Positions 1 to 64,000 of a stretch of 64,000 bases of DNA are shown piece by piece. The notes beneath the pieces were generated by a model, which made no database searches, was not told the origin of the DNA, and worked only from the letters and a program-made list of their open reading frames with translations. This DNA comes from Streptomyces davaonensis JCM 4913. GTDB taxonomy: Bacteria > Actinomycetota > Actinomycetes > Streptomycetales > Streptomycetaceae. The DNA lies in the NCBI RefSeq assembly GCF_000349325.1, contig NC_020504.1, positions 9,342,326-9,406,325 of the forward strand. Direction: 5' to 3'. Made by a program: the position numbers and the translations under genes. Positions within the stretch are counted from its first letter, which is position 1, and the number at the start of each line of letters is the position of its first letter.

Positions 1-1034
1 GGCGTGATGTCGTTGAGATACGGCGCCGGCGCCGTGCCGCTCGGGCCACGGACGATGACCCAGGTGCCGCCGTCGCGCCGTAGATACGTACTGCGGCTCT
101 GGTCCCGGTAGTTCCAGCCGCAGATCCAGGCCGCGCGGCCCCGCGCGTCGCCCGCGATGCCACTGAGCGCACCGACCGTGAATCCTGCCTCGACCCGTGT
201 CCAGGCCGTGCCGTCCCAATGCGCGAGCGCGGGGTTGCCGGGACGCCCCGGCGGTCCACCGACTCCCGCCTCGGTACCCACCGCCCAGACATCGCACGAA
301 CCGGCCGCGTGGACATCGGCGATCCCCAGACGCAGACCCGCGATCGGCGGCAGCACCGTCCACGCCCCGTTCCAGCGGGCCACCAGCCCGGACCAGCCGC
401 CCCCGCTCGCCTGATCCCCGCTCACCCAGACCTCACCGGGCGCACGCCATACGACCCGGTAGAGATTCGAACTCGCCACCGGCAGCGGATCCAGCCACCG
501 CCAGCCCTTCCCGTCCCCGTACAGCAGCCGAAGCGCGCCACCCCGGCTGCCGCAGACCCAGACCCGCCGGTCACGGCCCACTGCCACCGCGCTCAGCCGC
601 AGGTCCGGTTCCCCCTGGCCCGGGAACGCGACCTCGCTCCAGGCCGTGCCGTTCCACCGCAGCAACGCGCTCCCGCCCCCGGCACGCTGGCCCACGCTCC
701 ACGCGGCAGTGGCACCGACACCGGCGACATCACTCAACCGCGTGAGCTCCAGGGGCGATACGTCAACCTTCGACCAGCCACTGCCGTCCCACACCATGGC
801 CAGCCCCAGCGCCCCACCGGCCCCGCCCAACTGCTCCTCGCCGACAGCCCACGCCAGTTGAGGCCCGGCAGCGGCGATACGGCGCAACTGGGCCGGGGGA
901 GTGCTGCCGGGTGCGGGTACGGCCTGCCAGTCCTGGGCGCGGGGTAACGGTGTGACGGCCCGAGCCGGATCCGGTCCGAGCGCGCCCGCCGACAGCGTGC
1001 CGATCGCCCCGGCCACAAAGCGCCTTCGTCTCAC
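1..1034 (-). CDS. Tat-exported beta-propeller-like protein (3' end outside window)
   Basis: The frame opens at GTG 1034 and runs off the left edge without a stop. A GGAAGGA ribosome site lies 7 bases upstream of the GTG. Residues 2-5 are four arginines, followed by a short hydrophobic stretch and an Ala-Arg-Ala site near residue 26, which reads as a twin-arginine signal peptide. The mature part repeatedly shows a Trp-Ala-Val-Gly or Trp-x-x-Gly strand followed by a W-[DN]-G-x-x-W strand, at least five times between residues 60 and 330. This is the look of secreted propeller proteins of Streptomyces. I infer an extracellular protein of unknown role. The plus-strand frames over the same bases are shadows. 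Confidence 0.75.
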   Translation of the reverse strand, partial: MRRRRFVAGAIGTLSAGALGPDPARAVTPLPRAQDWQAVPAPGSTPPAQLRRIAAAGPQLAWAVGEEQLGGAGGALGLAMVWDGSGWSKVDVSPLELTRLSDVAGVGATAAWSVGQRAGGGSALLRWNGTAWSEVAFPGQGEPDLRLSAVAVGRDRRVWVCGSRGGALRLLYGDGKGWRWLDPLPVASSNLYRVVWRAPGEVWVSGDQASGGGWSGLVARWNGAWTVLPPIAGLRLGIADVHAAGSCDVWAVGTEAGVGGPPGRPGNPALAHWDGTAWTRVEAGFTVGALSGIAGDARGRAAWICGWNYRDQSRSTYLRRDGGTWVIVRGPSGTAPAPYLNDIT

Positions 1035-1151
1035 GGCTGGGTCCTTCCCAGTGCATTCGTCGGATCGGACAGGGGGACCAACCACCGTGAACCTGCGCAC
1101 CGCAAAGTTCTAGATACGCATATGACAAAGCACAGAGGTAGCGTGGCGATC

Positions 1152-1634
1152 ATGGCGGACTGGGATCTCCGGCAGGCGTCGACGGCGGACGTCGAGGATG
1201 TGGCCGAACTGCGCGCGGTGGTGTTGCGCGCCGATCTCGAACGGCTGGGGCGGTACGACGACGTTCGGGTCCGGCAGCGGCTGCGGGACGGGTTCGACCC
1301 CGTCCACACCTGGGTGATCGAAATCGGCGGGGCATTCGCAGGCTGCGTGGCGCTGCGCCCGGCCGACGACGCGCACTGGCTGGAGCACTTCTACCTGGCC
1401 CCGCATCTTCAGGGCAGTGGTATCGGTTCGGCTGTGCTGCGCCGTCTGCTGGAGCGGGATGACCTCGCCGGTGCCCGGATACGACTGAACGTGCTGCAAG
1501 GCAGCCCTGCCCGGCGCCTGTACGAACGCCACGGCTTCACGGTCGAGTCCGAGGACCCGATCGACATCTTCATGGCACGCCGGATCAGCCGTGCGAGCTG
1601 GGAAAATGGTGTGCCGGTCGGTGGGGCGCGGTGA
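1152..1634 (+). CDS. GNAT family N-acetyltransferase
   Basis: A 160-residue protein with the GNAT fold signature: the acetyl-CoA loop reads Q-G-S-G-I-G near residue 97, preceded by the strand ending F-Y-L-A-P, and the C-terminal motif R-R-L-Y-E-R-H-G-F sits near residue 130. It would move an acetyl group from acetyl-CoA to an unidentified amine. An ATG at 1122 and a GTG at 1143 are in the same frame. I prefer ATG 1152 because the conserved domain starts just after it and a GAGG lies at 1135-1138. It is followed 13 bases later by the next gene and may be co-transcribed with it. Confidence 0.8.
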   Translation: MADWDLRQASTADVEDVAELRAVVLRADLERLGRYDDVRVRQRLRDGFDPVHTWVIEIGGAFAGCVALRPADDAHWLEHFYLAPHLQGSGIGSAVLRRLLERDDLAGARIRLNVLQGSPARRLYERHGFTVESEDPIDIFMARRISRASWENGVPVGGAR

Positions 1635-1647
1635 TAGAACTCCGGGC

Positions 1648-2442
1648 GTGGAAAAGACTTTGGAGTTCCCGGTACTGCTGCGGCTGATCGACGAACGGGC
1701 TGTGGCCTTCCGAGAGGCCGTCGCCTCCGCGCCCAGTCTCGACGTGCAGGTGCCGACCTGCCCCGAATGGACGCTGTTCGACCTGGTGGAGCATCTGGGC
1801 GGAGTGCACCGCAGCTGGGCCGCGAACGTCGCCGCGGGACCCGCCGACGGTCCCTCGGGCAAGCCCGCCGCGGAGGGAACCCTGACCGCGCCCCGGGAAC
1901 GTGAGGCCCTGCTGGCGTGGTCGGCCGAGTCGACGGAGCTGCTGCTGAGCGCGCTGCGCGAGGCCGGACCGGATCGCGGTTGCTGGACGTGGTGGGGCGT
2001 GTCGGAGTCGCCGCAGACCTCCGGCGCCGTCGCCAGGCACCAGGTCCAGGAGGCCACGGTGCACACCTACGACGCTCAAGTCACCCTGGGCGCCCCGCAG
2101 CCGCTGCCGGTGGAGGCGGCACTCGACGGTGTCGACGAGTTCCTCACCACCTGCTGCGCCACGACGAGTGCCTGGCCCCACCAGCCCGCCGCCGTAGACT
2201 TCCACGCCACCGAGGGCCGCTCCTGGCGCCTGTCGCTCTCCGCCGACGGCGCGGCGACCATGCGCCTCCCCACGACCGGCGCCCTTCCTGACGTGGGCTC
2301 GCACATAGCCGTCGCCTCCGCCCGGGGCACGGCCGGCGAACTGGTCCTCACTCTGTACGGCCGTATCCCGGTGGACTCCCTGAAGATCGACGGCGACCGA
2401 GTCCTCTTCGACCAGCTCGACGCATGGGAGCCGGACGAGTAG
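1648..2442 (+). CDS. Mycothiol-dependent maleylpyruvate isomerase family protein
   Basis: A 264-residue protein with the two-domain layout of the actinobacterial mycothiol-dependent maleylpyruvate isomerase group: an N-terminal DinB-like helical bundle with the signature C-P-E-W-T-L-F-D-L-V-E-H-L-G (residues about 31-44), where the His is a metal ligand in the family, and a C-terminal alpha/beta domain. GTG 1648 is chosen because the usual N-terminus of the family begins here; the upstream extension overlaps the acetyltransferase gene. Most members are uncharacterised paralogues, so the substrate is unknown. The gene ends inside a hairpin shared with the convergent neighbour. Confidence 0.8.
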   Translation: MEKTLEFPVLLRLIDERAVAFREAVASAPSLDVQVPTCPEWTLFDLVEHLGGVHRSWAANVAAGPADGPSGKPAAEGTLTAPREREALLAWSAESTELLLSALREAGPDRGCWTWWGVSESPQTSGAVARHQVQEATVHTYDAQVTLGAPQPLPVEAALDGVDEFLTTCCATTSAWPHQPAAVDFHATEGRSWRLSLSADGAATMRLPTTGALPDVGSHIAVASARGTAGELVLTLYGRIPVDSLKIDGDRVLFDQLDAWEPDE

Positions 2443-2459
2443 GACGGGGGCGTCTACTC
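2437..2459. terminator. Hairpin between convergent genes
   Basis: GAGTAG-G-ACG, loop GGGG, CGT-CTACTC forms a 9-bp stem with one bulge. It overlaps the stop codon of the isomerase-like gene and lies 9 bases from the end of the convergent DUF885 gene, so it could terminate both transcripts. There is no U tract, as is common in Streptomyces. Confidence 0.55.
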
Positions 2460-2467
2460 GGCCTCGG

Positions 2468-4174
2468 CTACAGCGTGGACAGTTCGGTGACGAGGTCGTC
2501 GAGGCCGAGTGAGCCGAGCGAGAGCGCGGCCATGTGCCATGCCTTGGCGTCGAACCGGGTGCCGTGTCGCCGCTGGGCGGCTGTCCGGCCCCGGAGCCAG
2601 GCGCGTTCGCCGAGTTTGTAGCCGATGGCCTGTGCAGGCCAGCCGAGATACCGCGTGACCTCGCTCTCGACGTACTCCTTGGGGCGGCTGCTGTAGCGGC
2701 CGAAGAACTCCAACGCCAGCTCGGGCGACCAGCGTTCACCCGGCCGGAACGGTGAATCGGCCGGGATCGCCAACTCCAGGTGCATACCGATGTCGACGAC
2801 GACCCGCACGGCCCGCATCATCTGCTGGTCCAGATAGCCGAGGCGGCGCTCCGCGGTCCGCAGGAAGCCCAGCTCGTCCATGAGCCGCTCGGCATACAGG
2901 GCCCAGCCCTCGCAGTTCGCGCTGATGCGCCCGACCGTTGTCTGGTAGCGGGACAGTTCCCCCGCGACGTGCAACCACTGCGCGCGCTGGAGGTGATGGC
3001 CCGGCACGCCTTCGTGGTACCAGGTCGACACCAGGTGGTGGGCGGCGAACGTGGTGCGCCCCAGGGTCGGCAGCCAGGTGCGGCCCGGCCTGGAGAAGTC
3101 CTCCGAGGGCTGGGTGTAGTACGGCGCCGCGGCACTGCCCTCCGGGGCGATGCACGACTCCACGCGCTTGATGCGCTCGGCCAGTTCGAAGTGCGTGCCG
3201 TCCAGCGCCTCGATGGCCTCGTCCATCAGCTCCTGGAGCCACTGGTGGGTCGCCGCCACGCCCGTGACACGCTCACCGTGCTCATCCGCCCAGGCCAGCG
3301 CCTCCCACGGGGAGGTGGCCCCGGGCAGTACGCGGTCGGCCTCCGCGCGCATCTCGGCCAGCAGCCGGTGGAACTCCGACCAGCCGTAGGTGTACGCCTC
3401 ATCGAGGTCCAGATCCGCGCCCGTCCACAGCCGGGAGAAACGGGCGTACCGTTCCCGCCCCACCACCTCCGGCGCGCCCGACACGGCCGGGGCGTACACG
3501 CCGCACAGCCAGTCACGCAGGCCGGCCAGGCCCCTGGTGGCGTACGCCGCGGCCTCCGCCAGTTCCGGACCCTGCCCCGGACGATCACCGGAGGCGAATC
3601 CGACGAACCAGCCGCCGTCCTCACCCTCGACCCATTGCGTCAACTGCGCTACCACTGCGTCGACTTGGCGCGGACCCCCACGTAGTCCACGCTCCAATCC
3701 CTCCGCCAGCGCGGCCCGATAGCCTTCCAGCGCAGCGGGTACCGCCCGCATCCGCCGCCCGATCAGCTCCCAGTCCCGCTCGCTCTCCGTCGGCATGAGG
3801 GTGAAGACGGTGCGTACTTGCTGCACGGGTGAGGCGATGGTGTTGACCTCACGCATTCCCTCGCCTGCCTCGTACATCGACAGCAGGGCCGTCAGCCGCT
3901 CCCGCAGCAGGCGCGCGCAACGACGCTCCCGCATGCTGTCCGCCCCCGGCAGCGCCTCGGCATCGGCCAGCCGCTCCAGCGTCCGACGGGCCAGGCGGGC
4001 CCGGGCGGCCTGCCCGGCGGGGGAGAAGTCGGGAAGCGCCTCGGCTCCCTCCTCGACGCCCATCAGTGTGGCGGTGACCGGGTCGAGACCGATCAGCTCA
4101 TCGACGTAGCAATCGGCTATCCGGCGGGGCAAGGCGGCGGTATCCGCTGCAGGGACGGGAGCACGGTGAGTCAT
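2468..4174 (-). CDS. DUF885 family protein, putative metallopeptidase
   Basis: A 568-residue cytosolic protein of the DUF885 family. The key motif H-E-G-V-P-G-H-H-L-Q at about residues 383-392 is the family's conserved zinc-binding HExxxGHH-type sequence, and N-C-E-G-W-A-L-Y-A-E-R about 30 residues later supplies the second conserved Glu region. This arrangement resembles gluzincin peptidases, but no activity is established for most members. ATG 4174 has AAGGA 8 bases upstream; longer starts reach into the divergent promoter region and are not supported. No signal peptide is visible. Convergent with the isomerase-like gene and divergent from the exonuclease/phosphatase gene. Confidence 0.8.
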   Translation of the reverse strand: MTHRAPVPAADTAALPRRIADCYVDELIGLDPVTATLMGVEEGAEALPDFSPAGQAARARLARRTLERLADAEALPGADSMRERRCARLLRERLTALLSMYEAGEGMREVNTIASPVQQVRTVFTLMPTESERDWELIGRRMRAVPAALEGYRAALAEGLERGLRGGPRQVDAVVAQLTQWVEGEDGGWFVGFASGDRPGQGPELAEAAAYATRGLAGLRDWLCGVYAPAVSGAPEVVGRERYARFSRLWTGADLDLDEAYTYGWSEFHRLLAEMRAEADRVLPGATSPWEALAWADEHGERVTGVAATHQWLQELMDEAIEALDGTHFELAERIKRVESCIAPEGSAAAPYYTQPSEDFSRPGRTWLPTLGRTTFAAHHLVSTWYHEGVPGHHLQRAQWLHVAGELSRYQTTVGRISANCEGWALYAERLMDELGFLRTAERRLGYLDQQMMRAVRVVVDIGMHLELAIPADSPFRPGERWSPELALEFFGRYSSRPKEYVESEVTRYLGWPAQAIGYKLGERAWLRGRTAAQRRHGTRFDAKAWHMAALSLGSLGLDDLVTELSTL

Positions 4175-4320
4175 GAGGCCCATCCTTACGATGTGATGGC
4201 GTGGCGGGAGTTGGTACGGCAATGGGCTGGGGCAAGTCCCCGACAGGTTTCTGACAACTTCGTCCCATAACCTTGTGGTTGGAGACGTCGGATGCCCGGT
4301 GCATCCCCAGCCAGGAGGCG

Positions 4321-5157
4321 ATGTTGCTCGGAGTGGGCGCGCGGTTGCTCGCGGGGGCCATGATCGTGGTCTGCATGGTGCTCGTCGGCCCCAGTGCACC
4401 CGGCGGCGCCCTCGGCGGATCACTGCCCGGCGTCGCCGTCAAGGACACCGTGCCGAACCGGGTCATGACGTGGAATCTCTGCAACCCCTGCGAGGAGAGC
4501 AACGTCGACCGGGCGGCGGAGATCGCCAAGTACGCGCCTCAGGTCATCGGCCTTCAGGAGGCGTGCGAGCCGGACGTCGCGAGGATCCGGGAGTATCTGG
4601 AGAACCTGCACGGGCTGGTCTACCACGTCGAGTACGGCACCGTACTTCGCAAGTGGGGCCGCTGCGGCGGAGCTCCGTGGAGTCCGGGAGCCTACGGCCA
4701 GGCGATCCTGTCAGCGGCACCGATGACGGACCGCGTCAACGTGGAGTATCCCGACGGCGGTTCCGAGGACCGCGGGTACATGGCCGTCACCACCCGGGTG
4801 GGCGGCAAGCTGGTCCGCGTCTTCAACACGCACCTCGCCGAACGTCGTCAGGAGCAGGTCCGGGTGGAGCAGGCGCGCGTACTCGCCGGGGTCGTGGCCC
4901 GGCACGACCGTGCCATCGTCCTCGGTGACTTCAACGCCGTACCGGACGCCCCCGAACTCGCCCCGATGTGGGAACTCGCCACGGATGTCGACCCGCAGTG
5001 CCATCCCTCGCCCGTCGGTACCTGCGAACCGACCACGGAATGGCAGAGCAAGTTCGACTACATCTTCCTGCGCGGCATCACCCCGCTGAGACACCGCGTA
5101 CTGGCCTCCCCGTACTCGGACCACCTCATGCTGCAATCCGACCTCGACCAGGTGTGA
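4321..5157 (+). CDS. Secreted endonuclease/exonuclease/phosphatase family protein
   Basis: About 278 residues. The N-terminus carries a hydrophobic stretch (residues 3-25) that fits a signal peptide or anchor. The catalytic core shows the family motifs in order: M-T-W-N-L near residue 50, G-L-Q-E near 76, N-T-H-L near 173, G-D-F-N near 203 and S-D-H-L near the C-terminus. These are the metal and phosphate ligands of the DNase I-like fold. Several cysteines suggest an extracellular location. ATG 4321 follows an AGGAGG at only 2 bases, so TTG 4324 or GTG 4333 may be used instead. Substrate could be nucleic acid or a phosphodiester. Confidence 0.8.
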   Translation: MLLGVGARLLAGAMIVVCMVLVGPSAPGGALGGSLPGVAVKDTVPNRVMTWNLCNPCEESNVDRAAEIAKYAPQVIGLQEACEPDVARIREYLENLHGLVYHVEYGTVLRKWGRCGGAPWSPGAYGQAILSAAPMTDRVNVEYPDGGSEDRGYMAVTTRVGGKLVRVFNTHLAERRQEQVRVEQARVLAGVVARHDRAIVLGDFNAVPDAPELAPMWELATDVDPQCHPSPVGTCEPTTEWQSKFDYIFLRGITPLRHRVLASPYSDHLMLQSDLDQV

Positions 5158-5195
5158 GGAAAGAAGGGGCGAGGGCGACCTCACTTGATCGCTCC

Positions 5196-6197
5196 TCAGC
5201 GTGCCGCACGCAGCGTGAGAATGTACGTCGCCGTCAGCGCGACCGCGCGGTCCTCGTCGTCCGAGAGTTCCGCGAGGGCGCGTGAGGCCGTGGCGCCGGG
5301 GATGTCCGCGAGGGCCTGCGCGAGACGGCGACGTACGGCGTCCGTGGCGCCACCGGCAAGACGGTCGACGAGTCCGGCAGCGATCGTCTCCGCCAGCGAA
5401 GGATCGCCGGCCAGCGTGCTCAACGCATCAGCGGCGTCAACGTCGTTCACCTCATCGACGATCATGTCGATGAGCGTGGGGACCGATTCGGCCACACCAC
5501 GCGCCCCCAGCACCACAGCCGCGCACCTGCGGACCACCAGGTCGGGGCTGATGAGGGCGTCCTGGAGCAGCGCGGTCGCTGCCGCGCCAGGAATCTCGGC
5601 GACAGCTCGGACGGCCCGCTTGCGTACCTCCGCCTCCGGCGAGTCGAGGCCCTCCGCCAGCAGGGCCAGTCCCGCGTCGCCGCTCTGAACCAGAGCCCAC
5701 TGGAGGGCTCCGGCGACGATGGGATCCTCCTCGTTCAACGCGGCGTCGACCAGGGCCTCCACCGGCACCGGAACCCCTTCGACCGAGGACAGGGCCGCGC
5801 GCTGACGTTTCCCCGCGCTCTGCGACGCGAGGGCCTGGAGGAGGGAGACGGTGTGGAGTACGTCCTGCCAGCGGGCGGGTTCCGCGGCGTCGACGCGGCT
5901 GAGCTGCCGTAGCAACTCCGTCTCCCGTGCGATGCGTGCCTGCGTCTGACGGATCAGGTCGGCGACCAGTTCCGAGGGGCGGAAGCCGGGATCGTCCAGG
6001 GCGCGTCCGACGTCACGCAGCGACAGTCCCAGGGACCGCAGGCTCTCGATGTGGAAGATGCGCTGGATGTCCGCACCGGAGTACTCGCGGTAGCCGCTCG
6101 CCGTGCGTCCCGTCGGCCGCACCAGGCCGAGCGACTCGTAGTGCCGGAGCATGCGAGCGCTGACCCCGGACCGTCGTGCCACGTCGCCGATCAACAC
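5196..6197 (-). CDS. MerR family regulator fused to HEAT repeats
   Basis: A 333-residue protein. Residues 1-70 are a MerR winged helix (I-G-D-V-A-R-R-S-G-V-S, then L-R-H-Y-E-S-L-G-L-V), followed by a coiled-coil dimer helix to about residue 125. The remainder consists of HEAT-like helical repeats (residues about 145-330) in place of the usual ligand-binding cysteines or small-molecule domain. GTG 6197 has AGGAGGAG 8 bases upstream. It lies 6 bases after the stop of the upstream HEAT gene, so the two are an operon. The HEAT part probably senses a protein partner; the neighbouring HEAT protein is the obvious candidate (inference). Confidence 0.85.
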   Translation of the reverse strand: MLIGDVARRSGVSARMLRHYESLGLVRPTGRTASGYREYSGADIQRIFHIESLRSLGLSLRDVGRALDDPGFRPSELVADLIRQTQARIARETELLRQLSRVDAAEPARWQDVLHTVSLLQALASQSAGKRQRAALSSVEGVPVPVEALVDAALNEEDPIVAGALQWALVQSGDAGLALLAEGLDSPEAEVRKRAVRAVAEIPGAAATALLQDALISPDLVVRRCAAVVLGARGVAESVPTLIDMIVDEVNDVDAADALSTLAGDPSLAETIAAGLVDRLAGGATDAVRRRLAQALADIPGATASRALAELSDDEDRAVALTATYILTLRAAR

Positions 6198-6203
6198 CGC
6201 TGT

Positions 6204-6902
6204 TCACTCCTCCTGCCTGCCGGGGCCCAGGGCCACGATCCGCTTCGCCTCTTCCAGCGCGAACTCGAAAGAGGCGTCCGGGTCGCGCGCCAGCCGCTGC
6301 GTCGCCAGCGCGTGCCGGCGTACCTGGACGAGGCTATGCGTCGTAGCGGTGTGCAGGGCGGGCTCGGCCACCTCGCCGAGTGCGATCAGGGCCCGGCTGA
6401 GGCTCAGCCGGGTGTCCCGTCCACCCCGGCCCAGCTGGGTCACCAGCGCCTCGGCCAGCTCCGGCTTCTCGGCCTCGGGGACCAGGACGACCGCGGCTCG
6501 CCAAGCGCTCTGGGCCACCTCGTCGCAGGCGTCGGTCAGATGCGCGCGGGTGATCGCCGGCCACGCCTGCCGGTCGCCGACCTTCGACAAGGTGTGCAGT
6601 GCCTGACTGCGTGCCTGCGCACGCTCCGAGCGCAGTTCGTCGGTGAGTCTCGGAACCGTGAGCGGCGCGGGGTGCCGGGTGATCGCCCAGGTGAGCATGT
6701 CCCGCACGAAGAACTCGGGCTCCACCGCGGACTGCTCGATGAGCCCGTCGACGTAGCCAGCGTCCGGAGCTGTGCCGATGGCCAGCGCGGCTTTGAGTCG
6801 CACGGACGAGTCGCTGTGCCGCAGCCCCTGGAGCGCTGCCGTGGTGTTCGTGTTCGGCGTGGGCAGGGAGTCCTGTGTGGGCAGGGAGTTCTGTGTGGGC
6901 AT
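6204..6902 (-). CDS. HEAT repeat protein, partner of the MerR-HEAT regulator
   Basis: A 232-residue cytosolic helical-repeat protein. ATG 6902 is chosen because GAGGAGG stands 8 bases upstream; an in-frame start 21 bases earlier is less well placed. Residues 3-20 contain a short near-tandem repeat (T-Q-N-S-L-P, T-Q-D-S-L-P, T-P-N), encoded by near-identical 21-base units at 6851-6899. After that come helical repeats of about 30 residues typical of HEAT/PBS-lyase proteins. No catalytic residues are visible. It is the first gene of a two-gene operon with the MerR-HEAT regulator, suggesting a protein-protein role. Confidence 0.75.
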   Translation of the reverse strand: MPTQNSLPTQDSLPTPNTNTTAALQGLRHSDSSVRLKAALAIGTAPDAGYVDGLIEQSAVEPEFFVRDMLTWAITRHPAPLTVPRLTDELRSERAQARSQALHTLSKVGDRQAWPAITRAHLTDACDEVAQSAWRAAVVLVPEAEKPELAEALVTQLGRGGRDTRLSLSRALIALGEVAEPALHTATTHSLVQVRRHALATQRLARDPDASFEFALEEAKRIVALGPGRQEE

Positions 6903-6971
6903 TGGGAGCACCTCCTCGGCCACAGTGAAGGGCTTGTCACTGTGTCAAGGTCAAGCCGGTGCCTCGAACGG

Positions 6972-8102
6972 CTACTGCGGGCTCCGTTCGATCGCCACCA
7001 TGGCGGCGTCATCCCCGAGATGGCCGCCGACGTGGTCCAACAGGTCCGTGCGCAGGTGTGCCAGGAGCGCATCGGGGCCCTTGCCGGTCGAGTCGGCCGC
7101 CCGTTCCGCGAGCGGGTAGAACGTGCCGTCGTGGTCGCGGGCTTCGATGACACCGTCGGTGTAGAGCAGGACGACGTCGCCGGGCTCGAAGGCGAACGTC
7201 TCGGCGGTCAGATCGGCCCCCGCGAACTCGGTGAGGCCCAGGGGCGGTGCCGACTGTAGGGTTTCGAGCGCGCTCACCCGGCCGCGGCGCAGTAACAGGG
7301 GAGGCGGGTGCCCGCAGCTGATCAGGTGAAGGACCGGCTCGTCGTCGGGGATGTCCAGCACGGCGGCGGTGATGAAGGCTTCGCCACGATCCTCGGCCGC
7401 GGCTTCGAGCGCCGCGGGGTCGTCCAGATCCGAGGAGACGGTGCCCTCCAGAAAGGTGACCAGCGCGGACAGGCCGGCCCGCCGGTGGGCCGCGCTCCGG
7501 AACGCGCCGAGGAGGAGCGCGGCGTCCCCGACCGCCTCAAGACCCTTGCCCCGCACATCGCCGATGACGAACCGGGTTCCCCGCTCCGTGCGGGCCGCGG
7601 CGTACAGGTCGCCGCCGATCTGGGCCTCGGATTCGGCGGCCAGGTAGAGCGAGGCGATCCGCAACGGACCGACCCGGTGGGGGAGCGGCTTGAGCACGAC
7701 CTCCTGAGCCGCCGTCGCCACGGACCGCAGCTGGGTCAGCTCCCTCTCGTGGCGCTCGCGCCGGGCGGCGAACGAGGTCACGAACGCGGACATCAGGATC
7801 AGGGTGATCAGCTGGAAGGTGTGGTTCAGATCGGTGAGGCTGGTGCGCGCCACGGCCACCACGGACTGGGCCAGGACGGCGAGCGCGCCGATGCCGGCCG
7901 TGGCGCGAGGCCCGGCGAACGATGCGGTGACCGCCGGTGCGGCGACCAGGAACGGTCCGAGATGGACGCTGGCCGGGGCCAAGATGTCGATCACCGTGAC
8001 GATCACGATCAGCGCGACCGGTACCGCCAGCAGCGCGTGGCGTGGCTCCTGTGCCGGATGCTGCCCTTTGTGGCGACCAGAAACCATATGTTCTGGATAC
8101 AC
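6972..8102 (-). CDS. Membrane PP2C-type (SpoIIE) serine/threonine phosphatase
   Basis: A 376-residue protein. Three or four hydrophobic segments occupy residues 24-115 and anchor it in the membrane; a short coiled coil (about 115-135) leads to a SpoIIE/PP2C domain. Metal-ligand motifs are visible: I-G-G-D-L-Y near residue 165, V-I-G-D-V-R-G-K-G near 181, L-Y-T-D-G-V-I-E near 315, and D-D-A-A near the C-terminus. It would dephosphorylate a phosphoserine protein, typically an anti-sigma-factor antagonist. No kinase or antagonist gene is adjacent. GTG 8102 is used; ATG 8087 is an equally possible start because neither has a clear ribosome site. Confidence 0.8.
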   Translation of the reverse strand: MYPEHMVSGRHKGQHPAQEPRHALLAVPVALIVIVTVIDILAPASVHLGPFLVAAPAVTASFAGPRATAGIGALAVLAQSVVAVARTSLTDLNHTFQLITLILMSAFVTSFAARRERHERELTQLRSVATAAQEVVLKPLPHRVGPLRIASLYLAAESEAQIGGDLYAAARTERGTRFVIGDVRGKGLEAVGDAALLLGAFRSAAHRRAGLSALVTFLEGTVSSDLDDPAALEAAAEDRGEAFITAAVLDIPDDEPVLHLISCGHPPPLLLRRGRVSALETLQSAPPLGLTEFAGADLTAETFAFEPGDVVLLYTDGVIEARDHDGTFYPLAERAADSTGKGPDALLAHLRTDLLDHVGGHLGDDAAMVAIERSPQ

Positions 8103-8153
8103 CCCAACGAGCTCCGGCGCCCGCGACGGCTACGAGGCCAGACGTCTACGGGG

Positions 8154-9353
8154 TCAGAGGAAGGAGGCCAGCCCGTCGAGGAAGCGATCCACGTCGTCAC
8201 TCGTGTTGTAGGGGGCCAGGCCCGCGCGGAGGGCGGGGGCCTCCAGCTTGAGCGCGGCGAAGGGCTCGTAGGCGTAGAACGACCCGGCCGGTGCCACCAC
8301 GTCGCGCGCGGCCAGATGCGCCTGGGCCGCACCGGCGTCGCGGCCTTCGAGGGTCATCAGCAGCGTCGGTGTGCGGTCGGGGGCCATCGAGTGCAGGGTG
8401 ATCGCGTCGCCCAAAGACCGGAGCCCTTCCTGAAGCCGCGCTCGCAGTGCCAGTTCGTGCTCGTGCAAAGAGGCCAGTGAGTGGGTCAGGCGCTCCCGGC
8501 GGGTGGTCCCGGTGCCCGGGTCCAGCTCGGCGAGGAAGTCGACGGCGGCGGTGGCGCCCGCCAGGATCTCGTACGGCAGTGTGCCGAACTCGAACCGCTC
8601 CGGCACGGTTTCGGGAGAGGGCAGCAGCTTGTCCGGGCGCACGGTCTCCAGGAACTCGGGCGCCGCCGCGAGCACCCCGCAGTGCGGTCCGAGGAACTTG
8701 TACGGCGAGCAGACGAACACGTCCGCTCCGAGTGCGGGCACGTCCACGAGATGGTGCGCGGCGTAGTGGACGCCGTCCACGTACACCAGCGCGCCGACTT
8801 CGTGCGCACGGTCGGCGATCCGGCGCACGGGAGGCTTGGTGCCCAGCACATTGGAGGCCGCCGTGACCGCGACCAGCCGGGTCCGGGGCGTCAGAACCCG
8901 CTCGTAGGAGTCGAGGTCGAGTTCCGTGGTCTCCGGGTCGATGTCGATCCAGCGGACACTCACCCCGGCGCGCTCGGCCGCCTGGATCCAGGGGCGGACG
9001 TTGGCGTCGTGGTCGAGACGGCTGAGGACGATCTCGTCGCCCGCGCGCCAGTCCTTGGCCAGGTGGCGGGAGAAGTCGTACGTCAGTTGCGTGGCGCTGC
9101 GGCCGTGGACGACGCCGTTCGCGGGCACGTTCAGCAGATCGGCGTAGGCGGCGCGGAATCCGGCGACGGCACGCTCGGCGTTGAGCTCCGACGGGCTGAC
9201 GGTGCCCCGGTTGGAGAGGGGGCCGGTCAGTGTCGCGGCGATGGCGTCGGCGACGGGAGTGGGGGTCTGCGTGCCGCCCGGACCGTCGAAGAAGGCGAGC
9301 CCGGTGGCGAGGGAGGGGAACTGGGCCCGCAGAGCGGTGAGGTCGATGGCCAT
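8154..9353 (-). CDS. Cysteine desulfurase-like PLP-dependent enzyme
   Basis: A 399-residue class V aminotransferase of the cysteine-desulfurase-like group. The pyridoxal-phosphate lysine lies in S-P-Y-K-F-L-G-P-H at about residue 218, with the cofactor Asp and the Y-V-D-G-V-H-Y motif upstream. The Cys loop expected of true IscS/SufS is not evident, so it may act on another amino acid. AGCAGGGA lies just before ATG 9353. The gene is divergent from a LysR regulator 125 bases away, which probably controls it and perhaps senses its substrate (usual LysR logic, inference). Confidence 0.82.
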   Translation of the reverse strand: MAIDLTALRAQFPSLATGLAFFDGPGGTQTPTPVADAIAATLTGPLSNRGTVSPSELNAERAVAGFRAAYADLLNVPANGVVHGRSATQLTYDFSRHLAKDWRAGDEIVLSRLDHDANVRPWIQAAERAGVSVRWIDIDPETTELDLDSYERVLTPRTRLVAVTAASNVLGTKPPVRRIADRAHEVGALVYVDGVHYAAHHLVDVPALGADVFVCSPYKFLGPHCGVLAAAPEFLETVRPDKLLPSPETVPERFEFGTLPYEILAGATAAVDFLAELDPGTGTTRRERLTHSLASLHEHELALRARLQEGLRSLGDAITLHSMAPDRTPTLLMTLEGRDAGAAQAHLAARDVVAPAGSFYAYEPFAALKLEAPALRAGLAPYNTSDDVDRFLDGLASFL

Positions 9354-9437
9354 GGTCCCTGCTTTCTGCCGGCGCGGTGCCTGGCGTCGCGGTGCCCTCT
9401 ACTCTGGCGTCGACCCTGCGACACGTAAAGCGATGGA

Positions 9438-9489
9438 TCACGAAGAGAAAGTTCACGAACCATGAAGTCTCACGGATCATGAAGTCTCA
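9438..9489. promoter_or_regulatory. Repeat-containing intergenic operator candidate
   Basis: In the space between the divergent PLP enzyme and the LysR gene, a 12-base direct repeat CATGAAGTCTCA occurs at 9461-9472 and 9478-9489, the second copy covering the LysR start codon. GTTCACGAAC at 9451-9460 is nearly palindromic. A LysR protein would be expected to bind here; the exact site is not proved. Confidence 0.35.
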
Positions 9490-10438
9490 GCCTGATCTGA
9501 AGCTCCTGGCCACCTTCCTGGCCGTGGTGCGGCAGGGCTCGATGGCCGAGGCGGCTGCGGAGCTCGGCTATGTGCCCTCCGCCGTGTCCCAGCACATCGC
9601 CGCGCTCGAGCGCGACCTGGGCATCGAGCTGATCGTCCGCCGCCCCGGCAGCCGGCTGATCCTCACGGCAGGCGGCCGGGCGCTCGCCCGGGCGGCCGAG
9701 ACGCTCTTCGACGCGACCGCGCGCTTCCAGGACGTCGCCCAGGGCATCGCGAACCGTGAGATCGCCGAGCTGCGGGTCGGGACCTATCCCAGCGCCATGA
9801 CCTACCTGCTCCCTCAGGTCCTGGCCACGCTCGGGGCCCGCCGCCCCGGTCCCCGGATCCGGCTGGTCGTCGTGGAGACGGACGAGGGCGTGCCGAGGGT
9901 GCGGTCGGGGGACATCGACCTGCTGATCGCCTACCGTTACCTGCCCGAGGACCCCCCGGCCCCGTCCGAAGGGCTGACGATCACCCTTCTGGGCCGGGAA
10001 CCGCTGGTCCTGGTGACGGGCGCCGAGCCGGAGCGTGACCGCCCGGTGGAACTGGCCGAATGTGTGCAGCGGGAGTGGGTCTCGGGCCATGCGCGCAACC
10101 CCGACCGGCGGCTGCTGCACCGCTGGGCCGGAGAGCTCGGGATCGTGCCCCGGGTGACGCTGGAGACCGACGACCTGCACAGCATGCTCGCCATGGTCCG
10201 GGCCGGACTCGCGGTGGGCCTGATCCCGGCCACGCTCCTCGGCGCTGGAGACGACGCCGGAGTGGAGCGGGTGATCCTGCCCGCGGGCGTCACCCCGCTC
10301 CACCGGGAGATCCTCGCCGTCAGCCGCCCCGGATCCCGCCCGCCGGTCGTCGACGAGCTGGTCACCCTTCTGGGCCGGGCCGTGGAGAGCGCGCAGTCGG
10401 CAGATGCAGGCGAGCAGGGCCGGGGCCTGTCGGGCTGA
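9479..10438 (+). CDS. LysR family transcriptional regulator
   Basis: A 319-residue regulator. The N-terminal winged helix-turn-helix is clear (residues 5-62, with G-S-M-A-E-A-A-A-E-L and A-V-S-Q-H-I-A-A-L-E), followed by a linker helix and a two-lobe substrate-binding domain (about 90-300). The start ATG 9479 places the domain at the expected distance from the N-terminus; the longer frame from 9377 would run through the divergent promoter. It is transcribed away from the PLP enzyme gene at 8154-9353, its likely target. The stop is 37 bases before the serine hydrolase gene. Confidence 0.85.
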   Translation: MKSQPDLKLLATFLAVVRQGSMAEAAAELGYVPSAVSQHIAALERDLGIELIVRRPGSRLILTAGGRALARAAETLFDATARFQDVAQGIANREIAELRVGTYPSAMTYLLPQVLATLGARRPGPRIRLVVVETDEGVPRVRSGDIDLLIAYRYLPEDPPAPSEGLTITLLGREPLVLVTGAEPERDRPVELAECVQREWVSGHARNPDRRLLHRWAGELGIVPRVTLETDDLHSMLAMVRAGLAVGLIPATLLGAGDDAGVERVILPAGVTPLHREILAVSRPGSRPPVVDELVTLLGRAVESAQSADAGEQGRGLSG

Positions 10439-10475
10439 GCGCGACAGACCTCGTGGCGGGACTTTCAATGGAGGG

Positions 10476-12032
10476 GTGAGCGCACTCGCTTGGATTGCCG
10501 CAGCCGGTCTCACGGCGCTGCTGGGCATCGCCACACCGGAACCTTCCCCGCCCCCGCCCCAGCCGCCGCCCCAGCTCGACGACGCGGATGTGCGGCGGGC
10601 CGTCGGCCGCCTCGACGGAGTGGTGCGCGATGCCATGAAACGCACCGGGACTCCGGGTGTGGCCGTGGCCGTCGTCCACGACGGCAAAGTGGTCCACCTG
10701 GAGGGGTACGGCGTCCGCAAGGCGGGCGAGAAGGGCGCCGTGGACGCCGACACCGTCTTCCAACTCGCGTCCGTCTCGAAGCCGATCGCCTCGACCGTTG
10801 TCGCCGAGGCCGTGGGCGTCGAGGGCTGGGCCGAGCCGGTCGCCCCGCACGTGCCGGACTTCCGGCTCAAGGACCCGTGGGTCAGCGAGCATGTGACGGT
10901 CGCCGATCTCTTCGCGCACCGCAGCGGCCTGCCCGATCACGCCGGAGACCTCCTCGAAGACCTCGGCTACGACCGCGAGTACATCCTGTCCCACCTGCAA
11001 TACGAGCCCCTCGCACCGTTCCGCGCCAGCTACGCCTACACCAACTTCGGTCTGACGGCCGCGGCCCAGGCGGTCGCCGACGAGAAGGGCGTGCCCTGGG
11101 AGAAGCTCACCGAGGACACCCTCTACAAGCCGGCCGGCATGGACTCCACCAGCTCACGCTTCGAGGACTACGAGAAGGCCGCCAACCGGGCCTGGGGCCA
11201 CGTCCGCAGCGAAGGCGGCGACTGGAAGGCGGAGTTCGTACGGGACCCGGACGCGCAGTCCCCCGCCGGCGGCGTCAGCTCCACCGCCCGAGACATGGCC
11301 GTCTGGCTGCGGCTCCAGCTCGCGAACGGCAAGCTCGACGGCGAGCAGATCATCGACGCCGCGTCCCTGGAGCGCACCCACTGGCCCCAGTCCGTCGCCA
11401 ACCCACCGCACGCACCGGCAGGACGCACCGTCTTCTACGGCCTTGGCTGGAACGTGAGTTACGACGACGAGGGCCGCCTCCGGCTCTCGCACACCGGAGC
11501 CTTCGAACTCGGCGCGCACACCAACGTCACGATGCTGCCCGGCGAGCAGCTCGGGATCGTCGTCCTGTCCAACACCGCACCTGTCGGGGTCGCCGACGCC
11601 GTCGCACTGGACTTCTTCGACATCGCGCAGACCGGCAAGATCAGCCGCGACTGGATCCCGCTCCTGGACGAGGTGTACAAGCAGCAGTTGGACGAGGGCC
11701 GGTCGGAGACCGACTACGCCGACCCACCCTCCGACGCAGCGCCCGCAAAGGCCGCAGGCACCTACACGGGGAGGTTCGGGAACGACTACTACGGACCGGC
11801 CGAGGTCGTATCCGGCGAGGACGGCGCGCTGACGCTCCGTCTGGGGCCCGAACCCCAGTCGTACCGGCTCACGCACTACGACGGTGACACGTTCAGCTTC
11901 CGGACGGTCGGCGAGAACGCCGTCGGTCTCACCGGGGTCACCTTCACCCCGGACGGGAAGTCCTTCACCGTGGAGTACCTGGACGCCGAGGGACTCGGCA
12001 CCTTCACCCGCACCGGCCCGTCCCCCGGCTGA
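10476..12032 (+). CDS. Secreted beta-lactamase-family serine hydrolase
   Basis: About 518 residues. Residues 1-25 look like a signal peptide, followed by a proline-rich linker. Class C beta-lactamase/esterase motifs are present: S-V-S-K (SxxK nucleophile, about residue 98), Y-T-N (YxN, about 186) and H-T-G (third motif, about 338). The C-terminal 100 residues form the lipocalin-like extension common in such esterases and peptidases. GTG 10476 is the only in-frame start after the LysR gene, but the GGAGGG touches it, so an upstream start overlapping lysR remains possible. Probably an extracellular esterase or D-peptidase rather than a resistance enzyme. Confidence 0.8.
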   Translation: MSALAWIAAAGLTALLGIATPEPSPPPPQPPPQLDDADVRRAVGRLDGVVRDAMKRTGTPGVAVAVVHDGKVVHLEGYGVRKAGEKGAVDADTVFQLASVSKPIASTVVAEAVGVEGWAEPVAPHVPDFRLKDPWVSEHVTVADLFAHRSGLPDHAGDLLEDLGYDREYILSHLQYEPLAPFRASYAYTNFGLTAAAQAVADEKGVPWEKLTEDTLYKPAGMDSTSSRFEDYEKAANRAWGHVRSEGGDWKAEFVRDPDAQSPAGGVSSTARDMAVWLRLQLANGKLDGEQIIDAASLERTHWPQSVANPPHAPAGRTVFYGLGWNVSYDDEGRLRLSHTGAFELGAHTNVTMLPGEQLGIVVLSNTAPVGVADAVALDFFDIAQTGKISRDWIPLLDEVYKQQLDEGRSETDYADPPSDAAPAKAAGTYTGRFGNDYYGPAEVVSGEDGALTLRLGPEPQSYRLTHYDGDTFSFRTVGENAVGLTGVTFTPDGKSFTVEYLDAEGLGTFTRTGPSPG

Positions 12033-12070
12033 CGGGGCGGGTGACGGTTCAGCATGATCTAGCGCGGAAC

Positions 12071-12082
12071 CCCGGGCGTTCA
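12071..12082. terminator. Left half of a terminator hairpin split by an IS
   Basis: CCCGGGCG (12071-12078) plus TTCA (12079-12082) lies 39 bases after the hydrolase stop. The other arm CGCCCGGG is found at 13877-13884, after a second TTCA at 13873-13876. Removing the IS between them restores CCCGGGCG-TTCA-CGCCCGGG, a perfect 8-bp stem with a 4-base loop. Confidence 0.75.
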
Positions 12083-13872
12083 CGACTCCGTTGGGAAATC
12101 GACGAAGCGGGCTCCTGGGGTCGGTTATGCCGCGAGGGTGAGTCGTGCGAGGTGGGGGACGCGGGTGGTGCCGAGTGGGGTGTCGTTCAGCCAGGCGTCG
12201 ACGCGGGTGAGGTTGAGGGCGGTGGCGGAGAGGATGTTCGCGAGGTGGGTTTTGCTCTGGCCTCGGTAGGGGGTGCGTCGCAGGTGGGTGCGGCGGACGG
12301 CCTGGGAAATGGTGCCCTCCACCCCGGCTCGCACGTCGTAGCGTTCTTTCCATGCCTCGGTCTGCTGCTCAGCGCGTCGTTCTTCGAGGATCTGCTGCTG
12401 CTCGCGGGGCAGCAGGGTCAGGCTGCGGCCCCATTTGCCGTTGGCTGCCTTGGTGCACCTCGGTCTCAGCGGGCAAGGATCGCAGTCGGCGAGCGCGAAG
12501 TGCACCCGGACGAGCGGGGTCCCGCTGGCCTTGCGCTGCTGGGACCAGCTGACGCTGGAGGCTCCCTGGGGGCAGGTGACCTTCCGAGCGTCCCAGTCCG
12601 TGGTGAAGGCGGCCTGGGTCAGGTGTGGAGCCTGCGGGTCACGTTCGTTGTGGTGGGTATCTGCGCCGACGGGTCCGACCAGGTCGATGCCGTGGTCCTC
12701 ACGTGCGGCCAGGATGTGGGCGGCGGTGACGTATCCGGCGTCCACCACATGCTCGCGCGGCCCAAGCCCGCGTCCGGCCAGGCGCTGGTGGATTGTTGTG
12801 GTGACCTCGGTGTCGTTGACGGTGGCGTTGGTGGTCTCCACGTTCGTGATCAGGTGCGGTGTGGTTGGCTCGCAGGTCTCGCTCAGGTGGACCTTGTATC
12901 CGCACCAGCCCGCCCCGCGCTTGATGCCGTAGTGGGCGTCGGTGTCATACGGCGAGGACAGCCTGTCTCTGGCCGGCGGGAGGTCCTTGCCCTCCCGCCA
13001 GCGCACCCCCTGCCCGTCCCGGTGATACTGCTCTGCCCAGGCCCGGCGCAGGACACGGACTGCGGGGACCTCACCCAGCCAGGCCAGAGCGGTCGGCCCA
13101 TCAATGGCGTCCAGGAGAGCGAACCCGTCCCGGCCGACCCGCTCGGCCCATTCCCGGCGGACGTTCTCCCCCTTCGGGAAACGGTAGTTGTCGACCTTGT
13201 TCCCATATCGCTCCACCCACGCGGAGCTGATCAACGGCGCCAGCCAGTCCGGGGCTGCCGCGGCCAGCGCCTCCAGCGCCGCCCGAAGCGTCTCGCCGAC
13301 GAACTCCATCCGGTTCAGCGTGCGCACCGCGGCCAGCACATGAGTGGAGTCGGTCCGCTGCCGACCGCCGGCCCTCAGCAGCGCGGCCTGTGAGAGCCGG
13401 GCCAGCATCGCCTCCAGGACCCGCTCTTCCAGCCCGTGCATGATCAGACGGGAGCGGAAATCCCCCAGGACGGTGAAGTCGAACCCCGGATCATCCAGCT
13501 CCAGCCCCAGCAAAAACTTCCAGTCCATTCTGGCCCGCACCTGGTCAGCGGCCTGCCGGTCGGACAGACCCTCGGCATACTGCAGCACCGACACCAGAGC
13601 CAGAGCTCCCGGCGAGATCGCGGGCCGGCCTCGGTCGGGGAAGGCGGCGGCGAAATCTTCATCCGTGAACAGCACACCGAGCGCCTCACGAATCCGGATG
13701 GCCAAGGTCCCCTTCGGGAACGAGGCCCGCACCACCCGAGCCGTCAGCTCAGGCACCCCGTCATCCGACCGCGACTCCAACGACATCCCGCCCCCATCCC
13801 GCCAACGACCATAGCCATCAACAAGACGAACGACACGGCCCCGCCCGAATCACGACTTTCCCAACGGAGTCG
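12083..13872. mobile_element. IS1182-type insertion sequence (copy 1), complete
   Basis: 1790 bases bounded by perfect 16-bp inverted repeats CGACTCCGTTGGGAAA (12083-12098 and reverse complement at 13857-13872). It is flanked by a 4-base direct repeat TTCA (12079-12082 and 13873-13876), which is also the loop of the interrupted hairpin. It contains one intact transposase gene on the minus strand. Confidence 0.9.
12125..13786 (-). CDS. IS1182 family transposase
   Basis: A 553-residue DDE transposase. The N-terminal region has the family signature L-A-L-V-S-V-L-Q-Y-A-E-G-L-S-D-R-Q-A-A-D and the S-P-Y-D-T-D-A-H-Y block; the C-terminal third has a cysteine-rich C-x-x-C-P-L-R-x-x-C segment and R-A-G-V-E-G-T-I-S with the catalytic Glu. 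Full length for the family with no frameshift, so it is probably active or recently active. Different in sequence from the second copy at 15518-17173, so these are two distinct IS types, not a duplication. Confidence 0.92.
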   Translation of the reverse strand: MSLESRSDDGVPELTARVVRASFPKGTLAIRIREALGVLFTDEDFAAAFPDRGRPAISPGALALVSVLQYAEGLSDRQAADQVRARMDWKFLLGLELDDPGFDFTVLGDFRSRLIMHGLEERVLEAMLARLSQAALLRAGGRQRTDSTHVLAAVRTLNRMEFVGETLRAALEALAAAAPDWLAPLISSAWVERYGNKVDNYRFPKGENVRREWAERVGRDGFALLDAIDGPTALAWLGEVPAVRVLRRAWAEQYHRDGQGVRWREGKDLPPARDRLSSPYDTDAHYGIKRGAGWCGYKVHLSETCEPTTPHLITNVETTNATVNDTEVTTTIHQRLAGRGLGPREHVVDAGYVTAAHILAAREDHGIDLVGPVGADTHHNERDPQAPHLTQAAFTTDWDARKVTCPQGASSVSWSQQRKASGTPLVRVHFALADCDPCPLRPRCTKAANGKWGRSLTLLPREQQQILEERRAEQQTEAWKERYDVRAGVEGTISQAVRRTHLRRTPYRGQSKTHLANILSATALNLTRVDAWLNDTPLGTTRVPHLARLTLAA

Positions 13873-13884
13873 TTCACGCCCGGG
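13873..13884. terminator. Right half of the split hairpin
   Basis: TTCA (13873-13876) and CGCCCGGG (13877-13884). Together with 12071-12082 this is the hairpin that originally followed the serine hydrolase gene. Confidence 0.7.
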
Positions 13885-13992
13885 AGGAAGCGTTTCTTAA
13901 CATTGCTCTGACGTGCACGGGTGCACGGGTCTGCGCTGTTGGCCTTAGCCGCAATACCGGTAACTTAGGGGCAATCTGGTTGTTGTTGTGGT

Positions 13993-15409
13993 GTGCCAAG
14001 AGCGGGTCAACTGAAGTCATCTGGTGAGCGGTTGTCGGATCGGGTCGCGGTCGGGGTGCTGACGCAGGCGTTTCCTCAGTCGCTGGTGGATGAGGTGCTG
14101 GCGGAGACGGGCCGCGTGCAGCGGCGGAACCGGCTGTTGCCAGCCCGGCTGGTGGTCTACTTCGTGCTGGCGATGTGCCTGTTCTCCGGGCAGAGCTATG
14201 AGGAGGTCGCCCGGCTGCTGACCACGGGTTTGCAGGGTGCGCGGCGTTGGCGTGCATCGTGGGTGGTGCCGAGTACGGCGGCGATCTGGAAAGCCAGGTC
14301 CCGGCTGGGGGTGGCGCCGATGCGGCAGTTGTTCGCGCGGGTGTGCCGTCCGGTTGCGACACCGGGCACTCAGGGCGCCTTCTACCGCGACTGGCGGCTG
14401 ACCGCGATCGACGGCACCACATTTGACCTGCCCGACACGAAGGCGAACGTGGAGGCGTTCGGCCGTCCGCCCCGCTCCGGGCGCGGTGAACAGGACGTCG
14501 GCTACCCGCAGTTGCGCATGGTCGGCCTGGTGGAGTGCGGCACCCACGCCGTCTTCGACGTCGCGCTCGCAGCTCTTCGCACCGGAGAGCAGACCCTGGC
14601 CCGGACGGTCCTGAGATCCCTGCGGCAGGGCATGCTGCTGCTGGCCGACCGCGGCTTTTACGGCGTGGACCTGTGGCGCGAGGCAGCGGCGACCGGGGCG
14701 GACCTGCTGTGGCGGGTACGCAAAGACCTCGTGCTGCCGGTGGTCGAGCAGTTGCCGGACGGCTCGTATCTCACCGAGATCTTCGACCGCAGCGACATCC
14801 ACCACACCCGTCGCGGGGTGCCGGTACGCGCGGTGGAATACACCATTGCCGGACATGAGGGCGTCTACCGGCTCATCACCACGATCCTCGACCCGGACAA
14901 GGCCCCGGCCGCCGAACTGGCCGCCCTCTACGCCCAGCGATGGGAGTTCGAGTCCACCCTCGACGAGATCAAGACCCACCTCGGCGGGTCGCACCTGGTA
15001 CTGCGTTCGCAGCATCCTGACGGAGCTGAGCAGGAACTTTACGGCTTCCTGCTTGTCCACCACGCCATCCGGCACCTGATGCACCAGGCTGCACGACAAG
15101 TCGACCAGGACCCCGACCGGATCTCCTTCACCCGCTCACTGCGCGTCGTGCGCCGCCAGGTCACCGACCAGGCGGCCTTTTCCCCCCGGCCGGCTCGCCC
15201 GCGCCATCAAGGCCACCCACGCTGAACTCCTCGAACGCCTCCTGCCACGGCGCCGCCGCCGGGCCAACCCCCGCGTCATCAAACGCAAAGTCGCCAGCTG
15301 GCCGCTCAAACGCGTTGCCCACCGAGTCGCAGACCGCCCACGTGTTCCGGCCGTCACCATCGTTGGCGCCACCAAACCCAAACGGGTCAAGCGGACACCA
15401 AAGCCCTAA
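13993..15409 (+). pseudogene. IS4 family transposase with a 3' frameshift
   Basis: The main frame runs 13993-15225 (410 residues) and carries DDE motifs: A-I-D-G-T-T-F-D-L-P near residue 138, L-L-A-D-R-G-F-Y near 217, and R-W-E-F-E-S-T-L-D-E-I-K near 317. At 15180-15187 a TTTTCCCCCC run precedes a frame change: the family C-terminus (A-R-A-I-K-A-T-H-A-E-L-L-E-R then a basic tail) continues in the +1 frame to TAA 15407-15409, just at the right inverted repeat. Either one extra C has broken the gene or ribosomes shift on the run. Because the catalytic residues are upstream of the shift, residual activity is possible. Confidence 0.75.
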
Positions 15410-15420
15410 GTTACCGGTAT

Positions 15421-17198
15421 GACTCTGCTGGTGATGTTGGTAAGTCGCTGACGGCTGGCTGTGTGCGGTGCTTGGCTGGGAGCGTGCGGGGTGGTGTCGT
15501 CGGTGGAGGTGGTCGCGGTGTCGCTGCGGCCGGAGGATCACCAGCGAATCCCAGTACGGACGGTGCGAACGGCGCGGGCGGCGTGTCCGAAGGGCACCCC
15601 GGCCATGCTCATCCGGGACCGGTTGGATGTCCTGTTCGAGGATGAGGAGTTCGCCGACCTGTACCCCGACGACGGCAGGCCGGGACTGTCGCCGGGGCAG
15701 CTGGCGCTGGTGTCGGTGCTGCAGTTCGCGGAGAACCTGTCGGACCGGGCGGCGGCGGACGCGGTCCGCACCAGGATCGACTGGAAATACGCGATCGGCC
15801 TTGAGCTAGAGGATCCTGGATTCGACCACTCGGTCCTGTGCGAGTTCAGGGCCCGGCTGGCCGAACAGGACGGCGCCGCCGACCAGTTACTGGAGCTGAT
15901 GCTGGATCGCCTGGTGGAGGCCGGCCTGCTCAAGGCCGGGGGCCGGCAGCGTACCGATGCCACCCATGTGCTGGCGGCGGTGCGGACGCTCAGCCGCCTG
16001 GAGCTGGTCGCGGAGACGCTGCGAGCAGCCCTGGAGGAGCTGGCCGAGGCCGCCCCCGCCTGGCTGGCGCCGCTGATCGAGCCGGAGTGGGCCAAGCGGT
16101 ACGGACGCCGGGTGGAGATCGGCAAACTGCCGGGCGGGAAGGCGGCCGTGACCGCCCGGGCCGAGGAGTTCGGCCGGGACGGACAGAAGATCCTGACCGC
16201 CGCCTGGGCCGCCTGCGCCCCACCCGGCCTGCGGCTTCTTCCTCAGGTGGAGATCCTGCGCCAGGTCTGGGTCCACCACTACTTCTGGGACGTGGAGGGA
16301 TTGTTGCGCTGGCGGGACGGCCATGCTCTGCCGCCCGCCTCGCTGCGGTTCGACTCCCCGTATGACACCGATGCGCACTACTGCGTCAAACGGGACACCG
16401 CCTGGAGCGGATACCGGACGCATTTCACGGAAACCTGCGACGAAGAACGCCCCGGGCTGGTGGTCCATGTCGCCACCACCATCTCCACCGTCCAGGACAT
16501 CGAGCTGACCGACACCATCCACGACGAGCTCGCCGGGCGGCAGTTGCTGCCCGCGGAGCATGTGGTCGATGCCGGCTACATCTCTCCGGCACGTATCGAG
16601 CGGGCCCAGCGGGTGCACGGCATCACTCTGCTGGGCCCGGTTGTCGCCGACCACAGTGCCCAGGCCAAGGCCGGTTCGGGCTTCGCCAAGGCGGCCTTCA
16701 CCATCGACTGGGACAATGAGCAGGCGATCTGCCCGCGCGGGGCCACGAGCGTGTCCTGGACCAAGCTGAACATCAAGGACCACACCTATCTGCAGGCCCG
16801 GTTCGCCGAGGCGGACTGCCGGACCTGCCCAGACCGCGCGCACTGCACCTCTTCAGCCACCGGGCCCCGCTCCATCGCCGTGCTCCCCCGGCCGTTGCAC
16901 GAGATCCAGATGAGCAACCGGCTCGACCAGCGCACCGAGCAATGGCAGCGCCGCTACGCGATCCGCGCCGGCATCGAGGCCACTCTCTCGCAGAACGTCC
17001 GAGCCCACGGCCTGCGCCGTTCCCGCTACCGGGGCCTGGCGAAGACCCACGTCCAGCACGTCCTCACCGCCATGGCCTGCAACGTCACCCGGGTCTCCGA
17101 CTGGATATCCAGCACCACCAGAACCCGACGCCGCACCACACACTTTCACGCGCTATGCGCAGCCGCCGCATGACCCCGACAACATCACCAGCAGAGTC
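15421..17198. mobile_element. IS1182-type insertion sequence (copy 2), complete
   Basis: 1778 bases bounded by perfect 19-bp inverted repeats GACTCTGCTGGTGATGTTG (15421-15439 and reverse complement at 17180-17198). It is flanked by a 7-base direct repeat CCGGTAT (15414-15420 and 17199-17205) and sits 2 bases from the outer tip of the IS4-type right end. One intact transposase on the plus strand. Confidence 0.9.
15518..17173 (+). CDS. IS1182 family transposase
   Basis: About 551 residues from GTG 15518, which has GGAGG 8 bases upstream; an in-frame start at 15461 would add an unrelated N-terminus. It shows L-A-L-V-S-V-L-Q-F-A-E-N-L-S-D-R, S-P-Y-D-T-D-A-H-Y, E-H-V-V-D-A-G-Y, a C-R-T-C-P-D-R-x-x-C cysteine cluster and the catalytic R-A-G-I-E-A-T-L-S block. 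Full length without frameshift. It shares the family blocks with the copy at 12125-13786 but has different terminal repeats. Confidence 0.92.
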   Translation: MSLRPEDHQRIPVRTVRTARAACPKGTPAMLIRDRLDVLFEDEEFADLYPDDGRPGLSPGQLALVSVLQFAENLSDRAAADAVRTRIDWKYAIGLELEDPGFDHSVLCEFRARLAEQDGAADQLLELMLDRLVEAGLLKAGGRQRTDATHVLAAVRTLSRLELVAETLRAALEELAEAAPAWLAPLIEPEWAKRYGRRVEIGKLPGGKAAVTARAEEFGRDGQKILTAAWAACAPPGLRLLPQVEILRQVWVHHYFWDVEGLLRWRDGHALPPASLRFDSPYDTDAHYCVKRDTAWSGYRTHFTETCDEERPGLVVHVATTISTVQDIELTDTIHDELAGRQLLPAEHVVDAGYISPARIERAQRVHGITLLGPVVADHSAQAKAGSGFAKAAFTIDWDNEQAICPRGATSVSWTKLNIKDHTYLQARFAEADCRTCPDRAHCTSSATGPRSIAVLPRPLHEIQMSNRLDQRTEQWQRRYAIRAGIEATLSQNVRAHGLRRSRYRGLAKTHVQHVLTAMACNVTRVSDWISSTTRTRRRTTHFHALCAAAA

Positions 17199-17277
17199 CC
17201 GGTATTGAGCTTAGACGTCGTTTCCTTTGGTGCCTGGCGGCCGTCAGTGCTGTGTTGCGGTGTGAGAGTGTCCGGGC

Positions 17278-17634
17278 ATGAGTTACGACTTGGCCGTGTG
17301 GGACGGAGAGCGGCCAGCCAATGACAGGACCGCCGGTCGAGTCTTCACGGACCTCTTCGACCGCTACATGGAGACAGAGGTGTGCGATCCCCCGACCGAG
17401 CGCATCACGGCTTACGTTGCCGCGCTTGTGGAGCGGTGGGGTGACGTGGCTGAGGACGTGGAGGATGCTTCGCCGTGGGCGGCTGGGCCGTTGATCGGCG
17501 GGGCCGGTGGCCCGCTCGTCTACTTTGCGATGAGCTGGAGCAGGGCTGAGGAAGTCTCTGCCTGGGCAGCGGCCCTCGCGGAGTCAATGGGGCTGGTGTG
17601 CTTCGATCCTCAGCAGAATCGGCTCAGGCCCTGA
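17278..17634 (+). CDS. Conserved small protein, apparent IS cargo
   Basis: 118 residues, beginning M-S-Y-D-L-A-V-W-D-G-E-R-P-A. Small actinobacterial proteins with this start and with the features seen here (P-T-E-R-I-T-A-Y central block, a G-P-L-I-x-G-A-x-G-P-L-V-Y-F segment, G-L-V-C-F-D-P-Q near the C-terminus) are familiar to me as conserved hypotheticals; I know no established function. It is acidic, cytosolic and without membrane segments. It lies wholly between the IS5-type inverted repeats, convergent with the transposase and overlapping its 3' end by 11 bases, so it appears to be a passenger gene. Confidence 0.65.
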   Translation: MSYDLAVWDGERPANDRTAGRVFTDLFDRYMETEVCDPPTERITAYVAALVERWGDVAEDVEDASPWAAGPLIGGAGGPLVYFAMSWSRAEEVSAWAAALAESMGLVCFDPQQNRLRP

Positions 17635-18445
17635 CCCTCTTGGTCAGACGGCGGTATCCGATCAGAAGCGCCGCCAGGCCGACGAATGCTAGAAAGTGTT
17701 CCGGCTTCCGTTCGTAGCGGCGGTGCAGACGTCGGCATCCTGCCAGCCAGGACACGGTTCGCTCGACCACCCAGCGGTGTCGGCCGAGCCGAGTGGAAGG
17801 CTCGATGCCCTTGCGCGCAATGCGGTGGCGGATACCTCGTTCCCGAAGCCATTTCCGCAGGTGGTCGTAGTCGTAGCCTTTGTCGGCGTGCAGCTTGGCA
17901 GGCCGACGTCGGCGGGGACCGCGACGGGAGCTGATCGGCGGGATCCCACGTACGAGCGGCTTCAGACCAAGGCTGTCGTGCATATTGGCGCCGGAGATAC
18001 CCAGAGACAGCGGCAGTCCATTCCGGTCCGTGATGAGGTGGATCTTCGACCCCGACTTGCCGCGGTCGGTCGGATTCGGTCCGGTCAGTGGCCCCCTTTT
18101 GAGGCCCGGACACTGACAGAATCGATCGCGCACCGTGACCAGTCCAGCTCACCCCGGCTGCCGAGTTCGTCCAGGACGACGCGGTGCAGCCTGGCCCAGA
18201 CCCGGTCCCGGCTCCACTGGGCGAAGCGCCGGTAGACCGTCGGCCAGGCCAGCCCAAAGACAGGCGGCAGCTGCCGCCAGGTGCAACCCGAGGTGGCCAC
18301 GAAGATGATCGCGGCGGGCGTCTCCCGGTCACCGGGCCCGCCGCCGGCCACCGCCCTGCGGACGCTTCACCTCAACCGGCAGCACAACCCGCCGGAACAG
18401 CATCCACAAATCATCCGGCACCAACCGCTCAACCAGATCCGTCAT
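17624..18445 (-). pseudogene. IS5 family (IS427-like) transposase, split over frames
   Basis: The protein is spread over two frames. ATG 18445 opens the family N-terminus (M-T-D-L-V-E-R-L-V-P-D-D-L-W) but meets TGA at about 18332. The next frame, from GTG 18351, carries S-G-C-T-W-R-Q-L-P-P and D-S-V-S-V-R-A and stops at 18085. The original frame resumes from about 18100 with G-S-K-I-H-L-I, D-K-G-Y-D and the C-terminal R-x-x-V-E-R-T block to 17624. The second change is at AAAAGGGGG (about 18091-18099), a plausible -1 slippery site of the kind IS5-type elements use. The first change has no such site and looks like damage. Confidence 0.7.
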
Positions 18446-18719
18446 GCACGGATCAACGAACGATCTCACCAAAGGAAACGACGTCTAAGGGGTGGTCAAC
18501 CGTCTGCCCACGCTCCGAGCTGTCTCCTCCGGCTCTCTCATCGGTCGTCTGTGACCGGTGGCGCTGCACGTCGAGGACGGGATTCGACTGGACTGGAGTT
18601 CTTCGCGGGCGGGCTGTTGCGTCTGCGACAGACGATCTTTCTTGTGCCTTAGAGTCGGGGCAGCCTTCCCGGTGGCGTCTCGCCGCCGGGATTTCGTTGT
18701 TCCTGGGCGGAGTTGGATC

Positions 18720-20054
18720 TTGCGGAAAGCGCGGCTGCTGAACCGGACGGCGGGGCCCGGCCCCCGGATTGGTTGGGCGGCGCGCGTCCGGGAAGCGGGG
18801 GCGCCTCTCGCGGTCCGCCCGTACCGGCTGCACTTCACCGCACGCGTGCTGTCGTGGACCGGGTCGGCGGTCTCGCCAATCGCTCTTGCCTTCGCTGTGC
18901 TGCACATTGGTGGGGGAGCGGGCGCGCTGGGCCTGGTCCTCGCGGTTAGCGTCGCCCCGCAGATCCTTCTACTCCTGGTGGGCGGAGTCGTCGCCGACCG
19001 GCTCCCGCGCGCCCGGGTCATGGTGTGGTCCAACGTGGTGTGCGCGCTCGCCGAGGGCCTCGCCGCCCTGCTGCTGTGGTCTGGCACGGCCCGGGTGTGG
19101 CACCTGGTACTCATGTCCGGGATTTGCGGCGCTGCATCGGCGTTCTTCACCCCGGCCGCCGGCGGCATCGTGAAGGAAGTGGTGCCGCCGGAGGCGAGGC
19201 ACGCGGCGAATGCCCTCCTGAAAATCGCTCAGAACCTCGTCAAGGTCGGAGGCCCGGCCATCGGCGGTGTCCTCGTCGCTGCGTCCGGCTCCGCCTGGGC
19301 CATCGGATGGGACGCGGCCACGTTCGCCGCATCCGCCCTCCTGTTCGCCCGGATCGGCCTTAGGTCGGGGCCGGTGAAGGTGAAGACTGGGTTCCTGGCC
19401 GATCTGCGCGACGGCTGGACCGACTTCCGCTCCCGCCGCTGGCTGTGGGTGATGGTCGTGCAAGGTGCGCTCGTCGTGCCGGTGTGGCTGGTCGGGTACC
19501 AGCTCCTCGGCCCGGTGTACGGCGCGCGGTTCCTCGGCGGGGCGGGGCTGTGGGGCCTGGTCGTCTCCGGGTTCACGGGCGGACTGGTGGCCGGGGCCGC
19601 CGTGGCGCTGATGTGGCGGCCCCGGCTGGTCGGCCGGGTGGTGTGTGCGGGTACCGGGTCACTCGCGCTGCCGCTCGCGGCGATGGCCGCCACCGCCCCG
19701 GTGCCGGTGCTCGTCGCCGCGACGGCGGCGGCCGGGACGGGCCTCGCGGTCAGCATGACCGTATGGTCCGGCCTGGTACAGGAACGCATCCCGGCCGACC
19801 GGCTGAGCCGAGCACTCTCATACTCGACACTCGGGCAGCTCGTTCCCGTGCCCTTCGGCTACCTCCTCGCGGGCCCGATCTCCCGCGCTGTGGGGATCCG
19901 CGCCACCCTCGCGGGCGGCGCCCTGGTGATCGTCCTTGCCGCGGTGGTTCCGCTGCTGATCCGTCAGGTTCGAGCCCTGGCCGTGGCTGGGCAGCCCGCA
20001 CACGAGTCGGTCCTCGCGGGCACGGCCGCAGTGTCCGCGCGAGCGCCGAGGTAG
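18720..20054 (+). CDS. MFS transporter, probable exporter of the RiPP cluster
   Basis: About 444 residues with roughly twelve hydrophobic segments, of the enterobactin-exporter-like MFS group (P-P-E-A-R-H-A-A-N-A-L and G-P-A-I-G-G-V-L-V between segments 4 and 5). TTG 18720 is chosen: GGAG lies 8 bases upstream and the first helix follows at the right distance; the frame is open back to 18558 but that part is not membrane-like and abuts the IS. It converges on the TfuA gene with a 91-base 3' overlap. It likely exports the modified peptide or gives self-protection (inference from position). The IS at 17211-18488 may have removed its original promoter. Confidence 0.78.
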   Translation: MRKARLLNRTAGPGPRIGWAARVREAGAPLAVRPYRLHFTARVLSWTGSAVSPIALAFAVLHIGGGAGALGLVLAVSVAPQILLLLVGGVVADRLPRARVMVWSNVVCALAEGLAALLLWSGTARVWHLVLMSGICGAASAFFTPAAGGIVKEVVPPEARHAANALLKIAQNLVKVGGPAIGGVLVAASGSAWAIGWDAATFAASALLFARIGLRSGPVKVKTGFLADLRDGWTDFRSRRWLWVMVVQGALVVPVWLVGYQLLGPVYGARFLGGAGLWGLVVSGFTGGLVAGAAVALMWRPRLVGRVVCAGTGSLALPLAAMAATAPVPVLVAATAAAGTGLAVSMTVWSGLVQERIPADRLSRALSYSTLGQLVPVPFGYLLAGPISRAVGIRATLAGGALVIVLAAVVPLLIRQVRALAVAGQPAHESVLAGTAAVSARAPR

Positions 20055-21352
20055 AACGCCCTGGCCACCTCGACCGCCCCGCCGAAATCGCGGAACCCCC
20101 GGTCGCGTGCCGCCGCATCCAGCACGGGCCGCCCCGCGCAGGCTGGGAGTCCCCACCGCGCGACGAGGTGCCGGCCGATGCGGTCGGCGGACAACCGCGC
20201 GATGGTGTGCCGGGGATCGGCCGCCTCGACGGCCGCATTCGCGGCGTACGCCGCGGCGACGTCCTCGGCCGTCGGTAACGAGTCGTCGACCAGCTCCCCG
20301 GCCTCGTCCCGGGCGGACGGCCACACCGACCACGCGCCATCCAACCGAGCCGAACGAACCATGATCCGGAGCAGCGCCTCACCCGGGGGCAGCGCCCCCA
20401 GCTCGGCCGGAGCGAGCCAGAACGCGAGTTGCTGCCGGGACATGGATGCCACGTCGACCCCCTCGGCCGCGGCGGTCCGCAGGGCAGCGGCCTCGGCGCC
20501 GTCCGGACCAACCTCTCCTCCGGCGACAGCCGACAGAACCCGGGCCCGCCACCGGGCCGGGAACCCGGCGTCGTAGAGCTGCTGGTGTTGGAGCACCGCG
20601 AGGAACGGCACACCGCCGCGGCCGGGGCGGTGCGCCGCCGTCCAGTACCGCACGAACGACGTCCGCCACGGCTCCGCCTCCCACCCCCGCGCCTCCGCCT
20701 CGGGTGCCGGCACCCCGCCCTCGGCCACCAGGACGAGGGCGCGCTCCGCGTCCTCCCGCTTCACGTCATACGGGTTGCGGCGACGCCACCCGTCGACTGC
20801 GGCGAACGCGGCCCCGGCCCCCTCCTCGCGGGCCTGCCGGGCGAGCGCGGACCACGTACGGCGGGTGTGGGGCAGCGCGCGGGCGAGCCCTTCGAGTGTG
20901 TCGGCGTCGGCCTCGCTGATCTGCCCGGTCTCAGCGCAACGGACCAGCGCGGCCCGGATGTTCACCAGGGCCTCGGACACCGGCTGTCCCTCGGGGGTAT
21001 GCAGAACAGAAACCTCGTCGTCGGCGTCCAGCACCCCGGCCGTCAGGTCCTCAAAGACGCGCCCGACGCTGGCCATGCCGTACGGCGCGAGCTCGGCCCC
21101 CCGCAGCGCGCCCATGCTCGCCGCGCCAACGACTCGAACCCCCTCGGCCAGCAACAACAAGATCTCTTTGTGCCGTACGGGAGCGCGCTGGTGCCACACC
21201 CCGTCAATGATCACGACCGTGTCGCCGGGAGTGGTATCGAGCCGCAACAGGTCACCGTGCCCGATCGGCGGATGACACACCGCGCCAGGCAGCAGCTCGC
21301 CGACGCGGGCGGCCGGGAGGGTCGGGCCGGAGAAGACATGCACGGTGCTCAC
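19964..21352 (-). CDS. TfuA-domain protein, YcaO partner
   Basis: 462 residues. Residues 1-125 are a TfuA core domain: H-V-F-S-G-P-T-L at the start, H-P-P-I-G-H-G-D, V-V-I-I-D-G-V-W-H, K-E-I-L-L-L-L-A-E-G and V-V-G-A-A-S-M-G-A-L-R-G-A-E. The long C-terminal extension is helical and unassigned. GTG 21352 overlaps the YcaO stop as GTGA, so the two are translationally coupled. TfuA proteins assist YcaO enzymes in backbone thioamide formation in methanogen McrA and in bacterial thioamidated RiPPs (established for those systems). Here the same reaction on the 51-residue peptide is an inference. Confidence 0.82.
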   Translation of the reverse strand: MSTVHVFSGPTLPAARVGELLPGAVCHPPIGHGDLLRLDTTPGDTVVIIDGVWHQRAPVRHKEILLLLAEGVRVVGAASMGALRGAELAPYGMASVGRVFEDLTAGVLDADDEVSVLHTPEGQPVSEALVNIRAALVRCAETGQISEADADTLEGLARALPHTRRTWSALARQAREEGAGAAFAAVDGWRRRNPYDVKREDAERALVLVAEGGVPAPEAEARGWEAEPWRTSFVRYWTAAHRPGRGGVPFLAVLQHQQLYDAGFPARWRARVLSAVAGGEVGPDGAEAAALRTAAAEGVDVASMSRQQLAFWLAPAELGALPPGEALLRIMVRSARLDGAWSVWPSARDEAGELVDDSLPTAEDVAAAYAANAAVEAADPRHTIARLSADRIGRHLVARWGLPACAGRPVLDAAARDRGFRDFGGAVEVARAFYLGARADTAAVPARTDSCAGCPATARART

Positions 21353-22551
21353 GCGGCGGACTCCTGACTCTGGCGGGCGCTGGTGCGCTCCTGCCGTGGG
21401 CGGGGGATGACGTGCCGGGAGTCGTACCGCAGGTGCGGCGCAACTACCTTGACGACCGAGAACACCCCGCCGTTCTCGTACGGGCCCTGCGTCAGGTCGA
21501 CGACCAGCGGGGCGGAGCCGGTCACGCTCGCGACGCGGGCGGCCAGGTGCCCGGCCTCGCGTTCGTGGGTGTCGAACCCGGCGGCGTACCGGGAAACGAT
21601 CGGCCCCCAGTCGGCGCCCGGTTCGGCCGCGGCGCCGGGGCCCTGGTGTCCGTCCTCCCGGTAGGCGGCTGGGGGGACGTCCTCGCGGCTCCCGGTGATC
21701 GCGGTCAGCCGGGACTGTGCGGCCTCGGTGATGGCCCGGGACAGGGCGATGTGCGGGTCGAGGTGGGCCCCGGACCCGGAGACCAGGAGCGCGGCCTGGT
21801 CCTCGCGCCACAGATAGGCCGCCATCACCGGCACGCCGAACCGGGTCGGGAGGTGCCACAACTCCAGCCACGCGCCCGCCTGGTGGGCGCGCTCGATCAG
21901 GCTCGCGCAGTGCGGATCACTCACGCTGCCCGGGTCGATGCGCTGTGGGAGGCCCTCGGGGGCGGGGCTGGTCAGGTTGCTGACGGCGTCCCGCTCGATC
22001 ACCTCGTACAACCCGTGCGCGACCGCCTCCGCCCTGGTGTTGCCGGAGGCAAGGCCGTTGGTCGACGCGCTCGGCAGGTGCAGCCGCCACCGGTCGTGAG
22101 TCTCCCGGCCGAGCTGCACGCACGCGGTCGGCACCGGCACAGGGGTGCCGTCGACCGCCGAGTAGGCGGTGATCCAGTCCAGCACCGTACGAGGGGTCAG
22201 CAACGAACCGGGGTGCGCCTCAAGTGCCGTCACTGGATAGGGCAGGCGCAGGGCCTCGGCCGGTGCCCGCTCGATGGCCGCGGGCACGGCGCGCTCGCCG
22301 TGCCACGCCTCGATGGCCTCCAGCGCGCCGGACACGCGGGCGGCGTCCAGCGTCGCCCCCTTGCCCTGCGCGACGCTCAGCGTGCGGGCCAAGGGCCGCA
22401 CGGCCATCGTGACGGGGATTCCGAGGTCGTCGAGCCCGGTCACGTCGGCAACGCGGGTGATGCCGTAGACCGCGAGCAGCGGCCGGAGCGCGGCCCACGT
22501 CTCGCCAGGATGGCGGGTGCGGTGGGCGCCGTCGAAGAACGCTTTGCGCAT
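21349..22551 (-). CDS. YcaO domain protein, putative peptide thioamidation enzyme
   Basis: 400 residues. ATP-binding YcaO motifs are clear: E-A-I-E-A-W-H-G-E at about residues 75-83, G-L-Y-E-V-I-E-R-D at about 177-185 and I-T-E-A-A-Q-S-R-L at about 270-278. The proline-rich P-x-P-x-P C-terminus typical of azoline-forming YcaO proteins is absent, in keeping with a TfuA-dependent type. ATG 22551 sits 8 bases after GAGGAG; the in-frame ATG 22557 is too close to it. Directly upstream are a hairpin and the candidate precursor gene; directly downstream, with overlapping stop and start, is the TfuA gene. Confidence 0.87.
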   Translation of the reverse strand: MRKAFFDGAHRTRHPGETWAALRPLLAVYGITRVADVTGLDDLGIPVTMAVRPLARTLSVAQGKGATLDAARVSGALEAIEAWHGERAVPAAIERAPAEALRLPYPVTALEAHPGSLLTPRTVLDWITAYSAVDGTPVPVPTACVQLGRETHDRWRLHLPSASTNGLASGNTRAEAVAHGLYEVIERDAVSNLTSPAPEGLPQRIDPGSVSDPHCASLIERAHQAGAWLELWHLPTRFGVPVMAAYLWREDQAALLVSGSGAHLDPHIALSRAITEAAQSRLTAITGSREDVPPAAYREDGHQGPGAAAEPGADWGPIVSRYAAGFDTHEREAGHLAARVASVTGSAPLVVDLTQGPYENGGVFSVVKVVAPHLRYDSRHVIPRPRQERTSARQSQESAA

Positions 22552-22579
22552 GGACATCTCTCCTCTCGGGGGACGGCGA

Positions 22580-22621
22580 GGCCCGGCCGCCGGACGCGGG
22601 GGAGCGTCCAACGGCCGGGCC
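22580..22621 (-). promoter_or_regulatory. GC-rich hairpin between precursor and ycaO (attenuator candidate)
   Basis: GGCCCGGCCG (22580-22589) pairs perfectly with CGGCCGGGCC (22612-22621), and inside it GGACGC (22592-22597) pairs with GCGTCC (22604-22609). It lies between the precursor stop (22649) and the YcaO start (22551). A partial terminator here would raise peptide over enzyme expression, as in many RiPP operons (inference). Confidence 0.6.
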
Positions 22622-22648
22622 GGTCAGCTACCGACTACCGACCTCCGG

Positions 22649-22804
22649 TCAGACGAGCACGGGGTAGGTGTGGGTGTCGGGGAACGCGCTGTCGGGAACG
22701 GCCGGGTCGCCGCCGCTGTTCTGCGGCATGGCGCCGTCCGCGTGCAGTTCGCCGATGAAGTCGGCCGGGTCCGCCAGCACGACGGTGGTCACGGGCACGG
22801 GCAT
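22649..22804 (-). CDS. Candidate RiPP precursor peptide (51 aa)
   Basis: 51 residues from ATG 22804, with GAGGAGG 6 bases upstream, one of the best ribosome sites in the region. Residues 1-25 (P-V-T-T-V-V-L-A-D-P-A-D-F-I-G-E-L) have a hydrophobic/acidic pattern suited to a leader that an enzyme recognises. The C-terminal half is rich in Pro, Asp, Gly and Ser and ends S-A-F-P-D-T-H-T-Y-P-V-L-V. There is no Cys, so lanthionine or thiazole chemistry is excluded; backbone thioamides and hydroxylated Pro, Asp or His remain possible. It is too short for gene finders to rank highly but lies exactly between the oxygenases and YcaO on the same strand. Confidence 0.72.
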   Translation of the reverse strand: MPVPVTTVVLADPADFIGELHADGAMPQNSGGDPAVPDSAFPDTHTYPVLV

Positions 22805-22836
22805 GGGTTCCTCCTCGGAACTCGTAACGGTTGCTG

Positions 22837-23457
22837 CTACACCGACAGATCGGTGAAACAGACGGTGACCAGCACCTCGCGCGATTGGCCATCGAGCGGG
22901 GCACGCCAGTGGGGAATCCGGGACCCGTCGAATGCGGTCAGGGCCCTGTATCGCACGGGAAACGCGTCGCCGTCCGGGTACGGCGTATCCGCGAGCCGCT
23001 CGACGACCTCCTCGGTCGTCAGCCATCGCAGGTTCGGCAGCCACCCCATGGAACCGAGGCCGGGCGTCAGGGCGGCGCTCATCGTCAGCTCGCACTTCCC
23101 GTCGTCGCGGTGAACGTGCATAAAGTCGCCGGGCTTGTAGAACTTGTACCCGAAGCGGATCGCCGTCATCTTCGCGGCGCCGGTCGCCTCGGCCGCCACG
23201 TCCGCGAGCGCCTTGGACTGTGCGAGGGCCCGCAGCGCCGCCGCGCCGGGGTGGACCGTGCAGCGCTGCGGACTCGTGATCGAGCCGTCCCGCATCGCCA
23301 GAAGGCCAGGCCGCTGGTTGTGCCGGACGGCCGCGACCGGCTCCAGCCGCTCGGCCTCCTCGGCGAGCTCCTCCCACAGGCCCGCCTCGATCGCGTCGGC
23401 CGGCACGTCCGCCCGGCCCTGGGCGAGCCACGTCCGCCGCAGGGTTCCGGCGACCAT
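22837..23457 (-). CDS. 2-oxoglutarate/Fe(II)-type oxygenase, copy 2
   Basis: 206 residues, paralogous to the gene just upstream. The iron site is readable: H-V-H-R-D-D, giving His-x-Asp at about residues 118-120, and the distal His in I-P-H-W-R-A-P-L about 65 residues later, followed by the Arg region that would bind 2-oxoglutarate and a C-terminal strand V-T-V-C-F-T-D-L. The layout is that of prolyl-4-hydroxylase-like enzymes acting on peptides. ATG 23457 overlaps the previous stop as TGATG, so translation is coupled. It precedes the precursor by 32 bases. Expected to hydroxylate the peptide (inference); side chain unknown. Confidence 0.72.
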   Translation of the reverse strand: MVAGTLRRTWLAQGRADVPADAIEAGLWEELAEEAERLEPVAAVRHNQRPGLLAMRDGSITSPQRCTVHPGAAALRALAQSKALADVAAEATGAAKMTAIRFGYKFYKPGDFMHVHRDDGKCELTMSAALTPGLGSMGWLPNLRWLTTEEVVERLADTPYPDGDAFPVRYRALTAFDGSRIPHWRAPLDGQSREVLVTVCFTDLSV

Positions 23458-24095
23458 CACAGGTCCATGAACGACATAGTGACGAGGAGACCCGCCTCCA
23501 CAGGCAGCGGGGGCCGCCAGTGCGCGAAGTGGTACCCAGCGAACGCCCGGACCGAGCCGTCGTTGTAGGGGTGGGGCAGCGTCGTGAACTGCGCCCCCTC
23601 CGGGAACATCCCGAACTCGGCGACAACGTCCGCGAGGTGCCGGCCGTCCGGGTGGCGCAGGTGCGGCGCCCACCCCATCGGCGGAAGGTCCGGCGTCAGG
23701 GCGATACCGACCGTGACCGTGGATTTCGACGAGTCCGTGTGGAGCCCCTGAAAGTCGCCCCGGCGGTAGAGGACGACCGCGCCGCCGCGGGGGATCAGGC
23801 GCGGGATGCCGGTCGCCTCGCGTAGCGCCATCAGCAGCGGCTTGTCGTACGCGAGCTGATCGAGCACCGGGCCCGGCGGGATGAAACCGCAGTGAACCGG
23901 CGTCGCGAAGCTGCCGTCGCGGTGGGCGGCGGTGTGGTCGTGCACGTGCGGCGTGACCAGGTCGAGGCGGTCGGCCGCCTCCTCCTCCAAGGCCTTGAAG
24001 CGGTCCGGCGGCAGCACGTCGGGCAGCACGACCGTGCCGGTCTCCTCCCAAGCGGTGCGCGCCGGGAGCCGTTCTGCAAGTGCAGCGGTATCCAT
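23457..24095 (-). CDS. 2-oxoglutarate/Fe(II)-type oxygenase, copy 1
   Basis: 212 residues. The motif G-L-H-T-D at about residues 117-121 gives the His-x-Asp iron ligands; A-H-W-R-P-P-L near residue 195 gives the distal His; the C-terminus V-T-M-S-F-M-D-L matches the last strand of copy 2, and both share the L-T-P-x-L-x-x-M-G-W segment after the iron motif. It is the first gene of the putative operon, reading away from the XRE regulator with the palindrome between. The two oxygenases are clearly paralogues but have diverged widely, which suggests different residues or successive oxidations. Confidence 0.74.
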   Translation of the reverse strand: MDTAALAERLPARTAWEETGTVVLPDVLPPDRFKALEEEAADRLDLVTPHVHDHTAAHRDGSFATPVHCGFIPPGPVLDQLAYDKPLLMALREATGIPRLIPRGGAVVLYRRGDFQGLHTDSSKSTVTVGIALTPDLPPMGWAPHLRHPDGRHLADVVAEFGMFPEGAQFTTLPHPYNDGSVRAFAGYHFAHWRPPLPVEAGLLVTMSFMDL

Positions 24096-24191
24096 GATCC
24101 CTCCGAGGTCTCGGACGTCTCTTTGCCGGTGCCCTCAGCAAAGCGCCCGCCGTACGAGCCGTCACCGCACACAGCGGCTCGGATCAAGTGG

Positions 24192-24208
24192 CTTGCAGAT
24201 CCTGCAAG
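24192..24208. promoter_or_regulatory. 17-bp palindrome, probable XRE operator
   Basis: CTTGCAG-ATC-CTGCAAG is a perfect 7-bp inverted repeat with a 3-base spacer, in the 193-base space between the divergent oxygenase and XRE genes. TTGACC, a good -35 box for the XRE gene direction, follows at 24209-24214. The simplest reading is that the XRE protein binds here and controls both directions. Confidence 0.65.
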
Positions 24209-24288
24209 TTGACCGCCAACTGCCTAGCGGAGGATTAGCCGCTGGCTACCGTGGAAGCCGCCCCCTTCGTGAGGGGCGTGGAGGCCCG

Positions 24289-25617
24289 ATGACCAGCCCC
24301 ACCACCCATGCGCACAGCTCCCACGACATCGGCGCACTCATCCGTGGCCGCCGCACGGAACGCCGCATGACCCAAGCTCAGCTCGGCAAGATCCTGGGAT
24401 ACTCCGAGTCCTGGGTCTCCCGCCTGGAGGCCAACCAGATCAGCCCCGCCGTCAGCGTGCTCGCCCATCTCTCCCGGATCCTTCAACTCACACCCGCAGA
24501 GCTCGGATTCGTTACTCCGCCCCCGGACGGGCGAGCCACCCACCCAGGCACCGACGCGTACGGCACTAAGGTGGGCGGCATTGAAGACCTGGACGACCAG
24601 GAGGACGCGGTGCGGCGCAGAACCTTCCTTGCGGGCGCGGCCGGTCTCGGCGCTGCCGCTGCAGGCATCCCCTCCCCTGCCGACGCCGCGGAGTCGGCGG
24701 CACTGACCGGGCTGGAGGACTTACTGCTGTACGGGCCGCCGCCGCTCACTGTCCAGTCCTCCCGTGCGGCTGCGGCTCTAGCCGTTCGCACCTCCCGCGC
24801 TGAACTGCTCGCCGGCCGCTACGCCCAGCTCGCCCGTGCTCTTCCCCAGCGGCTCGCCCTCACCCAGGCCCTGGAGGACGCAGGGCGGAATGCCACCGCC
24901 GAACTGTGGTGCGTCGCCGCCCGGCTGGCTATCAAACGCGGCGACGATCGGCTCACCGCCATCACCGCGGACCGCGCCCTCACCAGTGCTGGGCAGGTCG
25001 ACGCGCCGCTCGTCCTGGCGGAGGCTCACCGCATGGTCTCCAGCGCCCACCGCCGTTACGGTCAACACCAGCGCGCCACCGCTGTCGCCGTCCGTGCCGC
25101 CGACCAGCTCATGGCCACCCACGTACCCGACGCCGCCGGACGCCTGTCCGCGGTCGGCAACCTACTGGCCACCGCCGCCTACAGCGCCGCCAAGGCAGGC
25201 GACCGCGACACCGCGCTCACACTGCTCAAGGATGCCCGTGCCCGCGCCACCCAGCTCGGCGCCACCCGCACACGGCCCGAGAGCATCGGCTACTTCGGCA
25301 CCGAACAGGTTGCCCTCCACGAGGTATCGGTCCATTACCTCCTCGGCGATGCCGGCGCCGCCATCGCCACCGCACGCACCATTCCCGTCGACACCCTCCC
25401 CGCCGAACGCCAAGCCCGCCTCTACCTCGACGTCGCCCGCGCCTACGACCAGTGGGGCAAAGCACACAAGTGCCTCGCCGCCCTCACCGCCACCGAGCGC
25501 GTCGCGCCCCAGGAAGCCCGGCGGGACAGCGTCCGCATTCTCGTGAAGGGTCTCCTCACCTCGCCCCAGCCGGTCCCGGGCACCCGAGCCTTCGCCCGCA
25601 AGGTCGGCGCCATCTGA
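24289..25617 (+). CDS. XRE family regulator with TPR-like C-terminus
   Basis: 442 residues. The helix-turn-helix is at residues 14-70 (L-I-R-G-R-R-T-E-R-R-M-T-Q-A-Q-L-G, S-E-S-W-V-S-R-L-E). After it comes R-R-R-T-F-L-A-G-A-A-G-L-G, a Tat-like string seen in this regulator family, then a long helical TPR-like region (about 170-430). ATG 24289 follows GGAGG. Regulators of this build often stand next to peptide clusters in Streptomyces and probably sense a small molecule or peptide through the TPR part. Divergent from the RiPP-type operon with a palindrome between them. Confidence 0.82.
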   Translation: MTSPTTHAHSSHDIGALIRGRRTERRMTQAQLGKILGYSESWVSRLEANQISPAVSVLAHLSRILQLTPAELGFVTPPPDGRATHPGTDAYGTKVGGIEDLDDQEDAVRRRTFLAGAAGLGAAAAGIPSPADAAESAALTGLEDLLLYGPPPLTVQSSRAAAALAVRTSRAELLAGRYAQLARALPQRLALTQALEDAGRNATAELWCVAARLAIKRGDDRLTAITADRALTSAGQVDAPLVLAEAHRMVSSAHRRYGQHQRATAVAVRAADQLMATHVPDAAGRLSAVGNLLATAAYSAAKAGDRDTALTLLKDARARATQLGATRTRPESIGYFGTEQVALHEVSVHYLLGDAGAAIATARTIPVDTLPAERQARLYLDVARAYDQWGKAHKCLAALTATERVAPQEARRDSVRILVKGLLTSPQPVPGTRAFARKVGAI

Positions 25618-25667
25618 GGAGGACAGCGCGCGCGTCCTCCGCAACGCACACGGCGCGTGGCGGATGC

Positions 25668-25817
25668 TTGCGGGACCAGAACCCCGAGTCGGCCCGCGAA
25701 ATCGCCGAGTCGCTCGTGAACCTTCTGGTGGCGTTCCCGAGCCCGTCGCACGCCGAGTCAATCGCGCGGCGCGCCCGCGACGTAATCTCCTGCATCGAAG
25801 GCGGCGCAGCCGCATAA
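25668..25817 (+). CDS. Small helical protein of unknown function
   Basis: 49 residues from TTG 25668, in a frame different from the regulator upstream. The sequence (A-R-E-I-A-E-S-L-V-N-L-L-V-A-F, then S-I-A-R-R-A-R-D-V-I-S-C-I-E) reads as two amphipathic helices and has protein-like composition rather than the Arg/Pro-rich look of shadow frames. It ends 15 bases before a strong terminator, so it sits at the end of the regulator transcript. Start and reality are uncertain; no family recognised. Confidence 0.4.
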   Translation: MRDQNPESAREIAESLVNLLVAFPSPSHAESIARRARDVISCIEGGAAA

Positions 25818-25831
25818 CGACGTAGCCACCC

Positions 25832-25871
25832 CACAAAAGGGCCCCTCTCCCACCCGGGAGAGGGGCCCTTT
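25832..25871 (+). terminator. Strong intrinsic terminator
   Basis: An 18-bp perfect stem (CAAAAGGGCCCCTCTCCC at 25832-25849 with its complement at 25854-25871) and a 4-base ACCC loop, the right arm ending in CCCTTTTGTG. It closes the XRE transcript and, with an A-tract on the left arm, can act in both directions. Confidence 0.9.
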
Positions 25872-26074
25872 TGTGTTTCCGTCCCCGGGCGCAGCACGGA
25901 GCAGCGAAGGCGCAGCGAGCCGCTCAACGGCCCTCACGGGCCCTTATTTCCGGGACGTGGCCCAGGGTGCCACACGGCACGCCGCGCACCGCCCTGCGGG
26001 GCCTGGCGGCCCCTCCGGGCGAATCGGCGGGCGCCTTCGGCGCGTTCACCGGCAAAGGGTTTTCGGCCCTGCGC

Positions 26075-26305
26075 CTACGGCGCGCCGCGCGGCCTCCTGG
26101 GTCGCGCCCCGGAGATGTTCGAGAGTTCCGCGATTCCGGCGAGTGCGTCCTGGCCGACCTTGAGGGGGCGGACCCAGATCATCCCGACCAGCTCGCCGCG
26201 CACCAGCGGCATGATGAGCGGGCGCGGGACCGTGCCCTCGCCCAGCCCGGCGGTGTACGCGCTCTTCGCCACGTCGACCAGTGCGTCCCACATCCGTGCT
26301 TCCAC
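26075..26305 (-). CDS. Small conserved streptomycete protein, possibly truncated
   Basis: 76 residues from GTG 26305, with GGAGGGG 8 bases upstream; ATG 26293 is an alternative. Residues 5-60 (M-W-D-A-L-V-D-V-A-K, P-R-P-L-I-M-P-L-V-R-G-E-L-V-G, W-V-R-P-L-K-V-G-Q-D-A-L) look like a genuine compact protein, while the last 12 residues are Arg/Pro-rich and run into a GC-rich hairpin-containing stretch, so the natural C-terminus may have been lost. No function can be given. It is isolated, reading toward the terminator of the XRE operon. Confidence 0.5.
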   Translation of the reverse strand: MEARMWDALVDVAKSAYTAGLGEGTVPRPLIMPLVRGELVGMIWVRPLKVGQDALAGIAELSNISGARPRRPRGAP

Positions 26306-26705
26306 GGAAGCCCCCTCCGTCTGCCTTACTCGATCACCGCACCCCGCCACGAGGGTTGAGGCCGTGTCAGCGGGATGATCAGCCAGCTCCGGACGGTGTG
26401 CCCGGCAAGAGCAGCGGGTCGCTCGAGGTCCGACCGGTGCCGGCACGTACCAGCGAGGCCCGGGCCGCGCAGAGCGCTATCGCCGCGGCCAGCCCGCTCG
26501 TGCACCCGTGGGGCGGTAAGTCACACATCGGCCCGTTGTCGGTGCAGGTCGCAGCGGAAGGGACTGCCCTGGAGGGGGAAATGCTGCCGCGGAGTCATGT
26601 GTGTGGCGTGAATCACAGTCGATGTCGGGAAGTTGAGTGCCGGATCGGCCCTCTCCCGCCGCAGGTAGGTGAACAGACTTACCCAAGCAACAAAGGAGGC
26701 CCGAG
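26306..26705. other. Non-coding 400 bases
   Basis: No convincing gene. It should hold the promoter of the 503-residue protein at 26706 and that of the small minus-strand gene ending at 26075. No clear -10/-35 pair or long hairpin was found. Confidence 0.4.
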
Positions 26706-28217
26706 ATGCCTGCGGTTTCAACGCCGGACTCGGCACCCGAGGATGCCGCTCAGCGGCCTGCTGCAGGATCGTCCGACGCAGCAGGAGCGCTGCTCGTTGC
26801 CTCAGCGGAAGGATGCGTATCGCCCGAAAATGTGGCGCTCGACGAGCCGGGCGACGCCGGACTCGCAGCGCCCATGGACGGGCCCGACCTGGACCACGAT
26901 GCCTTCCCACAGCCTGACGACGCCGTCCTGAACTCCGGCAGCCTGGCTGATGTCGTGGACACGGATTCCTTCTGGTCCGGCGTCAGTGACTCCTTCCAAC
27001 CGCTGGTCGGCCTCAGCACGATGCTCAGCGAGTTCACCGAGCGGGCGAACTTCGGCCTCGCCCCGGCGTTCGCCGGCATCGAGCTGGCAGTTCCCCGGCT
27101 GCCCAACATCGGAGAGATGGTTGGCCATTCGCTGCTGGACGGACTGGCCGCCCGCAATGCTGCGCTGTCGGCGCTGGCCGGCGTGCAGCCCCAGGTCCTC
27201 TCGCTGTCCGAGACCTTGAACTCGGTACTGCCCTCCGTCATGCCCACGCTGGGGCTGCTGGACGGACTCAACTCGGCCAGGGCGGCCTTGTCCGTAATCG
27301 AGCCGCAGATCAACAGCCTGGCGAGTGTGCTGGGACCCGCCGCCCGCCTGTCGTCGATGGCTGACGCCTTCCAGCCGCTGGTTGGTCTCGGTGAACTCGT
27401 TCGTCAGTCGCACTTCGGCCTGGCCCCGGCGTTCCGATACCTCCCGGATCTGATTCCCCCGCTGCCCAACCTGGCGAAGCTGGCAGAAACGCTCGCACCG
27501 TGCTTCGCCATCCAGGTGGGCCTACCGCGGACGATGCAGGAGGTCCTGCGCACCCTCCCGACGATGGCGGACGCCATCGGCGGCCATATGGCCGACCTCT
27601 TCGCCGGAGTCCGGTCTGTCGCTGACTGGGCGAAGCGGCTGAAGCCGTCCGTCCTTGCCGAGGCCCGCTACGCCTTCGACGCGTATGTGAAGGGCGACAC
27701 GGAGCCGATGAAGGACTTCCTGCGCCGCTGCCTGCGTCTGTGGCCGGTGCTGGAGGACCACTGTCAAGCCCTGGCTGTGGCGATGTTCGAGCGCGCATGG
27801 GAGCAGGAAGCCGACCTCACCGACGACCAGTCGGTGCGCAGGGTCCTGGTCCGGTATGCCCGCCAGGGCTGCGACTCCGAGCGCGATCACCAGATCCGCG
27901 GTGCCTCGATCGGTTACATCCCGGAGGGTTGGGAACAGCGGGACACCGTGCCCGGGCCGGAGGACCTGGTGATCCCCCGTCTGGTTCCCTGGGCCCAGCA
28001 GTTCGAGACCGCCCCCGTGCGCTACGTGGCAGGCAAGCTCAACGAGCAGGAACAGGCCCTGGTCCGTGCCTGGTCGGAAAACCACCCCTTGACGTGGCCC
28101 AAAGCGTCGGATCTGGTGCAGCAGGACGAGGCGCAAGGAGAGCGGGCCCGACGCAAACTGCACCGCCTCGGCAAGGAGTGGCGCAGGCGCGAGAACAGCC
28201 GCCAGGAGCTTCCGTGA
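26706..28217 (+). CDS. Uncharacterised 503-aa protein with internal repeat
   Basis: AAAGGAGG precedes ATG 26706. Residues 1-90 are acidic and low in structure. Two related segments follow: F-Q-P-L-V-G-L ... F-G-L-A-P-A-F ... P-R-L-P-N at about 97-134 and again F-Q-P-L-V-G-L ... F-G-L-A-P-A-F ... P-P-L-P-N at about 222-257, each followed by leucine-rich helices. The C-terminal 180 residues are a charged helical domain with no repeat. No signal peptide or membrane segment. The stop overlaps the GTG of the next gene, a one-helix or two-helix membrane protein, so the pair is coupled. No family recognised. Confidence 0.72.
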   Translation: MPAVSTPDSAPEDAAQRPAAGSSDAAGALLVASAEGCVSPENVALDEPGDAGLAAPMDGPDLDHDAFPQPDDAVLNSGSLADVVDTDSFWSGVSDSFQPLVGLSTMLSEFTERANFGLAPAFAGIELAVPRLPNIGEMVGHSLLDGLAARNAALSALAGVQPQVLSLSETLNSVLPSVMPTLGLLDGLNSARAALSVIEPQINSLASVLGPAARLSSMADAFQPLVGLGELVRQSHFGLAPAFRYLPDLIPPLPNLAKLAETLAPCFAIQVGLPRTMQEVLRTLPTMADAIGGHMADLFAGVRSVADWAKRLKPSVLAEARYAFDAYVKGDTEPMKDFLRRCLRLWPVLEDHCQALAVAMFERAWEQEADLTDDQSVRRVLVRYARQGCDSERDHQIRGASIGYIPEGWEQRDTVPGPEDLVIPRLVPWAQQFETAPVRYVAGKLNEQEQALVRAWSENHPLTWPKASDLVQQDEAQGERARRKLHRLGKEWRRRENSRQELP

Positions 28218-28411
28218 GTGCGCCGTCCGACCGATCGCAGGAGCCGCTGATGACCGTACGGGCCGCAGTCATCTTGATGCTGGGCACGCAGATCGCCGTG
28301 GCCGCTGGCGTGCTGACCGTGCTGGCCGGGAACGCATGGGCTGTCGCGGTACTGGCTGCCGGGGGCGCCTTCGCCGGCACCGTCGCCTTCGCCCGGTCCG
28401 TGATCGGCTGA
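28214..28411 (+). CDS. Small membrane protein coupled to the 503-aa protein
   Basis: 65 residues from GTG 28214, which overlaps the previous stop as GTGA. After a short polar N-terminus (12 residues) two hydrophobic segments fill residues 15-62 with a short break near N-A-W. It could be a membrane partner for the larger protein. An internal ATG at 28250 is possible but gives up the coupled start. No family recognised. Confidence 0.65.
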   Translation: MSAPSDRSQEPLMTVRAAVILMLGTQIAVAAGVLTVLAGNAWAVAVLAAGGAFAGTVAFARSVIG

Positions 28412-28447
28412 ACCGGCCCGGGCGAGCAGGACGCCCGGGCCGACGCC

Positions 28448-28630
28448 GTGGTCACCGCGTGGTGCGGCCGCGCCGCCTCCGCCACCGCCCTGTCCCAGTT
28501 GCTGGCGGCGGACCGGAGTGTTCCCGTGCCGGTGTGGTTGCGTCAGCTCCCCTTCGCCCTGCGTACGCACCCACCGCTGCGGCTGCGTCACTGGTGGATC
28601 CGTACCGCCCCCTGGGCGGAGGCGGGCTGA
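28448..28630 (+). CDS. Possible small protein, third gene of the operon
   Basis: 60 residues from GTG 28448, 36 bases after the membrane protein. The composition (S-A-T-A-L-S-Q-L-L-A-A-D-R, then W-L-R-Q-L-P-F-A-L-R, and a Trp-rich C-terminus) is protein-like but the ribosome site is weak and nothing is recognised. Confidence 0.3.
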   Translation: MVTAWCGRAASATALSQLLAADRSVPVPVWLRQLPFALRTHPPLRLRHWWIRTAPWAEAG

Positions 28631-28876
28631 TCAGTCCAGCCGCTCGTACTCCCTGGCGCGCGGCAGCATGTCGGCGCGACCGTATTCGGCTGGTTTCTGG
28701 TCACGGTGCCGCGTAAATAGCCTGGTCGCTGGCTCTCGCCGGAGGTACAGGGGAGGCTTCGGCGTCTGGATTCCGCTGCTCCAGGCGGCTTGCTCGTGAC
28801 GCATTGTCAGTAGCGGATGGTGTCCTCGTCTCAACGGGCCGTCAGTGCCACCGAGTTGGGACAAAGGAGCGGGACA

Positions 28877-29155
28877 TTGCCCTGGGTGGAGGAGCACGAG
28901 CGCGATGGGACGAAGGTGCGCCGGTACTTCCGGTGGGCACCGGGAGCGCGACGGGACCTGTCGATTCTGGTCCTGCTGGGGATCGCGGTCGCGGGCTACG
29001 GCGGGACGACCGGCACGGCCAGTAGCGGCGGTCCGGGGTCGAGGTCCCGGCCGACGTCGACGGCCACGTACCCGGTGCACTTCGAGGGCTGGGACGACCC
29101 GGCGCCCACGCCGCGGCCGACGGTCTCGTACCCGATCCGGTTCGACACCCGATGA
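28877..29155 (+). CDS. Membrane protein preceding an Mrr-type nuclease
   Basis: 92 residues from TTG 28877, with AAAGGAG 7 bases upstream. The N-terminus (P-W-V-E-E-H-E-R-D-G-T-K-V-R) resembles small streptomycete proteins that start in this way; residues 33-48 form one hydrophobic segment, and the C-terminus is Pro/Thr-rich with a repeated Y-P-[VI]-[HR]-F element. It precedes the nuclease gene by 92 bases on the same strand and may be its membrane partner. Function unknown. Confidence 0.6.
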   Translation: MPWVEEHERDGTKVRRYFRWAPGARRDLSILVLLGIAVAGYGGTTGTASSGGPGSRSRPTSTATYPVHFEGWDDPAPTPRPTVSYPIRFDTR

Positions 29156-29247
29156 GCACGGCATCGCCCGCGCGGGGCAAGCCCTCTTGCCGGGGCCGAG
29201 CAGGGCTTTCACACTGCGGATCACGGACACAGGGGAGTGGGGGACTG

Positions 29248-29931
29248 ATGGCAGCGCGACGGCGCCGGCGGCTGCGGAAGCGGACACGCAGGCAGTTACA
29301 GGGCTGGGGCATCGTGGCGACGCTGGCCGTCACGGTGTGGGTGGCCGGGAACTGGGCGACAGTGTGGCCCGTGCTAGTGACCGTGGTCGCCGTCGTGGTG
29401 GTGGGCGGAGCCGGCTGGGGCCTCCTACGCGCGCACCGGCTCGCGGTCGGCGGAGACCGGAAATGGCGGGCGCAGGAGGAGGCGCGGGCGCGGGAGCTGT
29501 CGATGACGGAGGTCGACGCGCTGTCCTGGCAGGACTTCGAGCACTACGTCGCCGATCTCTGCCGTCGGGACGGCTGCACCAAGGTCGTCGTCAGCGGCAA
29601 GAGCGGCGACCTGGGCGCCGACGTCGTCGGCTACCTCGCCGACGGCCGCAAACTGGTCGTCCAGGTCAAGAAGTACGCGCCCGAGCGCAGCGTGTCCTCG
29701 CAGGACATGCAGAAGTTCGTCGGCACCGCCCGCCTCGAGCACGGCGCGGACGTCGCCCTGTTCGTCACCACGTGCCGCGCGTTCACGAAGGCCGCCCTCG
29801 GCCTGGCGGTGCGCCAGGACATCGTGGCCCTGCACCGTGACCTGCTCGGCTCCTGGGTCAAGGGCGCCCATCTGGAGACACTGATCCCGCTGAACGGAAG
29901 CGGCGGCGGCGCGCGGCGCCCGCCAGCCTGA
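29248..29931 (+). CDS. Membrane-anchored Mrr-type restriction endonuclease-like protein
   Basis: 227 residues. A very basic N-terminus is followed by two membrane segments (about 20-60). Residues 85-215 form an Mrr-cat nuclease domain: D-F-E-H-Y-V-A near the start, G-D-L-G-A-D-V-V-G with the catalytic Asp, and V-V-Q-V-K-K-Y giving the Q-x-K form of the PD-(D/E)xK site. Such proteins cut modified DNA or act as general nucleases; membrane anchoring suggests a role against incoming DNA (inference). ATG 29248 is chosen because GGGGAG precedes it and the basic N-terminus fits; the frame is open upstream. Confidence 0.75.
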   Translation: MAARRRRRLRKRTRRQLQGWGIVATLAVTVWVAGNWATVWPVLVTVVAVVVVGGAGWGLLRAHRLAVGGDRKWRAQEEARARELSMTEVDALSWQDFEHYVADLCRRDGCTKVVVSGKSGDLGADVVGYLADGRKLVVQVKKYAPERSVSSQDMQKFVGTARLEHGADVALFVTTCRAFTKAALGLAVRQDIVALHRDLLGSWVKGAHLETLIPLNGSGGGARRPPA

Positions 29932-30027
29932 TGAGACACCCCTGTAGTGCGAAGGGTGCCTGATGCTCAGGTGTGGGCAGGGCCAGCGCGGGGGAGAACG
30001 CAACAACGCCTGCTCACCGTGTGCATG

Positions 30028-30242
30028 GAACTGGTAGTGCTTCGTTAGGTTTGGGTGTTTTCGCTGATCAAGAGCATGTTGGGTACGTGGACATGCATGA
30101 AGTGAACCGATTACGGGCCGCGTTGGGGCTTTTCGTGGAGGATGTGTTCGCGTCGGTTCCGCGTAAGGATCAGCGGGCCAGGGGCGAGTGCTATCTGCGG
30201 GGGCTGATGCTGGACGGCCGGCGCAAGTCGATCCAGCCGATG
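30028..30242 (+). mobile_element. Left-end remnant of an IS701-type element
   Basis: The bases from about 30028 (CTGGTAGTGCTTCGTTAGG) through 30242 contain a likely left end and the first 50 codons of an IS701-type transposase, then break off. Confidence 0.5.
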
Positions 30243-30536
30243 GTGCTGTTCATCGCCGAGGACGCCGTGTATTGGTTCTCGGACGGTTCGCATCGGGGCA
30301 TTGAGGAGATCCGGTCCGCGATCGGGAAGACGTTCGCGACAATCCTCGACGAGGTGTATGAGGTGCGTGAACTGGAGTGGCCGGTGCTCACCTCTGATGT
30401 CGCGGTGTGTCGCTGTCGGTTCGCCTGGACCGGCGTCGTGAACGGTGAACTCCGCTCTGGCCGGGGCCGGGGCACCAACGGCATCGTGCGGCGGGACGGA
30501 GAGTTGAAGATGCTGCATGAGCATCTCAGCTCCTGA
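30087..30536 (+). pseudogene. Chimera of IS701 transposase N-terminus and NTF2-like protein C-terminus
   Basis: One open frame with two unrelated halves. Residues 1-52 from GTG 30087 (L-F-V-E-D-V-F-A-S-V-P-R-K-D-Q-R, Y-L-R-G-L-M-L-D-G-R-R-K-S-I-Q-P-M) are the start of an IS701-type transposase and match the pattern of the intact gene at 50652. From about 30243 the sequence becomes the C-terminal two thirds of a nuclear-transport-factor-2/SnoaL-like protein (D-A-V-Y-W-F-S-D-G, then C-R-F-A-W-T-G and L-H-E-H-L-S at the end). The join is in frame, so a fusion protein could be made, but it most likely marks a deletion. Confidence 0.75.
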
Positions 30537-30551
30537 TCCCTGCGCAGGCCC

Positions 30552-30740
30552 TCACCTCAGCCCGTTGGTCTTGTTCGCCTTGGTGCGGGCCAGCCGGTAG
30601 GACTCCGTTCCGGTCTCGATCAGGGTGGCGTTGAAGGTGAGCCGGTCCACGACGGCCGCGCAGAGCCGCGGATCGGTGAACGTCTTTGACCAGCCAGTGA
30701 TCGCCTCGTTGGAGGCGATGGCGATGCTGTTCTTGGGCTG
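30552..30740 (-). pseudogene. IstB-like ATPase C-terminal remnant (IS21 type)
   Basis: About 62 residues without a start, ending at TGA 30552: I-A-I-A-S-N-E-A-I-T-G-W then D-P-R-L-C-A-A-V-V-D-R-L-T-F-N-A and E-T-G-T-E-S-Y-R-L. This is the C-terminal end of the IS21 helper ATPase IstB. The rest is replaced by the alpha/beta hydrolase gene, whose stop lies at 30743-30745. Confidence 0.8.
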
Positions 30741-30742
30741 CG

Positions 30743-31711
30743 CTATGCGGCGGGGTTCGTGGCCAGGAGTCGGGCGAGCCAGTCGGTGCGGGTCCGGCGG
30801 GCTGTGGCCGAGATGTGTGCCTGCGGGTACAGGGCGTCGAATCCGTGGAAGCCGCCTGCCCAGACGTGGAGTTCGGCCTGGCCGCCGGCCGCCCAGATGC
30901 GGGTGGCGTAGTCGGTGTCCTCGTCTCGGAAGACTTCGGCGGAGCCGGTGTCGATGTAGGTGGTCGGCAGGTCCGCGAGGTCGTCGGCCAGGGCGGGTGA
31001 GACGTATGCGGGTACCTCGTCGTCGGTGAGGTCGCCGAGGAGGCAGCGCCATCCGAATCCGTTCATCTCGCGGGTCCAGACGCCGGGCCCGTTGGAGTAC
31101 TGGAGGCTGGAGGTGGTGGTGTTGCGGTGGTCGAGCATGGGGCCGATCAGTACTTGGGCGGCGATCGTCGGGGTGCCGAGGTCGCGGGCCAGGAGGGTGA
31201 CGCCGGCGGCGAGGCCGCCGCCCGCGCTGGCGCCTGCGACGATGATCCGGGCGGGGTCAATGCCCAGTTCTTCGGAGTGTTCGGCGACCCAGAGCAGTCC
31301 CTGGTAGCAGTCGTCGACCGGGACGGTGCCGGTGGACTCGGGCGCGAGCCGGTAGTCGACGGAGACCACGACGGCGCCGAACTCCTCGAGCCACTCCAGC
31401 GGGATGTCGATCTGTGAGAAGCGGTCGCCCATGACCATCCCGCCGCCGTGCATCCAGTAGACGCAGGGTGCGGCGGTGGTGCGATCGGTGTTCGCGGGGC
31501 TGAAGACGGACAAGGGGATCGGGGTGCCGTCCGGACTCGCAGCGGTGACCTCGCGCCGGTCGATAGCGCGACCTTCGAGGAGGGGTTCGACGGGCATCGA
31601 GGAGAAGGGGCGTACCTGCGCCAGCACTTCCGGGCTGAGCTGGGGCATGAGGGGCATGTCGGCCAAGAGTTCATGCAGTTCGGGGTCGAGGGCGGGTCGT
31701 GCCGTGGTCAT
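30743..31711 (-). CDS. Alpha/beta hydrolase (hormone-sensitive-lipase type)
   Basis: 322 residues. The oxyanion-hole motif H-G-G-G at about residue 88 and the nucleophile motif G-A-S-A-G-G at about residue 160 mark the HSL/type IV esterase group; the catalytic Asp is in G-S-A-E-V-F-R-D-E-D and the His in G-G-F-H-G-F-D near residue 290. Cytosolic, no signal peptide. It lies downstream of a monooxygenase-like gene on the same strand, 104 bases apart, and both are divergent from an AraC regulator. Likely an esterase on a small xenobiotic or metabolite ester. Confidence 0.85.
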   Translation of the reverse strand: MTTARPALDPELHELLADMPLMPQLSPEVLAQVRPFSSMPVEPLLEGRAIDRREVTAASPDGTPIPLSVFSPANTDRTTAAPCVYWMHGGGMVMGDRFSQIDIPLEWLEEFGAVVVSVDYRLAPESTGTVPVDDCYQGLLWVAEHSEELGIDPARIIVAGASAGGGLAAGVTLLARDLGTPTIAAQVLIGPMLDHRNTTTSSLQYSNGPGVWTREMNGFGWRCLLGDLTDDEVPAYVSPALADDLADLPTTYIDTGSAEVFRDEDTDYATRIWAAGGQAELHVWAGGFHGFDALYPQAHISATARRTRTDWLARLLATNPAA

Positions 31712-31815
31712 GGTCGTTGCCTTTCAGGGGGTGGTGGCGGGACGGTCGGGCGAGGAGGGAGTCTCCTCGGCGGGCACCGCGGCGGCAGGGGCTGGGGGGT
31801 GGGGTGTTCGGCGGG

Positions 31816-32133
31816 TCAGAAGGCGGCCTTGCCGCGGACCGGCACGTAGTCGGTGTATTCGGACTCCTTGGCCAGCAGTCCGTCGATCTGCGCCACGATG
31901 GCCTGGGCGGCCTCGCCGGCGAAGATCCGGTGGTGGTCCTCCTCGCTGGTCCAGCCCTCGGTGACGTGGACGACGTCGGGGTCGGACGCGGAACGGGAGA
32001 CGAGGTAGACCACGCAGTACTCGCTCGCGCCGGGGCTGCCCTCGTGCAGGCCGGTCAGCAGCAGCTCGACCAGCCGGTCGCCCATGCCGGGCCTGGCGGT
32101 CAGGGTGGCGTTGAAGCCGTACGTGGCAATCAT
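31816..32133 (-). CDS. Antibiotic biosynthesis monooxygenase-like protein
   Basis: 105 residues from ATG 32133. The layout of an ABM dimeric alpha/beta-barrel protein is visible: an N-terminal strand (A-T-Y-G-F-N-A-T-L-T-A), R-P-G-M-G-D-R-L-V-E-L-L-L, a central strand Y-C-V-V-Y-L-V-S and V-H-V-T-E-G-W with S-E-E-D-H-H. Members are cofactor-free oxygenases or quinone-handling proteins; the reaction here is unknown. AraC gene divergent at 32278, hydrolase downstream. Confidence 0.72.
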   Translation of the reverse strand: MIATYGFNATLTARPGMGDRLVELLLTGLHEGSPGASEYCVVYLVSRSASDPDVVHVTEGWTSEEDHHRIFAGEAAQAIVAQIDGLLAKESEYTDYVPVRGKAAF

Positions 32134-32277
32134 TGAGTGCCTTCTTCTCGGTCGTGGAGTGAGGTGATTCCATTCAATCGCCGTGACCTGCGTAAACGTT
32201 AGAACGATGCTCGCTGGTACTTGCACGATCCTCGCGAGCACGGGAATTGCAGCACAGAACAGTGCTGCAATGGACGC

Positions 32278-33183
32278 ATGCACCTCGAAGAGCTCCGCAC
32301 CCTGCTGGCCCGGCACGCCCGGCCCGACTGGACCACCGCCATCGACGGCGTCCTCATCTCCAAGGTCGACCGGCCGGATCCGCCGGAGCCCTCGATGTCC
32401 GGCACGGTGCTCGCAGTCATCGCCCAGGGCGCCAAACGCCTCGCGCTGGGCGACCGGGTCTACGCGTACGGCGCCGGGCAGTACCTGGTCGCATCCGTCG
32501 ACCTGCCCGTCACCGGACAGTTCACCCAGGCCGACCCCGAGCAGCCGGCCCTCGGCTTCGGCCTCACGCTGGAACCGCCGGTTGTCGCCGAACTGCTGCT
32601 GCAAGCCGGTCCCGGCGACATCCCCCGCCCCGCCGGAGGCACTCCGTCGGGGATCGCCGTCAGCGACGCCCCGCCCGCCTTGCTCGACGCGGTGGTCCGG
32701 CTGCTGCGCCTGCTCGACGAGCCCCGCGACCGCGCCGTACTGGCCCCGCTGGTCACACGCGAGATCCTGTGGCGCCTGATCACCGGCGACCAGGGCGCCA
32801 CAGTCCGCCAACTCGGCCTCGCCGACAGCAGCCTCAGCCACGTCTCCCGGGCCGTGCGCTGGATCCGCGAGCACTACGCGGAGCCCTTCCGGGTCGAGGA
32901 CGTGGCACGGCTGTCCGGGATGAGCGTCTCCGCCTTCTACCGCAACTTCCAGGCGGTGACCGCGATGAGCCCCATCCAGTTCCAGAAACAGATCCGGCTC
33001 CAGGAGGCCCGGCTGCTGCTCGCCACCCACCCGGGCGACGTCACCGGAGTCGGCCACCGCGTCGGCTACGACAACCCGTCACAGTTCAGCCGCGAATACC
33101 GCCGCCAGTTCGGCGCACCCCCCAGCAAGGACGCCGTCCGACTGCGTCAGGCCGTGCGTACTCCTTCGGGTGTCCTTCCCTGA
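32278..33183 (+). CDS. AraC family regulator (AraC_N type), copy 1
   Basis: 301 residues from ATG 32278. The N-terminal half is the cupin-like AraC_N domain (L-A-L-G-D-R-V-Y-A-Y-G-A-G-Q-Y-L-V); the C-terminal half has two helix-turn-helix motifs (V-E-D-V-A-R-L-S-G-M-S-V-S-A-F-Y-R-N-F and V-G-H-R-V-G-Y-D-N-P-S-Q-F-S-R-E-Y). It is divergent from the monooxygenase-hydrolase pair and probably activates it. A close paralogue lies at 33934-34824 on the opposite strand. Confidence 0.88.
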   Translation: MHLEELRTLLARHARPDWTTAIDGVLISKVDRPDPPEPSMSGTVLAVIAQGAKRLALGDRVYAYGAGQYLVASVDLPVTGQFTQADPEQPALGFGLTLEPPVVAELLLQAGPGDIPRPAGGTPSGIAVSDAPPALLDAVVRLLRLLDEPRDRAVLAPLVTREILWRLITGDQGATVRQLGLADSSLSHVSRAVRWIREHYAEPFRVEDVARLSGMSVSAFYRNFQAVTAMSPIQFQKQIRLQEARLLLATHPGDVTGVGHRVGYDNPSQFSREYRRQFGAPPSKDAVRLRQAVRTPSGVLP

Positions 33184-33340
33184 TCCGGACTGGGCTCCGA
33201 TAGAGCATCGTGCAAGGGGTGGCGAGGATCATTCTACGGTTGCCGCAGGTCGCGGGGGTTGAATCGAGTTGCCGATTCTCCCGCGGGGCGGATAACCGTC
33301 CGGCCGACCGCGGATCCCACTGCACCGCAAGGATCACAGC

Positions 33341-33982
33341 ATGAGTGAAACAGCGGTTTTCGCCCGCGAGTTCCTGCGCAGCCCGCTCCGTACGGCCTCC
33401 CTGATACCGAGTTCGTCCCGGCTGGTCGAGCGGCTTGTCGCCGCTGTACCGGAGCGGGGCGAGCCCGTGGTGGTGGAGCTCGGTCCGGGCACCGGACCCG
33501 CCACCGCGGCGATCCAACACAAACTGGCAGGCCGCGGACGCCACATTGCGGTCGAACTGAACGAACGGCTCGCCGCACATCTGGTTGAGCGGTTTCCCGG
33601 TGCCGAGACCGTCGCCGAGTCCGCCTGGGAACTGCCCCGCATCCTCGCCGACCGGGGCCTTGGCGCGGCGGACGTCGTGGTGAGCAGCCTCCCCTGGTCG
33701 GCGTTCACCGGTCCGCAAGGCCAGGCCCTCGTGCCGGCCATCGCGTCGGTGCTGTCCGAGACCGGGGTGTACACGCAGTTCGCCTATGCTTTCGCCCACT
33801 GGGCCCCGCCGAGCCGCCGCAGGCTCGCTCAGTTGCGCCGGGCGTTCGAAGAAGTGGTCGCGAGCAGGACGGTGTACCGTAACCTGCCTCCCGCCCTGGT
33901 GTACTCCGCGCGCAGGCCGCGCGTTCCGGCCGGTCAGCCCGCGCCGCCGGCCGCGCCCATCGCGAATCGAACCGCGTCCTGA
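33341..33982 (+). CDS. Class I SAM-dependent methyltransferase
   Basis: 213 residues from ATG 33341 with AAGGA 7 bases upstream. SAM motif I is V-V-V-E-L-G-P-G-T-G at about residues 43-52; A-V-E-L-N is motif II, and S-S-L-P-W-S in motif IV resembles the N/S-x-P-[FWY] motif of phospholipid and rRNA-adenine methyltransferases. The N-terminus F-L-R-S-P-L-R-T-A-S-L-I-P-S-S is typical of PmtA-like phospholipid N-methyltransferases. Substrate could be an amine lipid or a small molecule. Its 3' end overlaps the convergent AraC gene by 49 bases. Confidence 0.75.
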   Translation: MSETAVFAREFLRSPLRTASLIPSSSRLVERLVAAVPERGEPVVVELGPGTGPATAAIQHKLAGRGRHIAVELNERLAAHLVERFPGAETVAESAWELPRILADRGLGAADVVVSSLPWSAFTGPQGQALVPAIASVLSETGVYTQFAYAFAHWAPPSRRRLAQLRRAFEEVVASRTVYRNLPPALVYSARRPRVPAGQPAPPAAPIANRTAS

Positions 33983-34824
33983 CTGGGTGGCGCACCGAAA
34001 AGGCGTCGGTATTCCCGGCTGAATTGGGACGGGCTGTCGTACCCCACGCGGTATCCGATGTACGCGATGTCTTTCGGGTGTTCCGTCAGCAGGAGCCGGG
34101 CCTGATGGAGTCTGATGTTCTTCTGGAACTGGATGGGGCTCATCCGGGTGACGGCCTGGAAGTTCCGGTAGAAGGAGGACGCGCTCATTCCGACAAGCTC
34201 TGCCACGTCGTCCACCCGAAACGGTGTCCGGTAGTTCTCGCGAATCCAGTGCACGGCTCTGGCGATATGGGAGAGCTTGCTGTCGGCAAGACCTATTTGG
34301 CGGACTGTGGCGCCCTGCTCGCCGGTGATCAGGCGCCACAGGATCTCGCGTTTGACGAGGGGGGCGAGCATGTCCCTGTCCCGTGGCCGGTCGAGCAGGC
34401 GCACCAGTCGCACGACGGCGTCCAGGAACTCGTCGGAGGCGTCGCTGACGGCGATGGCGGCCGGTGCCGTGCCGTGCGGCGGAAAGGTGCCGGGCGCCGT
34501 CTGCAACATCATCTCGGCGACGTCCGACGGATGCAGGAGCAGGCCGAGTCCCAGCGCCGGCTGCTCCGGGGTGACAGCGAGGAAGCGGCCGGTGACGGGC
34601 ACGTCGACGGATGCGACCAGGTACTGCCCGGGGCCGTACTCGTACACGCGGTCGCCCAGCGCGAGACGCTTGGCGCCTTGGGCGATCAGTGCCATGACCG
34701 TTCCACTCATGGAGGCGTGGTGTTCGTCCGACTCCTCCCGGCCGATCCTCACGTTCTCGATGGCGGTCGTTCCGTCGGGTCTGGCGTGACGCGCCAGCAG
34801 AGTGCGGAGTTCGTCAAGCGGCAT
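33934..34824 (-). CDS. AraC family regulator (AraC_N type), copy 2
   Basis: 296 residues from ATG 34824. Same two-domain plan as copy 1, with long identical blocks (I-A-Q-G-A-K-R-L-A-L-G-D-R-V-Y and Y-R-N-F-Q-A-V-T-x-M-S-P-I-Q-F-Q-K). It reads toward the methyltransferase and away from the molybdenum oxidoreductase operon that starts at 35020, of which it is the likely activator. The 195-base space between 34824 and 35020 must hold both promoters. Confidence 0.88.
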   Translation of the reverse strand: MPLDELRTLLARHARPDGTTAIENVRIGREESDEHHASMSGTVMALIAQGAKRLALGDRVYEYGPGQYLVASVDVPVTGRFLAVTPEQPALGLGLLLHPSDVAEMMLQTAPGTFPPHGTAPAAIAVSDASDEFLDAVVRLVRLLDRPRDRDMLAPLVKREILWRLITGEQGATVRQIGLADSKLSHIARAVHWIRENYRTPFRVDDVAELVGMSASSFYRNFQAVTRMSPIQFQKNIRLHQARLLLTEHPKDIAYIGYRVGYDSPSQFSREYRRLFGAPPSQDAVRFAMGAAGGAG

Positions 34825-35019
34825 GGACCGATTGAACACCGCCACCACGGAACGGTCCAGCCATCCGTTCCGGCTCCGGCTGACGCGAAATCATCAAGAG
34901 GATCAGGCAAGGGCTTGCCACTATCGGGCAAATCAATTCCGCGGAGAGGCTGCTTGAATAACTGAAGGCTCTGGGGCTTGCCGATCGACGGTTGGCTGTA
35001 TTGAGGAAGGGCAAGCGGA

Positions 35020-35562
35020 ATGGCGGAAAGTACCCGCAGTGAGATACGACTTCACGTCAACGGCGTGACGCACCGCCTGGACGTCGACAATCGCAGGACA
35101 CTGCTCGACGCGCTGCGTGAGGACACCGGCCACACAGGGCCGAAAAAGGGCTGCGACCGTGGGCAGTGCGGCGCCTGCACCGTGCTGCTGAACGGCTGGC
35201 GTGTGGTGTCGTGCCTGACGCTGGCGGTCGCCGTCGACGGCTCGGACATCACAACGGTCGAGGGGCTGGCGCACGAGGGTGAACTGCGACCGTTGCAGCA
35301 GTCGTTCGTGCAGCTCGACGGCCTTCAGTGCGGCTACTGCACGCCCGGGCAGCTCTGTTCCGCGGTCGGCATGCTGGCCGAACACGCGGCGGGCTGGCCC
35401 AGCGCGGTCACCGCCGATGTCTCACCCGACGCGCCGGCGCGCGAGTTGGACGCCGAGGAGGTGCGCGAACGCCTGAGCGGCAACCTGTGTCGCTGTGGCG
35501 CGTACCCGTCGATCGTGCGGGCCGTGCTCGAGACGGCGGCCCGCGAGGAGGTGGCGGGATGA
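35020..35562 (+). CDS. (2Fe-2S) subunit of a molybdenum aldehyde/xanthine oxidoreductase
   Basis: 180 residues. Two [2Fe-2S] clusters are encoded: plant-ferredoxin type C-D-R-G-Q-C-G-A-C-T-V (about residues 45-55) with C-L-T following, and the second type C-G-Y-C-T-P-G-Q (about 106-113) with C-R-C-G near 157. It carries electrons from the Mo site to FAD. No Tat signal, unlike the E. coli periplasmic PaoA, so the enzyme is cytosolic. GGAAGGG lies before ATG 35020. It overlaps the FAD subunit by ATGA. Confidence 0.9.
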   Translation: MAESTRSEIRLHVNGVTHRLDVDNRRTLLDALREDTGHTGPKKGCDRGQCGACTVLLNGWRVVSCLTLAVAVDGSDITTVEGLAHEGELRPLQQSFVQLDGLQCGYCTPGQLCSAVGMLAEHAAGWPSAVTADVSPDAPARELDAEEVRERLSGNLCRCGAYPSIVRAVLETAAREEVAG

Positions 35563-36548
35563 AGGAGTTCAGCTACCAGCGGCCGAGCCGGGTCCGAGAC
35601 GCCCTCTCTCTGGTCGCCGACGAGGACGGCGCCCGGTTCCTCGGCGGCGGAACGAACCTCGTCGACCTGATGAAGGACGGAATCGAGACGCCGACCCGGC
35701 TGGTGGACGTCCGTCGGCTGCCGCTGGACGGCATCGGCGACGCGCCCGACGGCGGACTCGTCATCGGCGCGACGACGACCAACAGCGACCTGGCGGCCCA
35801 TCCCGAGATGCGCCGGCGGTATCCGGCGCTCAGCCAGGCCGTGCTGGCGGGCGCGTCGGGGCAGCTGCGCAACATGGCCACGGTGGGCGGCAACCTGCTG
35901 CAGCGAACCCGGTGCGGCTACTTCGCCGACGCCTCGCAGCCGTGCAACAAGCGCAGCCCCGGCAGCGGGTGTTCCGCGATCGCCGGAGAGCACCACAACC
36001 ACGCGATCCTCGAATGGACCGACCACTGTGTGGCCACCCATCCCTCGGACATGACCGTGGCCTTGGCCGCGTTCGACGCGATCGTGCACTACGAGACCCT
36101 GGACGGTTCCCACGAGATCCCGCTGTCCCAGTTCTACCTGCCGGTCGGCGAGAGTCCGCACCGGGAGACGGCGCTTCCCCGGGGCGCCCTGATCACCGCG
36201 GTCACCCTGCCGGCCGCCGCGGCGTCCCCTCGTTCGCGCTACCGCAAGGTCCGCGAGCGCGCGTCCTACGCCTTCGCGAGCGTCTCCGTCGCCGCCGCGT
36301 TGGACGTCGACGAGGGCATCGTCAAGGAGGCCCGGATCGCGCTCGGCGGCCTCGCCTCCCGGCCCTGGCGCGCCCACGCCGCCGAGTCCGCCCTGCGGGA
36401 CGCCCCCGCCACGACCGGCAGCTTCCGGGCCGCCGCCGACGCGGAGCTGTCCGCCGCGCGGCCGTTGCGCGACAACGCGTACAAGGTCGGCCTGGCCCGC
36501 AACCTCATCGAGGCCGTCCTGACCGACCTCGCCCACAGGGCCGAGTGA
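35559..36548 (+). CDS. FAD-binding subunit of the molybdenum oxidoreductase
   Basis: 329 residues, starting inside the stop of the FeS gene (ATGA). FAD-binding motifs: F-L-G-G-G-T-N-L-V near residue 29 and A-T-V-G-G-N-L-L near residue 107. A cysteine-bearing insertion (R-T-R-C-G-Y-F, C-N-K-R-x-P-G-x-G-C) matches the [4Fe-4S]-containing loop of the PaoB/4-hydroxybenzoyl-CoA-reductase beta type. Passes electrons to an unknown acceptor. Second gene of a four-gene operon. Confidence 0.9.
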   Translation: MKEFSYQRPSRVRDALSLVADEDGARFLGGGTNLVDLMKDGIETPTRLVDVRRLPLDGIGDAPDGGLVIGATTTNSDLAAHPEMRRRYPALSQAVLAGASGQLRNMATVGGNLLQRTRCGYFADASQPCNKRSPGSGCSAIAGEHHNHAILEWTDHCVATHPSDMTVALAAFDAIVHYETLDGSHEIPLSQFYLPVGESPHRETALPRGALITAVTLPAAAASPRSRYRKVRERASYAFASVSVAAALDVDEGIVKEARIALGGLASRPWRAHAAESALRDAPATTGSFRAAADAELSAARPLRDNAYKVGLARNLIEAVLTDLAHRAE

Positions 36549-36593
36549 CGCACAGATCCCGTCGCCCGCCGTCGCCGTGAAGGAGATCAGCAC

Positions 36594-38768
36594 ATGAACA
36601 CGTCCTCGACCAGCGCAGCCCCGGCAACCGCCGCGCACCCGGTCGCCGGGCCGAGCACCGCCCCGTGGGACGGCGTGGCGCACCCGGGCGCGATGGGGGT
36701 GGCCCGTCCCCGTATCGAGGGACCGGGCAAGGCCACCGGCAGCGTGCGCTACGCGGCGGACGAACCGATGACCGACTTGGCCTACGGCTGGGTCGTCACC
36801 TCCACCGTGTCCCGCGGACGCATCCGCGCCATCGACTCCTCCGCCGTGCACGGCATGCCCGGCGTACTCGGTGTGCTCGACCACCACAACGCTCCCCGGC
36901 TCAACCTGGAGGCAGGATCCTTCTTCGGCCCCGACGGCGGCATGCACCTGCTGCAGAACGACGAGGTCCCCCACTCCGGCCGGCCGGTCGCACTGGTGGT
37001 GGCGGAGACGATGGAGCAGGCCCGGTCAGCGGCCGCGGCGCTGCGGGTTACCTACCACGAGGAACCGTACGACGCCGACTTCTCACTCGAGCACCCGGCC
37101 GCGCGGCCGGCGACATCGTTCTTCGGAGAGGACGCCACCGTCGGTGACGTGGAGGCGGAGCTGGCCGCGAGTGCGGTGGCCGTCGACGAGCGCTATGTCA
37201 CGCCCGAGCAGCACGGCGCCGCCATGGAGCCGCACTCCGCGACCGCCTGGTGGGAGGACGAGCGGCTGCAGATCATCGACTCCAATCAGGGCCCCTTCCT
37301 GGTCGCCATGACGGTGGCCACGCTGTTCTCCCTCGACCCCAAACAGGTACGAGTCCGCTCTCAGCACGTCGGTGGCGGCTTCGGGTCCAAGTCGGGCGGG
37401 TGCGGCCCCCAACTGATTCTGGCGGTGATGGCCACCACGGTGCTCGGCCGCCCCGTGCGCGTCACCCTGAGCCGGAATCAGGTGTTCCTGACGGTATCGA
37501 TGCGGCCGGCGACCGACCAGCGGGTCCGGATAGGGGCCGACACCGACGGCAGTCTGCGGGCGATCGACCACGAGTCGGCCTTCGAGGTCTCGAAGCTCGC
37601 GGACTACCTCGAGAACTGCACGGAGCTCACCAACACGCTCTACGCGGCAACGGCGATCCGTACCCGGCGCACCGCGGTCCCCATCGACATCCTGCCGCCG
37701 TACTCGGTACGCGGGCCCGGCACGGCACCCGGATCGTTCGCGCTCGAATCCGCCATGGACGAGCTGGCGGAGCGGCTCGGCATGGATCCGCTCGAGCTCC
37801 GGCTGCGCAACGAGCCCACTGTCGGCCCGGTGTCCGGCCTGCCCTTCAGCCGCCGCAACCTCGTCGCGTGTCTGCACGAGGGCGCCCGCCGGTTCGGCTG
37901 GGCCACACGCGACCACCGGCCGCGGACGCGGACGGAGGGATGCCTGCTGGTCGGCACCGGGATGGCGGCCACGTCCTTCAGCGCGGGGGCCTTGCCCGCC
38001 TCGGCATCGATCACCGCCGAGACCGACGGCGCCTTCACCGTGGCTATCGGTGCCAGCGACATCGGCACTGGCGCACGCACCGCACTGACCGCGGTGGCGG
38101 CAGAGGCGCTCCGCGTGGATCCCGAACGGATACGGCTCCTGATCGCGGACAGCGATCTCGGCCCCACCTGGAACGCCAGCGGATCCCGGGGGACGACGTC
38201 CTGGTCCTGGGCGATCACCGAGGCCGCGGCGAAGCTGCGCTCCCAGCTGGGCGACGCCACGCTGCCACTGACCGTCTCGTGCGACACCACCGAGTCGCTC
38301 GGTGCGCTGCCACCCATGGAACGGCACTCCTACAGCGCCGTGTTCTGCCAAGTGACCGTCGACCCGGCCACCGGCGAGGTACGCGTGCGGCGGCTTCTGG
38401 GCATGTTCGCCGTGGGCCGCGTCATCAACCCGCTCCTCGCGCGCAGTCAACTGGTCGGGGGCATGGTCATGGGGCTGTCGATAGCCCTGCACGAAGAAGG
38501 CGCCCGCGATCCGGCGACGGGACGGCACATCACCACTGACCTCGCCGGCTACCACATCGCCGCGCACGCCGACATACCCGACATCGAAGCCGACTTCGTA
38601 CCCGACTACGAACCCGGCGACCCGTCAGGCCTCAAGGGCGTCGGCGAAATCGGCACCGTCGGCACGGCGGCCGCGATCGCGAACGCCGTCTGGCACGCCA
38701 CCGGCCGCCGCCAGCGGACCCTGCCCATCCGCCCGGACCGCGTGATCGAGGAACAGCCGACGTCGTGA
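36594..38768 (+). CDS. Molybdopterin-binding catalytic subunit
   Basis: 724 residues of the xanthine dehydrogenase family, PaoC/YagR-like. The N-terminal hammerhead domain contains I-E-G-P-G-K-A-T-G-S-V-R-Y-A; the Mo-cofactor segments include G-G-G-F-G-S-K and S-V-R-G-P-G; the base-catalytic Glu is in G-V-G-E-I-G-T-V-G near the C-terminus. Oxidises an aldehyde or N-heterocycle using water. AAGGAG precedes ATG 36594 and 45 bases separate it from the FAD gene. Stop overlaps the XdhC gene as GTGA. Confidence 0.9.
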   Translation: MNTSSTSAAPATAAHPVAGPSTAPWDGVAHPGAMGVARPRIEGPGKATGSVRYAADEPMTDLAYGWVVTSTVSRGRIRAIDSSAVHGMPGVLGVLDHHNAPRLNLEAGSFFGPDGGMHLLQNDEVPHSGRPVALVVAETMEQARSAAAALRVTYHEEPYDADFSLEHPAARPATSFFGEDATVGDVEAELAASAVAVDERYVTPEQHGAAMEPHSATAWWEDERLQIIDSNQGPFLVAMTVATLFSLDPKQVRVRSQHVGGGFGSKSGGCGPQLILAVMATTVLGRPVRVTLSRNQVFLTVSMRPATDQRVRIGADTDGSLRAIDHESAFEVSKLADYLENCTELTNTLYAATAIRTRRTAVPIDILPPYSVRGPGTAPGSFALESAMDELAERLGMDPLELRLRNEPTVGPVSGLPFSRRNLVACLHEGARRFGWATRDHRPRTRTEGCLLVGTGMAATSFSAGALPASASITAETDGAFTVAIGASDIGTGARTALTAVAAEALRVDPERIRLLIADSDLGPTWNASGSRGTTSWSWAITEAAAKLRSQLGDATLPLTVSCDTTESLGALPPMERHSYSAVFCQVTVDPATGEVRVRRLLGMFAVGRVINPLLARSQLVGGMVMGLSIALHEEGARDPATGRHITTDLAGYHIAAHADIPDIEADFVPDYEPGDPSGLKGVGEIGTVGTAAAIANAVWHATGRRQRTLPIRPDRVIEEQPTS

Positions 38769-39823
38769 ACCGTCCGCGAGAAGGGGCGCTGGGACCGCTG
38801 CCGTCGCAGCCCGGCCCGGGACTGGAACAGGAGGTACGCGTGCTGCGCGAAGTGTGGCCCTTCGTCGACGCCCACCGTCGGGCGGGCCGGCCCGTCACGC
38901 TGGCCCGGCTGGTGGGCCGTGACGGTCCCGGATCACGACCGCTCGGCGCCACCATGGCCGTCGCCGCGGACGGTACGTGGCGCGGCTCACTGTCGGGCGG
39001 CTGCGTCGAGGGCATCGTCCTGGACGCAGCCCGCGCCGTCCTGGCAGGGGCCGCGCCCCATGTGACCGCGGTGTCGCCCGGGGACGACCTGCTGCCCTGG
39101 GAGGACGCTCCCGCCTGCGCCGGCGCACTGCGCGTCCTCATCACGCCCGCGCCGCCCGAGCCTGTGCACTCCGCCATCACCACGGCCCTGGCCGACGACC
39201 GTCCGCTCACTGTGCGGGTCGGACTGAGGCCGCCTCACCGCTGGTCGACAGCATCCACTGTCAGCCAACTGACCGACGTGGGACCCGCGTTCATTGAGGA
39301 ACTGGTGGGTCGGCCGCGGCTGCTGCTGGTCGGCGCAACAGATCTCGCCGCAGTCCTGGCCACCCTGGCCGGGACCTTGCACCGCCCGGTCGTCGTCCTG
39401 GACCCGCGGCCCGGCCATGTCGCCTCCGGGGCCTTCCCCGGCACCGCCGACGTCGTCCGTGCCTGGCCCGACGAGTGGATCGCCCGCCATCCCCTCGGCG
39501 TACACGACGCGGTCGTCACACTCAGCCATGACCCGCGCATCGACGACCGCGCTCTTCGCGCCGCGTTGGCAGGCCCCGCCGGGTACGTCGCCGCGCTCGG
39601 CAGCCGGGCCACCCACGCGCAACGCCTGCGGCGCCTGACCGACGCGCCCGGACTGGACCGGCTGACCGGCCCCGCGGGCCTCGACCTCGGCGGGGCGTCG
39701 CTCGCCGAAAGCGCCCTGTCGATCCTCGCCGAGCTCGTCGCGGTGGACAACGGCCGCTGCGGGGGGCGTCTGCGCGACGGCGATCTGCCCATCCGGGCCA
39801 CCACGGCCGCAGGGCACACGTAA
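38765..39823 (+). CDS. XdhC/PaoD-type molybdenum cofactor maturation protein
   Basis: 352 residues from GTG 38765, which overlaps the catalytic-subunit stop. The N-terminal XdhC domain has G-A-T-M-A-V and S-L-S-G-G-C-V-E-G (about residues 59-83), a conserved Cys motif; the C-terminal Rossmann domain contains L-L-L-V-G-A-T-D and A-A-L-G-S-R. These proteins sulfurate or protect the Mo cofactor and insert it into the enzyme. Last gene of the operon; the next sequence is IS debris starting 12 bases later, so a downstream gene may have been lost. Confidence 0.87.
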   Translation: MNRPREGALGPLPSQPGPGLEQEVRVLREVWPFVDAHRRAGRPVTLARLVGRDGPGSRPLGATMAVAADGTWRGSLSGGCVEGIVLDAARAVLAGAAPHVTAVSPGDDLLPWEDAPACAGALRVLITPAPPEPVHSAITTALADDRPLTVRVGLRPPHRWSTASTVSQLTDVGPAFIEELVGRPRLLLVGATDLAAVLATLAGTLHRPVVVLDPRPGHVASGAFPGTADVVRAWPDEWIARHPLGVHDAVVTLSHDPRIDDRALRAALAGPAGYVAALGSRATHAQRLRRLTDAPGLDRLTGPAGLDLGGASLAESALSILAELVAVDNGRCGGRLRDGDLPIRATTAAGHT

Positions 39824-39834
39824 TCGAGCCGACG

Positions 39835-40227
39835 TTGACGGCCTGGAGAAAGGCCCGGCTCGACCGCAGGCCCACCGGGCAGCCGGCCACGGTCGACCTG
39901 CGCGACGTATTCAACGCACTCCTCTACATGGTTCAGCAGCTGTGCAAGTGGCCGATCGGGACATTGGCCATGCTGATGCCATGCCGCGAAACCTTGCGGT
40001 TCTCCCGTTCCGACGCCTGGACGGCCGACGAGCGTCTGCGACGGCTCAGCGCGGATCCGCCACCGCGCCCGCAGGACGGAGGGGACTTCGACGCCCTGCT
40101 GGCATGGCTGCGTACAGTCGATGACGAGCTGCCATCCTTCAGCACCCGTGCGGTGGAGAACACCGGGGATTTCGATCCCAGACTGCTGCCACTCCTCATG
40201 CGCGGATTCACGGACTACTTCGTCTGA
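39835..40227 (+). pseudogene. IS5-type transposase N-terminal fragment fused to an unknown C-terminus
   Basis: 130 codons. Residues 1-33 (L-T-A-W-R-K-A-R-L-D-R-R-P-T-G-Q, V-D-L-R-D-V-F-N-A-L-L-Y) are the familiar start of an IS5-type transposase. From about residue 34 the sequence is unrelated, with L-L-A-W-L-R-T-V-D-D-E-L-P near the end, and could be the tail of a destroyed gene. The join suggests an IS-mediated deletion directly behind the molybdenum operon. Confidence 0.6.
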
Positions 40228-40336
40228 CATACGGATTGGGTGCGGCTCCTTCGAGAGGAACGTGAGTCTAGGCAAGGCTGATCGGGGTGCGTTGGGGTCT
40301 TCCGTCTCTGCCGTGGCGGTGGAGGAGGCGACTCTG

Positions 40337-40777
40337 ATGGGCTCATTGTTCGAGGAGTTGGAGGCCCCGGAGGCGGCTGCCCAGGTGAGAGTGGAGGAGC
40401 TTGAGTCGCAGATCGCGGAGTTGACGGCGCGGCTGGAGGCCGAGCGGGAGACGGTGGCCGAGATGGTCGCGGAGATGTCCAGTTCGGATGAGGTGTCGGT
40501 CGTCGAGCATCCGGTGGAGCCGACGGCCGGTGACCGTCCGGTGCGGGTGGTCGGGGCGATCATGGTGCCGCACTGGCGGGAGGGGCTGTCGGTGGATGTA
40601 CTGCCGGATGTGTACCGAGACATCGTGGCGGACGCGTCGGATCCGATGCAGGCCAAGCGAATCGTGCCGAGGATCGGGCTGCCGGCGGCGACGGCGAAGA
40701 TCGAGGGGACGCTGGGGAAGCTGAACGGCTGGCGGAGCGGGGCCGGCTCATCTTGTAGGGCATACGGGGCTCACTGA
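40337..40777 (+). pseudogene. Coiled-coil IS-associated protein, C-terminus lost
   Basis: 146 residues from ATG 40337. Residues 8-50 are a strong coiled coil (E-E-L-E-S-Q-I-A-E-L-T-A-R-L-E-A-E-R), followed by V-G-A-I-M-V-P-H-W-R-E-G and a helical block ending E-G-T-L-G-K-L-N. I associate this layout with small proteins found beside Streptomyces transposase genes. The usual C-terminal end is replaced at about 40735 by sequence belonging to the WD40 fragment on the other strand. Confidence 0.5.
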
Positions 40778-41198
40778 CTGATCGGACAGGTATGCCGTCC
40801 GTTCCTGTGGGGTGAGGTCGCGGTTGACGGCGCGGCAGATTTTCTTGATCGCTTCGGAGGGTTGGGGGAGGGTCGCGTCCCACAGCCGTGCGGTTTTGTC
40901 GTCGCTGCCAGTGGCGAGGGCGCGGCCTTCAGGGCTGAACGCTACTGCCCACACGGTGTCGGTGTGCCCGATGAGGGTGGCGTCGGTCTTGCCAGTGCTT
41001 ACGTCCCACAGCCGTACGGTCGGGGTGTTTGCTGGTGGTGGCGAGGGTGCGGCCGTCGGGACTGAAGGCCATTGAACCCAGCTCGCCGGTGTGTCCGGTG
41101 AGGGTGGTGCGGGTTCTGCCGGTGGTCACGTCCCACAGCCGTACGGTCGCGTCGGCACCACTGGTGGCGGTCGGTGTCGAGGTCACTGGGGCCGACAA
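40748..41198 (-). pseudogene. WD40-repeat protein, C-terminal fragment with frameshift
   Basis: Two minus-strand frames join into one WD40 tail: 41198 to about 41030 ([25 protein letters not shown]) and then, after a frame change, about 40954 to 40748 ([23 protein letters not shown]) with a terminal helix ending at 40748. The last part resembles the C-terminus of large Streptomyces WD40 proteins that follow a kinase or STAND ATPase domain. The N-terminal part is absent. Confidence 0.7.
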
Positions 41199-41338
41199 TC
41201 TGGACGACGTCGGCTACTACTACGCAGATGGGAAACCGACCCGGTACGCACAGGTCAAGTACGCGGTGGACGCGTCGACCGCGGTGGGGGAGGAGTACCT
41301 GTCGCCTTACGCCGACAACGCCGTCGCACTCACGCCGC
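41161..41338 (+). pseudogene. Scrap of an unknown protein
   Basis: About 58 residues in one frame (V-E-V-T-G-A-D-N-L-D-D-V-G-Y-Y-Y, then G-K-P-T-R-Y-A-Q-V-K-Y-A-V-D). The Y-A-D-G ... Q-V-K-Y spacing is like the nuclease region of DUF4297-type or restriction-like proteins, but with so little sequence this is a guess. It is joined to WD40 sequence on the left and a transposase tail on the right. Confidence 0.35.
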
Positions 41339-41344
41339 TGGGCC

Positions 41345-41551
41345 ACCCAGGTCCGCGGCGCCGACCTGCCCCGCCTGCATGCCTTCACCCGAGGTCTGGA
41401 ACGAGACCGCGAGGCCGTAGACGCAGCTCTCACGCTTCCGCACAGCAACGGCCCCACCGAGGGTGTCAACACCAAGACCAAGCGCATCGCGCGCCAGATG
41501 CACGGACGAGCAGGCTTCGCTCTGCTTCGCCACGGCATCCTCCTCGGATAG
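41345..41551 (+). pseudogene. ISL3 family transposase C-terminal remnant
   Basis: About 68 residues ending at TAG 41549-41551: L-P-R-L-H-A-F-T-R-G-L-E-R-D, A-V-D-A-A-L-T-L-P-H-S-N-G, E-G-V-N-T-K-T-K-R-I-A-R-Q-M. The N-G-x-x-E-G-x-N-x-x-x-K motif is the catalytic-Glu region of ISL3-type transposases. No start and no other parts present. Confidence 0.8.
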
Positions 41552-41587
41552 CAACACTCTCAGTTACCACCGAAGGCGAGACAGGGC

Positions 41588-43396
41588 CTAACGATTTGCA
41601 GTCCCCATGACGGACGCCGTCTGTTCGAGCGGGCGAGAGGAGATCAGCTCCGCCAGGGCGATTACGCAGCTCTGGGTCCAAGCCCGGTGCGCCTCGGCCC
41701 GATTGTCGCTGCAGTCGCAGGCCGGGTAGCCGATGGCGCCAGTGGGGGTCTGCTGGGACAGGAGAAAAGCTGCAGCGTCCCGAGTCAGCCGATGCTCGCC
41801 CCAACCGAGGAGAGCCAGTGCACGCACAAGGGCTGCCATCTCCCCGAGCCGATAGTCCCGGTAGGCCGCCGGGAGGGCAGCTGCGAGACACTCGGCCACC
41901 GGGCGCCAGGATTCGGCGCCAGCGTCGCGGGGGTGGGGGATTTGGTCGGCACGCTGTGCGATCTGCAGGGCGACCAGCCCTGCAGCGATGTCATCGGTTC
42001 CTGGCGGCGCGAGGGGGGCCGAGGCCAGAAGTGCAGCTCCGTGGTCGGCAGCCAGCACACCCAGGTCGACGAGGATCCGAATCCCCGTACGGGCGCCCGC
42101 AGGCACGACGCTTACCTCGCGCAGCGCCGCGGCCGTGCTCGTGAGGAACCGCTCCAGCGAGTCGCACGTGAGGCCAAGCCCGCTGAGACCGCGCGCGAAC
42201 TCGGCGACAGCCTCCACTCCGTAACGGGACCACAGCTGATCGGGTGCGGCGTCGAGGTAAGTTGCGAGAGCGGAAAGCGCCGGTTCGACAAGGGCGGGTT
42301 GGCCCAGTGCCCTGGCGCCACGCGTCGCTGCCGCGGCTGGAGCAAATCCAGGCTCGGCCTCGTCGGAGAGGGACGCCCCGGAGAGCCAGACCACCGAACG
42401 GTACAGAGCTTCCTCAAGCCCCTTGTTGTCGGCGGGTAGGGGTACCGTCGGTCGGGGGCGTTGCGTGAGGACCGGGCTTCGAGCGAGCAGACAGGCCAGA
42501 GCTGTCACGATCGTGGTGTGGTAGCCGGTGGCCCATTTCTGATACTCGAGGTTTCCTTCCCCCAGCTTGGGATGAACCACTCCGTCAGGCCCGTCCACTC
42601 GGCCGTCGACTTCCTGCGTATCGGCCAGAAAGGTCCATGCACGGTCAGCCTCGGCAGAGTCGTGCACTCCCAGACAAAGCAGGGAGCACACCAGCTCCGC
42701 GACGAGGTCTGCGTTGCCCCGTCGGCGGCAGAGGACGAGCAACGCTTCGAGCAGTCCCACAGTGCGAGCCAAGTCGAAGCCGTCCGGCCATTTCGGCGTC
42801 CGCAGACCGAAGTCGGTGGCGTAGAACACGGTGTGGGTGATCGCGTAAATGTCGCGATCAGCAAGCTTGAACGCCGAAGGATCCGCACACAGCAGCGTGT
42901 GGGGAAGGACTGCATCCACCATGGGCAGCCCGTGGTCAACGCCAGCCAGTTCCAGGGTATGGAGCAGATCCAGCTGCCGGTAAGGAATACGTTCGAAGCA
43001 AGCGGCGTACCCGCCGGAGACTGCCTGTTCGATGGCCCGATGGAAGTCAGGGTCCTCGCGCCCGCAGAGTCGCAGCGCAGCATATGTGCCGGCGTACAGG
43101 AGGAGCGCTCCCTCGTCACGTACCACGAGCTCGCGGTAGGACGCCCGGCCTGCCACGTCTGCGACCTGGTCCAGCAGAAGACTGAAATCCGGATCCAGTG
43201 CGCTGGGGTCCAACCGCACTCGCAGGCCGACCAGCAAGGCGAGCTCGACGAGTGCCTTGCGGGCAAACAGCACGCCCGCTTCCTCAGCCCGCTCGGGATC
43301 AAACCGGGTGTGGCGCGCGGCCAGCCAGCCAATTGCCTTGGCTTCCACCGCGCGCCGCGCCTCGGACGGATCACCATCGGTAGGTGTTGCCGTCAC
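41588..43396 (-). CDS. 602-aa helical-toroid-like protein paired with a small peptide
   Basis: 602 residues from GTG 43396 (GGAG 5 bases upstream). It is helical throughout, with repeats of the kind seen in alpha/alpha-toroid proteins, e.g. A-D-R-A-W-T-F-L-A-D-T-Q near 250 and A-A-A-F-L-L-S-Q-Q-T-P-T-G near 550. The block D-I-Y-A-I-T-H-T-V-F-Y-A-T-D-F-G near 178-193 recalls the DUF6895 family, as far as I remember. A C-terminal C-D-C-S-D-N could bind metal. No signal peptide. It is 36 bases downstream of the 69-residue peptide gene on the same strand. Fold suggests a cyclase- or LanC-like scaffold, but activity is unknown. Confidence 0.7.
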   Translation of the reverse strand: MTATPTDGDPSEARRAVEAKAIGWLAARHTRFDPERAEEAGVLFARKALVELALLVGLRVRLDPSALDPDFSLLLDQVADVAGRASYRELVVRDEGALLLYAGTYAALRLCGREDPDFHRAIEQAVSGGYAACFERIPYRQLDLLHTLELAGVDHGLPMVDAVLPHTLLCADPSAFKLADRDIYAITHTVFYATDFGLRTPKWPDGFDLARTVGLLEALLVLCRRRGNADLVAELVCSLLCLGVHDSAEADRAWTFLADTQEVDGRVDGPDGVVHPKLGEGNLEYQKWATGYHTTIVTALACLLARSPVLTQRPRPTVPLPADNKGLEEALYRSVVWLSGASLSDEAEPGFAPAAAATRGARALGQPALVEPALSALATYLDAAPDQLWSRYGVEAVAEFARGLSGLGLTCDSLERFLTSTAAALREVSVVPAGARTGIRILVDLGVLAADHGAALLASAPLAPPGTDDIAAGLVALQIAQRADQIPHPRDAGAESWRPVAECLAAALPAAYRDYRLGEMAALVRALALLGWGEHRLTRDAAAFLLSQQTPTGAIGYPACDCSDNRAEAHRAWTQSCVIALAELISSRPLEQTASVMGTANR

Positions 43397-43432
43397 ATCT
43401 ACTCCAGACAGCTATCAGTTCACTCGAGAAAG

Positions 43433-43642
43433 TCAGCCGCGCGCGACGGGGTTGGAGACCTGATCTAGCTCGTTCGAGACAACCAGTACGTACCTCTCCC
43501 AGGCGAGCACATAGCCGGCAACCTCCTCGAGCTTGCTCGCGTTGGCCACCACCGTTTCGAGCGGCATCTTGAGATCTACTAGGCCGCTCGACTGCAGGAA
43601 TTCGAGCGCTTTGCGCGAGTCGACGGATCGCTTATCAGGCAT
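43433..43642 (-). CDS. 69-aa peptide, partner or substrate of the toroid protein
   Basis: 69 residues from ATG 43642, with AGGAGA 7 bases upstream. It is predicted helical (R-K-A-L-E-F-L-Q-S-S-G, L-E-T-V-V-A-N-A-S-K-L-E-E-V-A), has an aromatic segment W-E-R-Y-V-L-V-V and a polar tail ending V-A-R-G. No cysteine and no signal peptide. The size, the strong ribosome site and the position directly before a large helical protein fit either a regulatory subunit or a precursor peptide; nothing proves either. Confidence 0.65.
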   Translation of the reverse strand: MPDKRSVDSRKALEFLQSSGLVDLKMPLETVVANASKLEEVAGYVLAWERYVLVVSNELDQVSNPVARG

Positions 43643-44123
43643 TGGCGTTCTCCTGTACTGGATTGCGGAGCAACTGAACGTGCGCCCTCACACCACTATC
43701 AGTGCCCTTGGCCCGAGGCTGCTCGTGGAGTACCACCCATTTACTCCAGTCGGGCAGCGGCTGTTGCGCGCAGGCATCGCCAGCCGACCGGTGGCCGTCC
43801 GGTCGGAGACCGGCAGCACGTCGATGCCGCGCCGACAGGCCTGCATGACATGCTCTGGGCGGACGGGGCAGGCCTCGGGCCCATCGCCCAAGGCACGTTC
43901 CGAACATGGTTCGCACCGTACAGCGGTAGGAACTGTCGGGACAGAACGACACACGTTGCCGCTCCTGTCATCGTCACGATGGCGGACCCTCACCAAACTC
44001 CGGACCGACCCCGCCCGCCCGACCCGCCTCCTGCGCGCCGTGCCGGCCTTCGTGCGGTACCCGGTCCGCAAGGGGCCAACTCCCCAAACCGGGGGCCGCG
44101 TTGACAGGGGGGCGGTGGTCCGT
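43643..44123. other. Non-coding or degenerate 480 bases
   Basis: Several short frames exist on both strands but none has protein-like composition with a start site. It should contain the promoter of the peptide-toroid pair. Nothing else recognised. Confidence 0.35.
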
Positions 44124-44849
44124 TTATCGCCGGGTACCACTGGACCGCTGGGCGGCCTGCTGGAGGATGCGTCGGCGTGTCCAGCGGCGGCGTCCGTTCT
44201 GGCGTCCGGCGTTTGCGGCGATTCCGTCGGTGGTTTTCAGCAGGGGGAGGTTGCCTTGGGCGAGGGCGCTGGAGAAGGAGTTGATGCTCTTGTAGCCCAG
44301 CAGCGCGGCCGCCTGGCTCGCCCCCAGCAGCTCATCGGGATCACCGTCGGCGGGAACGTCGGGCAGCGGCGGTGCCGGCTTGGTGCCGGCGCGCCTTCCG
44401 CGGCCGGGCCGGGTGGCCATCCACTCCTTGAGGGTCGCCACCTTCCACAGCTGCCGACGGTAAGGGCTCTCGGCTGTGCCCATCTCCTCGACGACGTCCG
44501 GTTCGGGGAAGTAGCCGGGGTGGTCACGTACGAAGGTGCTGACCTGGTTGGTGTTCTTGTAGCCGAGGTAGCGGGAGGCGTCCGCGGCGTTCAGCAGCGT
44601 CTCCGGGTCGAGCAAGGGCGGTGTGTGTTCGGTGAGCCGTGCCGGCGCGCGGTGGGCGAACCATGCGGTGACTTCCGCGTGGTCCCACAGGCGGGCGCGG
44701 CCGCGCTTGCCGACAGGCTCGGGGAATGCTGTGCCTGCCGCGTTCTGGGTGCGCGCGGTGGAGAACTGGCTGATCCGCGCGGGCGTCAGACCGTGTTCGG
44801 CCGCGATCTCGGTGGCGTCGGCCAGGCGGGGCTCGCGGCGCGGGGTCAT
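44124..44849 (-). CDS. Protein with repeated AlpA/excisionase-like helix-turn-helix modules
   Basis: 241 residues from ATG 44849. Three modules repeat: residues 8-70 (A-D-A-T-E-I-A-A-E-H-G-L-T-P-A-R-I-S-Q-F, then A-R-L-W-D), 80-150 (L-L-N-A-A-D-A-S-R-Y-L-G-Y-K-N-T-N-Q-V-S-T-F, then R-Q-L-W-K) and 168-235 (L-L-G-A-S-Q-A-A-A-L-L-G-Y-K-S-I-N-S-F, then R-R-W-T). Each is a winged helix of the kind found in phage excisionases and AlpA. Three in one chain could read a long asymmetric site. Streptomyces plasmids and integrative elements often carry such proteins. The frame is open upstream to 45356, but that part is not protein-like. Confidence 0.7.
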   Translation of the reverse strand: MTPRREPRLADATEIAAEHGLTPARISQFSTARTQNAAGTAFPEPVGKRGRARLWDHAEVTAWFAHRAPARLTEHTPPLLDPETLLNAADASRYLGYKNTNQVSTFVRDHPGYFPEPDVVEEMGTAESPYRRQLWKVATLKEWMATRPGRGRRAGTKPAPPLPDVPADGDPDELLGASQAAALLGYKSINSFSSALAQGNLPLLKTTDGIAANAGRQNGRRRWTRRRILQQAAQRSSGTRR

Positions 44850-45404
44850 GGCAGAGGCGTCCGTTCTCTCAGCAGCGTGCCGGCCGGCCCAGCCTGTAAT
44901 GCAAATAATGGCAGGAGTTTCGGTGAGGGGTCCAGCCTGCGGCCCACGGCTTTTTCCCCGGCTGGCCGCCTCAGCCGCCGGTCTGCTCCTCGCGAATGAG
45001 GCAGATGCCGCGGCGTGCGGCGTCCTCGCCGTCTGCGTGTACGCCATGGCGGCCGGCGTCATCCGCCACTCGGCCACGGCCGGCAGCCAGATCACTTCGT
45101 CGCGGCCCTGCGAGGCATCACAGGGCGTTCCGGCAGCGTGGAGGGCTTGCGGAGAATCCGGGCCCGTCAGAAATTTCCGGTCACCGCGAGGAGCAACCGG
45201 CCCACTTTTCCTACCCGTTGACCACGGCCTGGCGTGGGACTGGATATGCCGCCCGGGTGGACGCCGGGGCGCCGGTGGCCGTCTCCCTCCCCCGTGGGGG
45301 ATGGCCACCTCAACCCTTCCCGACCGCGAGGCACCCACCATGACAACGCGCAGCACGACGTCCCAGCTGTCCGCTGGGTTCTTTTGGTGGCAGCGATACG
45401 AGTG
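44850..45404. other. Intergenic 550 bases with one hairpin
   Basis: No gene that I can support. CCCAGC-TGTCC-GCTGGG (45362-45378) followed by TTCTTTT is a plausible plus-strand terminator although no plus-strand gene is recognised before it. Confidence 0.35.
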
Positions 45405-45707
45405 TCAGGTGGCGGGCGGCGACTCGTCGTGTTGGCCGGTTGTCTGTTCGTTCGCCCACCGCTGGGCCTGTGCGAGGTTCGGCGCCGTGCCCGCGGGTTC
45501 GTAGGAGAATCCGTTCCATTCCTCCAGGGCCCGGGGTTGTTCGGGGTGGAGGTGTCCGCCGCCACGGTGGAGCGGGCGGTGTCGGCGCCAGACGTCCATG
45601 GGCGGTCGGCGCCGTTTCTCGTATGGCGCGAGGGGGTTGGCCGGGTCGATGCGCGGCGTCGCGCGGGACGGCTGGTTCGGCGGTCCGGGTCGGGAGTGCT
45701 TGCCCAT
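45405..45707 (-). CDS. DUF6087-like small protein
   Basis: 100 residues from ATG 45707. The segment N-P-L-A-P-Y-E-K-R-R-R-P-P-M-D-V-W-R-R-H-R followed by a His/Gly-rich loop and A-L-E-E-W-N-G-F is what I recall of the streptomycete DUF6087 group. No membrane segment. It starts 14 bases after the XRE-like gene stops, so the two are an operon divergent from the graspetide genes. Function unknown; the very basic centre suggests nucleic-acid or phosphate contact. Confidence 0.65.
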   Translation of the reverse strand: MGKHSRPGPPNQPSRATPRIDPANPLAPYEKRRRPPMDVWRRHRPLHRGGGHLHPEQPRALEEWNGFSYEPAGTAPNLAQAQRWANEQTTGQHDESPPAT

Positions 45708-45721
45708 GGACGGCAATGGTC

Positions 45722-47089
45722 TCAGGCTGCGACCGGCGTCGGGCGCGCTGCCGCGAGATCCTGAGCGCGGGAGCGGACCTCGTCCACGTCCGCGGTGCGG
45801 TATCGGCGGGCGGCGTCCAGCAGCGTGTTGAGCCGGGAGGCCACCAGGGTGGAGTCGATGCGGGTGGCGTCATCGAGCGCTTGGTGGGCTGCGGCGGCGC
45901 CCTGTTCCGGCTCGTTCTCCGCGAACAGTGCGGCGGCCAGCCCGATGCGGTCCATGACCTTCACCCGGTTGAAGCCGGGCTGGCGCAGGGCGAGGGCGTC
46001 TGTGAAGTGATCACTGGCACGCAGGTTCCGGCCGATGACGGCGAGGTCGCGGGCGGATACCGCGCGGGCACCAGCGTGCTCGGCCGCGTCGAAGTAGTTC
46101 ATCCACGGCGGGACGTCGTTGCCCATGCCGTCGGCCGTCAGCTCGTCGGCGGCGCCGAGGTGCCTGTCCGCCTGCCGCTGGTCGCCGAGGGCCGCGTGAA
46201 CCCGCCCCGTTTGGGAGGCGACCAGGGCCCTCGTCGCGGGCAGGCTGGCCTTCGCCGCGGCGACCTCCAGCAGTCCGAGCGCGTCGTGCGGGTGCCCGAG
46301 GTAGATCATCTGGTGGGACATGCGGGTGACGATCTCCACCCCGCGGTCCGGCTGTGCGGCTTCGGAGGCGGCGTAGATGCCGTAGGACCAGTACCGTTGG
46401 GCGGTGGCGTACCGGCCGCAGTCGTGGCTGACCCACCCGGCCAGCGCCGCGAGGTCGGCGGTCGTCGCGAACACCCTCGCCTTCAGCGATGGTGGGACGC
46501 CGTCCTGGACGCGGCGGGCGACTTCGGCGAGCTGGGCGACGATCGCCGCGCGGTACAGGCCGCCGCCTTTGGAGGCGTCGGCCTTCGTAAAGAACGCGGT
46601 GACCTCTTCTAGCGCCGTGGTGGTGTCGGCGTCGAAGCCCTTGGTGGCGCGGTTCAGGCGGCGGGCGGTGCCGCCCAGCATCCGCTCGGCCGCGAGGATC
46701 AGCGGGGCGCCGAGGGCGAGCTTGAGGGTGTCGCGGCGGTCGAGGAAGAGATCCATCTGCGTCCATCCGGCCAGGGTCTGGGCGGCTGCCTCGGTCAGCA
46801 GCGGGAGCTGGATGCTATCCAGCGTGGGCCCGGCGGCCGTCAGGCCCAGATCACCCGGCGTGAGTGGCTGGCCGATCGCTTCGGAGATGACCGCCGCCAG
46901 CAGCGCGGGAACCGGTGGGCGAGGGCGTTCGCCGACGATCCAGCGGCGGATACGGGTTGCATCTGGCGCGACCTGGCAGTGACCTTGGGTTTTCGCTTCG
47001 GCGGCGATCCGGCGAGCGATCTCGCCGTGGGGCAGGCCCGTGGCCGCTATCCACAGCGCGAGGTGCGGGTTGCTCGATCTGCCGGTCAT
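45722..47089 (-). CDS. XRE-like regulator with TPR-like C-terminus, beside graspetide operon
   Basis: 455 residues from ATG 47089 (GGAGGG 10 bases upstream; GTG 47092 also possible). Residues 5-60 form a divergent helix-turn-helix (L-A-L-W-I-A-A-T-G-L-P-H-G-E-I-A-R-R-I, T-R-I-R-R-W-I-V-G-E-R-P), then a long helical repeat region to the end. It is transcribed away from the precursor-ligase-methyltransferase operon with 159 bases between and probably controls it. Similar in plan to the regulator at 24289 beside the YcaO cluster. Confidence 0.78.
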   Translation of the reverse strand: MTGRSSNPHLALWIAATGLPHGEIARRIAAEAKTQGHCQVAPDATRIRRWIVGERPRPPVPALLAAVISEAIGQPLTPGDLGLTAAGPTLDSIQLPLLTEAAAQTLAGWTQMDLFLDRRDTLKLALGAPLILAAERMLGGTARRLNRATKGFDADTTTALEEVTAFFTKADASKGGGLYRAAIVAQLAEVARRVQDGVPPSLKARVFATTADLAALAGWVSHDCGRYATAQRYWSYGIYAASEAAQPDRGVEIVTRMSHQMIYLGHPHDALGLLEVAAAKASLPATRALVASQTGRVHAALGDQRQADRHLGAADELTADGMGNDVPPWMNYFDAAEHAGARAVSARDLAVIGRNLRASDHFTDALALRQPGFNRVKVMDRIGLAAALFAENEPEQGAAAAHQALDDATRIDSTLVASRLNTLLDAARRYRTADVDEVRSRAQDLAAARPTPVAA

Positions 47090-47125
47090 CACCGACTTGC
47101 CCTCCCCGACTCCTACATCACGGAG

Positions 47126-47143
47126 CGTGGCATTTTCGCCACG
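47126..47143. promoter_or_regulatory. Inverted repeat, candidate operator of the graspetide locus
   Basis: CGTGGC-ATTTTC-GCCACG, 6-bp arms with an AT-rich centre, in the 159-base divergent space between the XRE-like gene and the precursor gene. A TGGC-ATTTT-GCCA pattern is unusual in such GC-rich DNA and is a likely regulator site. Confidence 0.5.
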
Positions 47144-47248
47144 GTTCGCGGCACCCACGGTACTGGTCAGGAACCTGGCCAGGAGCGGATTCTGCTCAGG
47201 TGGTAGCCACTCGGGCTATCCGCACGAGGCAAGGGGAAAGGAACTCGC

Positions 47249-47521
47249 ATGGCGACGCTTGGACCCCCAGCTCAGGCTCCGTGGGCGATGCGGCTGGTCA
47301 CCGACCGGCTTCCGGTCGCTCCACCGTTGTATGCCGCGGTGACGCTCGACGCGGCCACGCAGACCGCCCGCTACACCGACGCCGCCGGGCAGGTGGTGGA
47401 GATGGGCAAGCACGGAACGTCGCGTACGACGGGCACGGCGTCGATGTCAGGCGGCGGTGACGGGGAGAGCCCGCAGCCGCAGGCGCAGGACGACCACACC
47501 ACCGACTACGAGTCGGACTGA
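47249..47521 (+). CDS. Graspetide precursor peptide (ATP-grasp-modified RiPP)
   Basis: 90 residues from ATG 47249, with AAAGGA 7 bases upstream. The leader has the family pattern P-W-A-M-R-L then Y-A-A-V-T-L-D and Q-T-A-R-Y-T-D; V-V-E-M-G-K-H-G-T-S marks the leader-core border conserved in actinobacterial ATP-grasp RiPP precursors. The core is rich in Thr/Ser (ester donors) and Asp/Glu (acceptors): R-T-T-G-T-A-S-M-S-G-G-G-D-G-E, a Gln-rich stretch, and D-D-H-T-T-D-Y-E-S-D at the end. Side-chain omega-ester rings are expected. First gene of a three-gene operon. Confidence 0.88.
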   Translation: MATLGPPAQAPWAMRLVTDRLPVAPPLYAAVTLDAATQTARYTDAAGQVVEMGKHGTSRTTGTASMSGGGDGESPQPQAQDDHTTDYESD

Positions 47522-47525
47522 TCCG

Positions 47526-48509
47526 ATGGCCTCCACCGTCCTGGCCGTCACCGCGCTGGAAGACGTCACCGCAGACTGGGTCATCACCATGCTGAACGAG
47601 CGCGAGGTGCCCGTCGCACGGGTCGACCCGGCCGACATCGGCCCCGGCCTGGCCTTCGGCGCCCGCATCGGCGCCGGGGCGCCGGCCTGGGCCGGGCGGC
47701 TGGTCACCGGCAGCCGGGAGGTGGAGCTGGGGGAGGTGGCGGCGGTGTATTACCGCCGCCCCACCCCCTACACCGCCCGGTTCGAGCACCTGCCTGCCCA
47801 GCAGCGGGACTTCGCCGCGGCCGAGGCCCGGCACGGGCTCGGCGGCATCCTCAATCACCTGCAGGGCGCTATCTACGTCAACCACCCCGGCGCGGTCACG
47901 GCCGCCGATTTCAAGCCCGCCCAACTCCAGACCGCCGCCCAGCTCGGCCTGACCGTGCCGCCCACCCTGGTCACTAACGACATCGAGCAGGCGCGGAGGT
48001 TCGCCGTCGGCCACGGCCCCGTCATCTACAAGACGTTCCGCGGGCTGCCCCGTGACGAGGACGGGCACACCGGCGCGATCTGGGCCCAGCGCGTAGCCCC
48101 CGACACCTTCGACGACACGCTCGCGGTGACTGCGCACTTGTTCCAGGCGGAGATCCCCAAGACCGGCGACGTGCGGGTCACCGTGGTCGGACGGCGGGTG
48201 TTCGCCCAGCAGATCGCCGCCCCGGATGCGGCGCTGGACTGGCGCCGCGGTGACTGGGACCAGCTCCTGCACGCCCCGATCGCCGTGCCAGCGCTGATCG
48301 AGGCCGCGCTGCACAGCTACCTGTCGGCGTTCGGTCTGGTCTTCGGCTGCTTCGACTTCGCCCTGACCGGCGACGGCCGCGAGGCCGGCGACTGGGTGTT
48401 TGTCGAGTGCAACCCGAACGGCCAGTGGGGCTGGCTGCCCGACGCCGGCGACATCGCGACAGCGTTCGCCGACATTTTGAGCACGAGCACGGAAGGAGGC
48501 GCGCGATGA
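47526..48509 (+). CDS. ATP-grasp ligase, graspetide maturase (MvdD/TgmB type)
   Basis: 327 residues from ATG 47526, 4 bases after the precursor stop. The N-terminal pre-ATP-grasp domain (T-A-L-E-D-V-T-A-D-W-V, Y-Y-R-R-P) and the central V-I-Y-K-T-F-R-G nucleotide-binding lysine segment (about residues 162-169) are followed by F-V-E-C-N-P-N-G-Q-W, the Mg-binding E-x-N motif, near residue 300. It activates Asp/Glu side chains by phosphorylation and joins them to Ser/Thr hydroxyls of the precursor. The stop overlaps the methyltransferase start. Confidence 0.9.
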   Translation: MASTVLAVTALEDVTADWVITMLNEREVPVARVDPADIGPGLAFGARIGAGAPAWAGRLVTGSREVELGEVAAVYYRRPTPYTARFEHLPAQQRDFAAAEARHGLGGILNHLQGAIYVNHPGAVTAADFKPAQLQTAAQLGLTVPPTLVTNDIEQARRFAVGHGPVIYKTFRGLPRDEDGHTGAIWAQRVAPDTFDDTLAVTAHLFQAEIPKTGDVRVTVVGRRVFAQQIAAPDAALDWRRGDWDQLLHAPIAVPALIEAALHSYLSAFGLVFGCFDFALTGDGREAGDWVFVECNPNGQWGWLPDAGDIATAFADILSTSTEGGAR

Positions 48510-49702
48510 TGCCTGGCGACCTGGAGACCGACGCCGAGCGGCTGCGTGAGGCGATGGCGAGGGCGCTCGTAGAGGACGGCGTCCTTGCTGATCCCGGCTG
48601 GCAGGCGGCCGTGGAGACGGTGCCCCGGCACCGGTTCGTGCCGGGCTTCTACCTGCCAGCCGAAGAGCGCGACGCGCAGGGGCTGACGGTGTGGGAGCCG
48701 GTCACCGCCGAACTCGACTATGGCCGCTGGCTGGCCGCCGCGTACTCCGACACGACGCTCATCACGCAGTTCGACGGCGACGAACCCGACTGGAAGGCCG
48801 CTGCGGTGCGGCACGGCGGGGCGCCAACCTCATCGTCTACGCTGCCGTCGCTGGTGGTACGGATGTGGGCCGACGCGGACGTGGAGGAGGGCCACACGGT
48901 GCTGGAGATCGGCACCGGCACCGGCTACTCCACCGCTCTCGCCTGCGAACGCCTCGGATCGGCGGATGTGACCTCGATCGAGGTCGACGGCCGTCGGCTG
49001 GAGCAGGCGGCGAGCGCGTTGTACGGCTGCGGGCACACCCCGACGCTGGCGGTGGCGGACGGGCTGTACGGCTACTGGCCCGAGGCCATGTTCGACCGGA
49101 TCGTGGCCGCCTGCTCCTTCCGCGCCGTGCCGCCCGTGCTGCTGGCGCAGGCCCGGCCAGGCGGGAAGATCCTGCTCACTCTGTCGGGGTGGCTCTACGG
49201 CTATGCCCGCGTCCTGCTGACCGCGCACGGTGACGGCACCGCAGAGGGCCGCCTGCTGCCCGGCACCGTGTCATTCATGTCGGTGCGTACGCACACGGCC
49301 CCGGCGTTCGGCAACCCCGCCCACTGGGCCGCAGGGCTCCCGGAGGCGGGTCGGGCTTCCCGGCACTCCCCGGAGCGGATTACGGCCGGCACCGAGGAGG
49401 CGTTCCACCTGCTGTTCCTCGCCCAGTGCGCCGTGCCGGAAGCGCAGATGACGATCGTCGGCGACGTTGTGTACCTGGTCGACGTGGTCACAGGATCCGC
49501 CGCCACCCTCACCCCGGTCGAGGACCGGTGGGAGGTGCGTGAGGGCGGCCCGGTGCGGCTGTGGGAGCAGATCGAGGCCGTGCTGTCCGCGTACGACGAG
49601 GCGGCCCGGCCCGGGCCGGAGACATTCACCCTGCACGTCTACGACGGCGGGCAGCACCTGCGGCACCCTAAGCTGCCCGGCCTGCCGCTGCCCCGGCCCT
49701 GA
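48506..49702 (+). CDS. PIMT-like methyltransferase of the ATP-grasp peptide system
   Basis: 398 residues from ATG 48506 (AAGGAGG 6 bases upstream, overlapping the ligase stop). The SAM motif V-L-E-I-G-T-G-T-G-Y-S near residue 132 and the preceding P-R-H-R-F-V-P are those of protein-L-isoaspartate methyltransferase; the family member keeps a long C-terminal domain of about 150 residues. In the fuscimiditide system a homologous enzyme methylates a core Asp, which then closes to an aspartimide (established there). The same chemistry on this precursor is an inference from gene order and family. Confidence 0.87.
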   Translation: MMPGDLETDAERLREAMARALVEDGVLADPGWQAAVETVPRHRFVPGFYLPAEERDAQGLTVWEPVTAELDYGRWLAAAYSDTTLITQFDGDEPDWKAAAVRHGGAPTSSSTLPSLVVRMWADADVEEGHTVLEIGTGTGYSTALACERLGSADVTSIEVDGRRLEQAASALYGCGHTPTLAVADGLYGYWPEAMFDRIVAACSFRAVPPVLLAQARPGGKILLTLSGWLYGYARVLLTAHGDGTAEGRLLPGTVSFMSVRTHTAPAFGNPAHWAAGLPEAGRASRHSPERITAGTEEAFHLLFLAQCAVPEAQMTIVGDVVYLVDVVTGSAATLTPVEDRWEVREGGPVRLWEQIEAVLSAYDEAARPGPETFTLHVYDGGQHLRHPKLPGLPLPRP

Positions 49703-49749
49703 CCAGCGCCAAGAAGCCCGCAAGTCACCAGGCGCCCGAACGGAGGGAT

Positions 49750-50019
49750 GTGACCTCCGGCCAGGCCCCGGACACCCGGCCCCTGACCGTTCTGCCCGAC
49801 CGCGCGTACTCCTCACGCGCCATCTGCCCCTTCCTGCTGATGGCCCTGCTCGCCAACCACGGCCAGCCAGTCGTCTACGTGCCCGGCCGTACGGTCAACC
49901 ACATGTCCGCCTCCTACCGAGGCCAGGCCAAGACGGACGCCCGCGACGCCTACGTCATCGCCGACACGGTCCGCCTGCGACGGGAAGGGTTCTGGGTTCG
50001 TACGTGCCAGCGGGGGTGA
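49750..50019 (+). pseudogene. IS110 family transposase fragment
   Basis: 89 codons. Residues 30-78 (A-L-L-A-N-H-G-Q-P-V-V-Y-V-P-G, Y-R-G-Q-A-K-T-D-A-R-D-A-Y-V-I-A-D) are the region around the second Asp of the DEDD catalytic site of IS110-type transposases. The first 25 residues and the last 10 do not belong, and the remaining 300 residues are missing. It directly follows the graspetide operon. Confidence 0.75.
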
Positions 50020-50247
50020 GCGCGTGCCCGGGGTGAGTGCTCTTTCCGACACCCAGGCCCGAAAAGACGCCTGTCTCGTCGTGCTCGTTCAAGCTGTCCT
50101 CCCGAACGGGGCGTGCGGTGCTGGCCTGGGCGTCGGTGTTGTGCGCGGTGTCGGTGCAGCGCGATTTCCAGATGTGCTTGCTGTTTCGGTTCCGTGCGCT
50201 TCCTGGCAGTGGAGGCAGGAAGCGGCTGCCAGGGAAGTTGTGAGGGC

Positions 50248-50582
50248 CTATTCGTCCTTGTTTTTGATGCGGGCTATGAGTGCTTCATCAGTGCTGAAAC
50301 GCCAGCCCTTTGCGGGAGATTGGGCGGCTGCGAGGTTGGATTGGACCAGGCGGGTGGTCGGGTGGTCCTTCCCCAGCACGGCCATGCACGTGCTGAAGGT
50401 CTTTTCCAGCAGAGGCAGGGCCAGCTGCCACCTGCCCATCGTCCCGTACGCGACTGCCAGTTGGTTCCTCGCGACCAGAGTCTCAGGATGGTTCTCACCC
50501 AGTTCCCGATCTGCCGTTGCCAGGGCTTGCTCATAGAGCGGAACTGCTCTGTCCATTTGGTTGGCGGAGGCATAGGCAGTCG
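50248..50582 (-). pseudogene. TPR-protein C-terminal fragment cut by an IS
   Basis: About 111 residues, stop at 50248-50250. Tetratricopeptide repeats typical of NB-ARC/TPR regulators are clear: M-D-R-A-V-P-L-Y-E-Q-A-L, G-E-N-H-P-E-T-L-V-A-R-N-Q-L-A, W-Q-L-A-L-P-L-L-E-K-T, and K-D-H-P-T-T. The frame enters directly from the left end of the IS701-type element at CTAG 50583-50586, and sequence beyond the far side of the IS stack does not continue the TPR pattern, so the 5' part has been lost. Confidence 0.8.
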
Positions 50583-50586
50583 CTAG

Positions 50587-52028
50587 TAGGGCTTGGTCAG
50601 GTCGGTTGTGGTGTTGCGTGTCCTGCTGGGCCGGTGTGGCGTTGAGAGTGTGTGACTCCGGACGAGATTGCGTTGGTGCGTGGTGAGTTGGAGACGTTCG
50701 CGGCGGAGGTGTTCGAGCCGTTTGCGCGCAGGGATCAGCGACGGTGGGGGCAGGTCTATCTGCGGGGGCTGCTGACCGACGGGCAGCGTAAATCGGTCGA
50801 GCCGATGGCCGCCCGCCTGGGTGAGGACGGGAACCGGCAGGCACTGGCCAACTTCATCACCACCAGTCCCTGGGACCCGGCACACATCCGGGCCCAGCTC
50901 GCCTGGCGGATGGAGGAGAGGATCGGGCCCGACGCCTTCGTCTTCGACGACACAGGGTTCCTCAAGGACGGGACTGCCTCGGCGTGTGTGTCGCGGCAGT
51001 ACACCGGCACGGCCGGCAAGGTCACCAATTGCCAGGTCGGCGTCTCCCTCCACCTCGCGTCCGACCACGCCTCGGCGGCGGTCAACTGGCGGTTGTTCCT
51101 GCCCCAGAGCTGGGATCCCGCCTCGCCGAAGGCCGATGCGGACAAGGTCGCCCGCCGCACAGCCTGCGGTATCCCGGACGATGTCGGGCATGTGGAGAAG
51201 TGGCAGCTGGCCCTGGATATGCTCGACGAGACCCGCTCCTGGGGCATCGAGGTGCCGCTGGCCGTCGCGGACGCCGGATACGGTGACGCCGCCGCGTTCC
51301 GGAACGGACTGCAGGAACGCGGCCTGAACTACGTGGTGGGGATCTCCACCACGCTGTCTGCCCAGCCCGCCGACGCGGTGCCGGTGGCCGAACCGCACTC
51401 CGGGTCCGGACGCCCGCCGGTGGCGAAGTATCCCGACAAGCCGCGGCCGGTGAAGGAGCTGGTCATCGCGGCGGGCCGGAAGGCGGCCCGGCCGGTGCAG
51501 TGGCGGGAGGGCTCCCGGCCCGGCACCGGCCGCTCCGGCCGCAAGCGGATGTACTCCCGCTTCGTGGCGCTGCGGATCCGGCCCGCCGGACGCGAGGTCC
51601 GCCAGCACGTCGACGGCCCGGAACTGCCTGTGTGCTGGCTGCTGGCCGAATGGCCGGCCGGCGAGAGCGAGCCGGTGCAGTACTGGCTGTCCGACCTGCC
51701 CTCCGGCATGCCCCTGACCACACTGGTCCGCCTCGCCAAACTCCGCTGGCGCATCGAGCACGACTACCGGGAGATGAAACAGGCCCTGGGACTCGCCCAC
51801 TTCGAGGGCCGGACCTGGAACGGATGGCACCACCACGTCACCCTCGTCTCCGTCGCGCACGCCTTCTGCACGCTGCAACGACTGGCCCGGACCCCAAAAG
51901 AAGCAGCGCCGGCCTGAGCCTCTACCAAGTCGTCCGCGAGCTACAGACACTCCTCGCCCTTTGGGCCGGCGCCTGCCCCACCTGCCACCGGGACATACCC
52001 ACACCCATACGAACCTGACCAAGCCCTA
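50587..52028. mobile_element. IS701-type insertion sequence flanked by CTAG
   Basis: Inverted repeats TAGGGCTTGGTCAGGT at 50587-50602 and their reverse complement at 52013-52028. Direct repeat CTAG at 50583-50586 and 52029-52032, the 4-base target preference known for IS701-type elements. The right CTAG is itself interrupted after CTA by the next IS. Confidence 0.88.
50652..51917 (+). CDS. IS701 family transposase
   Basis: 421 residues from GTG 50652. Catalytic blocks: F-D-D-T-G-F-L-K near residue 98 (first Asp), A-D-A-G-Y-G-D near 208 (second Asp) and I-E-H-D-Y-R-E-M-K near 370 (Glu). The frame stops at 51917 after T-P-K-E-A-A-P-A. The usual C-terminus (L-S-L-Y-Q-V-V-R-E-L-Q-T-L-L-A-L-W) continues in the -1 frame to 52018. 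The shift falls on CCCAAAA in the correct phase (A-C-C, C-C-A, A-A-A), a standard slippery heptamer, so a longer product of about 454 residues may be made by programmed frameshifting. Confidence 0.88.
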   Translation: MTPDEIALVRGELETFAAEVFEPFARRDQRRWGQVYLRGLLTDGQRKSVEPMAARLGEDGNRQALANFITTSPWDPAHIRAQLAWRMEERIGPDAFVFDDTGFLKDGTASACVSRQYTGTAGKVTNCQVGVSLHLASDHASAAVNWRLFLPQSWDPASPKADADKVARRTACGIPDDVGHVEKWQLALDMLDETRSWGIEVPLAVADAGYGDAAAFRNGLQERGLNYVVGISTTLSAQPADAVPVAEPHSGSGRPPVAKYPDKPRPVKELVIAAGRKAARPVQWREGSRPGTGRSGRKRMYSRFVALRIRPAGREVRQHVDGPELPVCWLLAEWPAGESEPVQYWLSDLPSGMPLTTLVRLAKLRWRIEHDYREMKQALGLAHFEGRTWNGWHHHVTLVSVAHAFCTLQRLARTPKEAAPA

Positions 52029-52031
52029 CTA

Positions 52032-53160
52032 GTGTCCTGAGTCGTTAGTTCGCTTGCGGTTGTAGGGTGGGGCGGTGCCTGGTCCGAAGCCGTTGCCGCT
52101 GGAACTGTCCGATCACGAACGCCGGGTGCTGCGGGGTTGGTTGCGCAAACAGACCGCCTCGCAGGCGCTGGTGTTGCGGTCGAGGGTCGTGCTGGCGTGC
52201 GCGGAGGGCATGTCGAACGCGCGGGTCGCGGATGACCTGGGTGTCTCGCGGGAGACGGTGCGCAAGTGGCGGTCCCGGTTCGCCGCGGACCGGCTGGAGG
52301 GTCTGGTGGACCGGCCGCGTCCGGGGCCGCCGCGGAAGATCACGGACGAGCAGGTCGAAGCTCTGGTCGCCAGGACGCTCGGCCAGGCGCCGCCGACGGG
52401 TGATTCGCACTGGTCGACGCGTTCGATGGCCGATGCCGCGGGCATGTCGCAGTCGGCTGTCTCGCGGATCTGGCGGGCGTTCGGCCTCAAACCGCACATC
52501 GTGGAGACCTGGAAACTGTCGACCGACCCGCAGTTCGTGACCAAGGTCCGCGACGTGGTGGGCATTTACCTGTCCCCGCCGGAGAACGCCCTGGTTCTGG
52601 CGGTCGACGAGAAGTCGCAGATACAGGCCTTGGACCGGACCCAGCCAGTGCTGCCGATGGCGCCGACCACGCCGGCGAGGATGACGCACGACTACGTCCG
52701 GCATGGCACAACCAGCTTGTTCGCCGCCCTGGACATCGCCTCTGGCTCGGTCATCGCCCAGCACTACCGCCGCCACCGCCACCAGGAGTTCCTTCGCTTC
52801 CTGAAGGTCATCGACGCGGCCGTTCCCAAGCACCTCGAACTCCACCTGATCCTGGACAACTACGCCACCCACAAGACCGAGCCGGTCAAGAAGTGGCTGC
52901 TTCGGCATCCCCGCTTCCATCTGCACTTCACTCCCACCTCGGCGTCCTGGCTCAACCTCGTCGAGCGCTGGTTCGCGGAGCTGACCTGCCGCAAACTCCG
53001 CCGCTCGGCCCACCGCAGCGTCGTCGAACTGGAACGGGACATCCGCGGCTGGATCAACGAGTGGAACAAGAGCCCCAAGCCGTTCGTCTGGACGAAGACC
53101 GCCGACGACATCCTCGACACTCTTGCCGCGTACTGCACACGAATTAACGACTCAGGACAC
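52032..53160. mobile_element. IS630-type insertion sequence (copy 1)
   Basis: Ends GTGTCCTGAGTCGTTA at 52032-52047 and the reverse complement at 53145-53160, flanked by TA at 52030-52031 and 53161-53162. The left TA is the middle of the IS701 target copy CTAG. Confidence 0.88.
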
Positions 53161-53163
53161 TAG
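52075..53163 (+). CDS. IS630 family transposase
   Basis: 362 residues, intact. N-terminal helix-turn-helix (N-A-R-V-A-D-D-L-G-V-S-R-E-T-V-R-K-W), a linker, then the DDE domain: V-D-E-K-S-Q-I-Q-A-L near residue 183, L-D-N-Y-A-T-H-K near 266 and L-N-L-V-E-R-W-F near 302. The stop TAG is completed by the TA target duplication at 53161-53162. Likely active. Confidence 0.92.
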   Translation: MPGPKPLPLELSDHERRVLRGWLRKQTASQALVLRSRVVLACAEGMSNARVADDLGVSRETVRKWRSRFAADRLEGLVDRPRPGPPRKITDEQVEALVARTLGQAPPTGDSHWSTRSMADAAGMSQSAVSRIWRAFGLKPHIVETWKLSTDPQFVTKVRDVVGIYLSPPENALVLAVDEKSQIQALDRTQPVLPMAPTTPARMTHDYVRHGTTSLFAALDIASGSVIAQHYRRHRHQEFLRFLKVIDAAVPKHLELHLILDNYATHKTEPVKKWLLRHPRFHLHFTPTSASWLNLVERWFAELTCRKLRRSAHRSVVELERDIRGWINEWNKSPKPFVWTKTADDILDTLAAYCTRINDSGH

Positions 53164-54582
53164 TGTGATGCGCCGGAAATTGCGGACTTAAGTCTGTAGG
53201 CTGTTTTCATGGCGTCTCGGGGTCCTCGTGCTGTCGAAGTCGTGCTGTCCGTCGAGGAGCGTGCGGAGTTGGCACGTTGGGCGGGCGGCGCGGTCTCGGC
53301 TCGTGTGGCGGAGCGGGCCCGGATCGTTCTGGCCTGTGCGGACGGGGCGTCAAACACCGCTGTGGCAGCGGGCTTCGGGGTGAGTACGGAGACGGTGCGC
53401 AAGTGGCGCTCGCGGTTCGTGGCCGGGCGGATGGCGGGCCTGGTGGACGAGCCCCGGTCGGGTCGGCGCAAGCCGGAGTTGGTGCTGTCCGAGGCCGAGC
53501 GGGCGGAGTTGACGCGCTGGGCGCGGCGGGCGAAGACCGCGCAGTTCCTGGCGCTGCGGGCAAGGATCGTGCTGCGGTGCGCGGAAGGCGGGACGAACAA
53601 GGAGATCGCCGCCGAACTCGGTGTATCGCACGGAACGGTGAACCGCTGGCGGTCGAGGTTCATCCGCTTGCGGCTGGACGGACTGACCGATGAGCCGCGT
53701 CCCGGCCGGCCGCCCTCGATCCTGCTCGACCAGATCGAAGACGTGCTCACCGCGACCTTGGAGTCCACCCCGGGCAGAGACACGCACTGGTCGCGGGCCT
53801 CGATGGCCCAGCGTTCCGGCCTGTCGAAGTCCACGATCGGGCGGATCTGGAAGAAGTTCGACCTCAAGCCGCATCTGCAGGATGCCTTCAAGCTCTCCAC
53901 CGACCCGCAGTTCGTCTCCAAGGTCGTCGATGTCGTCGGCCTGTACCACCATCCGCCCGAGAAGGCGGTGGTGTTGTGCGTGGACGAGAAGGCCCAAATC
54001 CAGGCGCTGGACCGCTCCCAGCCCGTCCTGCCGATGATGCCGGGCATGCCCGAACGTCGCACCCACGACTACTACCGGCACGGCATCACCAGCCTGTTCG
54101 CCGCGTTCAACATCGCCGACGGCACTGTCATATCGGAACTGCACCGACGCCACCGGGCCATCGAGTTCAAGAAATTCCTCACCCGGATCGACAAGGCAGT
54201 GCCCGCCGGACTCGACGTCCACCTGGTCTGCGACAACTACGCCACCCACAACACCCCCGAGATCAAGACGTGGCTGGGCAAACACCCCCGCTTCCACGTC
54301 CACTTCACCCCCACCGGCTCCTCCTGGATGAACCAGGTCGAGCGGTGGTTCGGCCTGCTGACCGACAAGCTCATCCGCCGCGGCGTCCACACCTCCGTGA
54401 AGGCACTGGAGCAAGACATCAGAGCCTGGATCGACACCTGGAACGAGAACCCACGGCCCTTCGCCTGGACCAAGACCGCCGACGAGATCCTCAACTCGCT
54501 CGCCGACTACCTCACCAAAATCAACCCACCAACCACCGATACCTGACAGGAACTTAGAGCCGTCATTTCTGGCGCATCACAC
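53163..54582. mobile_element. IS630-type insertion sequence (copy 2)
   Basis: Ends GTGTGATGCGCC at 53163-53174 and the reverse complement at 54571-54582, the imperfect repeat extending to about 23 bases. Flanked by TA at 53161-53162 and 54583-54584. The left TA is also the right target copy of IS630 copy 1, so copy 2 inserted there. The G at 54585 completes the original CTAG. Confidence 0.85.
53209..54546 (+). CDS. IS630 family transposase with duplicated helix-turn-helix region
   Basis: 445 residues, about 80 longer than the copy at 52075. The extra length is at the N-terminus: R-I-V-L-A-C-A-D-G-A-S-N-T-A-V-A-A-G-F-G followed by V-R-K-W-R-S-R-F (residues about 43-78) is repeated as R-I-V-L-R-C-A-E-G-G-T-N and V-N-R-W-R-S-R-F (about 119-155). 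The DDE domain is complete: V-D-E-K-A-Q-I-Q-A-L, C-D-N-Y-A-T-H-N and M-N-Q-V-E-R-W-F. The doubled binding domain may alter end recognition. Confidence 0.9.
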   Translation: MASRGPRAVEVVLSVEERAELARWAGGAVSARVAERARIVLACADGASNTAVAAGFGVSTETVRKWRSRFVAGRMAGLVDEPRSGRRKPELVLSEAERAELTRWARRAKTAQFLALRARIVLRCAEGGTNKEIAAELGVSHGTVNRWRSRFIRLRLDGLTDEPRPGRPPSILLDQIEDVLTATLESTPGRDTHWSRASMAQRSGLSKSTIGRIWKKFDLKPHLQDAFKLSTDPQFVSKVVDVVGLYHHPPEKAVVLCVDEKAQIQALDRSQPVLPMMPGMPERRTHDYYRHGITSLFAAFNIADGTVISELHRRHRAIEFKKFLTRIDKAVPAGLDVHLVCDNYATHNTPEIKTWLGKHPRFHVHFTPTGSSWMNQVERWFGLLTDKLIRRGVHTSVKALEQDIRAWIDTWNENPRPFAWTKTADEILNSLADYLTKINPPTTDT

Positions 54583-54747
54583 TAGCCTCGATCTTTCGTG
54601 ATGGGCCGCCGACGGAGTCGGGGGCCCATTTCGTTGTCGGTGGCTGTGGCCGTGCAGGTTGAGGGCCCGGGTGTCGTCTCGGGTGGACGCCGGGTTCCAC
54701 TGCTCCGGGCTGGCGCGTTGTCTTGTAGGGACAGGTGAGTTGGCTGG

Positions 54748-56094
54748 TCAGCCAGGGTTTGGCAGGGGTGCGAGCCGTTCGAGGGCGTCAGTGATCTCGT
54801 GGGTCCAGGGCCAATGGTGGGCGAGGCGGAGGATGCGGCGTCGGCCGGTGGTGACGAGCTGGCCGGCCGCGGAGAACAGGCGCAACCGCAGGCGGCGGGG
54901 TTCCCAGAGCCGGGTCTGACCGGTCAGGGCGAGCATGGGCATCCAGGCCAGCAGGTCGAGGGCGATCTGAACGATCTCCAGCCAGATGCCGTTCTGCGCG
55001 GTGTCGTGCAGGGGCAGGTTGCGCAGTCCGGTCGCTCGCGCAGCCCGGATGCGGTCCTCCGCGCGGGCTCGTAACCGGTGGCGGAGTTCGAGTCCGGCGA
55101 TCGGCTGGTTGAGGGTGTTGGTGGCGAAGCAGGTGATCCGCATGCCGTGCGCGTCCGTGATCCTCAACTGGGCTCCGGGATGGGGCCGTTCCTTGCGGAC
55201 GATCAACCGAATGCCCTGCGGCCAGCCGTCGAGCAGGTCTCCGGTGAGTTCGGCGACCCAGGCCTCGTCACGGACCTCGCCGTCCGATTCGACCGCAGGC
55301 GTCCAGGCCGATGCGGGGATCTTCAGAACATGCTCGTGGATGGCCTCGGTGATCACCATGCCGACCGAATAGGACAGCCAACGTCCGCGCTGGGCGAGCC
55401 AGGCCACGAACTCGTGGGTGCCGCCCGCGCAATCACAGCGGATCAGTGTCCGCCGTCCCCGCCGGTATTTCTTGGGCAGTTGAGCGAGGGCGAGGCGAGC
55501 GACGGTGATGTGGTCGGCGGCCGAGTTCGAGCCCGCGTTGCCGGGCCGGAGGTGGGCTGCGACAGGTTCGCCGGTTCCTCCCGGGCCGTGGTCGACGAAG
55601 CCCATGAGTGGATGGTGTCCGTAGGTCTTCTTCCAGGTCGGGGCCGCGTCCTGCTTGTCCGAGTGCGCGACGACCAGGACCCCGTCCAGGTCCACGGTCA
55701 CCTGCCTGCCGGCATCAGGAGCCCGACCGCCGGCCAACTCCCATACTTTTTTGCGGACTTCGGAACGTGCGGCGCGGATCGCGGTCAGCGCCTTCTCGCC
55801 GGAGGCGGCAAGGGTGCCGATCAAACGGGAGACCGTCGGATCGGAGGCGACTGGGCCGAACACACCCGGCTCGGCCCGCAGCATGGCGACGTCGGCCAGG
55901 CAGTCGCCGCCGAGTGCGACCGCCAGGGCGAGGTCCACGAGCATCTTGCCGGGGTCGTGGACGGCTCGCGGTCTCCGCCACGGGGTCAGGGCTGCGGATA
56001 TCGCCTGGTCAAGGCCGATCTTGCGGACCGTTTCGACCAACAGGACCGAACCGGCCTGCGACCACGGCCCGGCCGTCATCCCGGACAAGGACAT
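54748..56094 (-). CDS. IS1380 family transposase
   Basis: 448 residues, intact, start ATG 56094. Family blocks: D-L-D-G-V-L-V-V-A-H-S-D-K-Q near residue 135 (first Asp), R-C-D-C-A-G-G-T-H near 217 (second Asp) and a C-terminal helical region with the Glu. The right end of the element is probably near 56250, where CGCGAGGTTAGG meets the truncated IS1182-type gene; the left end, expected near 54600-54740, was not identified, so the element limits are uncertain. Confidence 0.88.
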   Translation of the reverse strand: MSLSGMTAGPWSQAGSVLLVETVRKIGLDQAISAALTPWRRPRAVHDPGKMLVDLALAVALGGDCLADVAMLRAEPGVFGPVASDPTVSRLIGTLAASGEKALTAIRAARSEVRKKVWELAGGRAPDAGRQVTVDLDGVLVVAHSDKQDAAPTWKKTYGHHPLMGFVDHGPGGTGEPVAAHLRPGNAGSNSAADHITVARLALAQLPKKYRRGRRTLIRCDCAGGTHEFVAWLAQRGRWLSYSVGMVITEAIHEHVLKIPASAWTPAVESDGEVRDEAWVAELTGDLLDGWPQGIRLIVRKERPHPGAQLRITDAHGMRITCFATNTLNQPIAGLELRHRLRARAEDRIRAARATGLRNLPLHDTAQNGIWLEIVQIALDLLAWMPMLALTGQTRLWEPRRLRLRLFSAAGQLVTTGRRRILRLAHHWPWTHEITDALERLAPLPNPG

Positions 56095-56253
56095 GGGGAT
56101 AGGACCCGATAGGCTGCTTCACCTGGAAAGTGCCTCCGACAGGGGCGGGAACAAGGACCTCAGCAATCCTCATTCTCGCTGTTCAGAGGCTCTTTCTGCT
56201 TCCCTGACCGCCTGCCGGACAGCCCGCTTCATGAAAGCGCGAGGTTAGGAGTT

Positions 56254-56814
56254 CTAAGGGGTGACAAGAGCGGCCAGCCACTCCTCGCCTCGCAGAGCGA
56301 GCTCCTCCAGCGCACAGCGCAAGGTCTCGGCGACCAGTTCACCACGGTTCAGACGCCGAACGGCCGCCAGCACGTGGGTGGGATCGGTCCGGATCCGTCC
56401 CCGCCGCTTGACCAGCCCCGCCTCAGCGAGCCGGTCCACGACCAGCGCCAACAGCCTGTCCGCGCGGGCGCCCTGCGCCACCCGGTCACGGAATTCGCTC
56501 AGGACCGTGAAGTCGAACCCCGGATCATGCAGTTCGAGGCCGAGACAATACTTCCAGTCCAGACGACGGCGAACTGCCTCTGCCGCCTGCCGGTCGGTGA
56601 GGTTCTCCGCGTACTGCAGCACCGATACCAGCGCCAACTGCGCTGGCGACAGCCCACGTCGCCCGTCAGTCGGATACCAGTCGGCGAAGTCGCCATCCGT
56701 GAACAGGCTGTCCAATCGATCACGTACCCACATGGCGGCCGTGCCCTGCGGATTACTCGCCCGCGCCATCCGCACCGTCAACGGCGGAATCGCCCGCCCC
56801 GACCTCGAACCCAT
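56254..56814 (-). pseudogene. IS1182 family transposase, 5' fragment
   Basis: About 186 codons from ATG 56814. The N-terminal family blocks L-A-L-V-S-V-L-Q-Y-A-E-N-L-T-D-R and L-G-L-E-L-H-D-P-G-F-D-F are present, then H-V-L-A-A-V-R-R-L-N-R; the frame ends abruptly at 56254 where IS1380 sequence begins. The catalytic two thirds are missing. A third IS1182-type sequence, different from both complete copies. Confidence 0.85.
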
Positions 56815-57086
56815 CGCCACCGCGGCCACCCCTCCGACCGCCGAAACCGCCCCGCTCCCACCAGCGCAGCACCACGAGAACATCAACTCACGGGCGGCCA
56901 GCAGACTTCACCTCACCGAGTGAAGATCACCAACAGCATCCGGAACTGCGGACAGAGCCAAAATTCGAGATCCGCATCATGATGACAGTCTCGGCGCAAA
57001 CCGGGCAGCAGGCCGACAGGCCGGTCCCCTCGCGCATCTCCGCGTTTCCAGGATACGCAGCGTTGCTGCGGTCATGATGTTCTGTT

Positions 57087-59195
57087 ATGGGGAGAGAGCG
57101 CTGGCTGGCACGCGCGTACGGGGCAATCTGTGCGGTGGCAGTAGGGGTGGCTATCGCGATCGGATGGCGGACCCTGCCCAGGGTCGCGGCAGGTGAAGCC
57201 GATCCGGTGGGCGCGGCGATCGGCCTCGTGGGGCTGGCGGCCGGTATCTGGTCGGGATGGCTTACTGTGCGGTCCCTGCGCTGGCAGGAAACCAACCTCA
57301 CGGAAGTGGCGGGGAGGTTGGCTGTGGAGGTGCTGGCCGCTGAGCGGGAAGCACGGCGGCAGTTGCTGGGCGACCATGACAAGACCATCGATTTGGAGTT
57401 CGCTCTTCTTCCCGCGCCGGCCCATGACGCGGCAGGTGCTCGCCCGCAGGGGCACCTGGACGATGTGGTGGGCTACTACCAGGACCTACGGCCTGGGCGG
57501 ATGGTGATCACGGGGGAACCAGGGGCGGGCAAGACCGTTTTGGCCCTCGAGTTGATGCTGGGCTTGTTGACGAAGCGTAAGCCTGATGACCCCGTACCAG
57601 TGAGGCTCTCTCTTGCGTCCTGGGGCGATGAGTTGCCGCTGGCCGACTGGATCGCCCGCCACCTCACCGAGGCCTACCGCCTTCCCGCCGTCACGGCCAG
57701 TGCTCTGGTCAAGGCTCGACGTGTGCTGCCGGTGCTGGACGGTCTTGACGAGATGGACGCTGATTCCGAGCCGGGGTATGACTCCCGGGCCGGGCATGCC
57801 CTTCGCAGACTGAACTCCTATCAGCAGGGTTTGGACAAGGCGGAGCTGGTTCTGACCTGTCGCCGTCGGACGTACCAGGCGCTGGAAGCTTTGCGGGTGT
57901 GGACCCAGGACGCCGCGCGGGTTGAGATCCACAGGGTTGACGGAGCCATGGCACGGGAGTTCTTTTCTCGACGGGTCGATGATCTGACCCGCTGGCGGGA
58001 GGTGCTGGAGTCGTTTGGGCGGAATCCGCAGGGTCCGTTGGCCACAGGCTTGTCCACCCCGTGGCGGTTAACCCTGGCGGTAACGGTTTACGAGCAGCGT
58101 GACCCGCGCACCGGTCGCTATCTGCGTGATCCCCGAGCCCTGCTCAGCTCAGCGTTGGACACCGCTGACGCGGTAGGTGCGCATCTGCTCGCATCTTTCA
58201 TTCCTGCTGTGACAGCTCTTCATCCGGGACCGAGGGGCGTTTCGTACAGTCCCCAGCAGGTCCGCGCCTGGCTTACCGTGCTGGGCTCCTACCTCCACCG
58301 CAATGGTGCGACGGCCAGAACGGTTGGCGGCCGGGCGCTGTCCGGAACCGACATCGTGCTGCATGAGTTGTGGCCACTGGCAGGTACTCGCCTGCCCCGG
58401 GCCGCCACAGTTGCACTGGTCGCCATGACATGGGTAACCGGTTCTGCCATCCTGCTCGCTCAGGTGCCTACAGGCTTCAGCCAGGGGCAGCTCTTAGCCG
58501 CAGGACTGGTCGTCCTGGCTGCGATGTGGATGATGCTTATGGCATGGGGCATCCTCTGGCCGCAGCCCAGCCGGGCCGATCTGCGACGGCTTCGGTCGTC
58601 CGCTGGTCGGCGCAGCTTTGCAAAGTGGTTCATGGTCGGACCGCTGGGCGTACTCGCGTTCGGATTCACATTCGGCCTCACTGGTCGGGGGCTGGGCATC
58701 CTCGTGTTCGGACTCGTGGTCGGCATCCTGGGCGGCCTCACAGGCGCTCTCGAAGCGTCCGGGACGTTGGGAGTCGTTAGCCCCAAAGACATCGTGCGAG
58801 ATGATTTCGCGCTCGGACTCGCCGTCGGGTTGACGGGCGTGCTCGTGTTCGAAGTCGCGGCCGGCCTCACGGGCCAGCCGGCGGAAGTGCTCGCATTCGG
58901 ACTCGCGATCGCCTTGACATTTGAGCTTGTGGGCGCGCTCAGGGGTGTGATCGTGTTCGGGCTCTCAGGTGGGCTCTCAGCGGGGCTTTCGGGCGGACTC
59001 TCTGCGGGGCTCGGGGGCCTGCGGTATGTCGCGTTCTTGCTGTGCACCCGCCGATGGAGCGGCCGGTGGCTTCCGTGGAGACTGGGTCGATTCCTCCACT
59101 GGTGCTACGGCGCAGGCCTGATTCGAGTAGCCGGGATCGCCTACCAGTTCCGGCACCGCGAACTCCAGGACTACCTCGCCACCACTGGCACGTGA
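57087..59195 (+). CDS. Membrane NACHT ATPase 1
   Basis: 702 residues. Two N-terminal membrane segments (about 8-27 and 40-60) are followed by a NACHT ATPase: Walker A G-E-P-G-A-G-K-T at about residues 144-151 and Walker B V-L-P-V-L-D-G-L-D-E-M near 213-223. The C-terminal half has seven or more hydrophobic segments rich in Gly/Leu (residues about 440-650), then a basic stretch and the tail Y-Q-F-R-H-R-E-L-Q-D-Y-L-A. STAND NACHT proteins are signalling or antiphage sensors; here both ends are in the membrane. The next gene is a related protein with the same tail. Not interrupted, unlike its surroundings. Confidence 0.82.
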   Translation: MGRERWLARAYGAICAVAVGVAIAIGWRTLPRVAAGEADPVGAAIGLVGLAAGIWSGWLTVRSLRWQETNLTEVAGRLAVEVLAAEREARRQLLGDHDKTIDLEFALLPAPAHDAAGARPQGHLDDVVGYYQDLRPGRMVITGEPGAGKTVLALELMLGLLTKRKPDDPVPVRLSLASWGDELPLADWIARHLTEAYRLPAVTASALVKARRVLPVLDGLDEMDADSEPGYDSRAGHALRRLNSYQQGLDKAELVLTCRRRTYQALEALRVWTQDAARVEIHRVDGAMAREFFSRRVDDLTRWREVLESFGRNPQGPLATGLSTPWRLTLAVTVYEQRDPRTGRYLRDPRALLSSALDTADAVGAHLLASFIPAVTALHPGPRGVSYSPQQVRAWLTVLGSYLHRNGATARTVGGRALSGTDIVLHELWPLAGTRLPRAATVALVAMTWVTGSAILLAQVPTGFSQGQLLAAGLVVLAAMWMMLMAWGILWPQPSRADLRRLRSSAGRRSFAKWFMVGPLGVLAFGFTFGLTGRGLGILVFGLVVGILGGLTGALEASGTLGVVSPKDIVRDDFALGLAVGLTGVLVFEVAAGLTGQPAEVLAFGLAIALTFELVGALRGVIVFGLSGGLSAGLSGGLSAGLGGLRYVAFLLCTRRWSGRWLPWRLGRFLHWCYGAGLIRVAGIAYQFRHRELQDYLATTGT

Positions 59196-59506
59196 ATTGG
59201 TTCGCGCTGGCCAACTACGACACTCAGGCTGGCCATCTGAAGGGTTCTGACCGCGCTTGCGTGACGACTACGCCAGAGGCCGACTGTGCACTACGTCGCC
59301 GGGCTGAGGCGTCATGGAGGAGCGGCCACAGCCCGCTAGCTGGCCGCTGCGCGCCCATGGTCAGGTGCCACGCCACGACGACCATCGGCAGCACCGAGCA
59401 GACAGTTTGATCCGAATAATGCAGTTTCATGCCTGAGTTCCCCTGATGTGGTGAACCTGGCCGCTCTCAGTAGAGTCCAATCTCTTGCACCCGTACGGTG
59501 CGGCCC
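59196..59506. other. 310 bases between the two NACHT genes
   Basis: No supported gene. A 68-codon minus-strand frame (59224-59430) has no recognisable family. The spacing suggests that NACHT 2 has its own promoter. Confidence 0.35.
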
Positions 59507-61828
59507 ATGGACAGGGGGAATCGGCTCCATCAGCGCCTTCTTTGGATACTTGGCGGACTGTCGGCGGGCGCTGGGGCCTGGGGACTGCTCTGGACTGTGG
59601 GCAACGTCCAGGCAGGCAACCTGAACACTGAACTGGCTGGGGTGCTCAGCTTCGGGTTCAGCGGCATCGGGCTGATAGTCGGCGCGACTTCTCTGATCAT
59701 TTCGTGGCATACCTACCGAGCGGACCGTGCCGAGCACGCCGCCTCAATCACCCCAGCCTCAATCGCCAACGAGTTGGTGTCTGTCCTACGCACTCAGTGG
59801 GAAGCTGAAGCTCGGGTTCGGCGCCTCAACGACCCCTACCCCCTGCCAGTGTCCTGGCGACCTGCCGAAGCGGGCCTGGTTGAGGATTGGGAGCTGCTGT
59901 GTCGGCAGGCCGTCCGCGCCGGCTCCCAGCCCGCTATGGCTCGCACGCCAGCCGCTCTGGCTGGGACGAACGCGGAGATCACGGAAGTGTTCACCCAGCG
60001 TGCTCCCGGGCAGCGTCTGCTAGTGCTCGGTGAGCCGGGTGCGGGCAAAACCATGCTGCTGCTTACCCTGCTGCTAGGGCTGCTCGACCAGCGGCAGCCC
60101 GGTGGCCCCGTGCCAGTGATCTTTCCCCTCGCGTCCTTCAACCCCACTCGCCAGGATCTGCAGGCATGGATACGCGAACGCCTTGAAGCGGACTATCCGG
60201 GCCTGCGCGCACCCGCTCCGGTACCGCACAGCAGGGCCAGCCTGGCCGCCGTGCTACTGCGCGAGCGACTCGTACTACCGCTGCTCGACGGCTTCGACGA
60301 GCTACCTGAAAACCTCCGCCCCCAGGCCCTGCATGCGGTCAACGAAGCCCTACCACCAGGGCACGCCTTCGTCCTTGCGGGCCGCAGCAACGAATACCGT
60401 GCCGCGCTGCACCCCACAATCGGCGTACCTGTACGTCTCACTGGCACCGCCGCCATTCACCTTGTCCCCGTTACCGCCTCTGTCGCAGCCGCTTATCTCG
60501 AGCGCGACGCTGGCGGTAGTGGGACCGCGTCGGCGGAGCGTTGGCGTTCCGTCATTGCCCAGCTGTGCATCCCTGACAGCACTCTCGCCCAGGTGTTGGC
60601 TACGCCTCTCATGCTGTTCCTGGCCCGCACCATCTACAACCCACGCCCCGGTGAAACCACCGTTGCACTACCCGACCCCGCTGACCTCTGCGACCGGCAA
60701 CGCGTTCCCAGCCCGTCCGGGCTACGTGCCCACCTCCTGGACGCCTTCCTGCCCGCCGCCTACCGCCCTCACCCTCGGCACCCCTGCCCCTGGGATGCCG
60801 ATCGTGCGCAAAGAGCCTTCACCAGTCTTGCAGCGCACCTTACGGACAACCTCGGCGGGACCACCGATATCGCCTGGTGGCAGCTACGCCACGCCACTGC
60901 GCGCTGGCAGCATCTTCTGGTCACCAGTGTCGTGACCGCTGGCGTCGCGCTCGCGTCGCCCTTGCTCCTCCTCGGGGTCATCGCCGCAGGTGTCGTCAGC
61001 AAACCCAGCGACTTCACTCTCTGGTCGGCTTGGGCGATAGTCACCACGGGCATCCTGGAGTGGCTGCCCCTGGTCCCGCAAGCCTTGGGAATCTACGAGT
61101 GTCAGACCTCCTGTGGTTTAAGTGATGTAGAGGCCGCACTTGTCGTGATGTCCATCCTCGCGGTCCTCGTCAACCTCGCGGCGAGCTTCGGAGTGCACCG
61201 TTTCCCGGCCCGCCGCATCTCTTGGGCGCTCTCGCCCAGGTGGCTGTTTTTGAGCCTGACGCTTGGCACACTGGCCGGCGGGTTCGCTGGCGTTGTCGAC
61301 AGTGACTTGGCGGGTACCGGTTGGGGGGCCACCACTATGGCAGCCGTGCTGATCTTCGGGACGGTCAGGAGTGCACCAGCGGACTTCTCCGCCCGCCCCC
61401 ACCCTGCCCGCCTCCTGACCGACGACCGTCGAACTGCCCTCGCTGTCGCTCTGCTCGTCTGTCTCAGTGCCTTCGTGATCGCTCCGAGCATCTTCGTCGG
61501 GGCGACGTACCTTGATGGCAGCTCTTTCGATCAGCCCTTCTACACCCTCTTGGTCTTTGGTTTCTTAGGTGGCACGATCGGCCTGCCAGTTGGAGTCGCG
61601 CTCGCCTTGCACCACACCGCCTGGGGGCCCTACACCGTGACCCGGTGCCACCGCGCCCGACGATGGAGCTTGCCTTTCGACACAGTCGCGTTTCTCCAGG
61701 ACGCACACGAGCACCGCGGGGTGCTCCGGCAGGTTGGCGCCGTCTACCAATTCCGGCATCTGGAACTCCAGCAGCGGCTCGCCCACCATGCCCGCACTGA
61801 AGGTGGGCTCCCTGCTTCCTCTGGCTGA
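59507..61828 (+). CDS. Membrane NACHT ATPase 2
   Basis: 773 residues from ATG 59507. Two membrane segments (about 10-27 and 43-65) precede a NACHT ATPase: Walker A G-E-P-G-A-G-K-T at about residues 175-182 and Walker B L-V-L-P-L-L-D-G-F-D-E-L near 256-267; a C-terminal block of about eight membrane segments follows (480-720) and the tail Y-Q-F-R-H-L-E-L-Q-Q-R-L-A matches that of NACHT 1. The two proteins therefore share their whole architecture but are strongly diverged, so they are old paralogues kept side by side. A membrane-acting defence or stress sensor is the likely role. Confidence 0.82.
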   Translation: MDRGNRLHQRLLWILGGLSAGAGAWGLLWTVGNVQAGNLNTELAGVLSFGFSGIGLIVGATSLIISWHTYRADRAEHAASITPASIANELVSVLRTQWEAEARVRRLNDPYPLPVSWRPAEAGLVEDWELLCRQAVRAGSQPAMARTPAALAGTNAEITEVFTQRAPGQRLLVLGEPGAGKTMLLLTLLLGLLDQRQPGGPVPVIFPLASFNPTRQDLQAWIRERLEADYPGLRAPAPVPHSRASLAAVLLRERLVLPLLDGFDELPENLRPQALHAVNEALPPGHAFVLAGRSNEYRAALHPTIGVPVRLTGTAAIHLVPVTASVAAAYLERDAGGSGTASAERWRSVIAQLCIPDSTLAQVLATPLMLFLARTIYNPRPGETTVALPDPADLCDRQRVPSPSGLRAHLLDAFLPAAYRPHPRHPCPWDADRAQRAFTSLAAHLTDNLGGTTDIAWWQLRHATARWQHLLVTSVVTAGVALASPLLLLGVIAAGVVSKPSDFTLWSAWAIVTTGILEWLPLVPQALGIYECQTSCGLSDVEAALVVMSILAVLVNLAASFGVHRFPARRISWALSPRWLFLSLTLGTLAGGFAGVVDSDLAGTGWGATTMAAVLIFGTVRSAPADFSARPHPARLLTDDRRTALAVALLVCLSAFVIAPSIFVGATYLDGSSFDQPFYTLLVFGFLGGTIGLPVGVALALHHTAWGPYTVTRCHRARRWSLPFDTVAFLQDAHEHRGVLRQVGAVYQFRHLELQQRLAHHARTEGGLPASSG

Positions 61829-61919
61829 ACCGATCGATAGCCGTTGAAGACAGGAGACACAATCTCGGAACGCGTCTTCGGCAGAGACCCGCCCGGGAAG
61901 CAGTGGCCAACTGTGGGGT

Positions 61920-62086
61920 TCTGGCCCTCGGTACTGGTGGGCTCGCCTATTCAAGTGTCGCCAGTTTCCCGCATAACCCACCCTGCCGGTGACGGTGTGT
62001 GGTCACCGGAGGCGTATCGGCTCCAGGTCCCACCAGCGTCCGAGGCAAGGCGAGTTGTGGTGACGTGGTGGTAGCCGAGGGCGTAG
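61920..62086 (-). repeat. Duplicated integrase 3' end, distal copy
   Basis: The minus-strand frame ending at 61951 encodes A-L-G-Y-H-H-V-T-T-T-R-L ... G-G-T-W-S-R-Y-A-S-G-D-H, a diverged copy of the C-terminus of the recombinase gene at 63176. Downstream DNA is also duplicated: TACTGGTGGGCTCGCCTATT here and TACTGGTGAGCTGGCGTATT near 63157. Sequence similarity stops at about 62086, where the Tn3 fragment begins. Confidence 0.75.
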
Positions 62087-62088
62087 GC

Positions 62089-62260
62089 ATGCCTGTTGAG
62101 TACCTGTCTGCTGAGCAAAAGGCCCGCTATAGGCGGTTCGCCACGGAGCCGTCGCCCGGGGAGCTGGAACAGTTCTTCCGCCTGGACACCAAGGCTCTGG
62201 GTCTGACGCGGGCGAAGCGCCGTCCGGCGTCGAGGTTGGGATGGGTGGTGCAGGCCCTGT
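62089..62260 (+). pseudogene. Tn3 family transposase N-terminal fragment
   Basis: About 57 codons from ATG 62089: M-P-V-E-Y-L-S-A-E-Q-K-A-R-Y-R-R-F, then E-L-E-Q-F-F-R-L-D and L-G-W-V-V-Q-A-L. This is the DUF4158 start of Tn3-type transposases. It ends at about 62260 where another gene fragment begins. Confidence 0.75.
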
Positions 62261-62261
62261 C

Positions 62262-62334
62262 CGGCGGTGGTCGGGGCCGCGAGGACGGCCACGGCCGCCG
62301 TCAGCGCGGTGACGGCGGGGATCAGATTTCGCAT
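62262..62334 (-). pseudogene. Signal-peptide stub of a lost secreted protein
   Basis: ATG 62334 opens M-R-N-L-I-P-A-V-T-A-L-T-A-A-V-A-V-L-A-A-P, a clear signal peptide, but after about 25 codons the frame enters the antisense of the Tn3 fragment. The rest of the gene has been lost at this junction. Confidence 0.6.
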
Positions 62335-62769
62335 GCCCCGATCAACGCCCCCGCACCATCGCGGTGATGCCGGCCGCCCGGCCTAGCGGCCCGGGGCGGC
62401 GCGTCGTCGGGCAGCTCTCACCGATGGTCAAGCGGTGGTACGACCGCCACGCTGCGAGGTGGACATTCGGTGTGGATCGCTCAGTCTTCGCTGCGAGAGA
62501 TTCGGCGGGAGCGGACGGTCTACGCACGCGCCCAGCGCCGGACCATCGGAACCGCCACGGCGGCACCAACGAGGGCCCCGACTCCTGCCCCACCGAGAAA
62601 GCCGAAGGCCGACGCCGACAGAGCCCCGTCACCCCAGGCCGCGACGATGGGCAGGCCTTGCGGGAGGCAAGCGGGCGATGCGTCGCAGGCGGATCGCGAG
62701 TTGCCGGGAGGGATGACCGGGGGGAACGTGAACGGAGGGGGCGGCGTCGAGCGGAACGTGGAGCGCGTG

Positions 62770-63138
62770 ATGACGAAGATCAAGTTCGAGAGCGTGTTCG
62801 CGCCGGCCATGGAGGGCCACGGTCAGCGATCGATCATCCTCCGTGTGGACGGGGAGGAGGTCTGGGAGGGGCACATCGGCCAGGGAGAAATCGTCAACAT
62901 CAACGTGACGTTGCCGATCCAGACGCTGTCGGTCGAGTTGGGGACCAGGAGATTCGACGAACACGGAAATCCCGACGGCTTCCTCAACTACAAGCACCTC
63001 GTCGAGATTCCGCACCCCTCGGAGGAGGACGTCTGGAAGGTCACGCTCTTCGACGACAACATGACCCGGGCCCTCTTCCGGAGCCGTATCGACGGCCTCG
63101 GAGGAAAATTCGAACTCGAAGTCTCCTTCCACGGCTGA
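62770..63138 (+). CDS. Small beta-rich protein of unknown function
   Basis: 122 residues from ATG 62770 (GGAG 6 bases upstream; GTG 62767 and ATG 62713 are in frame). Alternating hydrophobic and polar residues suggest a beta sandwich: S-I-I-L-R-V-D-G-E-E-V-W, I-V-N-I-N-V-T-L-P-I, V-W-K-V-T-L-F-D-D, F-E-L-E-V-S-F. Markedly lower in Arg/Pro than its neighbours. No signal peptide. It lies between the two copies of the integrase 3' end, so it may be carried by that element. No family recognised. Confidence 0.65.
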   Translation: MTKIKFESVFAPAMEGHGQRSIILRVDGEEVWEGHIGQGEIVNINVTLPIQTLSVELGTRRFDEHGNPDGFLNYKHLVEIPHPSEEDVWKVTLFDDNMTRALFRSRIDGLGGKFELEVSFHG

Positions 63139-63146
63139 CCGGGACG

Positions 63147-63311
63147 ACGGCCTTGGTACTGGTGAGCTGGCGTATTCAACTATCGCGGATTCCCTTGGGA
63201 GCCCAGCCCGCTGGTGACCGGCTGTGATCACCAGCGGCGTATCGGCTCCAGGTCCCGCCGCTTTCTCTGAGGAGGCGGCTGGTGGTCTTGTCGTGGTAGC
63301 CGAGGGCGTCC
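63147..63311 (-). repeat. Duplicated integrase 3' end, proximal copy
   Basis: The 3' end and downstream flank of the recombinase gene at 63176, matched in the same orientation by 61920-62086. The two copies are about 1.23 kb apart. Confidence 0.7.
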
Positions 63312-64000
63312 GCGACGACGGGGGCGGGTAGTTCGAGGAGTTGTTGTCGGATGGCGGCGCCGCGGGCGGCGGCGACCGGGATGCCGATCTCCCGCAGTCG
63401 TGAGGACATGTGGTCGGGACGGGCCGGCCGTCCGGCCCGGCGGCCGGGGAAGAGCCAGCGGGATGCCTGGTTGGTGGCGGTGTTCATGTTGTCGCGGTCT
63501 GCGAGGTAGGCCAGTAGCAGGGCTGCCGCTGGTTCGGGGACGGGAGAGGCGGGCTCCCCGAGCCGCAGGAGCGTGGTCTCTCCGTCGTGGAGCACGTCGT
63601 CGACCGTGAGCTGGACGATCCGGGTCAGGGGCTGCGCGTAGAGGAGAAGGATGAGGCCGGCGACACGGAGGCGCATCGGTGTGTCTGCGTCGGTCAGCAG
63701 TCGGCCGAGTGCGGCCAGGCGCTCGTCCTCGCTCAGCGCGGGTCGTCTGGAGATCTTCATGGTGGGGATGGACAGGGCCTGTGGACATCGGCGGCTCTTC
63801 CTGGCCCAGTTGAGGAAGGGCCTCAGGCAGGTGCGGCTGTGTTCGGTGTTGTCCGCGAACCAGGCGTCGATGTCGAGTTGGCCGCAGGACGAGAGGGTGC
63901 TGTCCCGGGTACCGAGCCACTGCAGGAAGGTGGTCGCGTGCTTGATCTGCTCGGCTGCGAAGCGGCGGATGCTCGGTGTGATGGGGCTCCGGTCGGCTCG
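63176..64000 (-). CDS. Tyrosine-recombinase-like protein (5' end outside window)
   Basis: At least 274 residues; the frame is open to the right edge, upstream of the internal ATG 63760. The N-terminal part visible (F-L-Q-W-L-G-T-R-D, W-F-A-D-N-T-E-H-S-R) looks like a SAM-like DNA-binding domain, and the C-terminal part like a recombinase core: L-L-Y-A-Q-P-L-T-R-I-V-Q-L with the first Arg, then A-L-G-Y-H-x-x-T-T-S-R-L and W-S-R-Y where the Arg and Tyr could be catalytic. Box motifs are imperfect, so it may be a diverged or inactive integrase of a mobile element. Confidence 0.65.
   Translation of the reverse strand, partial: RADRSPITPSIRRFAAEQIKHATTFLQWLGTRDSTLSSCGQLDIDAWFADNTEHSRTCLRPFLNWARKSRRCPQALSIPTMKISRRPALSEDERLAALGRLLTDADTPMRLRVAGLILLLYAQPLTRIVQLTVDDVLHDGETTLLRLGEPASPVPEPAAALLLAYLADRDNMNTATNQASRWLFPGRRAGRPARPDHMSSRLREIGIPVAAARGAAIRQQLLELPAPVVADALGYHDKTTSRLLRESGGTWSRYAAGDHSRSPAGWAPKGIRDS

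What the first reader, a model, noticed from the sequence alone, without database searches (positions are those of the whole stretch)
18720..25617. TfuA-YcaO RiPP-type cluster with tandem oxygenases and a cysteine-free precursor
Seen: on one strand two paralogous His-x-Asp oxygenases, a 51-residue peptide, YcaO and a TfuA-domain protein, with TGATG and GTGA couplings, an MFS exporter convergent and an XRE regulator divergent. Known: YcaO with TfuA makes backbone thioamides in several RiPPs and in McrA. Inference: the product would be a thioamidated and hydroxylated linear or macrocyclic peptide. I know of no described RiPP with YcaO, TfuA and two such oxygenases around a Pro/Asp-rich, Cys-free core, so it may be a new class.
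Basis: partly seen in the sequence, partly recalled or inferred. Interest (0 to 1): 0.87.

Follow-up and report, generated by a model that had tools for sequence, protein, structure and literature searches.

The report
Two-oxygenase YcaO-TfuA peptide cluster
A compact, mobile gene set in Streptomyces and a few relatives very probably makes a small ribosomal peptide whose backbone receives sulfur and whose side chains are oxidised by two related enzymes; the nearly unchanged peptide in different hosts suggests a natural-product class that has not been studied.

Summary
On the minus strand lie Ox1 (24095-23457), Ox2 (23457-22837), a 51-residue Cys-free peptide (22804-22649), YcaO (22557-21349) and TfuA (21352-19964), with an MFS gene convergent and an HTH regulator divergent. 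It is not a one-off: 19 distinct loci (window included) carry Ox1-Ox2-peptide-YcaO in this order, and TfuA follows in 18 (the other contig ends just after ycaO). They are on Streptomyces chromosomes, five Streptomyces plasmids, Actinomadura rupiterrae and a Sporichthyaceae MAG. All peptides keep DPA[DE]FxxxLHxxGxxPxxxGGDPxVPD. YcaO and TfuA align with the solved archaeal thioamidation proteins. Of 47 other Streptomyces TfuA loci, none shows either oxygenase. In two genomes an Ox1 domain is fused to a TfuA of another YcaO lineage with a different, Cys-containing peptide. I read it as a distinct class of thioamidated RiPP with two side-chain oxygenases; no chemistry is shown. 'Macrocyclic' has no support, and one oxygenase beside YcaO-TfuA is already known (TsaJ). 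Eight literature searches found no description, but the supplement of the 2019 RiPPER survey, which may list the peptide, was not readable.

The parts
23457..24095 (-). Ox1, 212-residue H-x-D...H oxygenase
   Evidence: Ox1 in 19 of 19 loci; H119, D121, H192, R194 invariant in 16 of 16 aligned; confident model, pLDDT 90.3, pTM 0.86; no family match for the window protein
22837..23457 (-). Ox2, 206-residue paralogue of Ox1
   Evidence: 35% identical to Ox1; in 19 of 19 loci; H116, D118, H183, R185 invariant in 14 of 14 aligned, Arg at H+10 in 11 of 14; no Pfam match in 14 of 14
22649..22804 (-). 51-residue peptide, predicted precursor: leader about 1-26, core mostly 27-47
   Evidence: conserved in 19 of 19 loci, 17 different sequences aligned, 15 invariant positions; no Cys in any; annotated as a hypothetical protein gene in 5 of 5 plasmids
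22581..22620 (-). GC-rich inverted repeat between peptide gene and ycaO
   Evidence: present in 13 of 13 aligned sequences (6 of the 19 loci were not given to the call), almost no covariation
21349..22557 (-). YcaO, predicted amide-activating thioamidation enzyme
   Evidence: PF02624 E 1.8e-65; TIGR00702 206 bits, cut-off 75.65; aligns with MJ1094 6pe3, E 8.6e-25; 19-row clade 100/99
19964..21352 (-). TfuA with a 250-residue C-terminal extension of unknown role
   Evidence: PF07812 E 2.4e-39; aligns with 6xp8 over residues 24-206, E 5.5e-27
18720..20054 (+). MFS transporter, convergent, overlapping tfuA by 91 bp (TTG start inferred)
   Evidence: MFS_1 E 8.7e-26; homologue in 16 of 19 loci, only a 276-residue stretch in L026
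24289..25617 (+). HTH (XRE-type) regulator, divergent
   Evidence: HTH_31 E 1.4e-10; start; not orthologous to most regulators in the same slot elsewhere

Best explanation
A RiPP operon of a class I found no description of. The 51-residue peptide is the precursor: the N-terminal half with DPADFIxELHxxG is the leader, the near-invariant PQNxGGDPxVPDSAFPDTHTY mostly the core. YcaO with TfuA replaces at least one backbone carbonyl oxygen by sulfur: YcaO activates the amide with ATP, TfuA supplies sulfide. Ox1 and Ox2 oxidise core side chains. The invariant D33, P34, P37 and D38 are the likeliest targets (beta-hydroxy-Asp or hydroxy-Pro); G31 or G32 is my guess for the thioamide. A host protease removes the leader, the MFS protein exports the product, the HTH protein controls the operon. 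Shown here: the genes, their conserved order, conservation of the peptide, homology to the solved archaeal pair, the H-x-D...H motif in both oxygenases, their restriction to YcaO-TfuA loci in the genomes searched, and the TfuA-Ox1 fusion. Inferred: every chemical step, its site and order, the leader/core border, export and regulation.
For: Order Ox1-Ox2-peptide-YcaO in 19 of 19 loci and TfuA in 18; peptide conserved with codon-position bias 16/11/25 and pN/pS 0.55 over the 36-codon block, 0.44 over codons 27-47; YcaO and TfuA align with 6pe3 and 6xp8; peptide profile found in 7 of 392 Streptomyces genomes, all seven with the cluster; 0 of 47 other TfuA loci with Ox1 or Ox2; TfuA-Ox1 fusion in two genomes; same block on five plasmids; pair required for thioamidation in thiostreptamide S4 (PMC8153245, passages).
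Against: No product, thioamide or oxidation is shown. The McrA-type equivalog models match below their cut-offs (TIGR03266 191.8 of 365; NF033432 164.6 of 235.2), so the exact YcaO-TfuA reaction rests on the general family. Ox1 lacks a conserved basic residue about ten positions after the distal His, so 2-oxoglutarate use is unproven. No leader peptidase or recognition element was found. pN/pS is only moderately low. No fold comparison could be run.
Confidence: 0.75

Rival explanations
1. It is a trimmed member of the thioamitide (thioviridamide-like) family: same thioamidation and hydroxylation logic, macrocycle genes lost.
For: YcaO, TfuA and an oxygenase beside a short peptide, as in tsa (PMC8153245, passages). 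Two of 16 Ox1 sequences, both the fused ones, match PhyH (PF05721), TsaJ's family, below the curated cut-off (20.0 and 20.3 of 22 bits).
Against: None of the 19 peptides has Cys, which the AviMeCys macrocycle needs; no decarboxylase, His methyltransferase or HopA1-like gene is part of the conserved block. No named thioamitide YcaO was put in the tree.
Confidence: 0.05
2. The peptide is not the precursor but a small accessory protein of the enzymes (carrier, chaperone or regulator); the substrate is elsewhere.
For: ThiS-like and acyl carrier proteins are known among small genes beside TfuA (PMC6511847 section 18). The peptide is strongly conserved, as a partner protein would be.
Against: No family match; C-terminal tail varies in length and sequence; it does not end in Gly-Gly as ThiS does (recalled). 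The Ox1-fusion systems have an unrelated short peptide just before ycaO.
Confidence: 0.1
3. YcaO forms azolines at Ser/Thr (LAP-like) instead of thioamides, and the oxygenases act on those rings.
For: The core holds Ser and Thr; YcaO cyclodehydratases of that type are in the same superfamily (SagD-type model hit below cut-off, 106 of 219 bits).
Against: TfuA is present in 18 of 18 loci where the contig continues; no E1-like partner or flavin dehydrogenase is part of the conserved block; S30 and S39 are not invariant.
Confidence: 0.06

Closest known systems
Thioamitides (thioviridamide, thiostreptamide S4; PMC8153245, passages read)
   Same: YcaO-TfuA pair required for thioamidation; an Fe(II)/2-oxoglutarate oxygenase (TsaJ, PF05721) hydroxylates the core
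   Different: Cys-derived AviMeCys macrocycle and His methylation there; here Cys-free peptides, two oxygenases outside PF05721's cut-off, no such extra genes in the conserved block
Thiovarsolins (PMC6511847, sections 17-18 and passages read)
   Same: YcaO, TfuA, short precursor, MFS gene, one oxidative enzyme, Streptomyces
   Different: Heme-oxygenase-like VarO and repeated core there; here two H-x-D...H enzymes and a single core
std cluster of S. thermodiastaticus (PMC13174530, passages read)
   Same: YcaO-TfuA, MFS permease, oxidative enzyme, conserved core motif
   Different: MNIO with partner protein, carbamoyltransferase and SNKEWQE core there
Archaeal McrA-glycine thioamidation pair (MJ1094 6pe3; TfuA 6xp8)
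   Same: Sequence homology of both proteins
   Different: Acts on McrA, no peptide or oxygenase; here below the equivalog cut-offs
SmaO/SmaX oxygenase pair of a graspetide (seen only as cited in PMC13097080, passages read)
   Same: Two enzymes that oxidise Asp in turn in a ribosomal peptide
   Different: Graspetide context without YcaO-TfuA as described there; sequences not compared

Membership tests
YcaO-TfuA thioamidated RiPP | Adjacent YcaO and TfuA genes | tested here: met
   (18 of 18 loci where the contig continues)
YcaO-TfuA thioamidated RiPP | Conserved short precursor in the operon | tested here: met
   19 of 19 loci
YcaO-TfuA thioamidated RiPP | Backbone thioamide in the product | not testable with these tools
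   needs expression and mass spectrometry
Thioamitides | Core Cys for the AviCys/AviMeCys macrocycle | tested here: not met
   no Cys in any of the 19 peptides
Thioamitides | Oxygenase of PF05721 (TsaJ type) | tested here: inconclusive
   0 of 14 Ox2; 2 of 16 Ox1 below the cut-off, both fused domains
Thiovarsolins | Heme-oxygenase-like VarO | tested here: not met
   no such Pfam match for Ox1 or Ox2
std-type thioamidated RiPP | SNKEWQE core, MNIO and carbamoyltransferase | tested here: not met
   motif absent from all 17 aligned sequences; no such gene in the conserved block
Fe(II)/2-oxoglutarate oxygenases | H-x-D...H facial triad | tested here: met
   motif in 16 of 16 Ox1 and 14 of 14 Ox2; geometry not checked
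Fe(II)/2-oxoglutarate oxygenases | Basic 2-oxoglutarate ligand about +10 from the distal His (recalled) | tested here: inconclusive
   Arg in 11 of 14 Ox2; none conserved in Ox1, though an Arg at +2 is invariant
Fe(II)/2-oxoglutarate oxygenases | Double-stranded beta-helix fold | tested here: inconclusive
   confident, strand-rich Ox1 model; no fold search could be run (for example)

The most novel reading that the evidence does not exclude
A new class of thioamidated RiPP whose nearly fixed core is held by function rather than diversified like a bacteriocin, for example a metal-binding or signalling peptide with a backbone thioamide beside two oxidised Asp/Pro residues. Ox1 is a portable module that recognises the thioamidated peptide or its TfuA: it was captured from such a cluster and fused to the TfuA of an unrelated YcaO system acting on a different peptide.
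Probability: 0.3. Interest if true: 0.8.

Novelty: new variant of a known kind. Interest (0 to 1): 0.62.

Why it matters
Few classes of YcaO-TfuA peptides are characterised; a 2026 preprint counts four besides its own (PMC13174530, passage). This operon is small, occurs on plasmids, has a clear precursor and two oxygenases outside the named families searched, so it suits expression in a laboratory Streptomyces. The TfuA-Ox1 fusion makes a coupling of oxidation to thioamidation directly testable. A core this constant across genera raises the question of what it binds.

Tried and rejected
Naming the oxygenases: no match for the window's proteins. Profile search of solved structures: best hit for Ox1 halogenase B 7u6i at E 0.9, only engineered helical proteins for Ox2. 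Sub-threshold PhyH in the two fused domains, HalD once at E 0.29. Spread in the phylum: 1 of 396 genomes, the window's own, so the group is rare in that sample. A peptide-sensing regulator was considered because HTH-TPR proteins can sense peptides (recalled), but the regulators in this slot are of several kinds and the window's is close to few of them. The hairpin after the peptide gene shows almost no covariation. The closest outside YcaO loci gave no related precursor: L088, L089, L106, L128 and L113, L088, L089, L101 and L113; simple start and ribosome-site rules were used, so a precursor may be missed. Strings of the peptide in print: 0 papers. Literature searches.
Full report
What is there. 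The window ends 60 kb from the right end of a 9.47 Mb contig; its genus is Streptomyces, since genome G125 of the same genus shares a contig of the same length and match with S. griseoruber. On the minus strand run Ox1, Ox2, a 51-residue peptide, YcaO and TfuA, with TGATG and GTGA junctions and a good ribosome site before the peptide. An MFS gene (18720-20054) converges and overlaps the end of tfuA by 91 bp; an HTH regulator (24289-25617) diverges.

More than chance? Ox1 as query matched 7 of 295 Streptomyces genomes, the window's own included, at 16 places. A scan of genome contigs with the Ox1 alignment gave 11 loci, and 5 of 72,556 plasmid records matched. The two fusion loci L024 and L025 are treated apart. 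Nineteen loci remain. Ox1, Ox2, peptide and YcaO are in 19 of 19; TfuA in 18, the contig of L034 ending just after ycaO; an MFS homologue in 16, in L026 only as a 276-residue stretch. L033 has an APH-family gene after tfuA and L020 its homologue in place of the MFS gene. Two loci are outside Streptomyces: Actinomadura rupiterrae and a Sporichthyaceae MAG. Where neighbours are annotated on the five plasmids they differ (L042 lists few), so the block probably moves as a unit. The regulator slot is filled by proteins of several kinds, and L023 has an M20 peptidase gene there.

The peptide. The 19 loci give 17 different sequences (L041 and L042 equal L040). Fifteen positions are invariant: D12 P13 A14 F16 L20 H21 G24 P27 G31 G32 D33 P34 V36 P37 D38; Q28, N29, S39, F41 and Y47 nearly so. 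The Actinomadura peptide is longer and its tail does not align. None has Cys. In a 36-codon block (18 loci, Actinomadura left out) variable sites are 16/11/25 by codon position; pN/pS is 0.55, and 0.44 over codons 27-47: purifying selection, but moderate. The peptide profile matched 7 of 392 Streptomyces genomes: five with the cluster already seen, and two whose loci also hold Ox1, Ox2, YcaO and the start of TfuA.

The thioamidation pair. YcaO aligns with MJ1094 (E 8.6e-25) and TfuA with 6xp8 (E 5.5e-27). The McrA equivalog models match below their cut-offs, as expected for relatives with another substrate. The Ser of ASMGALR and a Lys of D(V/I)KR are shared with 6xp8; a Ser-Lys pair is reported for TfuA (PMC13185837, passage), but I did not verify that these are the residues. 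In thiostreptamide S4 the pair TsaH/TsaI is required for thioamidation (PMC8153245, passages).

The oxygenases. Both keep H-x-D...H and a Trp-Arg after the distal His. The Ox1 model is confident (pLDDT 90.3, pTM 0.86, 16-row alignment), but no fold comparison could be run. Ox2 has Arg at +10 from the distal His in 11 of 14; Ox1 has no conserved basic residue there, so 2-oxoglutarate use is more doubtful for Ox1. Of 291 Streptomyces genomes 50 have TfuA, 56 matches. I fetched the 47 loci not already held, up to 7 kb each side and less at contig ends: none has a hit of the Ox1 or Ox2 profile. Within this sample the oxygenases mark this group.

A natural fusion. In G290 and G230 an Ox1 domain is the C-terminal part of a TfuA polypeptide. 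A different Cys-containing peptide (33 and 32 residues, ending GTFVACSAE; the start of the second is inferred) stands before ycaO, and there is no Ox2. In the YcaO tree (67 rows; L108 gave no YcaO) the 19 window-type proteins form a clade (100/99), nearest to L088, L089, L113 and L128, and the two fusion systems lie elsewhere, beside L101 (the program warns of long branches, L101 among them). In the oxygenase tree (30 rows, plasmid rows not included) the fused domains sit inside the window-type Ox1 group beside L020 and L033 (100/99). The simplest reading is that Ox1 was taken from a window-type cluster into another YcaO-TfuA system. Roots are midpoints and no formal rejection test was run; identities of 52-55% for Ox1 against 38% for YcaO agree.

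Reading and limits. I take this as a thioamidated RiPP class with two side-chain oxygenases; target residues are guesses from invariance. No cyclising enzyme belongs to the conserved block, so a linear product is likelier than a macrocycle. The RiPPER survey (PMC6511847; sections 17 and 18 read, other passages) had 229 actinobacterial TfuA proteins and 74 peptide networks. What I read of it does not describe this gene set, but its supplement was not readable here, so the peptide may be listed there. The 2021 survey (PMC8120280, passages) names a phytanoyl-CoA dioxygenase gene in a figure legend without details that identify this cluster. Most subscription papers are not in the library searched.

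Verdict. Observation confirmed; interpretation partly supported; a new variant of a known kind, with a fair chance of being a RiPP class of its own.

Noticed in passing
window 13993-18351: Three transposase genes in a row on the MFS side of the cluster: IS4-type, DDE_Tnp_1_6 type, and an IS4/5-family gene split over two frames.
   Followed up: partly
window 22581-22620: GC-rich inverted repeat between peptide gene and ycaO, in 13 of 13 aligned relatives (6 of 19 loci not given), with almost no covariation; perhaps an attenuator or mRNA stabiliser.
   Followed up: partly
L024 3642-10280; L025 13236-9730: TfuA-Ox1 fusion systems with a different peptide ending GTFVACSAE; L024 also has a JmjC_2-domain protein and an MFS-like ORF upstream.
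   Followed up: partly
L020 and L033, after tfuA: An APH-family gene (PF01636 tested in L033; homologue in L020) stands where others have the MFS gene.
   Followed up: no
G159 contig C1, about 15-19 kb, 65-69 kb and 9,624-9,628 kb: One genome carries two different copies of the cluster near the left end, one of them repeated near the right end of the contig.
   Followed up: partly
L088 1595-4168: A nearby outside YcaO-TfuA lineage has a second, 857-residue protein with a C-terminal YcaO domain close by.
   Followed up: no
window 19964-20054: tfuA and the convergent MFS gene overlap at their 3' ends by 91 bp; similar overlaps in several relatives, for example L019 and L038.
   Followed up: no
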